Source: Polynucleobacter sp. AM-26B4
GTDB lineage: Bacteria > Pseudomonadota > Gammaproteobacteria > Burkholderiales > Burkholderiaceae
DNA: 64,000 nt
Direction: 5' to 3'
NCBI RefSeq assembly: GCF_018882285.1
Contig: NZ_JACVOT010000001.1
Span: 1,061,916 to 1,125,915, forward strand
A model generated the notes under the pieces. That model did not search any database and was not told the origin of the DNA. It saw only the letters and a list, made by a program, of their open reading frames with translations. The translations under genes and the position numbers were made by a program. Of this stretch, positions 1 to 64,000 are shown one piece after another (the stretch's first letter is position 1; every line of letters begins with the position of its first letter).

Positions 1-904
1 TAGAGATGCCAGGACGTACAGCCTTCATCTTTTTGATGATGCTTTTGTATTCTAAGATGGTATAGCCGCGTTTCATGTTGGCTAAAACCCTGTCTGAGCC
101 ATGCTGAACTGGTAGGTGCAGGTGATTCACAAGCTTAGGAATCTTTGTGTAGGCATCAATCAAGCGTTGTGTGAATTCTTTAGGGTGGCTGGTCGTGAAA
201 CGAATTCTTTCAACGCCTGGTATTTCTGCCACATATTCCAATAGCATCGCAAAGTCAGCAATTTCACTTGATCCTGCGATGCTGCCTCTGTAGGCATTCA
301 CGTTCTGACCCAATAATTGAATCTCCTGAACACCTTGTTGAGCCAAGCCAGCCACTTCAGTTAAAACATCTTCAAATGGCCTAGAAACTTCTTCGCCCCT
401 TGTGTAGGGAACCACGCAATAGCTGCAATATTTAGAGCAGCCTTCCATGATGGACACATACGCTGCACCGCCTTCAACTTTGGCAGGTGGCAAGTTATCA
501 AATTTTTCAATTTCTGGAAAGCTGATGTCAACCTGAGATAGGCCGCTTGATTGTCGTGCCTGAATCAGTTCAGGAAGTCTGTGCAGAGTTTGTGGACCAA
601 ACACAATGTCAACATAAGGTGCGCGGTTAACGATGTGTTTACCTTCTTGGCTGGCAACACAACCGCCAACACCAATTATCAGTTCAGGTCTTTTTAACTT
701 TAATTCGCGTAGTCGACCCAAATCAGAGAAAACTTTTTCTTGAGCCTTTTCGCGAACGGAGCAAGTATTTAAAAGAATTAAGTCTGCATCTTCTGGTGTA
801 TCAGTTTTTACCATGCCATCGTGATAGTGGAGCACGTCCGCCATCTTGTCAGAATCATATTCATTCATCTGACAACCGAAGGTTTTGATATAAACTTTTT
901 TCAT
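1..904 (-). CDS. miaB: MiaB, tRNA-2-methylthio-N6-dimethylallyladenosine synthase (3' part cut by window edge)
   Basis: Radical-SAM methylthiotransferase that adds the 2-methylthio group to i6A37 in tRNAs reading UNN codons. I translated the minus strand from the ATG at 904; 301 codons are visible and the C-terminal part (rest of the radical-SAM barrel and TRAM domain) lies outside. The N-terminus [19 protein letters not shown] is the UPF0004 domain with its first cluster cysteine, followed by NTCSVREKA and GGCVA. The radical-SAM motif CSKYCSYC follows. The upstream antiporter-like gene stops 3 nt before this ATG, so the two are probably cotranscribed. Confidence 0.95.
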
Positions 905-907
905 TGC

Positions 908-2173
908 TTAGATGAACTGAAACGCAATGATTGCAATGATGGTTGGCGGCAAAGCTGCCAAAAATAACCACAGAGCAGAAACGCTGCCATCAGGGAAATG
1001 TTCGCGAAGAATGGACATGCCAGCAGGATTTGGTGCATTCGCAATCACGGTCAAACCGCCGCCAGTGATGGCGCCAGCAACCAATGCATATTTGAACTCT
1101 TCGCTGGTACCTTCTACCAATGATCCTAGATAGGTAAGAGCTGCGTTATCAGTGATGGCAGTCAATGCTGTTGCACCGTAGTAAACCAGCGTGCTGCTCA
1201 TGTTTTCCAAAATAGGTTGTAACCACCATTGCTGCATACCGCCAAGCACAACCAATCCAGCTAAGAAGAAGGCAACCATCAACGCTTCTTTTAGTAGCAA
1301 AGGACTTTGAAACTTAGCGTAAGCGTGTGTGTAGCCCATGAAGAAAAGAAGAAGGCCCATGAACACCACTGGGTGGTGAGCAAACACAACAATGCCAGCT
1401 AAGAATAGCAAGTGAACTGCCACAACAAAGAGTGGCATCACATCGTTCTGATGGTTTGCATTGGCCTTAGGTAAATCTTTGCGAACCAGTAATGTCACCA
1501 GCGTAGCGTTAATGACAACTGCTAAAGCTGCTTTAACACCAAATGTTTGGAAAACGTAAGCAGTGTCCCAACCCCAGGCGCTTGCCACCATCAAGATTGG
1601 AGGAGCAGCAAAGCTGGTTAATGCGCCACCAATAGAAATATTAACGAACAACACGCCAATCGTTAAGTACATTAATTTCGCGTTCGATGTTTGACTGAAT
1701 ACTTTCTTCTTTAAAAGCAGTGCCGCCAAAGTCATCGCTGCTGGTTCAGTGATGAATGAGCCAAGCAATGGAACCATCGCAAGTGTCACAAAATAACTGG
1801 TGGTGACATTGTTGATGCGGAATAACTGACTAAGTAAACCAGACACCAATCGGACTAACTCTGACGCAAAATGCAACACAGGACGACTTGCTGCCACAAC
1901 CATGATGGCAAATACAAATAAAGGCTCTGTGTAGTTTCTGCTTTCTAAATACTCAACGGAAGGCTGATAACCGCCAGCAGCAAATGCCATGAACACAATT
2001 AAGATCATCGCCCAAAAACCAAAAACAGCCTCAACTTCACCAAGCAAGTGCCATAGGCCAGAGTGGTTGGGCTGCTTATGAGCTAAATGCTCAAAAAATG
2101 ATGATGAAAATGTGTGCAACACCGCAATAGCAAAAAGTGTTGTGGCGATAATTTGTAAGGTTGTTGGGTTCAT
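908..2173 (-). CDS. Putative Na+/H+ antiporter (polytopic membrane protein)
   Basis: A 421-residue, very hydrophobic inner-membrane protein with roughly ten predicted transmembrane segments. It resembles the putative Na+/H+ antiporter family common in Burkholderiales (Pfam Na_H_antiport_3 type), judged from the N-terminal HLLGEVEAVFGFWA and EPLFVFAIMVVAASRP stretches and the C-terminal TDNAALTYLGSL and NAPNPAG motifs. The acidic and asparagine residues in those segments are plausible ion ligands, but transport activity is inferred from the family only. It sits 3 nt upstream of miaB, a pairing that looks like simple cotranscription rather than functional linkage. Confidence 0.75.
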   Translation of the reverse strand: MNPTTLQIIATTLFAIAVLHTFSSSFFEHLAHKQPNHSGLWHLLGEVEAVFGFWAMILIVFMAFAAGGYQPSVEYLESRNYTEPLFVFAIMVVAASRPVLHFASELVRLVSGLLSQLFRINNVTTSYFVTLAMVPLLGSFITEPAAMTLAALLLKKKVFSQTSNAKLMYLTIGVLFVNISIGGALTSFAAPPILMVASAWGWDTAYVFQTFGVKAALAVVINATLVTLLVRKDLPKANANHQNDVMPLFVVAVHLLFLAGIVVFAHHPVVFMGLLLFFMGYTHAYAKFQSPLLLKEALMVAFFLAGLVVLGGMQQWWLQPILENMSSTLVYYGATALTAITDNAALTYLGSLVEGTSEEFKYALVAGAITGGGLTVIANAPNPAGMSILREHFPDGSVSALWLFLAALPPTIIAIIAFQFI

Positions 2174-2324
2174 TGATGGCCTTGGGTATTCAAATCGTTA
2201 TGGGCTCTATTGTAAGCCACTGAAAACACCGAAATTCCACATAAGAACTAGGTAAATACCAGTGACTACCGGAATGAAGATGTTGAAGGTATCTGGGTAT
2301 TTCTGGGATTTAGTAGTTGAAATT

Positions 2325-2344
2325 GAAGCCTTGAGGCTTTTCAA
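2325..2344 (-). terminator. Weak hairpin downstream of tRNA-Met
   Basis: A GAAGCC-TTGA-GGCTTTTC stem-loop lies about 40 nt beyond the 3' end of the tRNA. On the tRNA's strand it is followed by AATTTC rather than a clean T-run, so it is at best a weak terminator; the T-run is better on the plus strand. Confidence 0.25.
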
Positions 2345-2385
2345 TCAAACCCGCATTCATCGATTGATGCTGCGAGAGGGGAAAT

Positions 2386-2462
<77 letters not shown>

Positions 2463-2515
2463 AAAGACCGAAAGTATAGCTTATTTTGCTAATTTCACCT
2501 AGCCAAGCGGTCTTT
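2463..2515 (-). promoter_or_regulatory. tRNA-Met promoter region with flanking inverted repeat
   Basis: On the minus strand a TATACT -10-like hexamer (2473-2478) lies 10 bp before the mature tRNA 5' end. No convincing -35 is seen at 17 bp. AAAGACCG (2463-2470) and CGGTCTTT (2508-2515) form an exact 8-bp inverted repeat that brackets the promoter; its role is unknown and could involve the 5' leader of the precursor. Confidence 0.35.
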
Positions 2516-2571
2516 AAGCAACTTATAGACGGTAAATACTAAGGTTGCGAATCTTTTGCACTCTTGGCTAA

Positions 2572-3603
2572 TCAACAAAATGCTTCGATTGCGATAAATC
2601 CCAAGCCACCGGCGCTTGACCAAGCGGCAGTTCTTTTGAGCTTGTATTTTGACAGTGGTCGTGAAAAATCTTCTCTAGATGAATAGAGTGAATCCAGTAT
2701 TTCTTTGGGGCTGGATTTTTTAATGAACAATTCTGTGACTACTCGATCAATTCTGAGGAGAGGTTTAACGATCCCTTTGCCATTAATGAGGTATTCAAAC
2801 CAACCTTTTTGTTTGATTCTGTTTTGAGAGTACTCAATTTGATCCGACTGAACTGAAGAAATATTGTCAGAGGGTTGAACTTTTTTCTTAAATAGGATTT
2901 TTAAGTTTCCCTGCTCTTCTACTTTGACCACATCAAAGTACTGACTGGCAGCACATGCAAGTGTGAATTTTGAATAATAGAAGAGGTGAGCTTTGAAGTA
3001 GATATTGTGTGGTGATGCATCCGCTTGCAAAATATTTGGAACCTCGATGAACAGATAGCCACCTTCTTTGATACTTGAGTGCAACTTTTTCATCACTTCT
3101 AAAGGCTTTGCCATGTGTTCGAACACATGAAACAAGGTCACGATGTCTGCGGAAGAATCCTGAACATCTGACAGCATGGCTGTTTTAACTTCAACGCCAT
3201 ACTGTTCTTTTGAAAATGTTGAGTAACCAAGATTGGGTTCTATTCCTTTGGACTGCAGGCCTCTTTTTTGCGCCATGTAGACAAATTCACCACCGCCTGC
3301 ACCTATATCTAGAAGAACTTGATTGGACAACTGAACGTGTGATTCAAGAAATTTAATTCTATCTAATGCGGTCATGCCCGCGCGACGAACATACTTTGGC
3401 TTTGGTGAGTAAGTACTTTTATAGTCTTGGCGGTAATTGTGAGAATAGTAGATTTTTAATTCTTCATCCGAAGGAATTTCTGTCTGCTGAACAAGGCTGC
3501 AATTTGAGCAGAATGAAATGGCAAGTGGCGATTTACTTTTTGCATCATTTTGAGAATGAGTATGCAAATTTGTAGAATTACATAACTGACAAGTAGGGGC
3601 CAT
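2572..3603 (-). CDS. Class I SAM-dependent methyltransferase with N-terminal zinc ribbon
   Basis: 343 residues. The N-terminus has two CxxC pairs (CQLC and CSNC) forming a probable zinc ribbon. The central domain is a Rossmann methyltransferase with motif I LLDIGAGGGEF, acidic IEPN and the VTLFHVFEHM motif. This layout (zinc ribbon plus Methyltransf_23 type) occurs in sugar C-methyltransferases and related surface-polysaccharide enzymes; the substrate cannot be read from sequence. The gene is AT-rich: hand-counted lines give 35-38% GC, against about 50% in a groEL line. It is monocistronic and begins 110 bp upstream of tRNA-Met, so it may be an acquired gene. It begins just after a perfect palindrome (3610-3630). 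Confidence 0.8.
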   Translation of the reverse strand: MAPTCQLCNSTNLHTHSQNDAKSKSPLAISFCSNCSLVQQTEIPSDEELKIYYSHNYRQDYKSTYSPKPKYVRRAGMTALDRIKFLESHVQLSNQVLLDIGAGGGEFVYMAQKRGLQSKGIEPNLGYSTFSKEQYGVEVKTAMLSDVQDSSADIVTLFHVFEHMAKPLEVMKKLHSSIKEGGYLFIEVPNILQADASPHNIYFKAHLFYYSKFTLACAASQYFDVVKVEEQGNLKILFKKKVQPSDNISSVQSDQIEYSQNRIKQKGWFEYLINGKGIVKPLLRIDRVVTELFIKKSSPKEILDSLYSSREDFSRPLSKYKLKRTAAWSSAGGLGFIAIEAFC

Positions 3604-3609
3604 AAGTCA

Positions 3610-3630
3610 CCATTTATTGTTAATAAATGG
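3610..3630. repeat. Perfect palindrome upstream of the methyltransferase start
   Basis: CCATTTATT-GTT-AATAAATGG, a 9-bp perfect inverted repeat with a 3-nt spacer, ends 7 nt before the methyltransferase ATG. It could be an operator or an mRNA hairpin near the ribosome binding site. No neighbouring regulator gene suggests what might bind it. Confidence 0.55.
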
Positions 3631-3660
3631 ATGCTATCAGGAAATAAACCATGGTGATTG

Positions 3661-3687
3661 CAAGGTTTAAGAACGTTTTAAACCTTG
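3661..3687. repeat. 10-bp stem hairpin after the DUF6352-like gene
   Basis: CAAGGTTTAA and TTAAACCTTG form a perfect 10-bp stem around a 7-nt loop, 19 nt past the stop of the gene at 3706-4722. Neither strand carries a T-run after the stem, so it may protect the mRNA 3' end rather than act as a classical intrinsic terminator. Confidence 0.5.
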
Positions 3688-3705
3688 ATCACTTTCTTAA
3701 TGATT

Positions 3706-4722
3706 TTAAGAGGTTTCAGCCAGAGGTAAATTGATGAGCAAGTTCTGCGGCTTGAACTTAAGACACTTATCAATGTCATGGGCCATTGCAAGATAAATAG
3801 GTTTGCCAGCAATTTCCGGCAGCATGCGACCTTTGTCAACAAACTCTAATTTGAATAAACACAAGACTTGTGCCAATTTTGAGTTGTCGACCGTTTCGCC
3901 GTTATAGAGTGCGTTCAAAATTTCAGTGGCATTCACATCAAGACCAATGTGCCATGACCACTTAGAGTCTGAGATTTGACCTTGAGGGGTGATCGTGACT
4001 TTGGTGCCGTGGAAGTGAAAGATCCACTTTTCAAGAAGTTTGCTAAGAGCTGCAGCACCATCTTGGTCATAGTTCAGTTGCAGAACAAAGTCATGCAACT
4101 CATCACGTTCCCAGTAGTCATCAGCGTTGTCTTTGATCATGACATCTAAATCAATGCTTCTTAGAGGTGCTGAGTTTTGTTTGAGTAATTCACCAATGCT
4201 GCCAAAGCCACCAGTTTCTGCATATTTCTCAACAGTTATTTGATCGGCTGACATGATGTGACCATCTTCTAGGATGGTGATCTTTTGCATTCTGAATAAA
4301 AGTTCGGCAGCTCTTGCCTCAATAGCACTTGGATTTTCACCTAAGAGATGTTGGCAAAGTATTTGGGTCAATTGATCAACAAAGAGCGGCGGAACATCAA
4401 CGCCATCGCCTTGAAATAAACCCAAGTAAAAATTCTCTAATGTGGGCGCTTGAACCAACTTGTCCCTGAAGCGCAACCAGATCTCGTAGTTCACCTGAAT
4501 ATCAGGGTCTTGCATTTTTTTAATTTCAGCAGGATCGATTGTTGCTCTTGGATTATCTGTGAGCAATTGATGGATCTTTTGTTCCTGTGCGCAAGACTCA
4601 GGAATAAGAGCAAGCTCGGGCCTTCTTAAATAAGATTTCAAAAAGTCATCTGTGATGATCAGCTGTCGATCTTGATTGACAGATAAAAACTGGTAATTGC
4701 TGTTAGGCCAAAATTTGCGCAT
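3706..4722 (-). CDS. Conserved hypothetical protein, DUF6352-like
   Basis: 338 residues, soluble, no signal peptide or membrane segment. The opening MRKFWPNSNYQFLSVN followed by LIITDDFLKSYLRRPELALIPESC matches my memory of the DUF6352 family found widely in Burkholderiales, for which I know no function. Six cysteines are scattered without a metal-binding pattern. It starts 116 bp downstream of the DUF4212 gene on the same strand, in the place where a sodium/solute symporter gene would be expected. There is a possible weak GAG ribosome binding site and no clear promoter. Confidence 0.6.
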   Translation of the reverse strand: MRKFWPNSNYQFLSVNQDRQLIITDDFLKSYLRRPELALIPESCAQEQKIHQLLTDNPRATIDPAEIKKMQDPDIQVNYEIWLRFRDKLVQAPTLENFYLGLFQGDGVDVPPLFVDQLTQILCQHLLGENPSAIEARAAELLFRMQKITILEDGHIMSADQITVEKYAETGGFGSIGELLKQNSAPLRSIDLDVMIKDNADDYWERDELHDFVLQLNYDQDGAAALSKLLEKWIFHFHGTKVTITPQGQISDSKWSWHIGLDVNATEILNALYNGETVDNSKLAQVLCLFKLEFVDKGRMLPEIAGKPIYLAMAHDIDKCLKFKPQNLLINLPLAETS

Positions 4723-4838
4723 GATGTCTCGTTAGAATGTTTTTTAGTATTGTGCAATGAAACTGAAATGAATCTATGAAATTAATCCATAGACCGCTTC
4801 ATTTTTAGGGTTAATGCCAGATTATTTTCGGCTTGTTT

Positions 4839-5063
4839 TTATGGCTTTCTTCTCTTTTCGTATTGATGCATCTTGTGTGCGTAAATCCAGATGAGAGCCA
4901 AATAAATCAGGAGTGCACCTTGAGCACCCCACCAATAAGTGAAGTTCCAGCCAAAGAAATTAAATCTCAAGGGCTCTGGAGCAAGGCCAACCACCAATGT
5001 TGTCACAAACCAAATACTTAATAGGATGGCGATCAGGCGCTTATTTTTAGACCATGTTTTCAT
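4839..5063 (-). CDS. DUF4212 small subunit of a sodium/solute symporter, without its large subunit
   Basis: 74 residues with two transmembrane helices (about 9-27 and 40-62) around the conserved NFFGWNFTYWWGAQGA stretch. This matches the DUF4212 family, which normally precedes an ActP-like sodium/solute symporter gene. Its ATG overlaps the kinase stop as ATGA (5060-5063), so it is translationally coupled to the TctE-type kinase. The expected symporter is missing: only 116 noncoding bp follow before an unrelated gene. The subunit is intact, so it may serve a symporter encoded elsewhere or be a remnant of a deletion. Confidence 0.82.
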   Translation of the reverse strand: MKTWSKNKRLIAILLSIWFVTTLVVGLAPEPLRFNFFGWNFTYWWGAQGALLIYLALIWIYAHKMHQYEKRRKP

Positions 5064-6550
5064 GGAGTACCCACAGGAAGATAAACGCGCATACAGGTGC
5101 CGTATTTAAGTGGCGATTCTTGATAGATGTTTTCTAGAATCTCAAGCTTGCCGCCATGCTGTGTAGCAATTTCTTTCACGATGGCTAAACCCAAACCACT
5201 GCCCTCAATATCACTTCCAAGCACTCGGTAGAAGCGCTCTAAAACTCGCTGTCTTTCTTCTGGCGGAATGCCTGGTCCAGTATCTTTTACTTCAACAATC
5301 AGCAATCCTGCTTGGTTGGCTTGTCTCACATCAACGGTCACGGTGCCATTGGGTGGAGTGTATTTGATGGCGTTATCGAGTAAGTTGTTGAATAGCTCTT
5401 TAAGCATCACTGGGTTGCCATACATTTTGTGTGACTGTTGATTGGTCTCATAACCCAAATCAATGTTCTTTTCCCAGGCAGCTGATAACCAATTTTTAGT
5501 TGCATCAGCGGCTGATTGCGATAAATCAATCAAAATCTTTTCGCTGAGCTTGTTGGTGTTTTCCATTCTGGCCAATGACAGTAATTGCTGTACAAGGCGA
5601 GTAGCTCGGGTGGAACTATCGGCAATTTGTTCTAAAGATCTTTGCAGTTCTTCAGGGCTATTTTCTCTTTGAGCTAATTCCGCCTGCATGCGTAGACCAG
5701 CCAAAGGTGTTTTTAATTGATGAGCGGCATCTGCAATGAATCGTTTCTGTGATTGCACAGAATCTTCAAGCTGATACAAGACGTCATTAAAACTAGAAAT
5801 CAAAGGCATGATTTCTTGAGGTGCGGCGCGCTCTTCAATTGGGCTGGTGTCATCAACCAAACGATTACGAATTCTATTTTGTAGAGCGTTCAATGGTGCA
5901 AGACCTCTGCTCAAACCAAACCAAACCAAGACCACCACAATCGGCAAAATGATGAACTGCGGCAAGATCACACCTTTGATGATTTCATTGGCCAGCTGCG
6001 ATCTTTTTTCTAAGGTCTCAGCAACTTGAACCATCACGGGGCTTGGGCCAGTCGACGTTGAGAGTATGACCAAAGTGGCAGCAATGCGAACTTCATTGCC
6101 GGCAATTCGACTATCACGGTAAGTGATGGTGCCCACTTGCAATGGATCGCCATCTGCTGGCAAAGATAAATCTTTATCGCCCGCAATTAATTCTCCGCGC
6201 GGGCCAATGACCTGAAAGTAAATCGTATCGTTTTCATCAGCGCGCAGAATTTGTCTGGCTGACATTGGCAATGTCAGTGATATTTCATCGCCAACTGCTT
6301 TAATTTGTTGAGAGATGGCTTGAACACTGTTTTCAAGACTTCGATCAAATGGAGCGGTTGCAATTGATTGCGCAACCAAATAGGTCACAGCAATACTCAT
6401 GGGCCATAACAATAAAAGCGGTGCCAACATCCAATCTAAGATTTCTCCAAACAGTGACCTTGGACCTTTGTTGGCATGCTTTAAACCGTATGACTCCGGT
6501 GGTAAGAGTCGTTGAAGTTCCGCATCAATGGCGGGGCGGACATCAGCCAT
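5060..6550 (-). CDS. Sensor histidine kinase, TctE/QseC type
   Basis: 496-residue inner-membrane kinase. Transmembrane helices at about 41-61 and 194-213 enclose a periplasmic 2CSK_N-type sensor domain. A HAMP-like linker follows, then the H box AAHQLKTPLAG with phospho-accepting His277, the N box NNLLDNAIKYTPPNG, and G boxes DTGPGIPPEE and GSGLGLAIV. It lies 8 nt downstream of its response regulator and overlaps the DUF4212 gene by 4 nt. TctE-type kinases usually control uptake of small organic acids. The coupled symporter subunit supports such a role, but the ligand is unknown. Confidence 0.9.
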   Translation of the reverse strand: MADVRPAIDAELQRLLPPESYGLKHANKGPRSLFGEILDWMLAPLLLLWPMSIAVTYLVAQSIATAPFDRSLENSVQAISQQIKAVGDEISLTLPMSARQILRADENDTIYFQVIGPRGELIAGDKDLSLPADGDPLQVGTITYRDSRIAGNEVRIAATLVILSTSTGPSPVMVQVAETLEKRSQLANEIIKGVILPQFIILPIVVVLVWFGLSRGLAPLNALQNRIRNRLVDDTSPIEERAAPQEIMPLISSFNDVLYQLEDSVQSQKRFIADAAHQLKTPLAGLRMQAELAQRENSPEELQRSLEQIADSSTRATRLVQQLLSLARMENTNKLSEKILIDLSQSAADATKNWLSAAWEKNIDLGYETNQQSHKMYGNPVMLKELFNNLLDNAIKYTPPNGTVTVDVRQANQAGLLIVEVKDTGPGIPPEERQRVLERFYRVLGSDIEGSGLGLAIVKEIATQHGGKLEILENIYQESPLKYGTCMRVYLPVGTP

Positions 6551-6558
6551 CTTAAATA

Positions 6559-7260
6559 TTAAGCTTCAGATACTTTTGGAGCTTCAGGAGGTGCTTGAAA
6601 TTTTTCTAGGCAATAACCTAGGCCACGGATTGTGGCAATCCGAATCCCACCCACTTCAATTTTTTTGCGCAGACGATGCACGTAGACTTCAATCGCGTTG
6701 TTACTGACTTCTTCGCCCCACTCGCACAAGTGATCAACCAATTGATCTTTGGAAACAAGGCGGCCCACTCTTTTCAATAAAACCTCTAAAAGTCCTAGCT
6801 CTCGTGCAGATAATTCGAGCATCTTTTCATCGATATAAGCCACGCGACCTACTTGGTCGAATTGCAATGGACCGTGTTTGACAACAGTTGGTCCGCCACC
6901 AGTGCCACGTCGCGTTAATGCTCGAACCCTGGCTTCTAGTTCAGATAAAGCAAATGGCTTGGCCATGTAATCATCGGCACCCGCGTCCAAACCTTTGACG
7001 CGTTCTTCAGTAGAGTCAGCGGCTGTCAAAATCAAAACAGGGAGCATTGAATTTCTGGAGCGCAGGCGCTTGAGCACTTCAAGACCAGTCATTTTGGGCA
7101 GGCCCAAATCTAGGATCAATAGGTCAAAGGCCTGGGCGGATAGGGCGAGATCAGCAGATTGGCCATCTTTGACATGGTCAACTGCATAACCAGACTGTCT
7201 CAAGGACCTGGTTAACCCATCAGCTAATACGCTATCGTCTTCTGCAATCAGTATTCTCAT
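6559..7260 (-). CDS. OmpR-family response regulator, TctD/QseB type
   Basis: 233 residues from the ATG at 7260. A TTG three codons upstream is possible, but MRILIAEDDSVLADGL is the usual family N-terminus. The receiver domain has the acidic pair at E7/D8/D9, phospho-accepting Asp51 in LILDLGLP and the K in MAKPF. The C-terminal winged helix (about 125-225) includes the SNNAIEVYVHRLRKKIE recognition region. It pairs with the kinase 8 nt downstream. The gene diverges from recA across a 192-bp gap that must hold its own promoter. Confidence 0.93.
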   Translation of the reverse strand: MRILIAEDDSVLADGLTRSLRQSGYAVDHVKDGQSADLALSAQAFDLLILDLGLPKMTGLEVLKRLRSRNSMLPVLILTAADSTEERVKGLDAGADDYMAKPFALSELEARVRALTRRGTGGGPTVVKHGPLQFDQVGRVAYIDEKMLELSARELGLLEVLLKRVGRLVSKDQLVDHLCEWGEEVSNNAIEVYVHRLRKKIEVGGIRIATIRGLGYCLEKFQAPPEAPKVSEA

Positions 7261-7364
7261 ACAGCCCAATCAGCAAAATCTTGCTTGTTTATAGGTATTG
7301 TCTGACATTAGGCAGCAATAAACTAGTTTCTAGTGCATATTCTAGCTAGGTATTAAAAAAATCC

Positions 7365-7402
7365 TTGCATAGAGTACTGTTTTTATATACAGTAATTACT
7401 GT
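7365..7402 (+). promoter_or_regulatory. recA promoter with LexA (SOS) box
   Basis: TACTGT (7375-7380), eight bases, ACAGTA (7389-7394) is a full 20-bp LexA box of the CTGT-N8-ACAG class. A candidate promoter TTGCAT (7365-7370), 17 bp, TACAGT (7388-7393) places the box over the spacer and -10, so LexA would block RNA polymerase. The right half-site is shared with a second perfect palindrome, ACAGTAATTACTGT (7389-7402). The recA ribosome site AAGGA is just before 7453. Confidence 0.9.
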
Positions 7403-7452
7403 AAATTGCTCATGTGTAGACAAAATACACCTAATTTTAAATAAGGACGACC

Positions 7453-8535
7453 ATGGAAGACCAAAAAAAGAAATCTGGATCAGGCCCCGCTGATATTGAG
7501 GGAATGAGCTCTGATAAGCAAAAAGCCCTCAATGCAGCACTTGCTCAGATTGAAAAACAATTTGGTAAGGGCTCCATCATGCGTCTTGGTGACAGTGATA
7601 TTGGCCAGGATATTCAAGTGGTATCAACAGGCTCTTTAGGCTTGGACATTGCCTTGGGCGTTGGTGGTTTGGCCAGAGGCCGTGTGATTGAGATATACGG
7701 CCCAGAATCTTCAGGTAAAACAACTTTAACCTTGCACGCTGTTGCAGAAATGCAAAAGTTAGGTGGTACATGTGCGTTCATTGATGCTGAGCATGCTTTG
7801 GATGTGCAGTACGCAGCTAAATTGGGCGTTGATGTAAATAACTTATTAATTTCTCAGCCGGACACTGGTGAGCAAGCATTGGAAATCGCTGATGCTTTGG
7901 TTCGTTCAGGCTCCATTGATTTGATCGTGATTGACTCTGTGGCAGCCTTGGTGCCGCGCGCTGAAATTGAAGGCGACATGGGTGATTCTTTACCTGGTTT
8001 ACAAGCTCGTTTGATGAGTCAAGCTTTGCGTAAATTAACAGGAACAATCAAGCGCACAAATTCAATGGTGATCTTTATTAACCAAATTCGTATGAAGATT
8101 GGTGTGATGTTTGGTTCACCTGAAACAACCACTGGTGGTAATGCTTTGAAGTTTTATGCCTCAATGCGTTTAGACATTCGTCGCATCGGTAGCATCAAAA
8201 AAGGCGATGACATTGTTGGTAACGAAACTCGTGTGAAGGTTGTTAAAAACAAAGTATCTCCGCCATTCCGAGAGGCCATCTTTGACATCATGTACGGAGA
8301 AGGTATTTCTAGACAAGGCGAAATCATTGACTTAGGTGTTGAGTGTGACATCGTTGAAAAGTCAGGCGCTTGGTACAGCTATAACGGCGAGCGTGTTGGT
8401 CAAGGTAAAGACAATGCACGTGAGTTCTTGAAAGAGAATCCTGAAATTGCCAAAGAAATTGAAGCAAGGGTTCGCGAAAAATTAGGCGTTAACACCGGTA
8501 GTGTGATCAGCCCTAAAGAAGAAGCGGATGCCTAA
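7453..8535 (+). CDS. recA: RecA, recombinase and SOS co-protease
   Basis: 360 residues, full length. It forms ATP-dependent filaments on single-stranded DNA for homologous recombination and stimulates LexA self-cleavage. Walker A is GPESSGKT (83-90), Walker [11 protein letters not shown], and the L2/DNA-binding region follows [20 protein letters not shown]. The C-terminus is acidic. The N-terminus carries about 20 extra residues before the core compared with E. coli RecA, normal for betaproteobacteria. Expression is under the LexA box immediately upstream. recX overlaps its last codons by 8 nt. Confidence 0.99.
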
Positions 8536-9001
8536 ACAGCAAGCCCCAAGTTTGATGGGGCGAGCTCTTCGGTATTTATCAAGAAGAGAGCATAGTCGCC
8601 AAGAGCTTCGCAAGAAGCTCTTGCCTTATGCGGAATCTGATACTGAGTTGGATGAGCTTATGACAAAGCTTGAGGCGCAGTCTTGGTTATCAGATGAGCG
8701 TTTCGCTGAGAGCCTGGTACGTCGTAAATCTGAACGATATGGCAGCTTGAAAATTGTTGATGAATTAAAGCAGCAAGGTATTGAAGGCGACTCTTTGCTG
8801 GAAATCAAAGAGCGACTAAAAATTTCTGATGCCACCAGAGCTTGGGAACTGTGGCAACGAAAATTTGATTCAATGGTCACCAAAGATCCAAAAGAGAAAT
8901 CCAAGCAAATGCGTTACTTGGTATCCAAAGGTTTTCCTTTGAGCGTGGTCACCAGAATTGTTGATGGGCGATTCTCGCCATCCGAGGAAGATTCGCGATA
9001 A
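8528..9001 (+). CDS. recX: RecX, regulator of RecA
   Basis: 157 residues, the usual length for RecX, which binds in the RecA filament groove and limits its activity. The sequence has the three-helix repeats typical of the family: [19 protein letters not shown], then [15 protein letters not shown], then a divergent third repeat ending [18 protein letters not shown]. The ATG at 8528 lies inside the end of recA (8-nt overlap), so it is translationally coupled and falls under the same SOS control. Confidence 0.93.
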
Positions 9002-9025
9002 ATTTAGCTGGTGTAGACTTTGTTC

Positions 9026-9604
9026 ATGAGCTCACCTTCTACATCCAATCGTACCCTGATACATACCAGAGACATCAAGACTCAAGCCTTTCGTCGCGAT
9101 GATGGTTTGTGGGATATTGAAGCCACCTTGCTAGATGTCAAAGATAAAGACTTTCATTTGGCTTCAGGCGTTAAGCCCAGAGGTGAAGCCATTCATCAAA
9201 TGGTTTTAACAGTCACCATTGATACCAAGTTCAATATTGTTGATGCCCAGGCTAAAACACATGCGGCCCCCTACGATGATCATTGCAAAACCATTGAGCC
9301 TGACTACCGAAAACTCATAGGGCTTAATCTGGCAAATGGCTTCAGGGGCGCCGTAAAAGAGCGATTGAGCGGGATTTCAGGGTGTTCCCACATGACTGAA
9401 CTCTGTTCGGTTTTGCCAACAGTGGCCATTCAGGCATTTGCCGGAGAAATCTTCAAGGTTGCAGACGAAGGGTCTGGAACCATGCCGTTTCAACTCAACC
9501 GATGCCACGCTTTAAGAACCGATGGTGAAACAGTCAAAAGGTATCACCGGGCTTGGTTTGGAGCCCCATTAACACCCGTGGAAATTTCAAAAAAAGAGTC
9601 TTAA
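9026..9604 (+). CDS. DUF2889 family protein
   Basis: 192 residues from the ATG at 9026; a TTG two codons earlier is less likely. The sequence HTRDIKTQAFRRDDGLWDIEATLLDVKD, followed later by ANGFRGAVKERLSGISGCSHMTELC, is characteristic of DUF2889, a family of soluble proteins without established function. It contains conserved Cys and His residues (GCSHMTEL, RCHALR). Its position between recX and sucC is the one seen in Burkholderiales genomes, but nothing suggests a role in either recombination or the TCA cycle. Start-region ribosome binding is weak. Confidence 0.8.
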   Translation: MSSPSTSNRTLIHTRDIKTQAFRRDDGLWDIEATLLDVKDKDFHLASGVKPRGEAIHQMVLTVTIDTKFNIVDAQAKTHAAPYDDHCKTIEPDYRKLIGLNLANGFRGAVKERLSGISGCSHMTELCSVLPTVAIQAFAGEIFKVADEGSGTMPFQLNRCHALRTDGETVKRYHRAWFGAPLTPVEISKKES

Positions 9605-9711
9605 TCCCTGAAAAAGCGATAATAATGAGATTACTTAGCAAAAATAGTAAATAGACAGAGTTAAGTAAGCTAAAAACATTAATATTTCGGTCTATTCAAA
9701 AGGGAGCCTTA

Positions 9712-10872
9712 ATGAAGATCCACGAGTACCAAGGCAAGGAAATCTTGCGTCAGTTCAATGTTCCAGTGCCAAATGGCATTTCAGCTTTAAGCGTTGATGA
9801 GGCTGTTGAAGCAGCTAAAAAACTGGGTGGCCCAGTTTGGGTTGTGAAGGCCCAAATCCATGCAGGCGGACGCGGTAAAGGTGGTGGCGTTAAGGTTGCC
9901 AAGAGTCTTGATGAAGTGAAGACTTATGCAACTCAAATTTTGGGTATGCAATTAAAGACTCACCAAACAGGTCCAGAAGGTCAAAAAGTTCGCCGTTTGT
10001 TGGTTGAGGACGGTGCGGATATCAAAAAAGAATATTACGTAGGTATCTTGACTGATCGTGGCACACAATCAGTGGTGGTGATGGCGTCTAGCGAAGGCGG
10101 CATGGATATCGAAGAAGTGGCAGAAAAAACCCCAGAAAAAATCATCAAAGCATTTGTGAACCCATTGGTTGGTTTAACAGACGCTGATGCAACTAAATTG
10201 GCGCAAGGTATTGGCGTGCCAGAGGCATCACAAGCGATGGCAAAGGAAGCTTTGCAAAACTTGTACAAAGTTTATATGGACACAGACGCATCATTGGTTG
10301 AAATCAACCCATTGATTCTTGAAGGCAACGGCAAGATCAAGGCTTTGGACGCTAAGTTCAACTTTGATTCAAATGCTTTGTTCCGTCATCCAGAAATCGT
10401 TGCTTACCGCGATTTGGATGAAGAAGATCCAGCTGAAGTAGAAGCTTCTAAATTTGATTTGGCCTACATTTCATTAGACGGCAACATTGGTTGCTTGGTG
10501 AACGGTGCCGGTTTGGCGATGGCAACCATGGACACAATCAAGTTGTTTGGTGGTGAGCCAGCAAACTTCTTGGACGTTGGTGGTGGTGCAACTGCTGAAA
10601 AAGTAACAGAAGCATTCAAGATCATGTTGAAGAACAAAGATGTGAAAGCTATCTTGGTGAACATTTTCGGCGGCATCATGAAGTGTGACGTGATTGCCGA
10701 TGGCGTGATCACAGCCTGTAAAGCGGTGAACTTGAACGTGCCTTTGGTGGTTCGTATGAAGGGCACGAACGAGGACCTTGGCAAGAAGATGTTAGCTGAG
10801 TCAGGTCTACCAATCATCAGTGCAGACACGATGGCTGAAGCAGCTACTAAAGCTGTTGCAGCGGTTAAATAA
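9712..10872 (+). CDS. sucC: Succinyl-CoA synthetase (ADP-forming) beta subunit
   Basis: 386 residues, family-standard length. It forms the alpha2beta2 TCA-cycle enzyme that converts succinyl-CoA to succinate with ATP synthesis. N-terminal ATP-grasp begins [15 protein letters not shown]; the nucleotide loop [17 protein letters not shown] and the C-terminal [16 protein letters not shown] and [13 protein letters not shown] motifs are intact. A strong AAGGGAG ribosome site precedes the ATG. sucD follows after 25 bp, and a terminator closes the pair at 11815-11839. Confidence 0.99.
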
Positions 10873-10897
10873 GCCACCGGCCACGAAAGGAATTTAA

Positions 10898-11791
10898 ATG
10901 TCTATTCTTATTAATAAAAACACACGAGTCATTACTCAAGGTATCACTGGTAAAACAGGTCAGTTCCACACTGAAAAGTGTCAAGAGTACGCAAACGGCA
11001 AAGAATGTTTTGTTGCTGGCGTGAACCCTAAAAAAGCTGGCGAGAAAATTTTCAACATTCCTATTTATGCGTCAGTGAAAGAAGCTGCTGCAGAGACAGG
11101 TGCAACTGTTTCAGTGATTTATGTGCCACCAGCGGGTGCTGCGGCTGCGATCTGGGAAGCTGTTGAAGCTGATCTTGATTTGGCTATCTGTATTACAGAA
11201 GGTATTCCTGTTCGCGATATGTTAGAAGTTCGTAACAGAATGGCTGCTAAAGAAGCTAAAGGCGGCAAAAAGACTTTGTTGTTGGGACCAAACTGCCCAG
11301 GCTTGATCACTCCTGAAGAGATCAAGATCGGCATCATGCCAGGTCACATCCACCGCAAAGGTCGTATTGGTGTTGTGAGCCGTTCAGGTACCTTGACTTA
11401 TGAAGCTGTTGCTCAGTTAACAGAAATTGGTCTTGGCCAATCTTCAGCAGTTGGTATTGGTGGTGACCCAATCAACGGTCTTAAGCACATTGATGTGATG
11501 AAAGCATTCAATGACGATCCAGATACTGATGCAGTGATCATGATTGGTGAAATCGGCGGTCCTGATGAAGCTGAAGCAGCTCGTTGGTGCAAAGCTAATA
11601 TGAAAAAACCAGTGGTAGGTTTCATTGCTGGTGTTACAGCTCCTGCAGGTAAGCGCATGGGCCATGCTGGTGCGTTGATTTCTGGCGGTGCTGACACAGC
11701 GGATGCTAAGTTGGCCATCATGGAAGAGTGTGGTTTCACAGTGACACGCAATCCATCAGAAATGGGCAAATTGCTTAAGGCATTGTTGTAA
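10898..11791 (+). CDS. sucD: Succinyl-CoA synthetase alpha subunit
   Basis: 297 residues. The N-terminal CoA-binding Rossmann domain is seen at [19 protein letters not shown], and the catalytic, phosphorylated histidine lies in the C-terminal [14 protein letters not shown] motif. It works with the sucC product immediately upstream. AAAGGA precedes the ATG by a normal distance. Confidence 0.99.
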
Positions 11792-11814
11792 TATCCCTTT
11801 TACGGGTCAAAATT

Positions 11815-11839
11815 AACGGGAGCCTAGCTCCCGTTTTTT
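11815..11839 (+). terminator. Intrinsic terminator of sucCD
   Basis: AACGGGAGC-CTA-GCTCCCGTT gives a perfect 9-bp GC-rich stem, followed by TTTT. It starts 23 nt after the sucD stop and precedes the separately controlled terC gene. Confidence 0.93.
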
Positions 11840-11867
11840 GTTTAAATAATAAAAATATGAGGTTGAC

Positions 11868-12575
11868 ATGGAATTTCTAGCAACGATTGATTGGGCCGTG
11901 ATTGCTCAAATAATCATGATTGATATTTTATTGGGTGGTGATAATGCGGTTGTGATCGCATTGGCTTGTCGCAACTTGCATCCTAACCAGCGACGCAGAG
12001 GCATCATGTGGGGCACTGCGGGTGCGATCATCTTGCGTATTGCCTTGGTGGCATTTGCGGTGACTTTGTTACAAATTCCATTCTTGAAGTTCACTGGCGG
12101 AATTTTGCTGTTGTGGATTGGTTACAAGTTGATGGTGCAATCAGAAGATGATGATGGCCACGAACTTGAAGCTTCCGATAAATTATGGGCCGCTGTTAAA
12201 ACCATCATCGTGGCTGACATTGCGATGAGCGTGGATAACGTGATCGCGATTGCAGGAGCTGCTGGTCAAGTGGATGCCGCTCATCACCAGTTTGGATACA
12301 TTGTGTTTGGTTTGTTGGTTTCAATCCCATTGATCGTGGGTGGTAGCCAAATCGTTCTTTATTTGATTGATCGTTTCCCATGGATCGTGACTTTGGGCGC
12401 AGGCCTGTTGGGATGGATTGCTGGCGGAATGATTTTCTCTGATCCTGGTCTCATTAAACACCTTGGTGCCGGCATAGAGAACTATGCAACGATTGCAGGC
12501 ATCGTCGCAGCTGTTGGCGTTATGCTTTACGGTGAAGTAATGAAGAGGCAAAAGAAGAAGACAAAACAAGCTTAA
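11868..12575 (+). CDS. TerC family integral membrane protein (YjbE type), copy 1
   Basis: 235 residues with about seven transmembrane helices. The two family signatures are present: LLGGDNAVVIALACRNL near residue 25 and MSVDNVIAIAGAA near 125, whose aspartate/asparagine pairs probably form the ion site. TerC proteins are implicated in metal (manganese) export or metal loading of secreted proteins; the precise substrate here is inferred. An ATGAGG ribosome site precedes the start. Unlike the second copy at 41747, no riboswitch lies upstream: the 76-bp gap holds only the sucD terminator and a short leader. Confidence 0.88.
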   Translation: MEFLATIDWAVIAQIIMIDILLGGDNAVVIALACRNLHPNQRRRGIMWGTAGAIILRIALVAFAVTLLQIPFLKFTGGILLLWIGYKLMVQSEDDDGHELEASDKLWAAVKTIIVADIAMSVDNVIAIAGAAGQVDAAHHQFGYIVFGLLVSIPLIVGGSQIVLYLIDRFPWIVTLGAGLLGWIAGGMIFSDPGLIKHLGAGIENYATIAGIVAAVGVMLYGEVMKRQKKKTKQA

Positions 12576-12632
12576 TTGCTTGTTCTTTGACTCAACTCAA
12601 AATCAGAGCTTTCTGACAACGATGTAGTCCTT

Positions 12633-12677
12633 GTTGATGGGTATCATCTGAGAAGATGGTTTCCCATTAACAAAGGA
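12633..12677 (+). promoter_or_regulatory. 5'-UTR hairpin abutting the pilin ribosome binding site
   Basis: GTTGATGGG (12633-12641) pairs with CCCATTAAC (12663-12671), nine pairs with one G-U. Inside, CATCT pairs with AGATG around a GAGA (GNRA-type) tetraloop, with a small internal loop between. The AAAGGA ribosome site (12672-12677) begins at the base of the stem. There is no T-run, so it is not a terminator for terC. It may stabilise the pilin mRNA or shape access to the ribosome site. Confidence 0.6.
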
Positions 12678-12685
12678 TTGAATGA

Positions 12686-13201
12686 ATGAAAAATAAAGAC
12701 CTTATGACGCCTAAGCAAGAGACTTCTGTAAACAAGCAAAATGGTTTTACCTTGATTGAACTGATGGTGGTGATTGCCATCATTGGTATCTTGGCTGCAA
12801 TCGCAGTGCCTAAGTATCAAGACTACATTGCTAAAACTCGTGTGACTGAAGGTTTAAGTTTGGCGGCAGGCGCTAAGTTAGCGGTGACTGAGGTTTATTC
12901 CGGTAAAGGCGCTGCAGATATGGCAGTTGCAACAGAGTCAACATTCAAGAGCACCACAACAAACAGCGTGAAAGAAATCAAGATTGAAAAATCTGGCGCT
13001 ATTTTGATCACCTATCAATCCAGCGTAGCTCCTGAAGGCGCTAATACCTTGAGCATTGTGCCGGTCAACAACGCCAGTAGCGATGCTGTCACAGCTTTGG
13101 ATCTTAGTGTTAAAGGTGAGCAACCATGGGCAGGTATTTGGTCATGCAAATCTCCAGCAACAACCTTGCCTGCAAAACTACAACCAAGTGATTGCAAGTA
13201 A
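12686..13201 (+). CDS. Type IV pilin (major pilin-like prepilin)
   Basis: 171 residues. A long 20-residue charged leader ends in Gly20, followed by the prepilin peptidase recognition sequence [18 protein letters not shown] with Glu5 of the mature protein. The mature pilin would have 151 residues, a hydrophobic assembly helix, and a C-terminal disulfide loop ([17 protein letters not shown]). It is the subunit of a type IV pilus used for attachment, twitching or DNA uptake. It is monocistronic with its own terminator, consistent with a highly expressed major subunit; no other pilus gene lies nearby. Confidence 0.93.
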
Positions 13202-13249
13202 GGAAATAAAGTTTTAAAAAATAAAGAATAAATAAAGTAGAGCAACAAA

Positions 13250-13276
13250 AAAAGGCGAAGAATCTTCGCCTTTTTT
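13250..13276. terminator. Bidirectional terminator between pilin and moaC
   Basis: AAAAGGCGAAG-AAT-CTTCGCCTTTT is a perfect stem flanked by A-runs on one side and T-runs on the other, so it can stop transcripts of the pilin gene (plus) and of moaC (minus), which converge here. Confidence 0.93.
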
Positions 13277-13313
13277 GCTTTTAAGATTCTATGAAGAATC
13301 TATGCCATGTGGT

Positions 13314-13787
13314 TTAAGCCTTCCAAGTACCAGACTTGCCGCCACTCTTCTCAAGTAGCTTTACTTCTTTAATGACCATGCCGCGGTCTACGGCTTTGCA
13401 CATGTCATAAATGGTGAGCAAGCCAATTTGCACGCCCGTTAAGGCTTCAATCTCAACACCAGTTTGACCAATGTTTTCAGTCGTGACTGTGCAGTGAATA
13501 GTGGATTGAGACTCGTCAGGGGTGAATTCAACAGCAACCCTGGTCAATGCGATAGGATGGCATAAAGGAATCAAATCAGGACTCTTTTTGGTGGCTTGGA
13601 TAGCCGCAATTCTGGCGATGCCAATCACATCACCTTTTTTGTGGCTTCCCGACATTACCATGTCAAAAGTACTTTTTTGCATTTGTATACTGCCAGTAGC
13701 AGTTGCAATGCGGTGTGTGTGAGCCTTTTGGCCCACATCTACCATGTGGGCTTGGCCAGTTTCATCAAAATGAGTCAGTTTGTTCAT
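13314..13787 (-). CDS. moaC: MoaC, cyclic pyranopterin monophosphate synthase
   Basis: 157 residues. It catalyses the second half of the first step in molybdenum cofactor synthesis, after MoaA. Conserved motifs are [25 protein letters not shown] and [14 protein letters not shown] with the catalytic lysine and aspartate region. No other mo-genes are adjacent. The start is 26 bp from the divergent bepA start, so both promoters overlap coding sequence. Confidence 0.97.
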
Positions 13788-13813
13788 GCGGTATTTGTAC
13801 CATAATTAGGGAT

Positions 13814-15463
13814 ATGAATCGAAAAAAGAATAATGTCGCTCAGAAAATAATTGCGAGCTCGCTCGCTTTCATTTTCTATCCAAGCTGCTTATTGGCTCAG
13901 ATCGATAACAATCGAGTGGCGCAGGAGAATATTGATCGCACCATGCAGTCTCCCAGAGCTGGCTCTGAATTTGCGCCTCCTAGTAAAAGAGTTCAACAAC
14001 CTCAATTGGTCTTGCCTGATTTGGGGGATTCATCGAGTGCAGCTTTATCCCCGATTGATGAAAGATTATTGGGTGAGCGCATCATGCGCGATATTCGCAG
14101 AGACCCAGATTATTCAAAGGATGCGGTTTTTCATGATTACCTCAACACAGTTGGTCAGCATTTAATTGATACAGCTAAAAAGCAAGGCGTGGCTGGTTTA
14201 GATGGTCGAGGTAGCTTTGCCATTAATTTTGAATTATTCGGTGTGCGAGATAAGAGCATCAACGCCTTTGCATTGCCAGGGGGTTTTATTGGTGTGCACA
14301 CCGGTTTGATTGTTTCTGCAGAAACAGAGTCTGAATTAGCCTCAGTGCTTGGTCATGAGATTGGCCATGTGACTCAAAAACACATTGCTCGCATGTTTAG
14401 TCAGCAAGGCACTAATTCAATGATTGCCTTGGCATCGATCATTTTGGCGGCAGTTGCTGCCAGCCGTAATCCGAACGCAGCTCAAGGACTTGCTGTGGGT
14501 GGTCAAGCATTAGCGATACAGAATCAATTGGCCTATTCAAGAGATGCTGAACGTGAAGCTGATCGCGTGGGTTTTCAAATTCTTCAGGCAGGTGGTTTTG
14601 ATGTACAGGGCATGCCAGACTTTTTCCAAAGAATGCAAAGAGCCAATAGCATCATGGAAAGTGGTGTTCCTGGTTATGTGCGCACCCATCCACTGACAAC
14701 AGATCGTATTGCAGATATGCAAGATCGAGTGCGTGGCTTGAGCAAGCCGAAGGTCAATTCATCAATAGAGTTTTACTTGTTGAAAGCCAGAGCGAGGTTA
14801 ATACAAACCACAAGCTCAAGTAATTACCCTGAACTAAAACAATTTTACGAAAGCCTTGCCAGAAAACCCGATTCTATTAAGCAGTTGGAGGGTAATTACG
14901 GCCTGACATTGTTGAATCTTAAGCAACAAAAGATAAGTGAAGCAGAGTCATATTTGCAAAAAAGTAGGGTGTTGATGCAAACAGTTTCTGCACAGGGCTC
15001 TCCCGTGCAGCGCTCAAGCCTCTCTCTAGAAACAACTGCGATTGATATTTTGTTTGCCAAAGGTCAACATGCAGAAGGGCTTAAACAAATTGCTCAAATC
15101 AAAGCAACGCACCCTCATTCAAGATCTCTGAATATTTTGACGGTTGAAGGTCAGTTAAAAACCAAGCAATATGATCAAGCCATTAATTGGTTAAAAAATC
15201 AAACAAAATCACAGCCAGAAAATTCAATATGGTGGGACCTCCTGGCAAGAGCCTATGCGCAATCAGGTAAAAAAGCGCTTCAGCATGGCGCCTTAGCAGA
15301 GAAGTATGTTGCTGATGGGGCGTGGGTTGCTGCTATTGAGCAGATGCGTTTAGCTAAGTTAGCCGTTGACGCTGATTTTTATCAGTCTTCAGAAATTGAT
15401 GCTCGCGCTAGACAAATTCAAGACTTGTATCGTCAAGAACTTATTCAACAAAAACAAAAATAG
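13814..15463 (+). CDS. bepA: BepA/YfgC-like periplasmic M48 metallopeptidase with TPR repeats
   Basis: 549 residues from the ATG at 13814. The open frame extends upstream through moaC, but only this start gives a signal peptide: a basic stretch, a hydrophobic core IIASSLAFIF and a likely cleavage after LLAQ (a cysteine at 25 leaves a lipoprotein possible). The M48 zinc motif HEIGH is at 181-185, with third ligand Glu in AEREADRVG. The C-terminal half is TPR-like. BepA homologues chaperone or degrade outer-membrane proteins such as LptD and BamA. A CATAAT hexamer ends 7 nt before the ATG, hinting at a leaderless mRNA. Confidence 0.9.
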   Translation: MNRKKNNVAQKIIASSLAFIFYPSCLLAQIDNNRVAQENIDRTMQSPRAGSEFAPPSKRVQQPQLVLPDLGDSSSAALSPIDERLLGERIMRDIRRDPDYSKDAVFHDYLNTVGQHLIDTAKKQGVAGLDGRGSFAINFELFGVRDKSINAFALPGGFIGVHTGLIVSAETESELASVLGHEIGHVTQKHIARMFSQQGTNSMIALASIILAAVAASRNPNAAQGLAVGGQALAIQNQLAYSRDAEREADRVGFQILQAGGFDVQGMPDFFQRMQRANSIMESGVPGYVRTHPLTTDRIADMQDRVRGLSKPKVNSSIEFYLLKARARLIQTTSSSNYPELKQFYESLARKPDSIKQLEGNYGLTLLNLKQQKISEAESYLQKSRVLMQTVSAQGSPVQRSSLSLETTAIDILFAKGQHAEGLKQIAQIKATHPHSRSLNILTVEGQLKTKQYDQAINWLKNQTKSQPENSIWWDLLARAYAQSGKKALQHGALAEKYVADGAWVAAIEQMRLAKLAVDADFYQSSEIDARARQIQDLYRQELIQQKQK

Positions 15464-15477
15464 TTTTAATGGTTTGA

Positions 15478-15912
15478 TCAGTGAAAGCCGTGGATGGTGC
15501 TCGGCAATTGAATATGTTCTTCTTGAGCAGGGCTTGTGTGAATATGAGCAATTCTCCAGCCCATAGGGCCTTGAACCAAGATATAAGTGAAGTTCAAGAA
15601 AAACTCAGGTTCAATTTGCTCAGCCTCTAAGCGGACAGCTTCGGTTGAGTCAAAGAAAGATATACCGATGCCTGTGTGACCAATCACTTGAATTGGGTCG
15701 AGCCACAAAAAGTGATCTTCAAGTATTTTCTTCAATCCTTCGCGAAGCTCAGCGTGCCCATTCAAGCGTTTGCCACCTGGCAAGATGCATGTGATTGAGT
15801 CCTCATCCATCCATAGATCAATGGATCCATCCAAGTCATTGCGATGCAATGATTCGCGCCATGCTTCGATGACTTCTTCTGGCATTTGAAACAATCTGGC
15901 TTGACTTGGCAT
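15478..15912 (-). CDS. YybH/SnoaL-like NTF2-fold protein
   Basis: 144 residues with no signal peptide. The pattern VIEAWRESLHRNDLDGSIDLWMDEDSITCILPGG followed by GHAELREGL and a final FLNFTYILVQGPMGWRIAHIHTSP is the SnoaL/DUF4440-type NTF2 fold, a small cone-shaped domain used by ketosteroid isomerase-like enzymes and binding proteins. Its substrate is unknown. It converges with bepA (14-bp gap) and its start is 7 nt downstream of the waaF stop on the same strand, so it is probably cotranscribed with waaF. Confidence 0.8.
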   Translation of the reverse strand: MPSQARLFQMPEEVIEAWRESLHRNDLDGSIDLWMDEDSITCILPGGKRLNGHAELREGLKKILEDHFLWLDPIQVIGHTGIGISFFDSTEAVRLEAEQIEPEFFLNFTYILVQGPMGWRIAHIHTSPAQEEHIQLPSTIHGFH

Positions 15913-15919
15913 GGTATTT

Positions 15920-16936
15920 TTATTGATTAAGTTGATTGACAGAGTTTAGGACGTCTTTTACTTCTATGTCCACTAAACATTTCAAGTGGCCGAGTGGGCA
16001 AGTTCTCTTAAAGCATGGGCTGCACTCGAGATGTAGCCAATGAATTGAGGCAAGCTTCGAGAGTGGCGGTGTGTGCCTTGGATCGCTAGAGCCAAATATG
16101 GCCACTTGAGGGCGTCTAAATGCAGCAGCAATATGCATCAAGCCAGAGTCATTGCTGATGACGGCTGTGGCATTGCTGATGGCAGCCATGGCATCTTCAA
16201 GACTGGTTTGACCACACCAATTGATGACCCTATCTGGATGATTGCTGATGTTTGCAATATCACTGCCAATTGAAAACTCTTTCTTGCTACCAAGAATTAA
16301 TACCAAAGAGTTTTGCTTTGTTTGAATGAGTTGTTTGGCCAAGTTACCAAAATGTTCTATGGGCCATTGTTTTGCTGGGCCATATTCAGCACCAGGGCAG
16401 AGCACATAGAGCTCTTGATGCGCTTGAATGTTTTGAAGCGTTTGCTGGCTCTGGTCAATCATTGCTTTTGGCAATGATAGGTGAGGTTGCGGCACTTCGG
16501 AGGACGTCTGCCCTGAAAGTGCATAGTAATGGCTCGACATGGGTGGGCGATGTGAGCGAGATGGATTGTTGAGCGCCTCATTGATCAAGCCCCAACGCAT
16601 CTCACCTTGGTAGCCAATTCTGCGCGGAATCTTGGCAAGCCAAGGAATCAGTGCTGATTTAAAACTATTGGGTAAAACATAGGCATGGGTGTAAGCGCCA
16701 TTGGCCAATTGTTTGGCCAGAGCTTTTCGCTCGTTCCACTGTAATACCCCATGCTGAAAATCAGCGGTGATGATTTGATCAACTGCTGGTATTGCTTTCA
16801 TGATGCTGGCCACCCATGGGGTCGCTAAAACATCAATCTGACTGTTGGGATTATTTTTTTTAAGCTGAGATATCAGAGGTTCAGTCATCACTGCATCACC
16901 AATCCAGTTGGGTGCAATGATGAGTATCTTCACCAT
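15920..16936 (-). CDS. waaF: Lipopolysaccharide heptosyltransferase II
   Basis: 338 residues from the ATG at 16936, which lies 1 nt after the stop of the zinc-finger gene; a longer frame would overlap it. GT9-family enzyme that transfers the second L-glycero-D-manno-heptose to the LPS inner core from ADP-heptose. N-terminal MVKILIIAPNWIGDAVMTEPL, the LCPGAEYGPAKQWP motif and the C-terminal SNDSGLMHIAAAFRRPQVAIFGSSDPRHTPP donor site are intact. Cytoplasmic, acting at the inner-membrane face. Confidence 0.95.
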   Translation of the reverse strand: MVKILIIAPNWIGDAVMTEPLISQLKKNNPNSQIDVLATPWVASIMKAIPAVDQIITADFQHGVLQWNERKALAKQLANGAYTHAYVLPNSFKSALIPWLAKIPRRIGYQGEMRWGLINEALNNPSRSHRPPMSSHYYALSGQTSSEVPQPHLSLPKAMIDQSQQTLQNIQAHQELYVLCPGAEYGPAKQWPIEHFGNLAKQLIQTKQNSLVLILGSKKEFSIGSDIANISNHPDRVINWCGQTSLEDAMAAISNATAVISNDSGLMHIAAAFRRPQVAIFGSSDPRHTPPLSKLASIHWLHLECSPCFKRTCPLGHLKCLVDIEVKDVLNSVNQLNQ

Positions 16937-16937
16937 C

Positions 16938-17129
16938 TTAGTGACCGTGCGGCTTTGTGCCAGGCAGAAGCTCATATTCGGTGCCGCAGTATGGGCACTT
17001 AGCATGGCCAGTGGTCAGCACATCTAGAAAGACGCGAGGGTGCATGCTCCAGGCAGGGGAGTTATTGTTGGGGCAATGAAGAGGTAAATCTTTATTGCCA
17101 TCGACCTTGATAACACTTTGCTGACTCAT
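16938..17129 (-). CDS. Small zinc-finger protein, zf-CHCC (NDUFS6-like)
   Basis: 63 residues. A Cys-X(n)-His-X(n)-Cys-X2-Cys arrangement (LHCP, SMHPRVFL, KCPYCGTEY) matches the zf-CHCC domain, related to the mitochondrial complex I subunit NDUFS6. In betaproteobacteria it is usually found between ilvE and waaF, as here. A role with complex I or in stress has been proposed for relatives but is unproven. It lies 16 nt downstream of ilvE and 1 nt upstream of waaF, so all three appear to form one operon. Confidence 0.9.
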   Translation of the reverse strand: MSQQSVIKVDGNKDLPLHCPNNNSPAWSMHPRVFLDVLTTGHAKCPYCGTEYELLPGTKPHGH

Positions 17130-17145
17130 GATGGCCTCGGTTTTC

Positions 17146-18066
17146 TTAAACCACAGTTAGCCAGTGACGATATTTATCGCTCTTACCAGCTACTGCATCA
17201 AAGAATATTTTCTGAATTTTTGTTGTGATCGGACCGCGTGTGCCATCACCAATGATGCGATCATCAAGTTCACGAATTGGTGTTACTTCCGCGGCTGTGC
17301 CTGTGAAGAAGGCTTCGTCACAGCAATACATCTCATCGCGCGTGATGCGCTTTTCTTTAATTTCAATGCCAAGATCTTTAGCAATTGTAAAAATAGCATC
17401 ACGAGTAATGCCATCCAAACATGAAGCCAAATCAGGTGTGTAGATAACACCATCTCTAACGATGAAAACGTTCTCGCCAGAACCTTCTGACACATAGCCA
17501 TCAGTGTCTAAAAGAAGCGCTTCGTCGTAACCTTGAGCAGTCACTTCTTGATTGGCAAGGATTGAGTTGATGTAGTAACCAGAAGCTTTGGCTCTCACCA
17601 AAGAAACGTTGACGTGATGTCTTGTGAATGAAGATACCTTGACGCGAATACCTTTGTTCAAACCATCTTCACCTAAATAAGCACCCCATTCCCAAGCAGC
17701 AACTGCCGCGTGAATTGAATTACTTCTTGCAGAAATACCTAGTTTTTCAGAGCCAATCCAAACAATTGGACGAATGTAGCAAGATGCCAATTTATTTTCT
17801 TTAACAACATCAATAATTGCTTTGGCCATTTGCTCTTCGGTGTAGTTCATCTTCATCTGGAAGATTTTTGCTGAATTGAATAAGCGACGTGTGTGCTCTT
17901 TCAAACGGAAGATCGCTGGACCAGCATCAGTTTTGTAGGCTCTGATGCCTTCAAAAACACCCATGCCGTAATGAAGTGTGTGAGTTAACACGTGGATGTT
18001 TGCGTCTCTCCAAGGGACCATCTTGCCGTCCATCCAAATAAAGCCATCACGATTTGCCATTGACAT
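17146..18066 (-). CDS. ilvE: Branched-chain amino acid aminotransferase
   Basis: 306 residues from the ATG at 18066, chosen because AGGA sits at the right distance; the frame could open further upstream. Class IV PLP-dependent transaminase for valine, leucine and isoleucine. FIWMDGKMVPWRDANIHVLTHTLHYGMGVFEGIRAY is the conserved N-terminus; the PLP lysine is in VRAKASGYYINS; the SEGSGENVFIV and FFTGTAAEVTPIREL loops bind the cofactor phosphate. It is the first gene of the ilvE-zinc finger-waaF-NTF2 run and diverges from azlCD, whose products export branched-chain amino acids. Confidence 0.97.
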   Translation of the reverse strand: MSMANRDGFIWMDGKMVPWRDANIHVLTHTLHYGMGVFEGIRAYKTDAGPAIFRLKEHTRRLFNSAKIFQMKMNYTEEQMAKAIIDVVKENKLASCYIRPIVWIGSEKLGISARSNSIHAAVAAWEWGAYLGEDGLNKGIRVKVSSFTRHHVNVSLVRAKASGYYINSILANQEVTAQGYDEALLLDTDGYVSEGSGENVFIVRDGVIYTPDLASCLDGITRDAIFTIAKDLGIEIKEKRITRDEMYCCDEAFFTGTAAEVTPIRELDDRIIGDGTRGPITTKIQKIFFDAVAGKSDKYRHWLTVV

Positions 18067-18194
18067 GGTTTGTTTCCTAAATTCTGAGAAAAATGGGTTG
18101 AAGCGCCATTGTAAAACAGCCACAGGGAGATGGCTATGACGAAGACATCTGTGCTCCCTATAATCAAAGATCCTCTTAGACGACTGAATTCACA

Positions 18195-18908
18195 GTGACC
18201 TGGCTCTCAAACAATAAAAAACACCTACTTGAAGGCAGTAAAACCATGTCAAAAGCTGGTTTTGCGATCTTCACTTGGGCGCTGGTGACTGGTATGGCCA
18301 TGGCTGAATCAAGTTTGACCACCTGGCAAGCCATTGGAATGTCACTGTTGGTTTACGCCGGTTCTGCACAATTGGCTGCCTTGCCCTTGATGGCTGGTGA
18401 TTTCCCTTTTTGGACCATTTTTTTAACGGCTGCCGTGGTCAACTTGAGATTTGTTATTTTCAGCGCTGGCCTACAACCGTTTTTTAAAGACAGAACGCTT
18501 TGGAAGCGATCTATTTTGGGTTACATGAACGGGGATCTGACCTTTGCTCTTTTGATGTCTCGTTATTCACAATATCGAGCGGATCCATCCCACTTACCAT
18601 TTTTCTTAGGCATGTCTTTGACCAACTGGACGATTTGGCAAACAGGGTCTTTGATTGGGATATTTCTTGCCGGAGCAGTCCCAGATGCTTGGGGTCTAGG
18701 CTTTGCTGGAACATTGGCATTGATCGCCATTTTGTTACCGATGTTGGATGGTTTATCCATGCGCTTGGCAGCCATTACAGCCTTGGTAGTGGCATTAGCG
18801 GCCAATGACCTGCCTTATAAGTTGAGCATTGTTTTGGCGGTTTTGGCAGCCATAGTGGTCGGTATTGCGTCTGATCGTCTTTTTAGGCAAAGGAAAGGAG
18901 TGTCATGA
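18195..18908 (+). CDS. azlC: AzlC family branched-chain amino acid exporter, large subunit
   Basis: 237 residues with about five to six transmembrane helices. The SLLVYAGSAQLAALPLM and VVNLRFVIFSAGL stretches are the AzlC (YgaZ) signature. The GTG at 18195 keeps the family-typical EG pair in LLEGSKT, but the ATG at 18246 has a better ribosome site (GAAGG), which would give 220 residues. With AzlD it forms an inner-membrane exporter of valine or other branched-chain amino acids. A perfect TATAAT lies at 18159-18164. It diverges from ilvE, so synthesis and export sit back to back. Confidence 0.88.
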   Translation: MTWLSNNKKHLLEGSKTMSKAGFAIFTWALVTGMAMAESSLTTWQAIGMSLLVYAGSAQLAALPLMAGDFPFWTIFLTAAVVNLRFVIFSAGLQPFFKDRTLWKRSILGYMNGDLTFALLMSRYSQYRADPSHLPFFLGMSLTNWTIWQTGSLIGIFLAGAVPDAWGLGFAGTLALIAILLPMLDGLSMRLAAITALVVALAANDLPYKLSIVLAVLAAIVVGIASDRLFRQRKGVS

Positions 18909-19231
18909 GCCCAGTCGATAGTTGGATCGTGATCATCGGCCTGATGGTGGTGACTTTGATCACTCGGAGCTTCTTTTTGATCATTGGCGAACGAATGGAG
19001 CTATCAGAAACAGTTCAGAATGCCCTCAGATACGCTCCAGCCGCCGCTTTGGTGGCCATCATTGCCCCTGAAATATTTATCACTCAGACATTCACCCCAT
19101 CTGAAGTGACCACGCCTCAATTTTGGGGAGGTGTTGCCTCTTTTGTGGCATTTTTAGTCACAAGAAGTATGTTTTTCACGATTATTTTGGGAATGTTGGC
19201 TTTTACCTTGGTGGGCTTGATTGGGTCCTAA
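18905..19231 (+). CDS. azlD: AzlD family branched-chain amino acid exporter, small subunit
   Basis: 108 residues with about three to four transmembrane helices (IVIIGLMVVTLITRSFFLI; ALRYAPAAALVAIIAPEI; MFFTIILGMLAFTLVGL). The ALRYAPAAALVAIIAPE stretch is typical of AzlD/YgaH. Its ATG overlaps the azlC stop as ATGA, so translation is coupled and the two are made in a fixed ratio. Confidence 0.9.
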   Translation: MSPVDSWIVIIGLMVVTLITRSFFLIIGERMELSETVQNALRYAPAAALVAIIAPEIFITQTFTPSEVTTPQFWGGVASFVAFLVTRSMFFTIILGMLAFTLVGLIGS

Positions 19232-19297
19232 AAAACCGTCCAATTGAGCTGTAAAAAGGTAAAATCTGACTTTCTTGTCTTTTGTCGAAAATTCGCT

Positions 19298-20512
19298 ATG
19301 CCAGGCACATCAAAACTTCAATTTAATCGCCTTTCAACCTTGGCCGCCAATGGCCAGCTAAAAGGTAAGCGAGTCTTCATCAGAGCTGATTTGAACGTTC
19401 CACAAGATGAGGCAGGCAACATCACTGAAGACACTCGCATCAGAGCATCCATTCCAGCCATCAAGTTGGCATTGGATGCAGGTGCAGCTGTGATGGTGAC
19501 ATCTCACTTGGGTCGCCCAACTGAGGGTGAGTTCAGACCTGAGGATACTTTGGCACCAGTTGCCGACAGAATTGCAGAACTCATGGAGCGCAAAGTTCCA
19601 TTGATCAGTCACTGGGTTGAGGGTGGCTTTGAAATACAGCCTGGCGACTTGGTGCTTTTAGAGAATTGCCGTCTTAACAAGGGCGAAAAGAAAAACAATG
19701 ATGAGTTAGCTCAAAAAATGGCTAGCTTGTGTGACGTTTATGTGAATGACGCATTTGGTACAGCGCATCGTGCTGAGGCAACAACTCATGGCATGGCTAA
19801 ATTTGCACCAGTTGCTTGTGCGGGTCCTTTGATGGCCGCTGAATTAGATGCATTGGGTAAAGCATTGACTGATCCAAAGCGTCCATTGGTGGCGATTGTT
19901 GCAGGATCAAAAGTTTCAACAAAATTAACGATTCTTAAATCATTGGCAGAAAAAGTTGATCAATTGATTGTGGGCGGCGGTATCGCAAACACTTTCATGT
20001 TGGCAGCAGGCTTGCCGATCGGTAGGTCTTTGGCTGAACCAGATTTGGTGAGCGAAGCAAAAGCAATCATTGATTTGATGGCCAAGCGTGGTGCGAGTGT
20101 GCCGATTCCTGTGGATGTGGTGGTTGCGAATGAATTGTCACCATTGGCGCGTGCGAATAGAGTGGCATCAACCGATGTTCAGCCTGATGACATGATTTTG
20201 GATGTAGGGCCAAAAACATCAGCTGAACTGACAAGCATCATTGCACACGCAGGAACAGTTGTTTGGAACGGCCCGATCGGTGTTTTTGAAATTGATCAAT
20301 TTGGCGGTGGCACGAAGATGTTGGCCGCTGCAATTGCTCACTCTCCAGCATTCTCAATCGCTGGTGGTGGTGATACTTTGGCAGCGATTGCCAAGTACGG
20401 TATTGAGAAACAAGTTGATTACATTTCTACTGGTGGAGGCGCTTTCTTGGAATTCCTAGAAGGTAAAACCTTGCCAGCCTTTGCTATCTTGTCAGAAAGA
20501 GCGGATAAATAA
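19298..20512 (+). CDS. pgk: Phosphoglycerate kinase
   Basis: 404 residues from the ATG at 19298; the upstream in-frame TTG is not needed. It catalyses 1,3-bisphosphoglycerate + ADP to 3-phosphoglycerate + ATP. The substrate site [13 protein letters not shown], the TSHLGRP motif, and the nucleotide-binding [11 protein letters not shown] and [12 protein letters not shown] motifs are intact. First gene of a tight plus-strand run with pyk (1-nt overlap) and fba, then purine genes. Confidence 0.98.
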
Positions 20513-21942
20513 TGCGTGCAACAAAAATTGTTGCGACCCTAGGTCCAGCATCAAGCAGTGCTGAAGTTTTAAAAAAATTAATGGAAGCGGGTGTTGATGT
20601 TGTCCGCTTGAATTTTTCACACGGTACAGCAGCAGATCACCAAGCCAGAGCTCAGCTTGTTAGAGAAGTTTCTAAAGCGGCCGGTCGTGAAGTTGCCATC
20701 ATGGCAGATTTACAAGGTCCAAAAATCCGCGTCGGCAAATTTGAAAATAACAAAATTATTTTGAAAGCTGGCGAAAAGTTCACTTTGGATGCCAACTGCA
20801 CTTTAGGTGATCAAACAAAAGTAGGTCTTGATTATAAAAACTTGCCCAATGATGTGAAGGTTGGCGATAAGTTATTGCTGAACGACGGCTTATTGGTGAT
20901 TCGAGTTGAGGGTGTTGAGGGTTCTTGCATTCACACGATTGTTGAATTGGGCGGTGAGCTTTCAAATAACAAAGGCATCAATCGTGCAGGTGGTGGTTTG
21001 ACTGCACCTGCATTGACGGATAAAGACAAAGAAGATTTAAAAACAGCAGTGGCATTGGGCGCCGATTACATTGCGATCAGTTTCCCCAAAAATGCTGAAG
21101 ACATGAAAATTGCTCGTGGCTTGGCTGATGCTGCCAGCAAAGAGTTTGGTCATAAAACAAAACTCATTGCAAAGATTGAGCGTGCAGAAGCAGTGATGCC
21201 TGGTGTATTGGAAGAAATTCTTGAGGTCAGTGACGGCATCATGGTGGCTCGTGGCGACTTGGCTGTGGAGGTTGGGAATGCGACTGTTCCGGCGCTGCAA
21301 AAACGAATGATTCGTTTGGCTCGTGAAGCGAACAAAGTGGTGATCACTGCGACTCAAATGATGGAGTCAATGATTGTTAATCCGGTGCCAACCAGAGCTG
21401 AGGTCAGCGATGTGGCCAATGCAGTTCTTGATGGCACAGACGCTGTGATGTTATCGGCCGAGACTGCATCGGGTCAGTATCCAATTGAAACTGTTTTACA
21501 AATGGCAGCTATTTGCCTTGAGGCTGAAAAAACCGAAGTGCATCATTTGGATGCTGATTTCTTTGATCAAAAGTTCACGCGCATTGATCAATCAATTGCT
21601 TTCGGTGCTTTATTCACCGCCTATCACTTGGGTGTCAAAGCAATTGCTGCATTGACTGATTCTGGCTCAACTGCTTTATGGATGAGCCGCCATAAGATCC
21701 AGGTTCCTATCTTTGCACTCACAACAAAAATCGCTAGTCAGAGATCAATGGCACTTTACAGAAACGTGCACCCTTTGCATTTGGATACCAGCAATGACAG
21801 GGACACTGCTTTAGGGCAGGCAGAGGCAAGAATTAAAAAATTAGGCGTTGTGGCTTCTGGTGACACCATCGTATTGACGGTGGGTGAGCCAATGGGCCAA
21901 GTTGGCGGAACCAACACGCTCAAGATTGTGAATGTTAAATAA
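20512..21942 (+). CDS. pyk: Pyruvate kinase
   Basis: 476 residues. Converts phosphoenolpyruvate and ADP to pyruvate and ATP, the last step of glycolysis. [15 protein letters not shown], the RLNFSHG motif, the catalytic-lysine motif IAKIERAEA and MVARGDLAVEVG (metal-binding glutamate region) and ATQMMESMI are all present. The A of its ATG is the last base of the pgk stop (TAATG), so translation is coupled. Confidence 0.98.
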   Translation: MRATKIVATLGPASSSAEVLKKLMEAGVDVVRLNFSHGTAADHQARAQLVREVSKAAGREVAIMADLQGPKIRVGKFENNKIILKAGEKFTLDANCTLGDQTKVGLDYKNLPNDVKVGDKLLLNDGLLVIRVEGVEGSCIHTIVELGGELSNNKGINRAGGGLTAPALTDKDKEDLKTAVALGADYIAISFPKNAEDMKIARGLADAASKEFGHKTKLIAKIERAEAVMPGVLEEILEVSDGIMVARGDLAVEVGNATVPALQKRMIRLAREANKVVITATQMMESMIVNPVPTRAEVSDVANAVLDGTDAVMLSAETASGQYPIETVLQMAAICLEAEKTEVHHLDADFFDQKFTRIDQSIAFGALFTAYHLGVKAIAALTDSGSTALWMSRHKIQVPIFALTTKIASQRSMALYRNVHPLHLDTSNDRDTALGQAEARIKKLGVVASGDTIVLTVGEPMGQVGGTNTLKIVNVK

Positions 21943-21964
21943 ATTTTAATTTAAGGAAATAGCA

Positions 21965-23029
21965 ATGGCTCTTGTATCTTTGCGCCAATTATTGGACCAC
22001 GCTGCTGAGAATGCTTATGGACTGCCAGCATTCAATGTGAATAATCTTGAACAGGTACAAGCCATCATGGCTGCTGCCGATGAAGTCAATGCACCAGTCA
22101 TCATGCAAGCTTCTGCTGGCGCACGTAAATATGCTGGAGAAGCATTTTTACGTCATTTGATTGATGCGGCTGTTGAGGCTTATCCGCATATTCCAGTGGT
22201 GATGCATCAAGACCACGGTCAAAGCCCAGCCGTTTGTATGGCAGCGATTCGTTCAGGTTTCACATCTGTGATGATGGATGGTTCTTTGATGGCTGATGGT
22301 AAGTCAGTTGCCTCATACGAGTACAACGTCGCTGTGTCTCAAGAGGTGGTGAAGTTTGCGCATTCGATTGGTGTAACTGTTGAAGCTGAGTTGGGTGTTT
22401 TAGGTTCTTTAGAAACCATGATGGGTGATAAAGAAGACGGTCACGGCGCAGAAGGTGCTATGACTCGTGAACAGTTATTGACCGATGTTGAGCAAGCGGC
22501 TGATTTTGTGAAGCAAACTCAATGTGATGCCTTGGCGATTGCGATTGGTACGAGCCATGGCGCTTATAAGTTCACCAAAAAACCAACGGGTGATATTTTG
22601 GCGATTGATCGCATCAAAGAAATCAATCAACGTATTCCAAACACACACCTTGTGATGCATGGTTCTTCCAGCGTACCTCAAGAGTTGCTCGCAATCATCC
22701 GTGAGTTTGGTGGCGACATGAAAGAAACTTACGGTGTGCCTGTTGAAGAGATTCAGCAAGGTATCAAGCACGGCGTTAGAAAAATCAATATCGACACAGA
22801 TATTCGTTTGGCAATGACTGCTGCTATTCGTAAATATTTATTTGAGAACCCAGGCAAGTTTGATCCACGCGATTATTTGAAGCCAGCACGTGAAGCTGCC
22901 AAAGAGATTTGTAAAGCGCGTTATTTAGCGTTTGGTTGCGAAGGCCAAGCTGGCAAGATCAAATCAATTCCTTTGGAACAAATGGCTGAGCGTTACAAAA
23001 GCGGTCAATTAGCTCAATTAGTTAAATAA
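21965..23029 (+). CDS. fba: Class II fructose-1,6-bisphosphate aldolase, Calvin-cycle subtype
   Basis: 354 residues. Zinc-dependent aldolase; the length and the block [21 protein letters not shown] belong to the class II subtype named for Calvin-cycle organisms but widespread in betaproteobacteria for glycolysis and gluconeogenesis. Zinc histidines are in [19 protein letters not shown] and [22 protein letters not shown] is the C-terminal phosphate site. AAGGAA precedes the ATG, 22 nt after pyk. No RuBisCO gene is seen in the window. Confidence 0.97.
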
Positions 23030-23036
23030 GGTATTC

Positions 23037-23930
23037 ATGCAAGCTCTTTACGAATCTTCAATCAAGTCATTGCCATTAATCTCAAAAGGCAAGGTAAGAG
23101 ATATTTACGCCATTGGTGATGATCAACTGTTGATGGTGACTACTGATCGTTTATCAGCATTTGATGTTGTCATGGGTGAACCTATTCCTGGCAAAGGCAT
23201 TGTTCTTAATGAGATGGCTAATTTTTGGTTTGGTAAGTTAAGCCATGTGATTCCTAATCATTTGACGGGTATTGACCCATGCTCAGTGGTGGCGGCTGAT
23301 GAGGTAAATCAAGTCAAAGGTCGAGCCATCGTGACGAAGCGTTTAAAACCAATCATGGTTGAAGCGGTGGTGCGCGGCTATTTATCTGGTAGTGGTTGGA
23401 AGGATTATCAAGACACTGGCGCTATCTGCGGCATCAAATTGCCAGTAGGCCTTAAAAATGCACAACAGTTGCCTGAGCCGATTTTCACACCAGCCGCAAA
23501 AGCGGATGTTGGTGAGCATGATGAAAATATTTCTTATGCAGAAGTTGAAAAACGCATTGGTCAAGAATTAGCTGCAAAAATCAAAGAAGTGAGTATTCGT
23601 TTATACAAAGAAGCTTCTATTTATGCTGCAAGTAAAGGCATCATCATTGCTGATACGAAATTTGAATTTGGTTTAGATGAAAATAATACATTGGTATTGA
23701 TGGATGAAGTGTTAACTGCTGACTCGTCTCGTTTTTGGCCAGCAGCTTCATATCAAGTGGGATCTAATCCTCCATCATTTGATAAACAGTTTGTGCGTGA
23801 TTGGTTGGAGTCTGCAAGAATCAATGGTCAACCATGGAATAAGTCTGCACCTGCACCAAAGTTACCTGATGATGTGATTGAAAAAACAGCGGCTAAATAC
23901 CGTGAAGCTTTAGCAACACTGACTGCTTAA
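23037..23930 (+). CDS. purC: SAICAR synthase (phosphoribosylaminoimidazole-succinocarboxamide synthase)
   Basis: 297 residues. Joins CAIR and aspartate with ATP in de novo purine synthesis. [13 protein letters not shown], the [15 protein letters not shown] loop, [15 protein letters not shown] and [24 protein letters not shown] with SSRFWP are the family hallmarks. It starts 7 nt after fba, joining the glycolytic and purine parts of the cluster. Confidence 0.98.
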
Positions 23931-23959
23931 TTGCTCGCTAAAAGCACAAAGGAAAAAAG

Positions 23960-24457
23960 ATGAGTCAAAAACCAATTGTTGGAATCTTGATGGGTTCAAA
24001 TTCTGATTGGGACACCATGCAGAACGCAGCTCAAACTCTCACTGATTTCGGAGTTGCATACGAAGCCAAGGTGGTTTCTGCGCACCGCATGCCTGATGAT
24101 ATGTTTGCTTATGCTGAAACTGCAGCAGAGCGCGGTATCAAGGCAATCATTGCTGGCGCTGGTGGTGCTGCACATTTGCCAGGTATGTTGGCAGCAAAAA
24201 CAATTGTTCCTGTTTTCGGCGTGCCGGTTGCCTCAAAGCATTTGAGTGGTGAAGATTCACTTTTATCCATTGTGCAAATGCCTAAAGGTATTCCTGTGGC
24301 AACTTTTGCTATTGGTGATGCCGGTGCAGCTAATGCTGCTTTGCATGTGATTGCTAATCTTGCAGTAAACGACCCTGCTCTGGCTAAAAAGTTAGAGGTG
24401 TTCCGAGGTGCTCAAACTGAAAAAGCAAGAGCCATGAACTTACCAGGACATTCTTGA
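23960..24457 (+). CDS. purE: N5-CAIR mutase
   Basis: 165 residues. Class I PurE, which rearranges N5-carboxyaminoimidazole ribonucleotide to CAIR. The substrate-binding [10 protein letters not shown] motif, SAHRMPDDM with its catalytic histidine, and [13 protein letters not shown] are present. AAGGAAAAAAG precedes the ATG. It works with PurK, encoded 3 nt downstream. Confidence 0.98.
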
Positions 24458-24460
24458 TTT

Positions 24461-25639
24461 ATGGCAGATCGTCAAAACCCAATTTTGCCGGGATCTTACC
24501 TAGGGATTCTTGGGGGTGGTCAATTGGGGCGCATGTTCACTCATGCTGCTCAAGCCATGGGATACAAAGTATGCGTATTGGACCATGATGCACAGAGTCC
24601 TGCCGGAATCGTTGCAGATAAACATATTCAAGCAAGTTATACCGACAGCGCTGCTTTAAAAGAGATGGCAGCTATCTGTCAGGCAGCCAGCACTGAATTT
24701 GAAAATGTTCCTGCTACGGCACTTGATGAGCTAGAGTCTTTGGGTGTATTTGTTGCCCCAAGAAGTGCTGGTGTATCTATTGCACAAGACCGTGTTGCTG
24801 AAAAGAAGTTTTTAGCAACGTGGCAAAAAGAAGCTGGTATCGGCCCGGCACCTTATCAAGTCATTGAAAAGCAAAGCGACGCTGAAGCAGTTTCTGCTGA
24901 TTTATTTCCAGGTATTCTAAAAACTGCTCGAATGGGCTATGACGGTAAAGGTCAGGTGACAGTTCATGATCGTGATGAACTTGTGAAGGCCTGGAATGGG
25001 TTTAACCAAGTTGTGTGTGTTTTAGAAAAACGCATGGATTTGGCCTTTGAAGTATCAGCATTGGTGGTGCGTGGTCATGATGATGAAGTTGTTGCATATC
25101 CAATTGCACAAAATATTCACAAGAATGGCATTTTGCACACAACAACCGTGCCGGCACCATCGATCAATTCAGCTCAAGAAACAAAAATCGTCGATGCCGC
25201 CAAAGAAATCATCCGTCGTTTAGATTACGTGGGTGTCTTGTGTGTTGAGTTCTTTGTTCTCAAAAATGGAGATGTGGTTGCCAATGAGATTGCTCCACGC
25301 CCACATAATTCTGGGCATTACACACAGAATGCCTGTTTAAGCAGTCAATTTGAGCAGCAGGTTAGAGCGATGGCCCGTTTACCTTTGGGTAGCGCAGAGT
25401 TGATTGGCCCAAGCATCATGCTCAATATTCTGGGTGATGAGTGGTTGGTCTCTGGAAAACAAGAAGAGCCTTCATGGGAAAAAATTCTGAAAGCTCCTTC
25501 TGCAAAGCTACATCTTTACGGCAAGGCTGAGCCTCGCGTGGGTCGCAAAATGGGACACATTAATTTTGTAGGCAAAACCTCATCTGCTGTTGAGTTGGTT
25601 TGCCAAGAGGCTATACGAGTCCTAAAAATAGCGCGCTGA
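24461..25639 (+). CDS. purK: N5-CAIR synthetase
   Basis: 392 residues. ATP-grasp enzyme that carboxylates AIR with bicarbonate to N5-CAIR, the substrate of PurE. GILGGGQLGRMFTHAA is the N-terminal dinucleotide-like fold, KTARMGYDGKGQ the ATP-grasp loop, and FFVLKNGDVVANEIAPRPHNSGHYT the metal-binding end. Cotranscribed with purE and followed by tsaC after 2 nt. Confidence 0.97.
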   Translation: MADRQNPILPGSYLGILGGGQLGRMFTHAAQAMGYKVCVLDHDAQSPAGIVADKHIQASYTDSAALKEMAAICQAASTEFENVPATALDELESLGVFVAPRSAGVSIAQDRVAEKKFLATWQKEAGIGPAPYQVIEKQSDAEAVSADLFPGILKTARMGYDGKGQVTVHDRDELVKAWNGFNQVVCVLEKRMDLAFEVSALVVRGHDDEVVAYPIAQNIHKNGILHTTTVPAPSINSAQETKIVDAAKEIIRRLDYVGVLCVEFFVLKNGDVVANEIAPRPHNSGHYTQNACLSSQFEQQVRAMARLPLGSAELIGPSIMLNILGDEWLVSGKQEEPSWEKILKAPSAKLHLYGKAEPRVGRKMGHINFVGKTSSAVELVCQEAIRVLKIAR

Positions 25640-25641
25640 TC

Positions 25642-26688
25642 ATGCCTGATTCAATTCAAAGGGCGATAGACGTTCTTAAGGCTGGTGGTTTGGTGGGTAT
25701 GCCCACCGAAACGGTTTATGGTCTAGCAGCTGACGCAAGCAATGTATCAGCTATCAATAAAATATTTTCTAGTAAAGGTCGCCCCTCTGGTCACCCTTTG
25801 ATTGTGCATATTGCACAGCCTGACATTGGCTTGAGTAATGATCAACAGGCTATGTCGAATGCGTGGCGAGAAATCCTCAGCCAATGGTCAAGAGATGTTT
25901 CGCCAGAGGCTTTGATTTTGGCTCAAGCATTTTGGCCGGGCCCTTTGACCATGATTCTTCCAAAAGCGAAAAATGTTTTATTGGAAGTGACAGGCGGACA
26001 AGAAACCGTTGGAATTCGTTGTCCCAAGCATCCTGTAGCGCAGAATTTATTAAAAGAGTTCGGCGGTGGTTTAGCGGCACCTTCTGCCAATCGTTTTGGC
26101 AGAATTTCTCCAACAACTGCAGAGCATGTGCGTGAAGAGTTTCCAGGTGATGAGGTATTGGTGCTTGATGGCGGTCCCTGTGATGTGGGTATTGAATCTA
26201 CCATTGTTGATCTGACTCGCCTTGATACTCATGGTGCTGTTATTTTGAGGCCAGGGGCCATCACGCAGGCAATGATTGATGGTGTTGTTGGAAAGACTGA
26301 ATTTACAAAACAAAATACGAGTGCATCGGCACCTAGGGTATCTGGTAGTTTGAGTGCGCACTATGCGCCGAAGACAAAATTAGTTTTATATGATGCCAAA
26401 GATGCTGAGTCAGTATTGGCTCAAGTGAATAACTCTGATTTAGAGAATGTTGCCTGGGTGCATTTCGCAAAAGATTTGTCTGCTAAAGATCTTGGTTTAA
26501 AGAATGTGGCAAAGGAAGTGCTCTTGCCTCTTGAATCAAATGCAGTGGGTCGAGAGCTCTATGCTTTGCTAAGACACTTGGATGCCCTGAACGTGAATTG
26601 CATCTTCTTTGAACAGCTACCTGATGGTGTTGAGTGGGACGCTATCAGAGATAGATTGGGGCGTGCCTCAGTTGGCTCTGGTATGTAA
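25642..26688 (+). CDS. tsaC: Threonylcarbamoyl-AMP synthase, Sua5/YrdC/YciO type
   Basis: 348 residues from the ATG at 25642, 2 nt after purK. It makes threonylcarbamoyl-AMP from threonine, bicarbonate and ATP for the t6A37 tRNA modification. The YrdC domain shows GGLVGMPTETVYGLAADA, KGRPSGHPLIVHI, PGPLTMILP and PSANRFGRISPT. The extra C-terminal domain (after about residue 230, beginning APRVSGSLSAHYAPKTKLVL) marks the longer Sua5 form. The last 21 nt overlap the end of convergent dacB. Confidence 0.94.
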   Translation: MPDSIQRAIDVLKAGGLVGMPTETVYGLAADASNVSAINKIFSSKGRPSGHPLIVHIAQPDIGLSNDQQAMSNAWREILSQWSRDVSPEALILAQAFWPGPLTMILPKAKNVLLEVTGGQETVGIRCPKHPVAQNLLKEFGGGLAAPSANRFGRISPTTAEHVREEFPGDEVLVLDGGPCDVGIESTIVDLTRLDTHGAVILRPGAITQAMIDGVVGKTEFTKQNTSASAPRVSGSLSAHYAPKTKLVLYDAKDAESVLAQVNNSDLENVAWVHFAKDLSAKDLGLKNVAKEVLLPLESNAVGRELYALLRHLDALNVNCIFFEQLPDGVEWDAIRDRLGRASVGSGM

Positions 26689-28230
26689 TTGTTGCGGACC
26701 ATCATCAAGAAGCCAAGTCATTAATGCATCATGAATGCCTCGACCAGAGCCAGCATTGCGATGATTGATGAAAGAAGAAATCGCATATACCTGGCCGCTT
26801 TTACTCACGACATAGCCTGAAATGCTTCTCACATCAGCCAAGGACCCGGTTTTAATATAAGCACCATATTTTTTGATGGGCTTGGGGAACTGAGATATGT
26901 TGTTTTCAAAAGCTTGCACATCGCCTTTTCTGGGGATGTATTGACGAAGTTTATCCATCAAGCGATGTTTCATAGTTCCATCCACGCCTGCAATTGGAAG
27001 TGATTCAGTGAAGTACTCTCTTGTTGAAGAATTCAGGCCAAGCAGTAATACTTGATTGAGGTGTTTGGAGCTGATTCTCTCGATGCGAGATAGGCCAGAA
27101 CCATTCTCAATGACCAGCTCAGGCATGTCTAATTGATATTTCTTGAGCCACGACTTAACCACCATATTGCCGTTGTTGGTATTTCCGGGAGCACCATTTT
27201 TTTCTAATGCCAATGTGAGTAAAACTTGTCTGGCCATCACGTTATTTGAAAGCTTATTGATATCTTTGACTGATTCATACAAGGGTATGCCAAAGTGCGT
27301 GACGACTGGCCTGAAAGAATCGGTTAGCTGACCATTTTTAATCACCGGCTTCTTGCCCCATGTGCCGCCAAGATCTTCCCATGCTGCAATCAAGCTCTGC
27401 GACAAAAATTGATCGGTATCGGACGCAACAATATTCCAATTGGCAGTAGAACAAGCGCTGGGGTAGTCACCGCTAAAACTGGCAATCCATGCCGAGTTTT
27501 TCTCTGTTTTCAGAGTCATCGTGATGCCGTCTCGCCAATTAGTACAAGGGCCATCCACCACTGTCAAATTATTATCAATTGATAAATTTGCCATTCGAGG
27601 TGTTTGCTTGATCACAACCAATCGATTTTCAAGATTTGGAAAGAACTGAAAACTGAAACTATTAAAGGCAAATAAAAGAGCATCAGGCGCCACGCTATAA
27701 GCGCGAGTAGGTTCGCCATCAAAAAAAGATGATTCTTTGACAGATTTATCGTAAGCGCTTCGGTCAAAGATTAAATCTCCATGGATATTTTTAACGCCGC
27801 TGGCTTTGAGGTTGGCTAAAAGCTTATTCACTTCCTCTGGTATGAGCTTAGGATCACCACTACCTCTGATGAGTAAGTCCCCGCGCAGAGTGCCTTTTGA
27901 GATTTGGCCGTTAGTGAATAGATCTGTTTTCCATCTGTACTCAGGTCCTAGCATTTCCATGGCAGCCAAGCTTGTGACAAGCTTCATCGTGGATGCTGGA
28001 TTCATGCCAACATTTTCCTGCCAATGAATCACATCATGGGAATTAAAGGTCGCATGGCCTTGTTGGCTGGTGATTTTTGAGACAGATATTGCAATTGCTT
28101 CTTTTGGTATGGAGCTTTTTTTGATTGCCGATTCAACAGGGGCAGGTAAAGAATCTTTCGCAAATAAGCCAAAGCTTTGCGTGGCTAAAAAAAAGCCTGT
28201 CAATATCAATAAATGTCTCTTAAATGGCAT
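26668..28230 (-). CDS. dacB: D-alanyl-D-alanine carboxypeptidase/endopeptidase (PBP4 family, S13)
   Basis: 520 residues from the ATG at 28230, preceded by AGGG. An N-terminal signal peptide (MPFKRHLLILTGFFLATQSFG) sends it to the periplasm, where it trims or cleaves peptidoglycan cross-links. The active-site SxxK is STMK within NPASTMKLVTSLAAMEM, the SxN is SNN in KLSNNVMARQ, and the KTG is in YIKTGSLADVRS. The large insertion between SxxK and SxN is typical of class C PBPs. It lies 47 nt downstream of the hybrid kinase on the same strand and overlaps convergent tsaC by 21 nt. Confidence 0.94.
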   Translation of the reverse strand: MPFKRHLLILTGFFLATQSFGLFAKDSLPAPVESAIKKSSIPKEAIAISVSKITSQQGHATFNSHDVIHWQENVGMNPASTMKLVTSLAAMEMLGPEYRWKTDLFTNGQISKGTLRGDLLIRGSGDPKLIPEEVNKLLANLKASGVKNIHGDLIFDRSAYDKSVKESSFFDGEPTRAYSVAPDALLFAFNSFSFQFFPNLENRLVVIKQTPRMANLSIDNNLTVVDGPCTNWRDGITMTLKTEKNSAWIASFSGDYPSACSTANWNIVASDTDQFLSQSLIAAWEDLGGTWGKKPVIKNGQLTDSFRPVVTHFGIPLYESVKDINKLSNNVMARQVLLTLALEKNGAPGNTNNGNMVVKSWLKKYQLDMPELVIENGSGLSRIERISSKHLNQVLLLGLNSSTREYFTESLPIAGVDGTMKHRLMDKLRQYIPRKGDVQAFENNISQFPKPIKKYGAYIKTGSLADVRSISGYVVSKSGQVYAISSFINHRNAGSGRGIHDALMTWLLDDGPQQLHTRAN

Positions 28231-28277
28231 CCCTAAATCATATAGCCTAATGCGCACTTATGTATATATGGCTAATA

Positions 28278-29855
28278 CTATGTAACTATCTTTTTTAAGA
28301 TCGTGTTTGAGCGAGTCAGGGCAATGCATAAGTCATAAAAAAGAGGGCGATGAGGCTGAGGTATTTTGACTTGGAACTGCTCACACAGTTTGACCAGTCT
28401 TGGGTCATTGCTTAGCTTGGCACCGCCCAGCAATTTGTGAGCCATGCTTTTTAATTCAATTTCGCTTATTACCCATTTTTGCTTACCAAGACATTGGAGT
28501 AAAAGATCCAAGGATTTTTCTTGGTATATCAGGATCTCGCTGGCAATGACCTTAAGCATGGAATGTGACGCATCCGCAGGGTCTTTGAATGTTATTAAAT
28601 ATGTATTTTCAAGAGTCAATTCTTGTTGCCAGTCTTTCAGAGATGCTGGCTTGATCAAAACAGAATCAAACACATTGTTAGGATTTAGTAATCTATGAGC
28701 GCCATCAGTGTGCGCGGTGATGCCAAATATTTTGATTTTTGAACCATAGTGCTGATGAGCAGAAATCGCTAACTGATCCCCATCGATGATGGGCATGGTC
28801 AAGTCTGTGACCAAAATATCAAAAGAAGACTCACTAATTTTTTGTATGGCCTCCTGACTGCACGCGCTTGAGTGAACGCAATATCCCATCTCTTTGAATT
28901 GAGCCTCTGTGATGAATCTGCTTGGAGCATGATCGTCCACAATCATCACGCTTTCATGATGAGTGATGATTGGTGGAACTTTCTCATGAGCAGTGTTGAT
29001 TCTTGTGTATTTAGGTTGCTCTATGGATCTTTTAAAAGAAAGCGTGAAGCTCACTGATGTGCCAAGCCCCTCTTCAGAATCAATCTCTATTTTGCCGCCC
29101 ATCATCGCAATGAGCTGCTTTGCAATGGTCAAACCAAGCCCTGTACTTGACTGTGAATATTCTGTATCAATGTGTTCATATTGTTCGTAGGGTTGGAATA
29201 TTCTTGCTATATGAGCTGGCGGTATCCCTTTGCCATTATCAGAAACCTCAAAATAGATGATTTGAGCGAAATGATCATTTGCAAGGGTTCGAGTTGTGAT
29301 TTGAACTTTTTTATCTGGGCTGAACTTGATGGCATTGCTGATCAAGTTATGTAATACCTGGCCCAATCTCGTCCCATCAGCAATCAAGCTTTCTGCTATT
29401 TCTGGGCAGATGTGACACTGGACTGAAGTGTTATTTTTTTGAGCAAGTGTGCTGAATGTTCGGTTGATGTTTTTAATCAGATTCCCTAAGTTACAGGCCT
29501 CTGTTTTGAGTGTCATTTTTCCAGCATCAATTTTAGATAAATCCAGTAATTGATTTAAGACCTCCAACATTGACTCTGCTGAAGCATGAGCACTCTCTAA
29601 AATAGTCTTTTCGGAATGGTCGAGTTGACTATTGCGTAAAAGCTTTTCTTGGATGCTGAGTATGGCGCTGATAGGTGTTCTTATTTCATGGCTGATAGTT
29701 GAGATCGCCTGGTTCTTTGTTTCTTGAAATGCACTTAGATTTTGTTGGTTTTTATGGGCGAGATTCGACCAATGCTTATTTCTAATCAGTAAGTACAGAC
29801 TGAGTAAGCAAGTGCAAATGAAAGCAAAGAGGGTGAGCTGATGTTCGTTAAGCAT
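28278..29855 (-). CDS. Hybrid histidine kinase with receiver and HPt domains, no sensor domain
   Basis: 525 residues. One transmembrane helix (about 8-24) is followed directly by the kinase core: H box ISHEIRTPISA with His56, N box LHNLISNAIKFSP, and G boxes VSDNGKGIPPAH and SSTGLGLTIAKQL. A receiver domain (about 300-410) has Asp351 in LVTDLTMP. A C-terminal HPt-like domain has His473 in MAHKLLGGAKL. This is a BvgS/EvgS-like three-step phosphorelay without their large periplasmic sensor. It overlaps the LuxR-type regulator gene by 8 nt, its evident partner. What it senses is not visible. Confidence 0.9.
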   Translation of the reverse strand: MLNEHQLTLFAFICTCLLSLYLLIRNKHWSNLAHKNQQNLSAFQETKNQAISTISHEIRTPISAILSIQEKLLRNSQLDHSEKTILESAHASAESMLEVLNQLLDLSKIDAGKMTLKTEACNLGNLIKNINRTFSTLAQKNNTSVQCHICPEIAESLIADGTRLGQVLHNLISNAIKFSPDKKVQITTRTLANDHFAQIIYFEVSDNGKGIPPAHIARIFQPYEQYEHIDTEYSQSSTGLGLTIAKQLIAMMGGKIEIDSEEGLGTSVSFTLSFKRSIEQPKYTRINTAHEKVPPIITHHESVMIVDDHAPSRFITEAQFKEMGYCVHSSACSQEAIQKISESSFDILVTDLTMPIIDGDQLAISAHQHYGSKIKIFGITAHTDGAHRLLNPNNVFDSVLIKPASLKDWQQELTLENTYLITFKDPADASHSMLKVIASEILIYQEKSLDLLLQCLGKQKWVISEIELKSMAHKLLGGAKLSNDPRLVKLCEQFQVKIPQPHRPLFYDLCIALTRSNTILKKIVT

Positions 29856-30471
29856 CAGTGATTCGATTGGTTCTACAAAATGTAATTAACTCTGCAATAT
29901 TGGTCACACCAATTTTTTTATAAACACGTGTCTTGTAGGTCGACACTGTTTTAGTGCTGATGTGAAGAAATTCTGAGATGGCACTGTTGGGGTGCCCATC
30001 GGCCAAGTATTTAATGACTTGAAATTCTCTTGGTGAAAATGATGAAATGATCTGTTCATCACTGCTGAATATTTTTGATGAATTGTTGATATGAAAAAAT
30101 GTATATCCTTGAGATACCGCTAAGCAAGCAGCTAGGATGATGTCTGAGCTGGCTGTTTTGTTGATGAAGCCATGACCACCAATACTTCTGACGCGACTGG
30201 CATAGACCTTGGCTTCTAAAGAAGACACGACCAATATTCTGCTCTCTGGGGCAATGATTTTCAAACGGCGAATCACATCAAAGCCATCTACTTTTGGCAT
30301 ATCTATATCCAAAATGATCAAGTCTGTTTCATTTTCTCTAGCGAACTCAAGGCAGCCATCGCCATCGACTGCCTCTCCAATAATTTCAAAATGAACTTGT
30401 TGTGCCAGCATGTTTTTAAGTGCCCAGAGCATGGCTGGATGGTCGTCAACCAATAGGACTTTTTTCCTCAT
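29848..30471 (-). CDS. LuxR/NarL-family response regulator (BvgA/EvgA-like)
   Basis: 207 residues. The receiver has VLLVDDHPAM, phospho-accepting Asp55 in LIILDIDMPKVDGFDVI and the lysine in GFINKTAS. The C-terminal LuxR helix-turn-helix begins FSPREFQVIKYLADGHPNSAISEFLHISTKTVSTYK. It ends in an 8-nt overlap with the hybrid kinase that probably phosphorylates it through the HPt histidine. It begins 5 nt after the degenerate EAL gene, so all three are one operon. Confidence 0.93.
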   Translation of the reverse strand: MRKKVLLVDDHPAMLWALKNMLAQQVHFEIIGEAVDGDGCLEFARENETDLIILDIDMPKVDGFDVIRRLKIIAPESRILVVSSLEAKVYASRVRSIGGHGFINKTASSDIILAACLAVSQGYTFFHINNSSKIFSSDEQIISSFSPREFQVIKYLADGHPNSAISEFLHISTKTVSTYKTRVYKKIGVTNIAELITFCRTNRITDA

Positions 30472-30476
30472 CTAAC

Positions 30477-31325
30477 TCACTCCTTTTGTGACTGTTTCTT
30501 CAGTAGTTGTTTCATGGCTAATTGTTGTTTAGCTGTTTTACCCAACTTGAGCACTTGGTGAAGAGTCATTTGCGGCATGATGTGTTTACCGTAGTAACAA
30601 TCAATCGCGTTCTTTTCGGCCACAGTTTTCTCGTGCATGAGTTTGATAGGGCCTGCCACGGATCTAGCATCATTGGCATGAATGAGTGCTTTAAGGGCGA
30701 TCAATTTCTTTTCACATTGACTTCCTGGGATTGCTTGTCTGATGAGATCACCAGCCAGATGAATGTGAGTGAATCGATGATTGAGCATCAGCTGACATTC
30801 TTCATCCTGTCCTGTGAAATTAAGAAGATGAAACAAAATGCCCAGGCGTTGTAATTGAACCAAAGCCTCTTGTAGCGGATTGGCATCTTTTGATTGCCCC
30901 AAGTCGCTGATGCCGACATAAATCAGACCAACGGGTAAATAGCACTTCAGAAGTACCTCTTGAAAGTCATTCATCAAGTTTGGATCAGTTAGCCATTCAG
31001 CTTTCATGGTCAGCATGATGGCGTGCGGTTTTGTGAAGCTGTGCCAATAATTGGCCGCACGAATACCGTCTTTGACTAAATCAATCACCGTGTCTTTTGA
31101 AGCATGCTCTAAGGGCGTGAGGGTGACAAATTCAGTGACGAGGTCTTTAGAGCTCAATACCAGCTCAAAAGATAAATGTTGAGAGCTTGCCCAAGCCTCA
31201 AGCTGGCGACTCTCTGGTTGCATCATCACTTCATACAGTTGTCCCTGGTGGAGCTCTTTAACTGCCAAGCTTGGCTTTTTAGTCCAATTTTTAACCAACG
31301 AATAGAGCCGAGACTTAGGTTTCAT
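30477..31325 (-). CDS. Degenerate EAL-domain protein, probably non-catalytic
   Basis: 282 residues from the ATG at 31325; a TTG seven codons upstream is less likely. No name is obvious, but the pattern aligns to an EAL phosphodiesterase. The signature Glu-Ala-Leu region reads QLEAWASSQ (about 42-50). AIMLTMKAEWLTDPNLM stands where catalytic domains have INLSARQL, and LIYVGISDL replaces LELEITES. LNFTGQD replaces DDFGTG and THIHLAG replaces DxIKID. The metal and catalytic Glu/Asn/Asp/Lys positions are therefore lost. No membrane segment. It heads the operon with the LuxR-type regulator and hybrid kinase and may be a protein-binding regulator like YdiV. Confidence 0.6.
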   Translation of the reverse strand: MKPKSRLYSLVKNWTKKPSLAVKELHQGQLYEVMMQPESRQLEAWASSQHLSFELVLSSKDLVTEFVTLTPLEHASKDTVIDLVKDGIRAANYWHSFTKPHAIMLTMKAEWLTDPNLMNDFQEVLLKCYLPVGLIYVGISDLGQSKDANPLQEALVQLQRLGILFHLLNFTGQDEECQLMLNHRFTHIHLAGDLIRQAIPGSQCEKKLIALKALIHANDARSVAGPIKLMHEKTVAEKNAIDCYYGKHIMPQMTLHQVLKLGKTAKQQLAMKQLLKKQSQKE

Positions 31326-31451
31326 AATTAAATCCAATAAAATCAATAACTTGATGATTTTTAATCACCAATGTTTAAATTGCTCTAGAGAAAAGCTTGT
31401 TTGTGAATGCTCAGGGAATCCATTCTTTAAACGGAAAATGTGGTCATGACC

Positions 31452-31507
31452 CTTGAAAAGCTAGGGTTCCATCCCTATAATTAGCACTCAACCAGTTAGA
31501 GTGCTAA
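31452..31507 (+). promoter_or_regulatory. groESL control region: sigma-70 and sigma-32 promoters plus CIRCE
   Basis: TTGAAA (31453-31458), 17 bp, TATAAT (31476-31481) is a near-consensus sigma-70 promoter. The same bases read as CTTGAAA (31452-31458), 14 bp, CCCTATA (31473-31479), a sigma-32-like heat-shock promoter. The CIRCE operator TTAGCACTC-N9-GAGTGCTAA (31481-31507) is exact and begins at the last base of the -10, where HrcA would cover the start site. About 100 nt of leader follow before groES. Confidence 0.95.
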
Positions 31508-31607
31508 CAACTTGTTTCAGCTTAGTAGCACTACTTCTGGAAATTATAATTAATTATTTTTACTAACTGTTAAGTAAATACTTACTAACTTTTTTAAAGG
31601 AGTCAAA

Positions 31608-31898
31608 ATGAATTTACGCCCTTTACATGATCGCGTGATCATCAAGCGTTTAGACAACGAAACAAAAACAGCTTCAGGTTTAGTGATTCCTGAGACTGCA
31701 GCTGAAAAGCCAGATCAAGGCGAGATCCTTGCTGTTGGCACAGGTAAAAAAGATGAGTCAGGCAAGGTTATTCCACTAGATGTGAAGGTGGGCGACCGTG
31801 TTTTGTTTGGCAAGTATGCTGGTCAGACAGTAAAAGTTGATGGCGATGAGCTTCTCGTGATGCGCGAAGAAGACATCATGGCAGTCGTTCAGAAGTAA
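31608..31898 (+). CDS. groES: GroES co-chaperonin
   Basis: 96 residues. Heptameric lid of the GroEL chamber. [35 protein letters not shown] contains the mobile loop that binds GroEL; the rest is the conserved beta-barrel ending [20 protein letters not shown] precedes the ATG. It is first in the groESL operon. Confidence 0.99.
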
Positions 31899-31906
31899 TT
31901 TAATAA

Positions 31907-33577
<1,671 letters not shown>

Positions 33578-33595
33578 TTGAGTCCATACTCAAAT

Positions 33596-33623
33596 AAAAA
33601 AGGCGCTTCGGCGCCTTTTTTAT
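33596..33623 (+). terminator. Intrinsic terminator of groESL
   Basis: AAAAAGGCGC-TTCG-GCGCCTTTTT, a strong stem with a UUCG tetraloop and T-run. The symmetric A/T flanks would also let it act on the minus strand. Confidence 0.95.
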
Positions 33624-33655
33624 TTCCTCTTCATACAACTATCAAACATTGAGAA

Positions 33656-33829
33656 TTAATTAAGAGACTCACTTTGACGGTGTTTATGGCCTCTTGTGGC
33701 CAGAGCTTTCTTCCGACTTTTGACTACTTGAGTGGCTTTCTTCTGGCCATATGACTTTGGTGGAACACCTGCCATCAATAATGCTTGGCGTTTAATTTGA
33801 GCAAGAGACAAACGTTTTTTGATATTCAT
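33656..33829 (-). CDS. Candidate 57-residue lysine/arginine-rich small protein
   Basis: In the 366-bp gap between groEL and pntB the minus strand holds an ATG-to-TAA frame of 57 codons. Its product begins MNIKKRLSLAQIKRQALLM and is very basic, with 10 Lys, 6 Arg and 2 His, few acidic residues and no membrane segment. This suggests nucleic-acid or ribosome binding, but I recognise no family. It lies downstream of the pnt terminator, so it needs its own promoter, and no good ribosome site precedes the ATG. The gap otherwise contains only the groEL and pnt terminators. It could be a chance frame. Confidence 0.42.
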   Translation of the reverse strand: MNIKKRLSLAQIKRQALLMAGVPPKSYGQKKATQVVKSRKKALATRGHKHRQSESLN

Positions 33830-33901
33830 GATGCAATCATACTCAATTAACTAGAGCATCATTAAGACGTAATTAGGCCAAACACATACTGTGTAGGCAA
33901 C

Positions 33902-33923
33902 AAAAAACCGCCCGTAGGCGGTT
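33902..33923 (-). terminator. Intrinsic terminator of the pntAB operon
   Basis: On the minus strand AACCGCC-TACG-GGCGGTT forms a perfect 7-bp stem followed by a run of T (plus-strand A at 33902-33907). It lies 21 nt after the pntB stop. Confidence 0.92.
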
Positions 33924-33943
33924 CTTTGCGAAGCGATTGAGGA

Positions 33944-35386
33944 TTACTCAACAGCTTTCACCATGTCTTCAATGACCTTCTTCGCATCACCGAAGACCAT
34001 CATTGTTTTGTCCATGTAGAACAACTCGTTGTCTAGACCAGCATAACCTGAAGCCATAGAACGCTTGTTCACGATCACAGTCTTGGCTTTGTAAGCCTCA
34101 AGAATTGGCATACCGAAAATCGGGCTGCCTGGGGTTCTTGCCGCTGGGTTAACAACGTCGTTAGCACCTAGAATCAATACCACATCGGCTTGACCGAATT
34201 CACTGTTGATGTCTTCCATTTCGAACACTTGATCGTATGGAACTTCAGCTTCAGCCAAAAGAACGTTCATATGACCAGGCATACGACCAGCCACTGGGTG
34301 AATCGCATACTTCACTGTGACACCAGCGTGAGTTAGCTTCTCTGTTAGTTCTTTTAGAGCGTGCTGGGCACGAGCAACTGCAAGACCATAACCTGGAACA
34401 ATGATGACTGTCTCAGCGTTGGTCATCAAGAATGCTGCATCGTCTGCAGAACCTGATTTAACGTTGCGTTGCTCTTGTGATCCGCCAGCTGCTGCACTAC
34501 CAGTATCGCCACCGAAACCACCAAGAATCACGTTGAAGAATGAACGGTTCATCGCTTTACACATGATGTAAGACAAGATGGCGCCAGAAGAGCCCACCAA
34601 TGAACCAGCCACGATCAACATTGAGTTATTCAATGAGAAACCAATACCAGCTGCAGCCCAGCCAGAGTATGAGTTCAACATTGAAACAACCACAGGCATG
34701 TCAGCACCACCAATTGGGATGATGATCAAAACACCCAAGATGAAGGCAATCACAACCATCACAACAAAGTAGTTCCAAGCAGGTTCTGCACCAGGAGCGA
34801 TAGAGAACATCACACCGCAACCCACCATCACAATCGCAAGGATCAGATTGAGCATGTGCTGACCTGGGAAAGTAACAGGCGCACCTTGGAATAAACGGAA
34901 CTTGTATTTGCCAGATAATTTACCGAAGGCAATCACTGATCCAGAGAAGGTAATTGCGCCAACAAATGTACCGATGAACAATTCAAGACGGTTGCCCAAT
35001 GGGATTGGTTCACCCACAGCCACGATACCGAAAGCGTGAGGCTCTGCAACTGCAGCCACAGCGATACAAACCGCTGCAAGACCAATCATGCTGTGCATGA
35101 ATGCTACTAGCTCAGGCATTTTTGTCATTTCAACACGCTTGGCCATGATGGCACCAGCACCGCCACCAATCACAAGACCTGCTAGAACATAAGCCATACC
35201 GCCAGCCGCTGATTCTTTAGCAAGCATCATGACCAAGCCAACGGTTGTGATGATGGCAATCGCCATACCTGTCATACCAAATACGTTACCTTTGATAGAC
35301 GTGGTTGGATGGGATAAACCTTTAAGTGCCTGAATAAAACAAATCGAGGCGACCAAATACAAAAGCGTAACGAGATTTAAGCTCAT
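33944..35386 (-). CDS. pntB: NAD(P) transhydrogenase beta subunit
   Basis: 480 residues. Proton-pumping transhydrogenase that makes NADPH from NADH. The first about 290 residues are membrane helices (domain II), the rest the NADP-binding domain III with [39 protein letters not shown] and [13 protein letters not shown]. Overlaps the pntA2 stop as ATGA (35383-35386). Together with the two alpha pieces upstream it completes the enzyme. Confidence 0.97.
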
Positions 35387-35697
35387 GCTGTTTCTCCTTT
35401 AGCTTTTTTATCTTTTTTCTTAAACATTTCTAGCATGCGTCGTGTTACCAAGAAGCCACCGAACACGTTGACTGCAGCTAGAGCAACAGCAATCGTGCCC
35501 ATTGATTTACCAAGCGTGCCTTCTGTTAAAGCAGCGGCAAGCATGGCACCAACGATGATGATGGCTGAAATAGCATTCGTCACAGCCATCAAAGGCGTGT
35601 GAAGTGCTGGAGTGACGTTCCAAACAACGTGATAGCCAACATAAATGGCTAGCACGAAGATGATGAGGTTATAAATAGTTGGGCTGATCATGTCCAT
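35383..35697 (-). CDS. pntAB: NAD(P) transhydrogenase alpha subunit, membrane part (PntA2)
   Basis: 104 residues with three to four transmembrane helices ([50 protein letters not shown]). It corresponds to the C-terminal membrane domain of E. coli PntA, here a separate protein as in Rhodospirillum. An AGGAAAAAATC ribosome site precedes it; the gap from pntA1 is 22 nt. Confidence 0.94.
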
Positions 35698-35719
35698 GAT
35701 TTTTTCCTTGTAATTCTTC

Positions 35720-36853
35720 TTATGCGTTCTGACGAAGAACTTGACCGTTTTGACACATCAAGCAGGCTGTCACGATGTCATCATCCGTTGGGATGGCCAA
35801 AGCAGCTTCCTTGTCAATGATGAGCTTCATGAAGTCTAGAAGATTGCGTGCGTACAGCGCTGAAGCATCTGCTGCAACCATGCTGGCTAAGTTGGTGTAA
35901 CCAACTAATTTAACGCCATGCTTCACAACCACTTTGTCTGCTTCTGTGAGTGGGCAGTTACCACCGCCATTGTCACCTTTGCCTGCAGCCAAATCGATTA
36001 CCACTGAACCTGGTTTCATTTGCGCAACAGTTTCTGAGTGCAATAGGGTTGGAGCTTTACGGCCTGGAATCAAAGCTGTTGCGATCACGATATCTGCTTG
36101 CTTGGCACGTTCTGCAACCAAGGCTGCTTGACGTTGCATCCAAGAAGCTGGCATTGGACGAGCATAACCACCAACACCTTGAGCGATTTCGCGCTCTTCT
36201 TCAGTTTCAAAAGGCACGTCAACAAACTTACCGCCCAATGACTCGATTTGTTCCTTCGCGGCAGGGCGCACGTCTGAAGCTTCAATCACAGCACCCAAAC
36301 GTTTAGCAGTCGCAATCGCTTGCAAACCAGCAACACCTGCACCCAGAATCAATACGCGAGCAGCTTTCACTGTTCCAGCAGCTGTCATCAACATGGGCAT
36401 AAAGCGTTGGTATTCATTCGCGGCAACCATCACAGCTTTGTAACCAGCGATGTTGGCTTGTGATGACAAGATGTCCAGGCTTTGAGCTCTGGTCGTTCTT
36501 GGGGCAGCTTCAAGCGCAAAGGCAGTGATGCCTTTAGCAGCCATGGCAGCATTGTTAGCGTTATCAAATGGATCAAGCATGCCTAACAGGACAGCGTTTG
36601 ATTTCATTTGAGCTAATTCATTGGCGTCTGGTGCTCTGACCTTGAGCACAATATCTGCGCCCAATGCATCAGCGGCGGAACCGATACTTGCACCAACTGC
36701 TTCATAAGCGGAATCAGGCTGGCTACTTGCGACGCCAGCATTGTTTTGAACTATAACTGTGTGACCTTGACTGATGAATTTCTTCACTGTTTCAGGTGTG
36801 GCAGCAACGCGCGTTTCATTCGCCCGCGTCTCTAAGGGCACGCCAATGCGCAT
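35720..36853 (-). CDS. pntAA: NAD(P) transhydrogenase alpha subunit, NAD-binding part (PntA1)
   Basis: 377 residues, soluble. Alanine-dehydrogenase-like fold that binds [29 protein letters not shown], the Rossmann loop [22 protein letters not shown] with VIEASDVRP, and [13 protein letters not shown] with [15 protein letters not shown]-type residues near 290. First gene of pntA1-pntA2-pntB. AGGGAGAA precedes the ATG. It diverges from mnmA across about 140 bp. Confidence 0.97.
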
Positions 36854-36996
36854 GGGTTTCTCCCTGTTATTGTAAAAAGTTTAAGATTACCCTAATTTTC
36901 GGGGTTTTCTGATCAAATTGACCCATCATTTTATGTTTTTTTGGTCATTTAGTGTTTTATCCTAACTTTATTGAGTAACTGACTTTGACAATACCT

Positions 36997-38121
36997 ATGA
37001 CCTTTCCTCCCTTTGACACAGGCTTTTTGGAAGCTGCACCCGTATTACCGCCTGCCACGGTTGTGATTGGGATGTCTGGAGGGGTTGACTCATCAGTGGC
37101 TGCTTGGATTTTGAAGCAACAGGGATATCACGTGGTTGGTCTTTTCATGAAGAATTGGGAAGACGATGACAACAGTGAATTCTGTTCTTCACGCCAAGAT
37201 TGGTTGGATGTTGTCTCTGTGGCTGATTTGATTGGAATAGATGTTGAAGCAGTCAATTTTGCTGCTGAGTACAAAGATCGTGTGTTTGCTGAATTTTTAA
37301 AAGAATACTCAGCAGGCAGAACGCCTAATCCAGATGTTCTATGCAATGCAGAAATTAAATTCAAAGCTTTTTTAGATCACGCCATCAGTTTAGGTGCGCA
37401 GGCCATTGCAACTGGCCATTACGCAAAAACTGCAAGATGTGATGATGGCGTTCATTTATTGAAAGCCATTGATGACACCAAAGATCAAAGTTATTTTTTA
37501 TATCGTTTAACTCAACAACAATTGAGTCATGTCATTTTTCCATTGGGCGGCATTAGAAAATCGATGGTCAGAGAAATTGCAGAAATGATTGGTTTGCCCA
37601 ATGCCAAGAAAAAAGATTCGACAGGTATTTGTTTCATTGGTGAGCGACCTTTTAGAGATTTCTTGAATCGCTATTTACCTAATAAGCCAGGCCCCATCAA
37701 AACGGAAGACGGTAAGGTGATTGGCGAGCACATTGGTTTGGCTTTTTATACCCTTGGGCAAAGAAAAGGCATTGGCATGGGGGGGAGCAAGGATGGCAGT
37801 GGTGATCCTTGGTTTGTAGCGAAGAAAGACATGGCCAGCAATTCTCTTTACATTGTTCAGGGTCATGAGCACCCATGGTTGTTGAACAAGGTGTTGCACA
37901 CATCACAAATCAGTTGGACGTTTGATGGTTTGCCTGCAGCAAAGAACTACACCGCCAAAACAAGGTACAGACAATCAGATGCACCTTGCCAATTAACGCA
38001 GGTTTCTGCAGACAGTTTCACGCTGGAGTTTGATCAAGCCCAATGGGCTGTCACGCCGGGTCAGTCAGCTGTTTTGTATGACGGTGAACGCTGCTTGGGC
38101 GGTGGGATTATCACCAGTTAA
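36997..38121 (+). CDS. mnmA: tRNA-specific 2-thiouridylase
   Basis: 374 residues from the ATG at 36997; a TTG four codons earlier is possible. Forms s2U34 in tRNA-Lys, Glu and Gln. The PP-loop is [17 protein letters not shown]; the first catalytic cysteine is in [11 protein letters not shown] and the persulfide cysteine in [11 protein letters not shown]. The tRNA-binding and C-terminal beta-barrel domains are present. No clear Shine-Dalgarno is seen before either start. Confidence 0.96.
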
Positions 38122-38149
38122 AACAATTTAACTGGTGAAACTAAATCAC

Positions 38150-38761
38150 TTATTGTGGTGGCGCCGTGTTTGCAAATGAAGGGCGTGACATCAACTTTTT
38201 ATAAAGTCGATTTAAATTCGGATAAGACTTTTGCCATTGATTATTTGGAAATCTAAAAATCAAATAATCTAAGGCGCAGCCCACTGAAATATCGGCCAAG
38301 CTGATCTGATTGCCAAAGCACCACTCAGACTCACCTAAACCATTAGACATCGCTTTGAGTGATACATCCACTTTATGCAGCTGACGGTCTATCCAGGCTT
38401 GGCTTTTTTGCTCATCCGGTCTCCAGGTTGCTTCTAGTCTTGCAAGAACTGAGGCATCCAAAATGCCGTCTGCCAAAGCTTCCCAAGTTTTAACGGCTGC
38501 TTTCTCTTTACCAGAGGCTGGGATAAGTTTGTTCACAGGGCTCAAAGTGTCAGCGTATTCAACGATGACGCGTGAGTCAAACATGGCTCCGCCATCATCC
38601 ATGACCAAACACGGAACTTTTCCAAGTGGATTGGCTTGCATGATTTTGGTGTCTTGGCTCCAAACATTCTCTTGAATGAGTGGAACTTCAATTTTCTTTT
38701 CCGCAAAAACAATCCTTGCTTTGCGCACGTAGGGGCTGGTGAGTGATCCAATTAATTTCAT
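38150..38761 (-). CDS. Glutathione S-transferase family protein
   Basis: 203 residues. The N-terminal thioredoxin-like domain starts MKLIGSLTSPYVRKARIVFAEKKI and contains the cis-proline PLGKVPCLVMDDG and glutathione-binding FDSRVIVEYAD. A helical C-terminal domain ends LNRLYKKLMSRPSFANT. The active-site serine is probably in LTSPY. Substrate unknown. A TATACT hexamer (38768-38773) lies 6 nt before the ATG and no ribosome site fits between, so the mRNA may be leaderless. Divergent from purB. Confidence 0.93.
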   Translation of the reverse strand: MKLIGSLTSPYVRKARIVFAEKKIEVPLIQENVWSQDTKIMQANPLGKVPCLVMDDGGAMFDSRVIVEYADTLSPVNKLIPASGKEKAAVKTWEALADGILDASVLARLEATWRPDEQKSQAWIDRQLHKVDVSLKAMSNGLGESEWCFGNQISLADISVGCALDYLIFRFPNNQWQKSYPNLNRLYKKLMSRPSFANTAPPQ

Positions 38762-38830
38762 GGCATTAGTATAGCTATTTAGGCTTATTTCTTCAGAAAG
38801 ACTAAAATCATGTTTTCGATGCTTTTTTAG

Positions 38831-40218
<1,388 letters not shown>

Positions 40219-40219
<1 letters not shown>

Positions 40220-41556
40220 TGACCTTGATTGGTAATGCCCCAATGAAGATGAGTCATCGATTGATGATGGGGCTTTACCAATTATTTTGGTATCTGGCCT
40301 TGCCATTGGCACTTGGCCGTCTCCTTTGGAAAGGTAGACTGCAAAAAGGTTACCGAGAGCACATCAACGAGCGTTTAGGCATGTCTTGGCCTATCGGCGG
40401 AACAACCCCACGTATTTGGGTGCACGCCGTATCTGTTGGCGAAACAAGGGCCGCTGCGCCATTGATTGATGCCTTGATTCAAAGTGGTGAAAAGATTTTG
40501 TTGACCCACATGACACCTACTGGAAGAGATACTGGGCGCCAGTTATTTGCAGATCACATCGCTTCAGGTCAATTGGTGCAAAGCTATCTTCCTTATGACA
40601 TCCATTGGGCTGTGAACTCGTTCTACCAATACTTTTCAATCAAAGTTGGTTTGATCATGGAGACCGAGGTTTGGCCAAGTTTGATTTTGTCTGCTCATCA
40701 AAAATCTTTACCCGTCATTCTCATCAACGCAAGATTGTCAGAACGCAGTACTCGTCGGGTTAGTCGGTTTTCAAATTTTGCTCAATTGATTTATCAGTCT
40801 TTCACAAAAATTTTGGCTCAAACCAATTTAGATGCTAAGCGCTATAACTCTTTGGGTTTAAGCAATGTGATGGTCACTGGTAATTTGAAGTTTGATGTCA
40901 CACCCAATCTTGAACAAATTGAGCATGCTTTAGCCCTTAAGAAGAAATTAACTGATCAGGTTCAAATTGTTTGTGCCGCAAGCACCAGAGACGGTGAAGA
41001 GGCGTTGATCATTGAGGCGTGGCAAGCATTTCTAAAGACCAAAGAAAATCCAAATGATTTTTGCTTATTGATTGTGCCAAGACATCCGCAGCGATTTGAT
41101 GATGTTTTTGCCCAATTACAGTCAAGCTTTACAAAAGTGTCGCGTCGATCAAACCTCGGTGATCAACAATTTACTGACGTCATTAATCATGGTGGAGTGA
41201 TACTTGGCGACTCGATGGGCGAGATGAGTTTTTATTACGCCTTATCTGACGTCGTGATCATGGGCGGAAGTTTGTTGCCATTGGGTGGTCAAAATTTCAT
41301 TGAGGCATGCGCATTGGGTAGGCCCATTATTCTGGGTGAGCACACATTTAATTTTCAACAGGCCAGCACAGATGTGATTGACTCTAGAGCGGCCATTCGG
41401 ATTTCTGATGTTGATGAATTGGTGAAGGCTGTGGATTTGTTGTTGACCAATCATCAAGTCAAAGAAGACATGAGTACCAATGCTCTAGATTTCGCGAATC
41501 AACACACGGGCGCTACAAAAAAGATCGTCGCAGTTGTTCGGGAAACCCTTTCATAG
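40219..41556 (+). CDS. waaA: 3-deoxy-D-manno-octulosonic acid (Kdo) transferase
   Basis: 445 residues. GT30 enzyme that adds Kdo to lipid IVA at the inner membrane. A hydrophobic N-terminal anchor (GLYQLFWYLALPLALG) is followed by IWVHAVSVGETRAAAPLIDALI, the PYDIHWAVNSF region, METEVWPSLI, and the nucleotide-sugar motif GGSLLPLGGQNFIEACALGRPIILGEHTFNF. The start codon could be the ATG at 40219 or one of two soon after (MKMSHRLMM). The one-base overlap with purB indicates cotranscription. Confidence 0.95.
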
Positions 41557-41621
41557 CTAGATCAAATCCCTAATCTTTATAAGGTTTAATGGTTAATCCC
41601 ATTACTTCTATAGAATCCCTC

Positions 41622-41727
41622 AAAACACTGGGGAGTAGCCAGCTCATAGTCATGAGTCTTTTGTATCGTCAACACGGCGTTTAAGCGCCCGGTACATGAG
41701 GGGAATGGGTCCTTGGCAAGACCAAAT
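41622..41727 (+). ncRNA. yybP-ykoY (Mn2+) riboswitch
   Basis: The family's conserved pieces occur in order: CTGGGGAGTAGCC (from 41628), a CTCAT-AGTC-ATGAG hairpin, the TCGTCAACAC segment, a GGCG-TTTAA-GCGCC stem, and GGCAAGACC (41715-41723). They end 23 nt before the terC ATG, with the AAAAGGA ribosome site in between. Known members sense manganese and usually switch on Mn-export or TerC-type genes. The basal helix here looks short. Whether control acts on transcription or translation cannot be read; no terminator lies between aptamer and gene, so translation is more likely. Confidence 0.9.
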
Positions 41728-41746
41728 ACTATAAAAAGGAAACTCT

Positions 41747-42433
41747 ATGGATTTCATGTCCATTGATGCTATTTGGGCTGTTTTGGCGATTATTCTCATC
41801 GACCTAGTGCTCGCAGGAGACAACGCCTTAGTGATTGGTATGGCAGCGAATCGTTTGCCACCACATTTGCGTAAAAAAGCAATTTTTTGGGGCACATTTG
41901 GCGCCATCGCGATTCGTTTTATTTCTGTCGCCATCATCACTTACCTCATGATGCTTCCTGGTTTAAGACTTGTGGGCGGTATTGCTTTGGTGTGGATTGG
42001 TTGGAAGTTAGCTTTCCAGGACGATCATGAAGAAGTTAAAGCAGCCGATACGTTTTGGTCAGCCATTACAACCATCGTGATTGCAGATGCTGTCATGGGT
42101 GTTGATAACGCCTTGGGTATTGCCGCTGCAGCAAACGGTAATTGGGGCTTCATCATCATGGGTTTATTGATCAGTATCCCAGTGGTTATTTTCGGTTCAA
42201 GCATGGTGACCAAGATTTTGGATCGTTGGCCTAACGCTGTTTTTATCGGTGGCTTTGTTCTGTTTGCAGTGTCTGTTCAAATGGTTTTGAAAGAGATCTT
42301 GTTCGTTGACTACCTTGCAGGTGTGGATCCTTGGATACTCAAACTATCTCCATGGATGTTTGCTATTGCATTGACTGCAATTCAATTCAAGCTATCTAAG
42401 AAGGCAAGTAAAAAAGCTGCAGTAGCTATTTAA
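41747..42433 (+). CDS. TerC family integral membrane protein, copy 2 (Mn-riboswitch controlled)
   Basis: 228 residues, about seven transmembrane helices. VLAGDNALVIGMAANRL and VMGVDNALGIAAAA are the TerC/YjbE signatures. It is a diverged paralogue of the protein at 11868 (same layout; the GDNA/VDN motifs match). Placement behind a yybP-ykoY riboswitch points to manganese export or manganese-linked homeostasis. AAAAGGA precedes the ATG; a bidirectional terminator follows. Confidence 0.9.
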   Translation: MDFMSIDAIWAVLAIILIDLVLAGDNALVIGMAANRLPPHLRKKAIFWGTFGAIAIRFISVAIITYLMMLPGLRLVGGIALVWIGWKLAFQDDHEEVKAADTFWSAITTIVIADAVMGVDNALGIAAAANGNWGFIIMGLLISIPVVIFGSSMVTKILDRWPNAVFIGGFVLFAVSVQMVLKEILFVDYLAGVDPWILKLSPWMFAIALTAIQFKLSKKASKKAAVAI

Positions 42434-42483
42434 ATAACAATTATTAAATTGGTTACTAATTAACAGTTACCGAGGAAGACAAT

Positions 42484-42510
42484 AAAAAAGCGGGCATTGC
42501 CCGCTTTTTT
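42484..42510. terminator. Bidirectional terminator between terC copy 2 and secF
   Basis: A-run, GCGGGC-ATT-GCCCGC, T-run. A perfect stem with both flanks, placed between convergent genes. Confidence 0.94.
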
Positions 42511-42565
42511 ATTTGTAAGAGATATTTAAAAACTATTCAAAAAATATCAATAGAAATATCAATAT

Positions 42566-43543
42566 TTAAACTTGAGCACCAAAGTTAGGGTCATCAGATT
42601 TGGTAGCGGTTGCGCTTGCTTTTGTTTCTGCAGACACAAGATCTTCGCGCTTGATGCCAAACCACATGGCTAATGCTGCAGCAACGAATACTGAAGAATA
42701 AATACCAAATAAGATGCCGATGGTCAGAGCCAAAGAGAAGTAGTAAAGCGTTGGGCCACCGAATAGCAACATGGCTAACACCATCATCTGCGTACTGCCA
42801 TGGGTGATGATCGTTCTGCTGGTTGTGCTGGTGATAGCATTATCAATCACTGCAGATACTTCCATTTTTCTGTACTTGCGGAAGTTCTCTCTGATACGGT
42901 CAAAAATAACCACAGATTCGTTCACTGAGTATCCAAGAACGGCCAGAACAGCAGCCAATACTGATAGGGAGAATTCCCATTGGAACAAAGCAAAGAATCC
43001 CAAAATGATCACGACGTCGTGAAGGTTGGCCAAAATACCTGCCAACGCAAATTTCCACTCAAAGCGAATAGCAAGGTAAACAACAATTCCTAGAATAACG
43101 AATATGAGTGCCAGTAAGCCATCGGTCGCTAATTCTTTACCCACTTGAGGCCCTACGAACTCAACACGTTTGAGGGTAACGTCAGAGCTGGAAGCTTTGA
43201 GTGTCTCGAGTACTTGATTACTTTGCTGTGAAGATGAGATAGCTTTACCTTGCGCATCTTTTTGAAGTGGCAAGCGAATCAGAACATCTTTTGAGCTACC
43301 AAAGTTTTGAACTTGAACATCTTGGTAGCCAAGCTTGGTTAGATCAGCTCTGATGGTATTTAAAGGGGCTGTTTGCTGATAGCTGATTTCCATGACTGTG
43401 CCGCCTGTGAACTCAACAGATAGATGCAAGCCCTTGGTGACCAAGAAAAAGACAGCGGCTAAAAAAGTGATCGCGGAAATTGCATTTAGCACCAACGCAT
43501 GGCGCATAAAGGGAATGTCACGGCGGATACGAAAAAATTCCAT
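42566..43543 (-). CDS. secF: Protein translocase subunit SecF
   Basis: 325 residues with six transmembrane helices and a periplasmic domain after the first. FTGGTVMEISY and the RND-like LGYSVNESVVIFDRIREN are typical. With SecD and YajC it uses the proton motive force to pull secreted proteins across the Sec channel. Last gene of queA-tgt-yajC-secD-secF; the gap from secD is 12 nt with a TAAAAGGAAAAC ribosome site. Confidence 0.97.
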   Translation of the reverse strand: MEFFRIRRDIPFMRHALVLNAISAITFLAAVFFLVTKGLHLSVEFTGGTVMEISYQQTAPLNTIRADLTKLGYQDVQVQNFGSSKDVLIRLPLQKDAQGKAISSSQQSNQVLETLKASSSDVTLKRVEFVGPQVGKELATDGLLALIFVILGIVVYLAIRFEWKFALAGILANLHDVVIILGFFALFQWEFSLSVLAAVLAVLGYSVNESVVIFDRIRENFRKYRKMEVSAVIDNAITSTTSRTIITHGSTQMMVLAMLLFGGPTLYYFSLALTIGILFGIYSSVFVAAALAMWFGIKREDLVSAETKASATATKSDDPNFGAQV

Positions 43544-43555
43544 GTTGTTTTCCTT

Positions 43556-45412
43556 TTATTCTGTAGGGCGCCAAACTTCGCCAATAGATAATTTATCGAG
43601 TTTCTTTTTGCGACCGTACCAAAGGTTGGCAAGGCCTCTTGCGAAAAATACCGCAGAGAACATCGACGTTAAGATGCCCAAGCTATGCACAACAGCAAAG
43701 CCTCTGACCGGACCAGAGCCGAATGCCAATAAAGCAACACCGGCAATTAGAGTGGTGATGTTTGAGTCAAGGATGGTGCCCCAGGCTTTTTCAAAGCCTG
43801 TTGCAATCGCTGCTTGTGGCGTGGCTCCTGCACGTAACTCTTCACGAATACGCTCGTTGATGAGCACGTTTGAGTCAATCGCCATACCAAGAGCAAGAGC
43901 CATCGCTGCAATACCTGGGAGGGTCAATGTGGCCTGGAGCATTGAAAGAACTGCTACCAATAGGAATAAGTTGACCGACAAAGCGATGACAGAGAACACA
44001 CCAAATAATAGGTAATAGGCAATCATGAAAATCGCAATGGCGGTAAATCCATAAATCACAGAGTTAAAGCCCATCGAGATATTTTCGGCACCCAAGCTAG
44101 GTCCAATAGTTCTTTCTTCAATGATTTCCATTGGGGCAGCCAATGAGCCTGCGCGAAGCAATAGGGCTAAATCATTCGCACTGTCAGTGCTTGGCTGACC
44201 AGTGATTTGAAACTTAGAGCCAAACTCGCTTTGAATAGTCGCAACTGTTAATACTTCGCCACGACCCTTTTCAAAAAGAATCATGCCCATTGGTTTGCCA
44301 ATGTTCTCGCGAGTGATCTCTTGCATCACGCGTCCACCAGCAGAGTCCAAAGTGATGTTCACAGCTGGACGTTGATTTGAATCAAAGCCTGCTGAGGCGC
44401 TCGTGATTCGATCACCACTAAAAATCACTGACTTTTTAAAGACAACCTGACGACCATCACCCATTTTGAAAACATCAGAGCCTGGAGGAGGGAGTTCGCC
44501 AGAGAGTAAATAGGTCTTGATTGGGTCTGCTAGGCGAGACTCAAGGGTCGCCGTACGTCCGATGATGTCTTTTGCTCTAGCTGTATCTTGTACGCCCGGC
44601 AATTGCACAATGATTCTGTCTTGACCTTGCTGTTGAATCACTGGTTCTGCCACACCTAATTCATTCACACGATTGTGAAGGGTGGTGATGTTTTGTTTAA
44701 CAGCATTTTCTTGAACTTCTTTGACTGCTGAATCTTTGAATTTGCCGACTAACTTGAAGCCGTCGGCAGACTTCTCAACGGTGAATTCAAGACCTTGTAA
44801 ATTACTGTTCAGCAAGGTTTTGGCGCTAGCTGCATCTTCTTGATTAGGGAATCTAACAACAATTGTGTCGCCCTGACGCTCAATGCCAGAGTGACGTAAA
44901 CCTTTTTCACGAAGCTGTGAGCGGGTATCGGTGCTCAAGCTTTCTAATTTCTTTTGTAGTGCGCCTCTCATGTCCACTTGTAAAAGGAAGTGAACGCCGC
45001 CTCTTAGATCAAGGCCCAAATACATTGGCATTGCGCCCATGGAGCTTAACCAAGCGGGAGTGTTAGAAATTAGATTAAGCGCAATGACATAACTTTGATC
45101 ATTGCTATCTGGGTTCAAGGATTTTTGTAAAACATCCTTGGCCTTCAACTGGGTGTCAGTGTTATTAAGGCGAACCTTGATCGTGCCGTTCGCCCCAATG
45201 CGTTCAAATTGGATACCTTTTGGCTCAATCTGTGCGCTCTTTAAGATGTCGGCAATACGGTCTTGCATATTGCCATCAATTTTTACCGTGACTTTACCCG
45301 CTGAGATTTGTACTGCCGGGGCCTCCCCAAAAAAATTTGGAAGAGTGTATAGAGCTCCAATGAGAAGCGCTATAACGATGACGAGGTATTTCCACAGCGG
45401 GTAACGGTTCAT
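43556..45412 (-). CDS. secD: Protein translocase subunit SecD
   Basis: 618 residues. One N-terminal transmembrane helix (YPLWKYLVIVIALLIGALYTLPNFFG), a large periplasmic part with the GLDLRGGVHFLLQVDM motif and P1 head, then five helices with ALALGMAIDSNVLINERIREELR. Energises late stages of Sec export. 12 nt downstream of yajC. Confidence 0.97.
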   Translation of the reverse strand: MNRYPLWKYLVIVIALLIGALYTLPNFFGEAPAVQISAGKVTVKIDGNMQDRIADILKSAQIEPKGIQFERIGANGTIKVRLNNTDTQLKAKDVLQKSLNPDSNDQSYVIALNLISNTPAWLSSMGAMPMYLGLDLRGGVHFLLQVDMRGALQKKLESLSTDTRSQLREKGLRHSGIERQGDTIVVRFPNQEDAASAKTLLNSNLQGLEFTVEKSADGFKLVGKFKDSAVKEVQENAVKQNITTLHNRVNELGVAEPVIQQQGQDRIIVQLPGVQDTARAKDIIGRTATLESRLADPIKTYLLSGELPPPGSDVFKMGDGRQVVFKKSVIFSGDRITSASAGFDSNQRPAVNITLDSAGGRVMQEITRENIGKPMGMILFEKGRGEVLTVATIQSEFGSKFQITGQPSTDSANDLALLLRAGSLAAPMEIIEERTIGPSLGAENISMGFNSVIYGFTAIAIFMIAYYLLFGVFSVIALSVNLFLLVAVLSMLQATLTLPGIAAMALALGMAIDSNVLINERIREELRAGATPQAAIATGFEKAWGTILDSNITTLIAGVALLAFGSGPVRGFAVVHSLGILTSMFSAVFFARGLANLWYGRKKKLDKLSIGEVWRPTE

Positions 45413-45424
45413 GCTAAAACTTTC

Positions 45425-45745
45425 TTAGATTTCTTTGATCGTGCCTTTTGGTAAAACAGCAGTAATTGCATTCTTTTGCATTTTTACTTCTGTTCCAGGT
45501 AGCAACTCAACTGTGACATACGGATCTTTTAGAGTAGTTACTTTGCCCATTAGGCCGCCAACAGTCACAACCTCATCACCAACTGCCAAAGCCTCAAGCA
45601 TGTTTCTAACTTCTTTTTGACGCTTCATTTGTGGACGAATCATCACAAAGTACAAAACAACAAACATCAATACCAAAGGTAAAAAACCCATTAATCCACC
45701 AGATTCTGCTCCGGCTGTCTGTGCATATGCGTTACTGATCAACAT
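45425..45745 (-). CDS. yajC: YajC, preprotein translocase accessory subunit
   Basis: 106 residues. One transmembrane helix (GFLPLVLMFVVLYFVMIRP) and the conserved QMKRQKEVRNMLEALAVGDEVVTVGGLMGKV domain. Associates with SecDF. A strong GGAGG ribosome site precedes the ATG, suggesting high expression. 29 nt downstream of tgt. Confidence 0.97.
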   Translation of the reverse strand: MLISNAYAQTAGAESGGLMGFLPLVLMFVVLYFVMIRPQMKRQKEVRNMLEALAVGDEVVTVGGLMGKVTTLKDPYVTVELLPGTEVKMQKNAITAVLPKGTIKEI

Positions 45746-45774
45746 CTTATTTCCTCCAAGTAGAAAGTCTGATT

Positions 45775-47963
<2,189 letters not shown>

Positions 47964-47995
47964 CGCTGTACCATGGGAATATAAAGATTTTATCA
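47964..47995. promoter_or_regulatory. Overlapping divergent promoters of queA and recG
   Basis: The 32-bp gap contains AATATAAA. Read rightward, TATAAA (47980-47985) is a -10 candidate for recG, 10 nt from its ATG. Read leftward, TATATT (47978-47983) is a -10 candidate for queA, 14 nt from its ATG. The two overlap, so transcription of one should exclude the other, and the -35 boxes must lie in coding DNA. Ribosome sites are weak on both sides. Confidence 0.4.
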
Positions 47996-50065
47996 ATGAC
48001 CAAAAAAGCCAGTTCACCTTCATTAGAAAAGCTAGGATTGCACTCCAGCTTGGACTGCGTTTTACATCTACCTATTCGTTATGAGGACGAAACCAAATTA
48101 TCAACCATTGGGCAGGCTGTTGGTACTTTTGGCGGATTGACCTTTCAGGTGCAAGGGGTTGTGATCAAGCAAGAGGTTTTGTTTCGTCCCAGAAGGCAAT
48201 TATTGGTGGTCATCAGAGACGAGCATGGGGATGAGTTATTCCTCCGATGGTTGAACTTTTACCCCAGCCAGCAAAAGCAAATGGCTGTTGGGGTTAATTT
48301 GAGGGTGCGCGGTGAAATCAGAGATGGATTTTATGGCCCCGAGATGGTTCACCCGGGAGTTAAAGCAGTGAGCCCTGATACTCCTTTGCCAAGTACTTTG
48401 ACGCCGGTTTATTCAACCGTGGCAGGTGTTGGTCAGCATGTGATTCGCCAAGCCATCAACAAGGCGTTTAAAGATGATGAATTGCAGTCACATTTAAAAG
48501 ATCTTTTGCCCAAAGAAGTCATGGCAAGTACTTTTGTGGGTTTAGACATTCCAAGTTTGTGGAGTGCTTTAAACACTTTGCACCAGCCGGGTAAGTCTGA
48601 TGATTTGGCAGCGATTCAAGATCGCCATCATCCTGCCTGGAGACGGGTTCAGATAGAAGAGTTGCTGGCTCAGCAATTATCTCTTTTGCAGGCTCGTGAA
48701 AAACGCTTGGCTCGTCAAGCTGTGCGCATGAATGAGAAGGCCGTCAAAGGTGGCGTGCTGGAGAAATTTTTAAAGCAATTGCCTTTTCAGTTGACCAATG
48801 CTCAACAGCAATCTTGGGTGGATATCTTGAAAGACTTGGGTGAGTCATACCCGATGAACAGGCTTTTGCAAGGGGATGTTGGCAGTGGCAAAACTGTGGT
48901 GGCCACTTTGGCGGCATTGCATTGCATTGATCATGGCTATCAAGCGGCAATCATGGCACCAACAGAAATACTCGCTGAGCAACACTACCGCAAATTAAAA
49001 AGTTGGCTTGAGCCTTTGGGTGTGAAGATAACCTGGTTAACCGGCTCTCTGAAGGCCAAAGAAAAGCGAGAGGCTCAAGAGCTCATCTGTAATGGCGAAG
49101 CGCAGTTAGTGATTGGAACTCATGCCTTGATTCAAGAGGGTGTTGAGTTTGCAAGATTGGGATTTGCGGTGATTGATGAGCAGCATCGCTTTGGAGTTAA
49201 GCAGCGTTTACGTTTGCAACAAAAAATTGATGACGTTGAAGTTGATTGTCATCAGTTGATGATGTCTGCAACACCGATACCAAGAACGTTGGCGATGACC
49301 TTTTATGCTGACTTAGAGGTGTCCGTTATCAATGAATTGCCACCTGGTAGAACTCCGATTGTCACCAAACTAGTTAAAAACGAACGTCGCCAAGAGTTGG
49401 TCTTGGGGCTCGTGTCTGAGTTAGATAAAGGGCGCCAAGTTTATTGGGTGTGCCCTTTGATTGAAGAATCTGAGGTCTTGCAATTAAAGACAGCGGTAGA
49501 GACTCATGCGGCGCTTCAAGAGGCTTTGCCTGGGGTTGCGATTGGTTTGGTTCATGGTCGCTTAAAGGGCGCTGAGAAAAATGCTGTGATGCAAGCATTT
49601 GCTGCAGGCGATATCCAGGTTTTGGTGGCCACGACTGTGATTGAGGTCGGGGTGGATGTGCCAAATGCCTCATTGATGATCATTGAGCATGCGGAAAGAT
49701 TTGGCTACTCACAACTTCATCAATTAAGAGGTCGAGTCGGACGGGGCTCGGCTGAGTCAGTATGTATTTTGTTATACGGCCCTGAACTATCAATGGCAGC
49801 GAAAGAGCGTTTACAAACACTCAAAGAGACACAGGATGGTTTTGTGATTGCCGAGCGAGATTTGGCTTTGCGCGGACCGGGTGAATTGCTAGGTTCGAAG
49901 CAATCAGGTGATGCAATGTTGCGCTTTATTGATTTACAAAAAGAATCTTGGTTGATTGAAAAAACTCAAGAGTTAGCCAAGCAACTCCTCATCAGTCACC
50001 CCGATATTGCTCAGGAACATTTATTGCGTTGGTTGGGTAATCGTGCTGAATATCTAAAAGCTTGA
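47996..50065 (+). CDS. recG: ATP-dependent DNA helicase RecG
   Basis: 689 residues. Remodels stalled replication forks and branched DNA. N-terminal wedge domain ([11 protein letters not shown]...), Walker [25 protein letters not shown] motif [13 protein letters not shown], motif [18 protein letters not shown], and the late motifs [15 protein letters not shown] and QLRGRVGRG are complete. 12 nt upstream of oxyR on the same strand, an order common in proteobacteria. Confidence 0.98.
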
Positions 50066-50077
50066 TATCCTCTCTGT

Positions 50078-50995
50078 ATGACACTCACAGAACTTCGATA
50101 TATCGTTGCTGTTGCAAGGGAGCGCCACTTTGGCCGAGCAGCTGAGGCTTGCTTTGTTTCTCAGCCAACCTTATCGGTCGCAATCAAAAAATTAGAAGAT
50201 GAGCTCAATGTTCAGATTTTTGAGCGTTCTGGTTCTGAGCTGGCAATCACTGCTTTGGGGCATACGATCATTCATCAGGCCCAAAAGGTCTTAGATGAAG
50301 CCCAGCTCATCAAACACTTGGCTCAACATGGTCAGGACCCTCTTTCAGGCCCTGTGCGTCTTGGAACCATCTACACGATCGCACCTTATTTGTTGCCAAA
50401 ATTAATCGCCAAATGTCGTGAAGCATTGCCGCAGATGCCTTTGTACCTTCAAGAAAATTTCACGACAAAGCTTTTGGAGCTTTTAAAGCAAGGTGATATT
50501 GATGCTGCCATCATGGCTGATACATTTCCACAAAGTGGTCTTGAGGTTTTACCTTTGTATGAAGAAGGCTTCATGGTCGCGGTTCCTCAAGGACATCCTT
50601 GGCAAACCCTGTCCATCATTCAGCATAATGAATTGCAGTCACAAAAAACATTGTTGTTGGGTGAGGGGCACTGCTTCAGAGATCAGGTTTTAGATATTTG
50701 TCCTGACATGCAAAAAAATCAAAAAGATGGAGAGATCAGTACTTTTGAAGGATCCTCATTAGAGACTATTCGACAGATGGTGGCGGGCGGCATAGGTATC
50801 AGCATCATGCCAATCACATCGATCCCTGAGGATGCTAATAGCAATGGTTTGATTCGCTACATTCCATTTGCCAATCCGATTCCTAAGCGTCGCGTGGTCT
50901 TGGCTTGGCGTAAGAGTTACGCTAGAACAAAAGCCATGCATGCTTTGGCCGATGCGATTAAATCATCTGGCATGACAGGGGTGGATTTCTTGTAA
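50078..50995 (+). CDS. oxyR: OxyR, hydrogen peroxide-sensing LysR regulator
   Basis: 305 residues. LysR helix-turn-helix at the N-terminus ([25 protein letters not shown]). The regulatory domain has the redox cysteines at exactly 199 and 208 ([15 protein letters not shown]), the same numbering as E. coli OxyR, so the peroxide disulfide switch should work. It activates catalase, peroxiredoxin and similar genes, none of which is in the window. Its stop overlaps the ubiA start by one base. Confidence 0.95.
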
Positions 50996-51843
50996 TGGCT
51001 TCAAGGTTGTCTGATTATTTAGCGCTGATTCGATTTGATAAACCAATTGGCACCTTATTGGTCTTGTGGCCAACTTTGTGGGGTTTGTGGATTGCATCGA
51101 TTGGCGAGCCAAAAGCATCTCATCTGATTATTTTTGTTTTGGGTTGCTTTCTGATGAGAAGCGCCGGTTGCGCCATCAATGACTACGCTGATCGAGATTT
51201 TGATAAGCATGTCTCAAGAACCCAAGATCGTCCTCTCACTGCTGGAAGAATCAAGCCTGTAGAAGCGCTGATCATTGCGGCAATACTTGCGATTTTGGCC
51301 TTCATCTTGATTTTGCCACTCAATACATACACAAAGATTTTGTCTGTTCCTGCAGTGGCCATTGCAATTATTTATCCCTTCACTAAAAGGTTTTTTTCGA
51401 TTCCTCAAGCCATTTTGGGCATTGCTTTTTCATTTGGTATTCCAATGGCCTTTGCGGCCGTTATGAACGAGATACCTGCTTATGCATGGTTATTGGTACT
51501 TGCAAACATCGCTTGGGCGATTGCTTACGATACCGCTTATGCCATGGTTGATAGGGACGATGATTTGAGTTTAGGTATCAAGACGTCTGCCATCACGTTT
51601 GGGCAGTTTGATGTTTTAGCCATTTGCATTTGCTATGGCATCAGCCTTCTTTGCTTTGTTGTGCTTGGATGGTTGTTGGCATTCCCTACAATCTTTTGGA
51701 TCTTTTTGGGATTAGCCTTTTTGCTGTCTATTTATTATTTCCAATTGATCAAAGATCGTCAGAAAGAAAAGTGCTTTTTGGCATTCAGAAGAAACAATTG
51801 GTTTGGCATGAGCTTGTTTTTAGCCATCGCCTTCGCTTACTAA
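50995..51843 (+). CDS. ubiA: 4-hydroxybenzoate octaprenyltransferase
   Basis: 282 residues with eight to nine transmembrane helices. Attaches the polyprenyl tail to 4-hydroxybenzoate in ubiquinone synthesis. Two aspartate-rich motifs bind Mg-diphosphate: NDYADRDFD (62-70) and [13 protein letters not shown] (178-190). Start overlaps the oxyR stop (TAATG). Convergent with proC. Confidence 0.97.
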
Positions 51844-51856
51844 AATTCTAGCGGCA

Positions 51857-51880
51857 CATCAATCAGAGAAATGATTGATG
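51857..51880. repeat. Perfect hairpin between convergent ubiA and proC
   Basis: CATCAATCA-GAGAAA-TGATTGATG, a perfect 9-bp stem with a 6-nt loop, in the 44-bp gap between the two stop codons. No proper T-run follows on either strand. It is well placed to end or protect both transcripts. Confidence 0.55.
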
Positions 51881-51887
51881 TAGGTTC

Positions 51888-52736
51888 TTATTGCTTACTA
51901 AATTCTTCGCCCATGGCTTCGCTGCGATCGCTGGCTGCTGCAACCGCTTTCATCATGATGTTGGCCCAAGACTCTTGCTCAAGAACTGTTAGTGCAGCAT
52001 AAGTTGTGCCACCTTTTGAAGTCACACGCTCTCTAAGAGTGGCTGGTGACTCTGTGGATTGAGCTGCAAGCTTGGCAGCCCCCTGCAAAGTTTGTATCGC
52101 CAATAGACGTGCCTGCTCTTGTGAGAGCCCTTGAGCAATGGCAGCCTTCTCAAGAGATTCCAAGAAGGCAAATACATACGCTGGACCACTGCCAGATACG
52201 GCCGTGATGTCATCCATTTGTTTTTCAGAGTCAACCCAAACAATCTTGCCTACGGCTTCACAAATCGAGCTTGCAAGTGCTTTGTCTGTAGCGCTGATAT
52301 TGCTATCTGCAAATAGGCCAGTCATGCCTTCACCAATCAAGGCAGGCGTATTGGGCATGGCACGGATGATTCTCTGGTGCCCAAGCCACTTGGCCATGTC
52401 GGCTGTTTTAATACCAGCCGCCACGCTCAAGCATAGAGGTTTGTTCGAGAGTGACTTCAATACAAGTGCTAACTCAGCAGCAGCTTCTTTAAATTGTTGT
52501 GGCTTAACAGCCATGACAAGAACATCGCAACTTTCAATGTGTGGCGCTAATTTATCCACAGATGCAGCGCAAATGATTGAAAGATCGCTTTCAAGGCGTT
52601 GACGTGTTTGATCAAATGGATCAGCGACAAACATATTCTTTGCCAAAGCTCCCTGATTAATCAAACCACCAATCAAAGCGCTGGCCATGTTTCCGCCACC
52701 AATGAAGCCGATTTTTAAATTTGCTAATGAAGTCAT
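51888..52736 (-). CDS. proC: Pyrroline-5-carboxylate reductase
   Basis: 282 residues. Last step of proline synthesis. NADPH-binding KIGFIGGGNMASALIGGL, VLVMAVKPQQF, the IRAMPNTPALIGEGMTG loop and AVSGSGPAYVFAFLESLEKAAI are conserved. Overlaps the yggS stop by ATGA (52733-52736), the frequent yggS-proC pairing. Confidence 0.98.
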   Translation of the reverse strand: MTSLANLKIGFIGGGNMASALIGGLINQGALAKNMFVADPFDQTRQRLESDLSIICAASVDKLAPHIESCDVLVMAVKPQQFKEAAAELALVLKSLSNKPLCLSVAAGIKTADMAKWLGHQRIIRAMPNTPALIGEGMTGLFADSNISATDKALASSICEAVGKIVWVDSEKQMDDITAVSGSGPAYVFAFLESLEKAAIAQGLSQEQARLLAIQTLQGAAKLAAQSTESPATLRERVTSKGGTTYAALTVLEQESWANIMMKAVAAASDRSEAMGEEFSKQ

Positions 52737-53446
52737 AAATAAGTTCTTTTGCCAAAAATTGCTGTGCCAACACGCACCATCGTACTACCTTCTGCAATCG
52801 CAGCTTCAATATCTGAAGACATGCCCATGGATAAAGTATCTAACTGGACCTTCTGATGATCCAGGGCAGTGGATTGCTGTAATTTGCTTAAAAGCTCACG
52901 TAATTGTTGGTGAGCCTTTCTTTGAACCTGCACATCATCGGTGGGCTCTGGAATGCTCATGAGGCCTCTTAGGTGTAGATTTGGCATGTCTGATATTTTT
53001 TGGCAGATATCTAAAAGCTCATCGGGCTGAATGCCGCTCTTGGATGCCTCGCCGCTGATGTTCACTTGAACGCAAACTTCTAATGGCGGCAAATGAGAGG
53101 GTCTCTGATCATTTAAGCGTTGGGCAATTTTGATGCGATCGATGCTGTGAACCCAATCAAAGTTTTCTGCCACATCTTTCGATTTATTGCTTTGAATTGG
53201 GCCGATAAAGTGCCACTCAAGGCTTGAACGCAAATCTTTTAGTTCTAATACTTTGGCAACACCTTCTTGAACATAGTTTTCACCAAAGCATCTTTGGCCA
53301 AGAGCAAAAGCATCTCTGACATCTTCCGCTGGAAATGTTTTGGAGACAGCCAATAACTTAATATCTTGCGCAGAGCGACCACAAGCTATGGCAGCTTGAT
53401 GGATGCGCTCTTTGATGGCATGTAAATTATTTTGAAGTGCTGACAT
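52733..53446 (-). CDS. yggS: YggS/PROSC family PLP-binding homeostasis protein
   Basis: 237 residues from the ATG at 53446, matching the family N-terminus MSALQNNLHAIKERIHQAAIACGR. PLP is held by the lysine in LLAVSKTFPAEDVRDAF; CFGENYVQE, WHFIGPIQSNKSK and the C-terminal LSMGMSSDIEAAIAEGSTMVRVGTAIFG are typical. It buffers free PLP and affects amino acid metabolism. Its start overlaps the 3' end of glcF by 20 nt. Confidence 0.96.
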   Translation of the reverse strand: MSALQNNLHAIKERIHQAAIACGRSAQDIKLLAVSKTFPAEDVRDAFALGQRCFGENYVQEGVAKVLELKDLRSSLEWHFIGPIQSNKSKDVAENFDWVHSIDRIKIAQRLNDQRPSHLPPLEVCVQVNISGEASKSGIQPDELLDICQKISDMPNLHLRGLMSIPEPTDDVQVQRKAHQQLRELLSKLQQSTALDHQKVQLDTLSMGMSSDIEAAIAEGSTMVRVGTAIFGKRTYL

Positions 53447-54722
53447 GTCCCATGTTCTTCTCGATGAGAGAGTCAATCAGTTCAATCCAATGTTCAACAG
53501 GAGTTGTTTCATTTTGCAAATGAGTGATACAGCCAACGTTCGCAGAAACGATTCTTTGCGCTTGATGATCAGTAACCGCCTGCTGAAGATTATGCAATTT
53601 TTGCTCTTTTAGCTGTTTGGATAGATCAGCTTGCAAAATTGAATAAGTACCAGCTGAGCCACAACATAGGTGACTGTCTTGGCAAGTATTGATGCTAATG
53701 CCTAGCTTTCCAAGCATGGCTTCTAGCTGGCCCTTGATTTTCTGACCATGCTGCAAAGTGCAAGGTGGATGGAAAATCACGCCTTCTTGTTTTGCGCGAT
53801 CACCAACCAAGCCTTGAAGCTTTTCAAGATACTGAGGCAAGACTTCGACCAAGTCTTTGCATAGATCTGAAACAACTTGGGCTTTCTTGGCATAAATAGG
53901 GTCGTCTTTTAGGATGTGACCATATTCTTTGATGGTGACGCCGCAACCTGAAGCGTTCATCAAGATGGCTTGAACCTTTTCACCTTGGCATTCAGGAGCA
54001 GTTCCTTCAATGTATGGCCACCATGCATCAATATTGCGACGCATATCATTCAAACCACCTTCTTGTTCGTTTAAATGGTATTTCAAGGCGCCACAACAAC
54101 CAGCTTTAGGAGCGGCCAAAACATCAACGCCCAAGTGAGACATCACTCTGAAACTTGCATTATTGATGTTGGGTAGCATGCCCGGTTGAACGCAACCTTC
54201 CAAGATCAGCATCTTGGCTTTATTTAAGTTAGCCGCAGGTCTTGTGCCAGGATTTTTTCCTTGAGGAATTTTTTGCTTGATGGCTGCTGGCATGAGAGGG
54301 CGCACAATTCTTCCAATGCGCATCGCATTATCAAATAATGTTTTGTTTGTTAAGCCATTGGCCAAGGCTTTGCGAAGCATTCTTTCCATGAATGGTCTTG
54401 GCTTGGTTTGTTCTTCAGCCCACTTACGACCAATATCAATCAGGTGACCATAGTCAACGCCGCTAGGACAGGTGCTTTCGCAGTTGCGGCAGGTCAAGCA
54501 GCGATCTAAATGTTCTCTGGTTTTTTCAGTGGCTTCTTTGCCCTCAGCAATTTGTTTGATCAAATAAATACGTCCGCGCGGACCATCTAATTCATCACCC
54601 AGTAGCTGATAGGTGGGGCAGGTTGCTGTACAAAAACCACAATGGACACATTTACTCAAAATACTTTGAGCCATCGTGCCATCAGGAGTGCCTATAAATT
54701 GAGGAGCTAGTTGTGTTTGCAT
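53427..54722 (-). CDS. glcF: Glycolate oxidase iron-sulfur subunit
   Basis: 431 residues from the ATG at 54722, 1 nt after the glcE stop; it gives the family N-terminus MQTQLAPQF. A longer start at 54755 would overlap glcE. Two 4Fe-4S ferredoxin motifs, CVHCGFCTATCPTY and CLTCRNCESTCPSG, are followed by two CCG domains (GCCGALKYHL; CCGSAGTYSI). Passes electrons from GlcD/GlcE to the quinone pool when glycolate is oxidised to glyoxylate. Confidence 0.97.
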   Translation of the reverse strand: MQTQLAPQFIGTPDGTMAQSILSKCVHCGFCTATCPTYQLLGDELDGPRGRIYLIKQIAEGKEATEKTREHLDRCLTCRNCESTCPSGVDYGHLIDIGRKWAEEQTKPRPFMERMLRKALANGLTNKTLFDNAMRIGRIVRPLMPAAIKQKIPQGKNPGTRPAANLNKAKMLILEGCVQPGMLPNINNASFRVMSHLGVDVLAAPKAGCCGALKYHLNEQEGGLNDMRRNIDAWWPYIEGTAPECQGEKVQAILMNASGCGVTIKEYGHILKDDPIYAKKAQVVSDLCKDLVEVLPQYLEKLQGLVGDRAKQEGVIFHPPCTLQHGQKIKGQLEAMLGKLGISINTCQDSHLCCGSAGTYSILQADLSKQLKEQKLHNLQQAVTDHQAQRIVSANVGCITHLQNETTPVEHWIELIDSLIEKNMGHVSTSK

Positions 54723-54723
54723 A

Positions 54724-55824
54724 TTAGGCCAATCTTCCAGTTGCAAAAACGCCATGCGGATCGAATGCTTTTACGAGTCGATCTTGAACGATTGCCAAAG
54801 GGCTTGTTAGAGGGTTATCTTTTAGTGAGCTGAGCATCGCTTGGTTTTTATTGCTTGCTCTAAAAATACTTGCATGACCATTGGCTCTGAAAGCAATCTT
54901 CTTGGCGCTTTCTGCATCAAGCTGACCTTTCCACCAACGCTGTCCACCATGCCATTCAATCAAGCTTGTGCCTGGTAAATCTAATGGCTCTGATGTTGGA
55001 GCTACTGCAAAGCGCCACAGTGGTGAATCGCTAGCCTCATTGAACCAAGTATTTTTTTGTTCTTTTAAGTCATTCCAAAAAATAGCGGCTTGCTCATCAT
55101 CAATGACTTTCATGCCGTATTTTTGACCAAAAGTTTGGATGGCTGATTGCACAGCTGCTTTGGCACCACTCAATCGAAGGTGAAGGGTTCCTGAGCCATC
55201 GCCTTGCCAGCAAGAAGCACTCAAAGGCCATGGTTGGCTTGCCAAGAGGTTCATTAACTGAATAGCTTCAGCTTGAGTAATTTGCGTTGCAACTGTGGCA
55301 CTCGCTGCTGGTTTTGGTAAAACTTTGATGGATACATCTAGTAGCAGTCCCAAAGTGCCGAATGAACCTGGCATTAATCTTGAGACATCATAACCAGCCA
55401 CGTTTTTCATGACGGTACCGCCGAAGTTCATGATTTGAGCTTGCCCATCCATGATTTTTGCGCCCAAAACAAAATCTCTGAGGTTGCCAGCGCTCACGCG
55501 ACCAGGACCTGCTAAACCTGCACAAACCATGCCGCCAATGGTCGCGTTAGCGCCAAAGTGTGGGGATTCAAATGAGAACTGTTGATTCTTTTCTGCAAGG
55601 ATTGATTCAACTTCTTTGATGGGGGTGCCAGCCTTGACTGTGATCACCAGTTCATCTGGCTGATAACTCACCACACCTTGATAGTCTTTGGTTGATAGAG
55701 GTGTGCCTTTGAGCTCACCACCTAACCAATCCTTAGAACCAGAACCTGTGATGCGCAACAATTGTTTGGCTTGTACTGCACCTTGGATTTGCTCTGCAAA
55801 TCCTTTTAATAATTGATCACTCAT
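54724..55824 (-). CDS. glcE: Glycolate oxidase FAD-binding subunit GlcE
   Basis: 366 residues. FAD_binding_4 domain with TVKAGTPIKEVESILAEKNQQFSFESPHFG and NFGGTVMKNVAGYDVSRLMPGSFG. Shorter than GlcD, as in E. coli. Its ATG is directly next to the glcD stop. The three genes glcD, glcE and glcF form one tight operon. Confidence 0.96.
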   Translation of the reverse strand: MSDQLLKGFAEQIQGAVQAKQLLRITGSGSKDWLGGELKGTPLSTKDYQGVVSYQPDELVITVKAGTPIKEVESILAEKNQQFSFESPHFGANATIGGMVCAGLAGPGRVSAGNLRDFVLGAKIMDGQAQIMNFGGTVMKNVAGYDVSRLMPGSFGTLGLLLDVSIKVLPKPAASATVATQITQAEAIQLMNLLASQPWPLSASCWQGDGSGTLHLRLSGAKAAVQSAIQTFGQKYGMKVIDDEQAAIFWNDLKEQKNTWFNEASDSPLWRFAVAPTSEPLDLPGTSLIEWHGGQRWWKGQLDAESAKKIAFRANGHASIFRASNKNQAMLSSLKDNPLTSPLAIVQDRLVKAFDPHGVFATGRLA

Positions 55825-57318
55825 TTAGAAGCGCTCCAATTCTGGGTGAGGTAAAACGCCTCCAGTGACGCGCATGCGGCCATATTCGGCGCAGCGGTTG
55901 AGTGTTGGGATTGCTTTATCAGGATTCAATAATTTATCTGGATCAAACGCTGCTTTCACTCTCCAGAAAAGTTCGCGCTCTGAGTCACTGAACTGAACAC
56001 ACATTTCATTGATCTTCTCAATACCTACGCCGTGTTCACCAGTGATGGTGCCGCCAAGCTCGACACAAGTTCTTAAAATATCACTGCCGAATGCTTCGGC
56101 ACGGTGCCATTCAGCTTCATCTGCGCCGTTGAACATGATGAGTGGATGCATGTTGCCATCGCCTGCGTGGAACACGTTCATGCAGCCCAATTGATATTTC
56201 TTTTCCATTTCTTGAATGCGTTTTAGCAATGTCGCAATGTGTTGACGTGGAATGGTTCCATCCATGCAGTAGTAGTCAGCAGAAATTCTGCCGGCAGCTG
56301 GGAAAGCATTTTTTCTGCCGCTCCAAAACTTCAGACGCTCGGCTTCATTCTGTGAAACTTGGATGCGGATGGCGCCACTGTTTTTTAGAACAGCTGTCAT
56401 GCGTTCAATTTCTTCAGCCACTTCTTCAGGTGTGCCATCAGATTCGCACAACAAAATCGCCGCTGCGTTCACATCGTAACCAGCATGAACAAACTCTTCC
56501 ACAGCACGCGTTGCCGCCTGATCCATCATTTCTAGACCCGCTGGAATGATGCCTGCTGCAACAATTGCTGCAACGGCATTGCCGCCTTTTTCTACATCAT
56601 CAAAGCTGGCCATGATGACTTGTGCCAACTGAGGTTTAGGAACTAATTTCACTGTCACTTCTGTGATCACGGCTAGCATGCCTTCGCTGCCGACCAAGAT
56701 TGAGATTAAATCCAATCCCGGTGCATCTGGCGCAAGACTGCCGAACTCAACCACTTCGCCACTCATCAAAATGCCACGCACTTTAAGAATGTTGTGAAGA
56801 GTTAGACCGTACTTTAAGCAATGCACGCCACCTGAGTTTTCACTGACATTGCCACCAATCGAACAGGCAATTTGAGAGGATGGGTCCGGAGCGTAATACA
56901 AACCATGTTTTGCAACTGCTTCAGAAATCGCTAAATTTCTAACACCCGGTTGAACCACTGCGGTTCTGGCAATAGGATCAACGTGAATGATTTTCTTGAG
57001 TTTTGCTAATGACAACACCAAACCTTGAGAAATCGGCATGGCACCACCTGAAAGACCTGTTCCTGCTCCTCTTGGGACGATTGGCACCTGCAGTTCTTTA
57101 CAAACCTTGATGACTTCAACGGCTTGGGCCTCGGTTTCTGGAAGGGCAACCGCCAAAGGCATTTGGCGATAAGCCGCTAAACCATCGCATTCATAAGGGA
57201 TTGTGTCCTCGGGCTCCCAAAGTAGGGCGTGCTCGGGTAAATGAGGCTTTAAAGCCTTAACCAGGTGGGCTTGGCGGGCTTTAATGAAAGCCTCAGAGTT
57301 CTCGTTAACAGTATTCAT
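55825..57318 (-). CDS. glcD: Glycolate oxidase subunit GlcD
   Basis: 497 residues from the ATG at 57318, preceded by a GAG ribosome site. FAD-linked oxidase: VPRGAGTGLSGGAMP, SSQIACSIGGNVSENSGGVHCLKYG and the C-terminal FHAGDGNMHPLIMF, GGTITGEHGVGI and LLNPDKAIP. Main catalytic flavoprotein. The operon lets the cell use glycolate, a common algal exudate in freshwater, or clear 2-phosphoglycolate products. No GlcC-type regulator is adjacent. Confidence 0.97.
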   Translation of the reverse strand: MNTVNENSEAFIKARQAHLVKALKPHLPEHALLWEPEDTIPYECDGLAAYRQMPLAVALPETEAQAVEVIKVCKELQVPIVPRGAGTGLSGGAMPISQGLVLSLAKLKKIIHVDPIARTAVVQPGVRNLAISEAVAKHGLYYAPDPSSQIACSIGGNVSENSGGVHCLKYGLTLHNILKVRGILMSGEVVEFGSLAPDAPGLDLISILVGSEGMLAVITEVTVKLVPKPQLAQVIMASFDDVEKGGNAVAAIVAAGIIPAGLEMMDQAATRAVEEFVHAGYDVNAAAILLCESDGTPEEVAEEIERMTAVLKNSGAIRIQVSQNEAERLKFWSGRKNAFPAAGRISADYYCMDGTIPRQHIATLLKRIQEMEKKYQLGCMNVFHAGDGNMHPLIMFNGADEAEWHRAEAFGSDILRTCVELGGTITGEHGVGIEKINEMCVQFSDSERELFWRVKAAFDPDKLLNPDKAIPTLNRCAEYGRMRVTGGVLPHPELERF

Positions 57319-57362
57319 ATGTCTCGATTTTTGGTGGTTTAGCTCTATTCTAGCCATTTCCC

Positions 57363-57375
57363 TATAATCAGTCAT
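57363..57375 (+). promoter_or_regulatory. -10 box directly before pduO; probable leaderless start
   Basis: A consensus TATAAT (57363-57368) ends 7 nt before the pduO ATG, so transcription should begin at or next to the start codon. There is no Shine-Dalgarno sequence between. The -35 is poor (a TTTAGC with a 19-bp spacer is the nearest). Confidence 0.55.
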
Positions 57376-57948
57376 ATGGGTAAAAGATTGACACAAATTG
57401 CAACACGCACAGGCGATGCTGGCACCACCGGTTTAGGTGATGGTCAACGCGTTGATAAAGACCATCTCAGAATCTGCGCCATGGGCGACGTTGATGAGCT
57501 AAATTCAGAAATTGGGGTCTTGATCACTGAAGATATTCCTCCGTCAATTGCCTCTGAATTAAAAGAATTGTTTTCCACCGTGCAACACGATTTATTCGAT
57601 TTGGGTGGAGAGTTATGCATTCCTAACTACACCTTGCTCAAAGAAGAGCAAGTTGCTCAATTAGATGTTTGGCTTGAAAAATACAATGCCAGCTTGCCTC
57701 GCTTAGAAGAATTCATTCTTCCTGGTGGCACGCGTGCAGCAGCCCAAGCTCATGTGTGTAGAACTGTTTGTAGAAGAGCTGAGCGTTCAATCGTGAAATT
57801 GGGTCGTCATGAGCCCATTCATGATTCGCCACGTCAATACGTCAACAGACTTTCAGATTTATTGTTTGTTTTAGCTCGTGTGCTCAATCGCGCTGCAGGC
57901 GGCACTGATGTTTTGTGGAACCACAAAAAAGACCCCGAAGGGTCTTGA
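57376..57948 (+). CDS. pduO: Cob(I)yrinic acid a,c-diamide / cobalamin adenosyltransferase, PduO type
   Basis: 190 residues. Transfers the 5'-deoxyadenosyl group from ATP to corrinoid. The N-terminal ATP motif TRTGDAGTTGLGDGQRVDKD, the GDVDELNSEIG region and CRRAERSIV with YVNRLSDLLFVLARVLN form the trimeric PduO fold. No other cobalamin gene is nearby, so it may serve vitamin salvage. Its last codons and stop lie inside the terminator of convergent aroG. Confidence 0.95.
   Translation: MGKRLTQIATRTGDAGTTGLGDGQRVDKDHLRICAMGDVDELNSEIGVLITEDIPPSIASELKELFSTVQHDLFDLGGELCIPNYTLLKEEQVAQLDVWLEKYNASLPRLEEFILPGGTRAAAQAHVCRTVCRRAERSIVKLGRHEPIHDSPRQYVNRLSDLLFVLARVLNRAAGGTDVLWNHKKDPEGS
57925..57946 (-). 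terminator. Intrinsic terminator of aroG, embedded in the end of pduO
   Basis: AAGACCC-CGAA-GGGTCTT (57929-57946) forms a perfect 7-bp stem. On the minus strand it is followed by TTTTTT (plus-strand A at 57925-57930), so it ends aroG transcription. The stem occupies the last codons of pduO up to its TGA, so it is constrained as both coding sequence and terminator. Confidence 0.85.
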
Positions 57949-58000
57949 TTGCTTAGTTAGTTGTTGACTGAGTTGAATGCTCAGTCAGTCAGCTGCCAGA

Positions 58001-59122
58001 TCACTTCTTGCGACGCTTTTTAACGCCTTCTGCAAGGATCTCTAGTACATCCAAAGAGTCATCCCAACCAATACAAGCATCAGTAATGCTGGTGGCGTAT
58101 TTGAGCTCTTGAGGATTGTCTTTGCCTGGAGTGAATTTTTGAGCTCCAGCAAACAGATGACTTTCCACCATCACGCCGAATACTTGTTTTGAGCCCTTGG
58201 CCAATTGACCAGCAATGTCTTTGGCCACTTCAATCTGACGCTCGTGCTGTTTGCTTGAGTTGGCATGAGAGCAGTCAACCATCAATGAAGCTGGTAACTT
58301 CGCTGCTTCAAGTTCGCTACAAGCTTTGGCAACGCTTTCTTCATCGTAGTTCGTGGTTTTGCCGCCACGAAGAATGACGTGGCAATCGCCATTGCCTTTT
58401 GTTTCAACAATCGCCACCTGACCGTTTTTGTGAACTGATAAGAAGTGGTGTGGACGACTCGCTGATTGAATCGCATCGGTAGCAATTTTGATGTTGCCAT
58501 CAGTACCATTCTTAAAGCCAATCGGTGCTGAGATACCAGAAGCAAGTTCACGGTGAATTTGGCTTTCTGTGGTTCTTGCTCCAATCGCGCCCCAAGAAAT
58601 AAGGTCGCCGATGTATTGTGGAGAAATCACATCCAAGAATTCACTGCCAGCAGGCATGCCCATGCGATTGATTTCAATCAATAGATGACGAGCAATTCTC
58701 AAGCCCTCATCAATACGGTAGCTTTCATCAAGATACGGATCATTGATCAAGCCTTTCCAACCGACTGTTGTGCGAGGCTTTTCAAAATAAACGCGCATCA
58801 CGATTTCTAATTCGCCTTCATATTTTTTACGTTGTTCTAATAATTTATGAGCATAAGCAATCGCAGCGCTTGGATCATGAATAGAACATGGGCCAATGAT
58901 CACCAAAAGACGGTCATCTTTGCCATGCATGATGTCGCGAATCTTCTTTCTGGTTTTGCTGATCAATTTCTCAACAGATGTTCCCTGAATAGGAAAGAAG
59001 CGAATGAGATGCTCTGGCGGTGGTAGCACCGTGATATTTTGAATGCGGGCATCATCAGTCTCTGACGTCTTATCAATACTGGCATACCAGCTGTCTCTTG
59101 TACTGAGAGATTTATCAACCAT
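58001..59122 (-). CDS. aroG: 3-deoxy-7-phosphoheptulonate (DAHP) synthase, class I
   Basis: 373 residues from the ATG at 59122, chosen because AAAGGAG lies 8 nt upstream; the longer frame from 59152 has no ribosome site. It condenses phosphoenolpyruvate and erythrose-4-phosphate, the first shikimate-pathway step. VIIGPCSIHDP, MRVYFEKPRTTVGWKGLINDP, GARTTESQIHRELASG and MVDCSHANSSK carry substrate and metal residues. Which amino acid inhibits it cannot be told securely. Upstream lies an aromatic-rich leader peptide and a terminator, so expression is probably attenuated. Neighbours on the same strand are yhdP, the nitrilase gene and tldD. Confidence 0.97.
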   Translation of the reverse strand: MVDKSLSTRDSWYASIDKTSETDDARIQNITVLPPPEHLIRFFPIQGTSVEKLISKTRKKIRDIMHGKDDRLLVIIGPCSIHDPSAAIAYAHKLLEQRKKYEGELEIVMRVYFEKPRTTVGWKGLINDPYLDESYRIDEGLRIARHLLIEINRMGMPAGSEFLDVISPQYIGDLISWGAIGARTTESQIHRELASGISAPIGFKNGTDGNIKIATDAIQSASRPHHFLSVHKNGQVAIVETKGNGDCHVILRGGKTTNYDEESVAKACSELEAAKLPASLMVDCSHANSSKQHERQIEVAKDIAGQLAKGSKQVFGVMVESHLFAGAQKFTPGKDNPQELKYATSITDACIGWDDSLDVLEILAEGVKKRRKK

Positions 59123-59165
59123 TTCATTAACTCCTTTTTCTATTACCGTCATTCTTAAATCTGTA

Positions 59166-59194
59166 AAAAAAAACCGCCGTTAGTGTCGGCGGTT
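59166..59194 (-). terminator. Attenuator terminator upstream of aroG
   Basis: On the minus strand AACCGCCG (59194-59187), a 7-nt loop, CGGCGGTT (59179-59172) and a run of ten T form a strong intrinsic terminator, ending about 44 nt before the aroG ATG. Its 5' arm can pair instead with CGGCGGT in the leader ORF (59243-59237), which is identical to its own 3' arm. That gives mutually exclusive terminator and antiterminator structures. It would also end any read-through from tldD. Confidence 0.88.
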
Positions 59195-59212
59195 ATTTTG
59201 AGTGCTGGAAAT

Positions 59213-59290
59213 TTATGCTTGAATTTCTGCCTCTCGACCGCCGTGGGCTGAGAACCAAAAGTAAAAGAAATAAAATTTATTTGCAGACAT
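59213..59290 (-). CDS. Aromatic-rich leader peptide of aroG (attenuation control)
   Basis: A 25-codon frame ATG-to-TAA starting MSANKFYFFYFWFSAHGG and ending in EIQA. Residues 6-13 are eight consecutive aromatics: five Phe, two Tyr and one Trp. Codons 16-19 (His-Gly-Gly-Arg) contain CGGCGGT, complementary to the 5' arm of the downstream terminator. Ribosome stalling on the aromatic codons would leave this segment free to form an antiterminator. No Shine-Dalgarno is present. A TGCTACATT extended -10-like element ends 6 nt before the ATG, so the transcript may start at the ATG. The design parallels pheL and trpL of enteric bacteria; the peptide itself is unlikely to have another role. Confidence 0.85.
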   Translation of the reverse strand: MSANKFYFFYFWFSAHGGREAEIQA

Positions 59291-59326
59291 GGGGTTAATG
59301 TAGCACAGTTTTATTGACTTTAGTGA

Positions 59327-60808
59327 TTAAGCCGTTCCGCCGACTGTCATATTGTCAATCCTCAGAGTGGGCTGGCCAACACCAACTGGCACGCTTTGGC
59401 CCTCTTTGCCACAAACGCCAATGCCGCTATCCAAGTCCATGTCATTGCCAATCATGCTGATGTCTTTAAGCGACTCAGGACCGTTACCAATGATGGTGGC
59501 TCCTTTGACCGGATATAAGATTTTTCCGTTTTCAACCCAATAGGCTTCAGACGCAGAAAACACAAACTTACCACTGGTGATATCTACTTGTCCGCCACCA
59601 AAATTGGCGGCATACAGACCTTTTTTGATACTGGCGATGATTTCTTGTGGATCTTCTTTGCCACCCAGCATATAAGTGTTGGTCATGCGTGGCATTGGGA
59701 GAGATGCATAGCTTTCACGTCTGGCATTGCCGGTCGTTGGCATTTTCATGAGACGTGCATTGAGACTGTCTTGGATGTAGCCCTTTAAAACACCGTCTTC
59801 AATCAAGGTGGTGCATTGTGTGGGAGTGCCTTCATCATCAACAGATAAAGAGCCACGTCGACCTGGAATGGTTCCATCATCGACGACCGTGACACCCTTG
59901 GCAGCGACTCGTTGACCAATCTTGCCTGAGAACGCTGAAGAACCTTTGCGGTTGAAGTCACCTTCAAGGCCGTGGCCAATCGCTTCATGCAGCAACACGC
60001 CTGGCCAGCCGGGACCTAAAACAACGGTCATCGGGCCTGCAGGGGCAGGTCGTGATTCAAGGTTGACCAAAGCTGAGCGAACCGCTTCGTCGATCCAATG
60101 ATCAATCTTATCTTTGACAAAAAAGTGATAGTCAAAACGACCGCCGCCGCCTGATGAACCAACTTCGCGACGACCATTTTGTTCTGCAATCACTGTGATT
60201 GAAATGCGCACCAGTGGGCGAATATCAGCTGCAAGAACACCGTTTGCGCGAGCCACCAACACCACATCAAATTCACCAGCAAGGCCTGCCATCACTTGAA
60301 CAATGCGAGGATCTTTGGCTTTGGCTTTGCGTTCAATGTCTTCAAGAATAGCAATTTTTGCTTTTGCATCAAGACTGTCCAATGGGTTGAATGACTGATA
60401 CAGGGCATGGGTAGCCGGTGTTTTCCACTTGGGGCTGATGTAGGTGCTCTTTTGTTGAGCGCCGATCACGCGTGTTGCTTCAGCAGCATTTCTTAATGCC
60501 AAAGCACTGATCTCGTCGGAGTAAGCGAATGCTGTTTTGTCATGACTGACTGCGCGAACGCCAACGCCTTGATCAATGCTAAAGCTACCTGATTTAACAA
60601 TACCTTCCTCAAGACTCCAAGATTCATTGTGAGTTCTTTGAAAATACAAGTCAGCATCATCTAATTGATGGGTGTGCATGTGCGCAAGAGTCTTCTGAAG
60701 ATCTTGTTCAGAAATGCCTGCTGGCGCCAAAAGAATTTCTTTTGCAATATTTAAAGCATCAGCTCGACTGAGATGAAGGGGGTTTTCTAGTGCAAGAGTT
60801 GAATTCAT
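59327..60808 (-). CDS. tldD: TldD, metalloprotease subunit
   Basis: 493 residues. With TldE (PmbA) it forms a zinc protease that degrades unfolded peptides and matures microcin-type peptides. The HExxxH motif is in [19 protein letters not shown], with the C-terminal [17 protein letters not shown] region. No tldE is in the window. 8 nt downstream of the nitrilase gene. The stop is 37 nt before the aroG leader peptide. Confidence 0.96.
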
Positions 60809-60816
60809 TATTTTCT

Positions 60817-61638
60817 TTAGATGGTGCGATGTTGTAGTGAGGGTAATTTTGCTCGAATTTCATTAATTCTGCTCTTATCCAAAATACCCAGGGTAAATCC
60901 TTCACCTTCTTTAAGTTCCGACTGAATCTCACCCCAAGGATCGATCAGCATGCTTTGCCCCCAAGTCTTTCGACCATTACTGTGCTGACCGCTTTGAGCG
61001 CTCGCTAACAGGTAGGATTGGTTTTCAATGGCCCTTGCTCTGAGGAGGATTTCCCAATGAGCTTTACCTGTGGTATGAGTGAAAGCAGCTGAAACAATGT
61101 GGCAATCAACCGGACCAATTTGTCTGTACAACTCAGGAAAGCGTATGTCGTAACAAATAGTCACGCCGAATTTCCAATCAACACCATTCTTTTGAATGTT
61201 GAAGCTGCAGGGCAGTGAGCCAGGTTCAATCGTTTTTGACTCTTGATATTCTTCATCACCTTGTTTGAAGCCAAACAAGTGAATCTTGTCGTACCGGCTG
61301 ATGACTTGACCATTTGGATCAAAAACCAAGCTGGTGTTTTTAACTTGGTGCTTATTTTGAGCACTCAAGGGAATGGTTCCAGCAATCAGATGAATTTGAT
61401 TCTGTTTAGCGATCAAACTTAAAGCATCTTGCAAGTGGCCTTGACCAAAATCTTCTCTGATGGTCACCTTGTCTTGATCTGTGTGCCCCATCAAACAAAA
61501 ATACTCAGGCAACACCATGACGTCAGCGCCAGCTTGTTTTGCTGCTTGGATTAATTTTTGAGCCGTTTGTAAATTTTCTTCAACTGAATCAGTTGAAGTC
61601 ATTTGAATTGCGGCAACAGTTAATTGATTGGGATTCAT
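60817..61638 (-). CDS. Carbon-nitrogen hydrolase (Nit1/Nit2-like, probable deaminated-glutathione or omega-amidase)
   Basis: 273 residues. The catalytic triad is visible: Glu in [11 protein letters not shown], Lys in [10 protein letters not shown] and Cys in [30 protein letters not shown] is a typical start. Nit-branch relatives hydrolyse deaminated glutathione or omega-amides; the exact substrate is inferred. It lies between yhdP (21 nt) and tldD (8 nt), an order conserved in Burkholderiales. Confidence 0.92.
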
Positions 61639-61659
61639 TAACTTGATATTAACTCTGAT

Positions 61660-64000
61660 CTACTTTTTGGTGGGAGTTTGTTGCTTCAATAAAGATTTAT
61701 CTCGAATCTCTTTTAGTTGCTTCTCATCTAGCGGCTTGCCCTTGTTATCTAGTGCAATGATTTGTGGGTTTGCCCAAGTGCCTTGAACGAGATAATCTAA
61801 TTGGAACAACTTGCTGACTTCATCTGCGATCAAGTATTGACCAACCATGGTGCTAAGACCAATGATTGGATTAATGAATGTATAAGCCAAAGACGCCGAG
61901 CCTGCGTTGAAGTTGGGAACAACCGTCACTCGGATGTCTTGGTTTTCTTGAATCAAATCGGCTCTACCAGTTAAGCGAATATTCCCTTGAGGCCCGCGCA
62001 TACTCAAATCTTTGATGTTGGCTATGCCATTATTAATAGAGCCTGTGGAAGTGATTCTGTCAAAAGGAGTTCCTTGCGTCACAATTGGTTTGAGTACGCC
62101 GCCAATATCCAAGGTCGCAATTCTAGTTAGGCCTTGAAAGCTGAGAACACCGAGCAATCTTGCAACGCCTGGATCAACTTGCAAAATCGTGCCCTTGATC
62201 AAATCTAAAGATAGGTCTGCATTCAAAGATTTGATATCAAAACTATACGGAGCATTCGCCCAATTGATTTGCCCCACCAGCTTTCCAGATCCATCATCAA
62301 TTGCTTTTGGAAAGCCAAGTTTTGATAGAAGCTTGCCAGCATTATTAATGTCTAAATCAAAATTCAGTTCTGTTTTGCCGGCGTTTAATTGTTTGGATTC
62401 TTTTGGAAGAATCCATCTACCAGTTGCATTGATTTGGGCATCAGCCGTTTTCAAAAATAACTTTTCAATCTTCCAGTCATTTTTATCATTGCTGGCAAGT
62501 AACTCCATCTTTCCATAAGACTTATTGTTAAAAATAAGTTCATCAGACTGAATATCTAAGGCTGGAATCTTTTGAATGCGTTTATTGACACCTTTGGTAA
62601 GAGTTTCACCAGATTCAGTATTTTCAATCACTAACTGCTGGAGGCGTGCTGTTAGTTTTCCTTGAGGGAAGCCTGCTCGGGCTGATTTCCATTGAACCAA
62701 ACCTTTGGCAACTGGCGATTGAATGCTGGCATGCCATTGCTCTTTATCGTGGGTGGCTTGTATGGCCACATCTTTGAATGATCTATCAGCCAATTTAAGG
62801 TTTTTAATTTTTGCTGAAACAGTGTCAATATCAAAATCTGAACTGGTCGAAGCATTGGCATTTGCTGGTTTTGATGATTCAGGGAAGTTTTTATCGAGCC
62901 AGTTCTGCCAAGCTGAAACGTCCAACTGGTCTAAAGCAATGGTGCTTGAGAAACCTTGTTGTGGGATATATCCAGGAGCGTTGATACCAAGGCCAAGGCG
63001 AATTTTTTGATTGGCGCTAGAGAGAAACTTAGCATCAATGATTTTGCCCAGCTTTAATTGACCTGACGTCGCTTTATCTGCAGTTTCACTTAAATTGCTT
63101 AAATTAAATTGACCAGTGAGCGCCTGACCAGATTTTTTATTGAATGGGGCTGGGAATTGAGAGTTGAGTTGATCGAGCTTTAAGCCCAAATCTAGTTGGT
63201 AACCTTTTGAGCGAATCGCAAGTTTTCCATCATAAGAAACCAAGCCGTTTAACTGCGCTTGTATTTTTTTGATTTCAGATGAGTCTGAGGCATTTAAGGC
63301 ATTGATCAATTGATTGATATCGACCTTGCCTGAAACCTTCATGTCTGAAGATGATTGCCAAGGTAATTTGTTCGCGTTATCGATCAATAGTTCGCCACCA
63401 AGCAATTGAGCCCTTAGGTTTCGACCGATCACGCTTTCTTCGGAAAATAAAATATCGCCAGAAATTTGCTGTACGTCGAGTTTTTGATTAATTTTTGCCT
63501 GATTTCTATCGAGCTTCAATTCACCTTGTAATTTGGTTTCTTTGGTGGCATTGAGGGGCATTTCAATATTGATCTTTAATTGAGCATTGCCTGAAAGCTC
63601 AATTTTTTTACTGATGGCTTCAATGCTTTTTCCTGATGGGCTATCAACGTAGTACTTGAGTAGTTCTTGGCTGGAGCCTTTGGCAACACCATTGATTTTT
63701 AATGTTGCAGTTGGGCTAACAATATTGTCTATAACTCCTTCTATATCTGTTAGCTGAACACTTTCGAATGAAGCTCTTTTTAAATCAAGTTGTAGTTTTG
63801 GACCTTTGAATGAAACGACGCCATGCACATCTGAAAAGTCTGACCATTGCCCTTGTTTTTTATCGGCAGTCGGGGCTGGTGAGTATTGAACTTGTTCAAT
63901 TGGTAAGTTGAGCTCAAAAATTCCTGGAAACTTGGTATCAAATGGAATATGCAGAGGGTCACCATGAATATGGATTTGACCATTGCGGATGACACCCTCT
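61660..64000 (-). CDS. yhdP: YhdP family (AsmA-like) envelope lipid-transport protein, 5' part cut by window edge
   Basis: 779 residues visible. I checked that the frame stays open from the stop at 61660 to the window edge; the GTG at 63828 is internal, since full-length family members have well over 1000 residues. The C-terminal region ISTMVGQYLIADEVSKLF-like (near 61830) and RMSTRGPQGNIRLTGRADL-like segments (near 61980), with repetitive beta-strand-rich text, are typical of the AsmA/DUF3971 repeats that form a periplasm-spanning groove for phospholipids. The N-terminal membrane anchor is outside. It heads the yhdP-nitrilase-tldD run. Confidence 0.9.
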   Translation of the reverse strand, partial: EGVIRNGQIHIHGDPLHIPFDTKFPGIFELNLPIEQVQYSPAPTADKKQGQWSDFSDVHGVVSFKGPKLQLDLKRASFESVQLTDIEGVIDNIVSPTATLKINGVAKGSSQELLKYYVDSPSGKSIEAISKKIELSGNAQLKINIEMPLNATKETKLQGELKLDRNQAKINQKLDVQQISGDILFSEESVIGRNLRAQLLGGELLIDNANKLPWQSSSDMKVSGKVDINQLINALNASDSSEIKKIQAQLNGLVSYDGKLAIRSKGYQLDLGLKLDQLNSQFPAPFNKKSGQALTGQFNLSNLSETADKATSGQLKLGKIIDAKFLSSANQKIRLGLGINAPGYIPQQGFSSTIALDQLDVSAWQNWLDKNFPESSKPANANASTSSDFDIDTVSAKIKNLKLADRSFKDVAIQATHDKEQWHASIQSPVAKGLVQWKSARAGFPQGKLTARLQQLVIENTESGETLTKGVNKRIQKIPALDIQSDELIFNNKSYGKMELLASNDKNDWKIEKLFLKTADAQINATGRWILPKESKQLNAGKTELNFDLDINNAGKLLSKLGFPKAIDDGSGKLVGQINWANAPYSFDIKSLNADLSLDLIKGTILQVDPGVARLLGVLSFQGLTRIATLDIGGVLKPIVTQGTPFDRITSTGSINNGIANIKDLSMRGPQGNIRLTGRADLIQENQDIRVTVVPNFNAGSASLAYTFINPIIGLSTMVGQYLIADEVSKLFQLDYLVQGTWANPQIIALDNKGKPLDEKQLKEIRDKSLLKQQTPTKK

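Follow-up and report, generated by a model that had tools for sequence, protein, structure and literature searches.

A predicted tri-aromatic transcription attenuator ahead of the DAHP synthase gene aroG in Polynucleobacter and other Burkholderiales

The tldD–aroG gap in Polynucleobacter

The window analyzed here is a 64,000-nucleotide stretch of the genome of Polynucleobacter sp. AM-26B4. Within it, tldD (59327–60808) lies upstream of aroG on the same strand, and the gap between the two genes holds a short leader ORF. The product of aroG is a type I DAHP synthase, which catalyses entry into the shikimate pathway and is a main target for engineering aromatic compounds. Textbook control of this step combines the TyrR and TrpR repressors with feedback inhibition. 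Only two PF00793 matches are found in the genome, aroG and a weaker match of 291 amino acids, which we take to be KdsA, and type II DAHP synthase is absent. The aroG product is the only DAHP synthase of this genome. The features of the locus, in the order in which they are transcribed, are as follows:

59297..59305, minus strand: extended −10 promoter element, TGCTACATT, six nucleotides before the leader ATG
59213..59290, minus strand: leader ORF of 25 codons, MSANKFYFFYFWFSAHGGREAEIQA, with no Shine–Dalgarno sequence; read directly, with frame and aromatic run kept in relatives
59252..59275, minus strand: aromatic codon run FYFFYFWF; control codons F, Y, F and W lie 14–25 nt before GGCGG
59246..59254, minus strand: region 1, TTCTCAGCC, the 5′ arm of the 1:2 (protector) hairpin, overlapping the end of the aromatic run
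59231..59243, minus strand: region 2, CGGCGGTCGAGAG, which can partner with region 1 or region 3
59187..59202, minus strand: region 3, CTC (59202–59200) and ACCGCCG (59193–59187), the 5′ arm of the terminator or the 3′ side of the antiterminator
59165..59179, minus strand: region 4, CGGCGG, the 3′ arm of the terminator, then nine T (59173–59165)
58001..59152, minus strand: aroG, type I DAHP synthase (PF00793 match), the putatively regulated gene and sole DAHP synthase

The leader ORF reads ATG TCT GCA AAT AAA TTT TAT TTC TTT TAC TTT TGG TTC TCA GCC CAC GGC GGT CGA GAG GCA GAA ATT CAA GCA TAA (59290–59213, minus strand). The first-pass annotation of this DNA described 25 codons with eight consecutive aromatic codons covering Phe, Tyr and Trp, and a direct reading of the sequence agrees, giving five F, two Y and one W. 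In all six frames of the window this is the longest aromatic run, the runner-up having five residues. A terminator scan likewise recovered the intrinsic terminator that had been placed after the ORF (59193–59165; AACCGCCG-acactaa-CGGCGGTT and a T run), with the correction that the T run has nine residues and not ten. The CGGCGGT within the leader ORF (59243–59237) is indeed identical to the 3′ arm of the terminator and can capture the 5′ arm, as had been proposed. Region 2 can pair with region 1 through GAGA with TCTC, and with region 3 through CGGCGGT with ACCGCCG together with GAG with CTC.

The leader region folds better than its dinucleotide shuffles (z −2.2), and with no ribosome present the 1:2 hairpin plus terminator is the best structure (−26.5 kcal/mol). 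Masking nucleotides 1–46 of the leader ORF, with region 4 still unmade, gives a two-part antiterminator of regions 2 and 3 (−19.2 kcal/mol); with a ribosome at the stop codon the terminator alone forms. Once region 4 has been made, the terminator with an inner hairpin is slightly better than the antiterminator (−20.6 versus −19.2 kcal/mol), so the switch must be kinetic, as is usual for attenuators.

The start of aroG itself is likely the ATG at 59122, behind AAAGGAG (59137–59131). Both this Shine–Dalgarno sequence and the equivalent Met of relatives point to that codon, and the listed start at 59152 is therefore probably ten codons too early. No similar leader was found at trpE or pheA of the same genome, both of which sit tightly behind other genes. 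One weak covariance-model match elsewhere in this genome (L309) was inspected and is an ordinary terminator with no aromatic ORF.

Distribution across the Burkholderiales

AroG was searched in 120 genomes of the family and 61 of the genus, and aromatic runs were present in every AroG-linked relative that was read. A covariance model (R1) was built from 15 Burkholderiaceae leaders without any AroG sequence and was used to search 399 Burkholderiales genomes. Its strong matches fell ahead of AroG in family after family, in about 80 genomes of the Burkholderiales. At E ≤ 1e-10 a broader model (R2) gave 101 matches, which fall in 100 of the 399 genomes and in 14 families. AroG is found at E ≤ 1e-60 in 294 of the 399, and the resulting share of about a third of AroG-bearing genomes with the element is a lower bound because of the filters applied. 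The element is widespread in the order and not universal.

A pattern search of named genomes, which used only TTTTGGTT and the GGCGG terminator and was blind to AroG, returned at least 119 stretches; among the matches listed, a leader ORF precedes AroG in 93. Genera represented among these listed matches include Comamonas, Variovorax, Acidovorax, Hydrogenophaga, Ramlibacter, Rhodoferax, Polaromonas, Limnohabitans, Polynucleobacter and others. In two Polynucleobacter records the peptide is nearly that of the window, with an AroG 93% identical. At the corresponding position, Burkholderia- and Paraburkholderia-type genomes have MSAKFYFYFFWHLKPLADREG or variants close to it, nearly identical among themselves. 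The Burkholderia leader peptide had no match in a plasmid collection.

The check proposed at the outset, conservation of the aromatic run and of the competing pairing in relatives, thus reaches far beyond the genera then named, to 14 families at E ≤ 1e-10 and to two families outside the order. These two (f63 and f68; loci L281, L283, L284 and L285) belong to the same class and carry the attenuator ahead of AroG, for example with MNAARASFYFWYYFPKPLAEEGLRSP. The weak matches of the class-wide R2 search are mostly terminators, and of the loci opened, true elements occur only in f63 and f68. A class member from family f92 (L308) has a different Phe/Tyr-rich leader, CFFYFSFFSPALGG, with a terminator-like hairpin, CCCCCAGC/GTCTGGGGG, ahead of a DAHP synthase of 35% identity. 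This is possibly an independent attenuator.

The genus itself shows both change and loss. Near relatives have the leader of the window, deeper members have MYTNSFYFFYFFISDLAVER or similar, and most sampled members have no leader (L004–L013, L044–L057 and L059–L060). The tldD–aroG gap of L004 is only about 30 nt long, and it appears that the main clade of the genus has lost the attenuator completely by deletion. Across the wider set, tldD precedes the element in only 23 of 75 loci, and leader and AroG stay together all the same.

In another genus of the same family, one with large genomes (g3), two members (L014 and L015) encode a second AroG, 74–75% identical to that of the window and in a locus with no leader, in addition to an ordinary AroG. 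For G002, a leader stands before the ordinary copy. The second copy suggests paralogy or transfer of AroG.

Selection on the RNA and the register of the aromatic codons

Conservation in the leader follows the RNA more closely than the peptide. TCTC, GGCGG and GAGAG recur throughout the Burkholderiaceae set in reading-frame phases that differ between subgroups, and the downstream half of the peptide varies (AHGGREAEIQA, KPLADREG, DLAVER); outside the Burkholderiaceae the leader peptide is almost completely changed. The retention of these motifs despite a shifted frame argues for selection on the RNA and not on the peptide. The GGCGG, CCGCC and GGCGG elements are kept and can pair as antiterminator or as terminator.

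In alignment A3, 99.6% of cells in the terminator helix are paired, with 16 double changes (14 of them at one pair), and 91.4% are paired in the antiterminator core, with 9 double changes; these absolute levels are inflated, since the loci were found by models or patterns that hold the same elements. Permutation of partners among families is less exposed to this effect. Because the GGCGG core is almost invariant, the case for its pairing rests on its fit and on its flanks, not on covariation of its own. In region 2, the base just 5′ of GGCGG is matched by the one that follows CCGCC in region 3, as T–A in some families and as C–G in others, and pairing of these flanks is 0.81 with the own partner versus 0.64 ± 0.05 under family permutation (p = 0.0001). 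The inner antiterminator helix, which is GAG:CTC in the window and GGGA:TCCC, GAAT:ATTC or TCGG:CCGA elsewhere, is also stronger with its own partner (p = 0.0004). The 1:2 hairpin is energetically favorable, averaging −7.5 kcal/mol, and does not single out the own partner in the cross-family permutation (p = 0.45); the set used for this test and the inner-helix test includes a few f8 loci whose region 2 was placed too late by 3 nt, with GGCGGTGG taken as GGTGG, and this makes both tests weaker. The negative control, region 1 against region 3, gave p = 0.85.

The aromatic codons keep a fixed register to these elements. Across 75 loci the aromatic share is 48% at 33–35 nt before GGCGG, 85–93% at 18–29 nt and 0–1% from 8 nt onward. 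What is kept across families is a set of aromatic codons 12–35 nt before the GGCGG element, with AroG downstream. A ribosome paused in the aromatic run would have a footprint that covers region 1 and leaves GGCGG free. The control codons are thus placed as attenuation demands, where a stalled ribosome would mask region 1 and free region 2.

The residues within this control window vary. Phe is found in 74 of 75, Tyr in 53 and Trp in 30; the sets are F only in 14 loci, F+Y in 30, F+W in 7 and all three in 23. All three residues occur in the species of the window, in most loci of f49 (Comamonadaceae-type) and in part of f3, f23 and f12, and f13 leaders have only F. The Trp codon has a preferred place, 15–17 nt before GGCGG (17 of 75 loci), and is lost in two deep members of the genus, L042 and L043 (FYFFYFI and FYFFYFFI), which reads as a natural loss of one putatively sensed amino acid. 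This variation indicates that the putatively sensed set differs by lineage.

An anti-Shine–Dalgarno energy of −6 or better is found for 1% of leader ATGs versus 72% of aroG starts at the same loci, where for aroG the best was taken from several candidates. An extended −10 element lies 4–12 nt before the leader ATG in 42 of 88 loci (0.7 in shuffles) and precedes it in 84 of 93 named loci among the matches listed. The motif, TGnTAnnnT, ends 6–8 nt before the ATG in about half the families and in most loci of six groups (the clade of the window, f4, f23, f39, f43 and f49). Loci of the Burkholderia type, f3 and f8 instead have a TATAAA- or TATAGT-like box about 40 nt upstream. Without a Shine–Dalgarno sequence and with an extended −10 next to the ATG, the leader ORF is probably translated leaderless. 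In the species of the window, transcription probably starts at or next to the leader ATG.

A predicted ribosome-mediated switch and its relation to known attenuators

We are highly confident that aroG is under a classical ribosome-mediated transcription attenuator, a reading put forward in the first-pass annotation and now strongly supported by the conserved anatomy, the codon register and the covarying flanks of the competing helices. In the predicted sequence of events, transcription would start at the leader ATG or close to it, and a ribosome would initiate on the leaderless 5′ end. A shortage of charged Phe, Tyr or Trp tRNA would cause it to pause in the aromatic run, covering region 1 (TTCTC) and not region 2. 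Region 2 (CGGCGGT...GAG) would then be free to pair with region 3 (CTC...ACCGCCG), no terminator would form, and aroG would be transcribed. With all three ample, the ribosome would reach the stop codon and cover region 2, or the 1:2 hairpin would form after release. Regions 3 and 4 would then make the terminator and turn aroG off.

Judged from this anatomy, aroG may respond to all three tRNAs at once. With F, Y and W codons in one control window, the switch would act as an OR-gate, answering to a lack of any one of the common pathway's end products. The fullest form of this proposal is a single RNA switch with a leaderless leader ORF and a three-tRNA OR-gate on pathway entry, which would be the ancestral control of AroG in the Burkholderiales, retuned by gain and loss of Trp and Tyr codons and sometimes lost entirely. 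Our belief and doubt in this full form are evenly balanced.

A plausible alternative, though less likely than not, is that the attenuator in practice senses one amino acid, most likely Phe, with the Tyr and Trp codons as passengers. Phe is the commonest and the only nearly universal residue of the control windows, and both the F-only leaders of f13 and the absence of Trp from L042 and L043 fit such a sensor. In Corynebacterium glutamicum the AroR run is Phe-Tyr-Phe, yet Tyr availability is described as having no effect (PMC11802643). Against a single sensor stand the many loci in which F, Y and W share the control window, the species of the window among them, and the recurrence of Trp, the rarest amino acid, at one preferred distance from GGCGG.

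Control by a TyrR-type repressor, with the leader secondary, is very unlikely; TyrR and TrpR do control DAHP synthases in E. coli (PMC11802643), but a repressor leaves the attenuator element unexplained. It is highly improbable that the leader acts as a TnaC-like nascent-peptide arrest sensor, in which the ribosome is halted by the peptide acting jointly with a free aromatic metabolite. The position before an aromatic gene and a short, conserved peptide, nearly identical among Burkholderia- and Paraburkholderia-type genomes, would suit this, but between families the peptide is conserved only as aromatic and the frame of its downstream part also shifts. The chance that the terminator does no more than end the tldD transcript, with the leader ORF an accident, is almost negligible: in the window tldD does precede the element on that strand, but the aromatic run, register and covariation are unexpected of a plain terminator, and synteny refutes the idea, with 52 of 75 loci keeping leader and terminator where tldD is not upstream.

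The attenuator reading would place RNA-based, tRNA-charging control at the entry of aromatic biosynthesis across a large order that includes the Burkholderia-type genomes, Comamonas, Variovorax, Polynucleobacter and others. It also points to a small gene, as yet unannotated, upstream of aroG in many genomes. Leaders that differ in their aromatic codons form a natural series for studying the integration of several amino acids by one attenuator, and the attenuator would offer a place to relieve regulation in production strains.

Several known systems share parts of this design. The pheL (pheA) and trpL (trp operon) leaders of enteric bacteria each read one amino acid and control a terminal branch. 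They share with the aroG leader the use of leader codons, alternative 2:3 and 3:4 helices, for which the aroG leader has a candidate 1:2 hairpin as well, and an intrinsic terminator; the target of the aroG leader, by contrast, is the shared first step, and its codons for F, Y and W lie together within a single control window. The ilvGMEDA and thr attenuators of E. coli resemble it in reading several amino acids of one pathway through one leader, with branched-chain or Thr/Ile codons in place of aromatic ones. In an Rfam search no family reaches its cut-off (Leu_leader scores 21.9 bits against 50), and Phe_leader and Trp_leader are absent from the results.

Leaders have also been described ahead of DAHP synthase genes. 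The uORFC-13-1 motif of Acholeplasma is a candidate attenuator uORF ahead of aroF with at least one Phe codon (PMC8632094). It is similar in its position before a DAHP synthase gene, but it is confined to Acholeplasma, has an RBS and has no F/Y/W run described. Closer is AroR, which lies ahead of aroF in C. glutamicum, encodes a Phe-Tyr-Phe leader peptide and is reported to respond to Phe and not to Tyr (Neshat et al. 2014 as cited in PMC11802643; PMC4046766). On the published description, through which the comparison is made, AroR likewise has aromatic residues in succession, upstream of an operon for DAHP synthase, and ribosome stalling that raises transcription; it differs in belonging to an actinobacterium and in having no Trp. 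No report of a wide phylogenetic family of AroR like that seen here, and no betaproteobacterial aroG attenuator, was found in the literature searched.

For the predicted leaderless start, the parallel is trpL (rnTrpL) of Sinorhizobium meliloti, whose transcript begins with the leader ATG and gives a leaderless leader peptide (PMC7298713). The leader of the window fits that type in having a promoter element directly ahead of the ATG and no Shine–Dalgarno sequence, both read from sequence signals; the S. meliloti leader differs in that it responds to Trp only, is alphaproteobacterial and controls trpE(G). The principle of attenuation is thus already known from pheL and trpL, as is a DAHP synthase leader from C. 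glutamicum. What appears to be new here, to the extent of the literature search, is an order-wide family with a tri-aromatic control window, a two-part covarying antiterminator and a predicted leaderless start.
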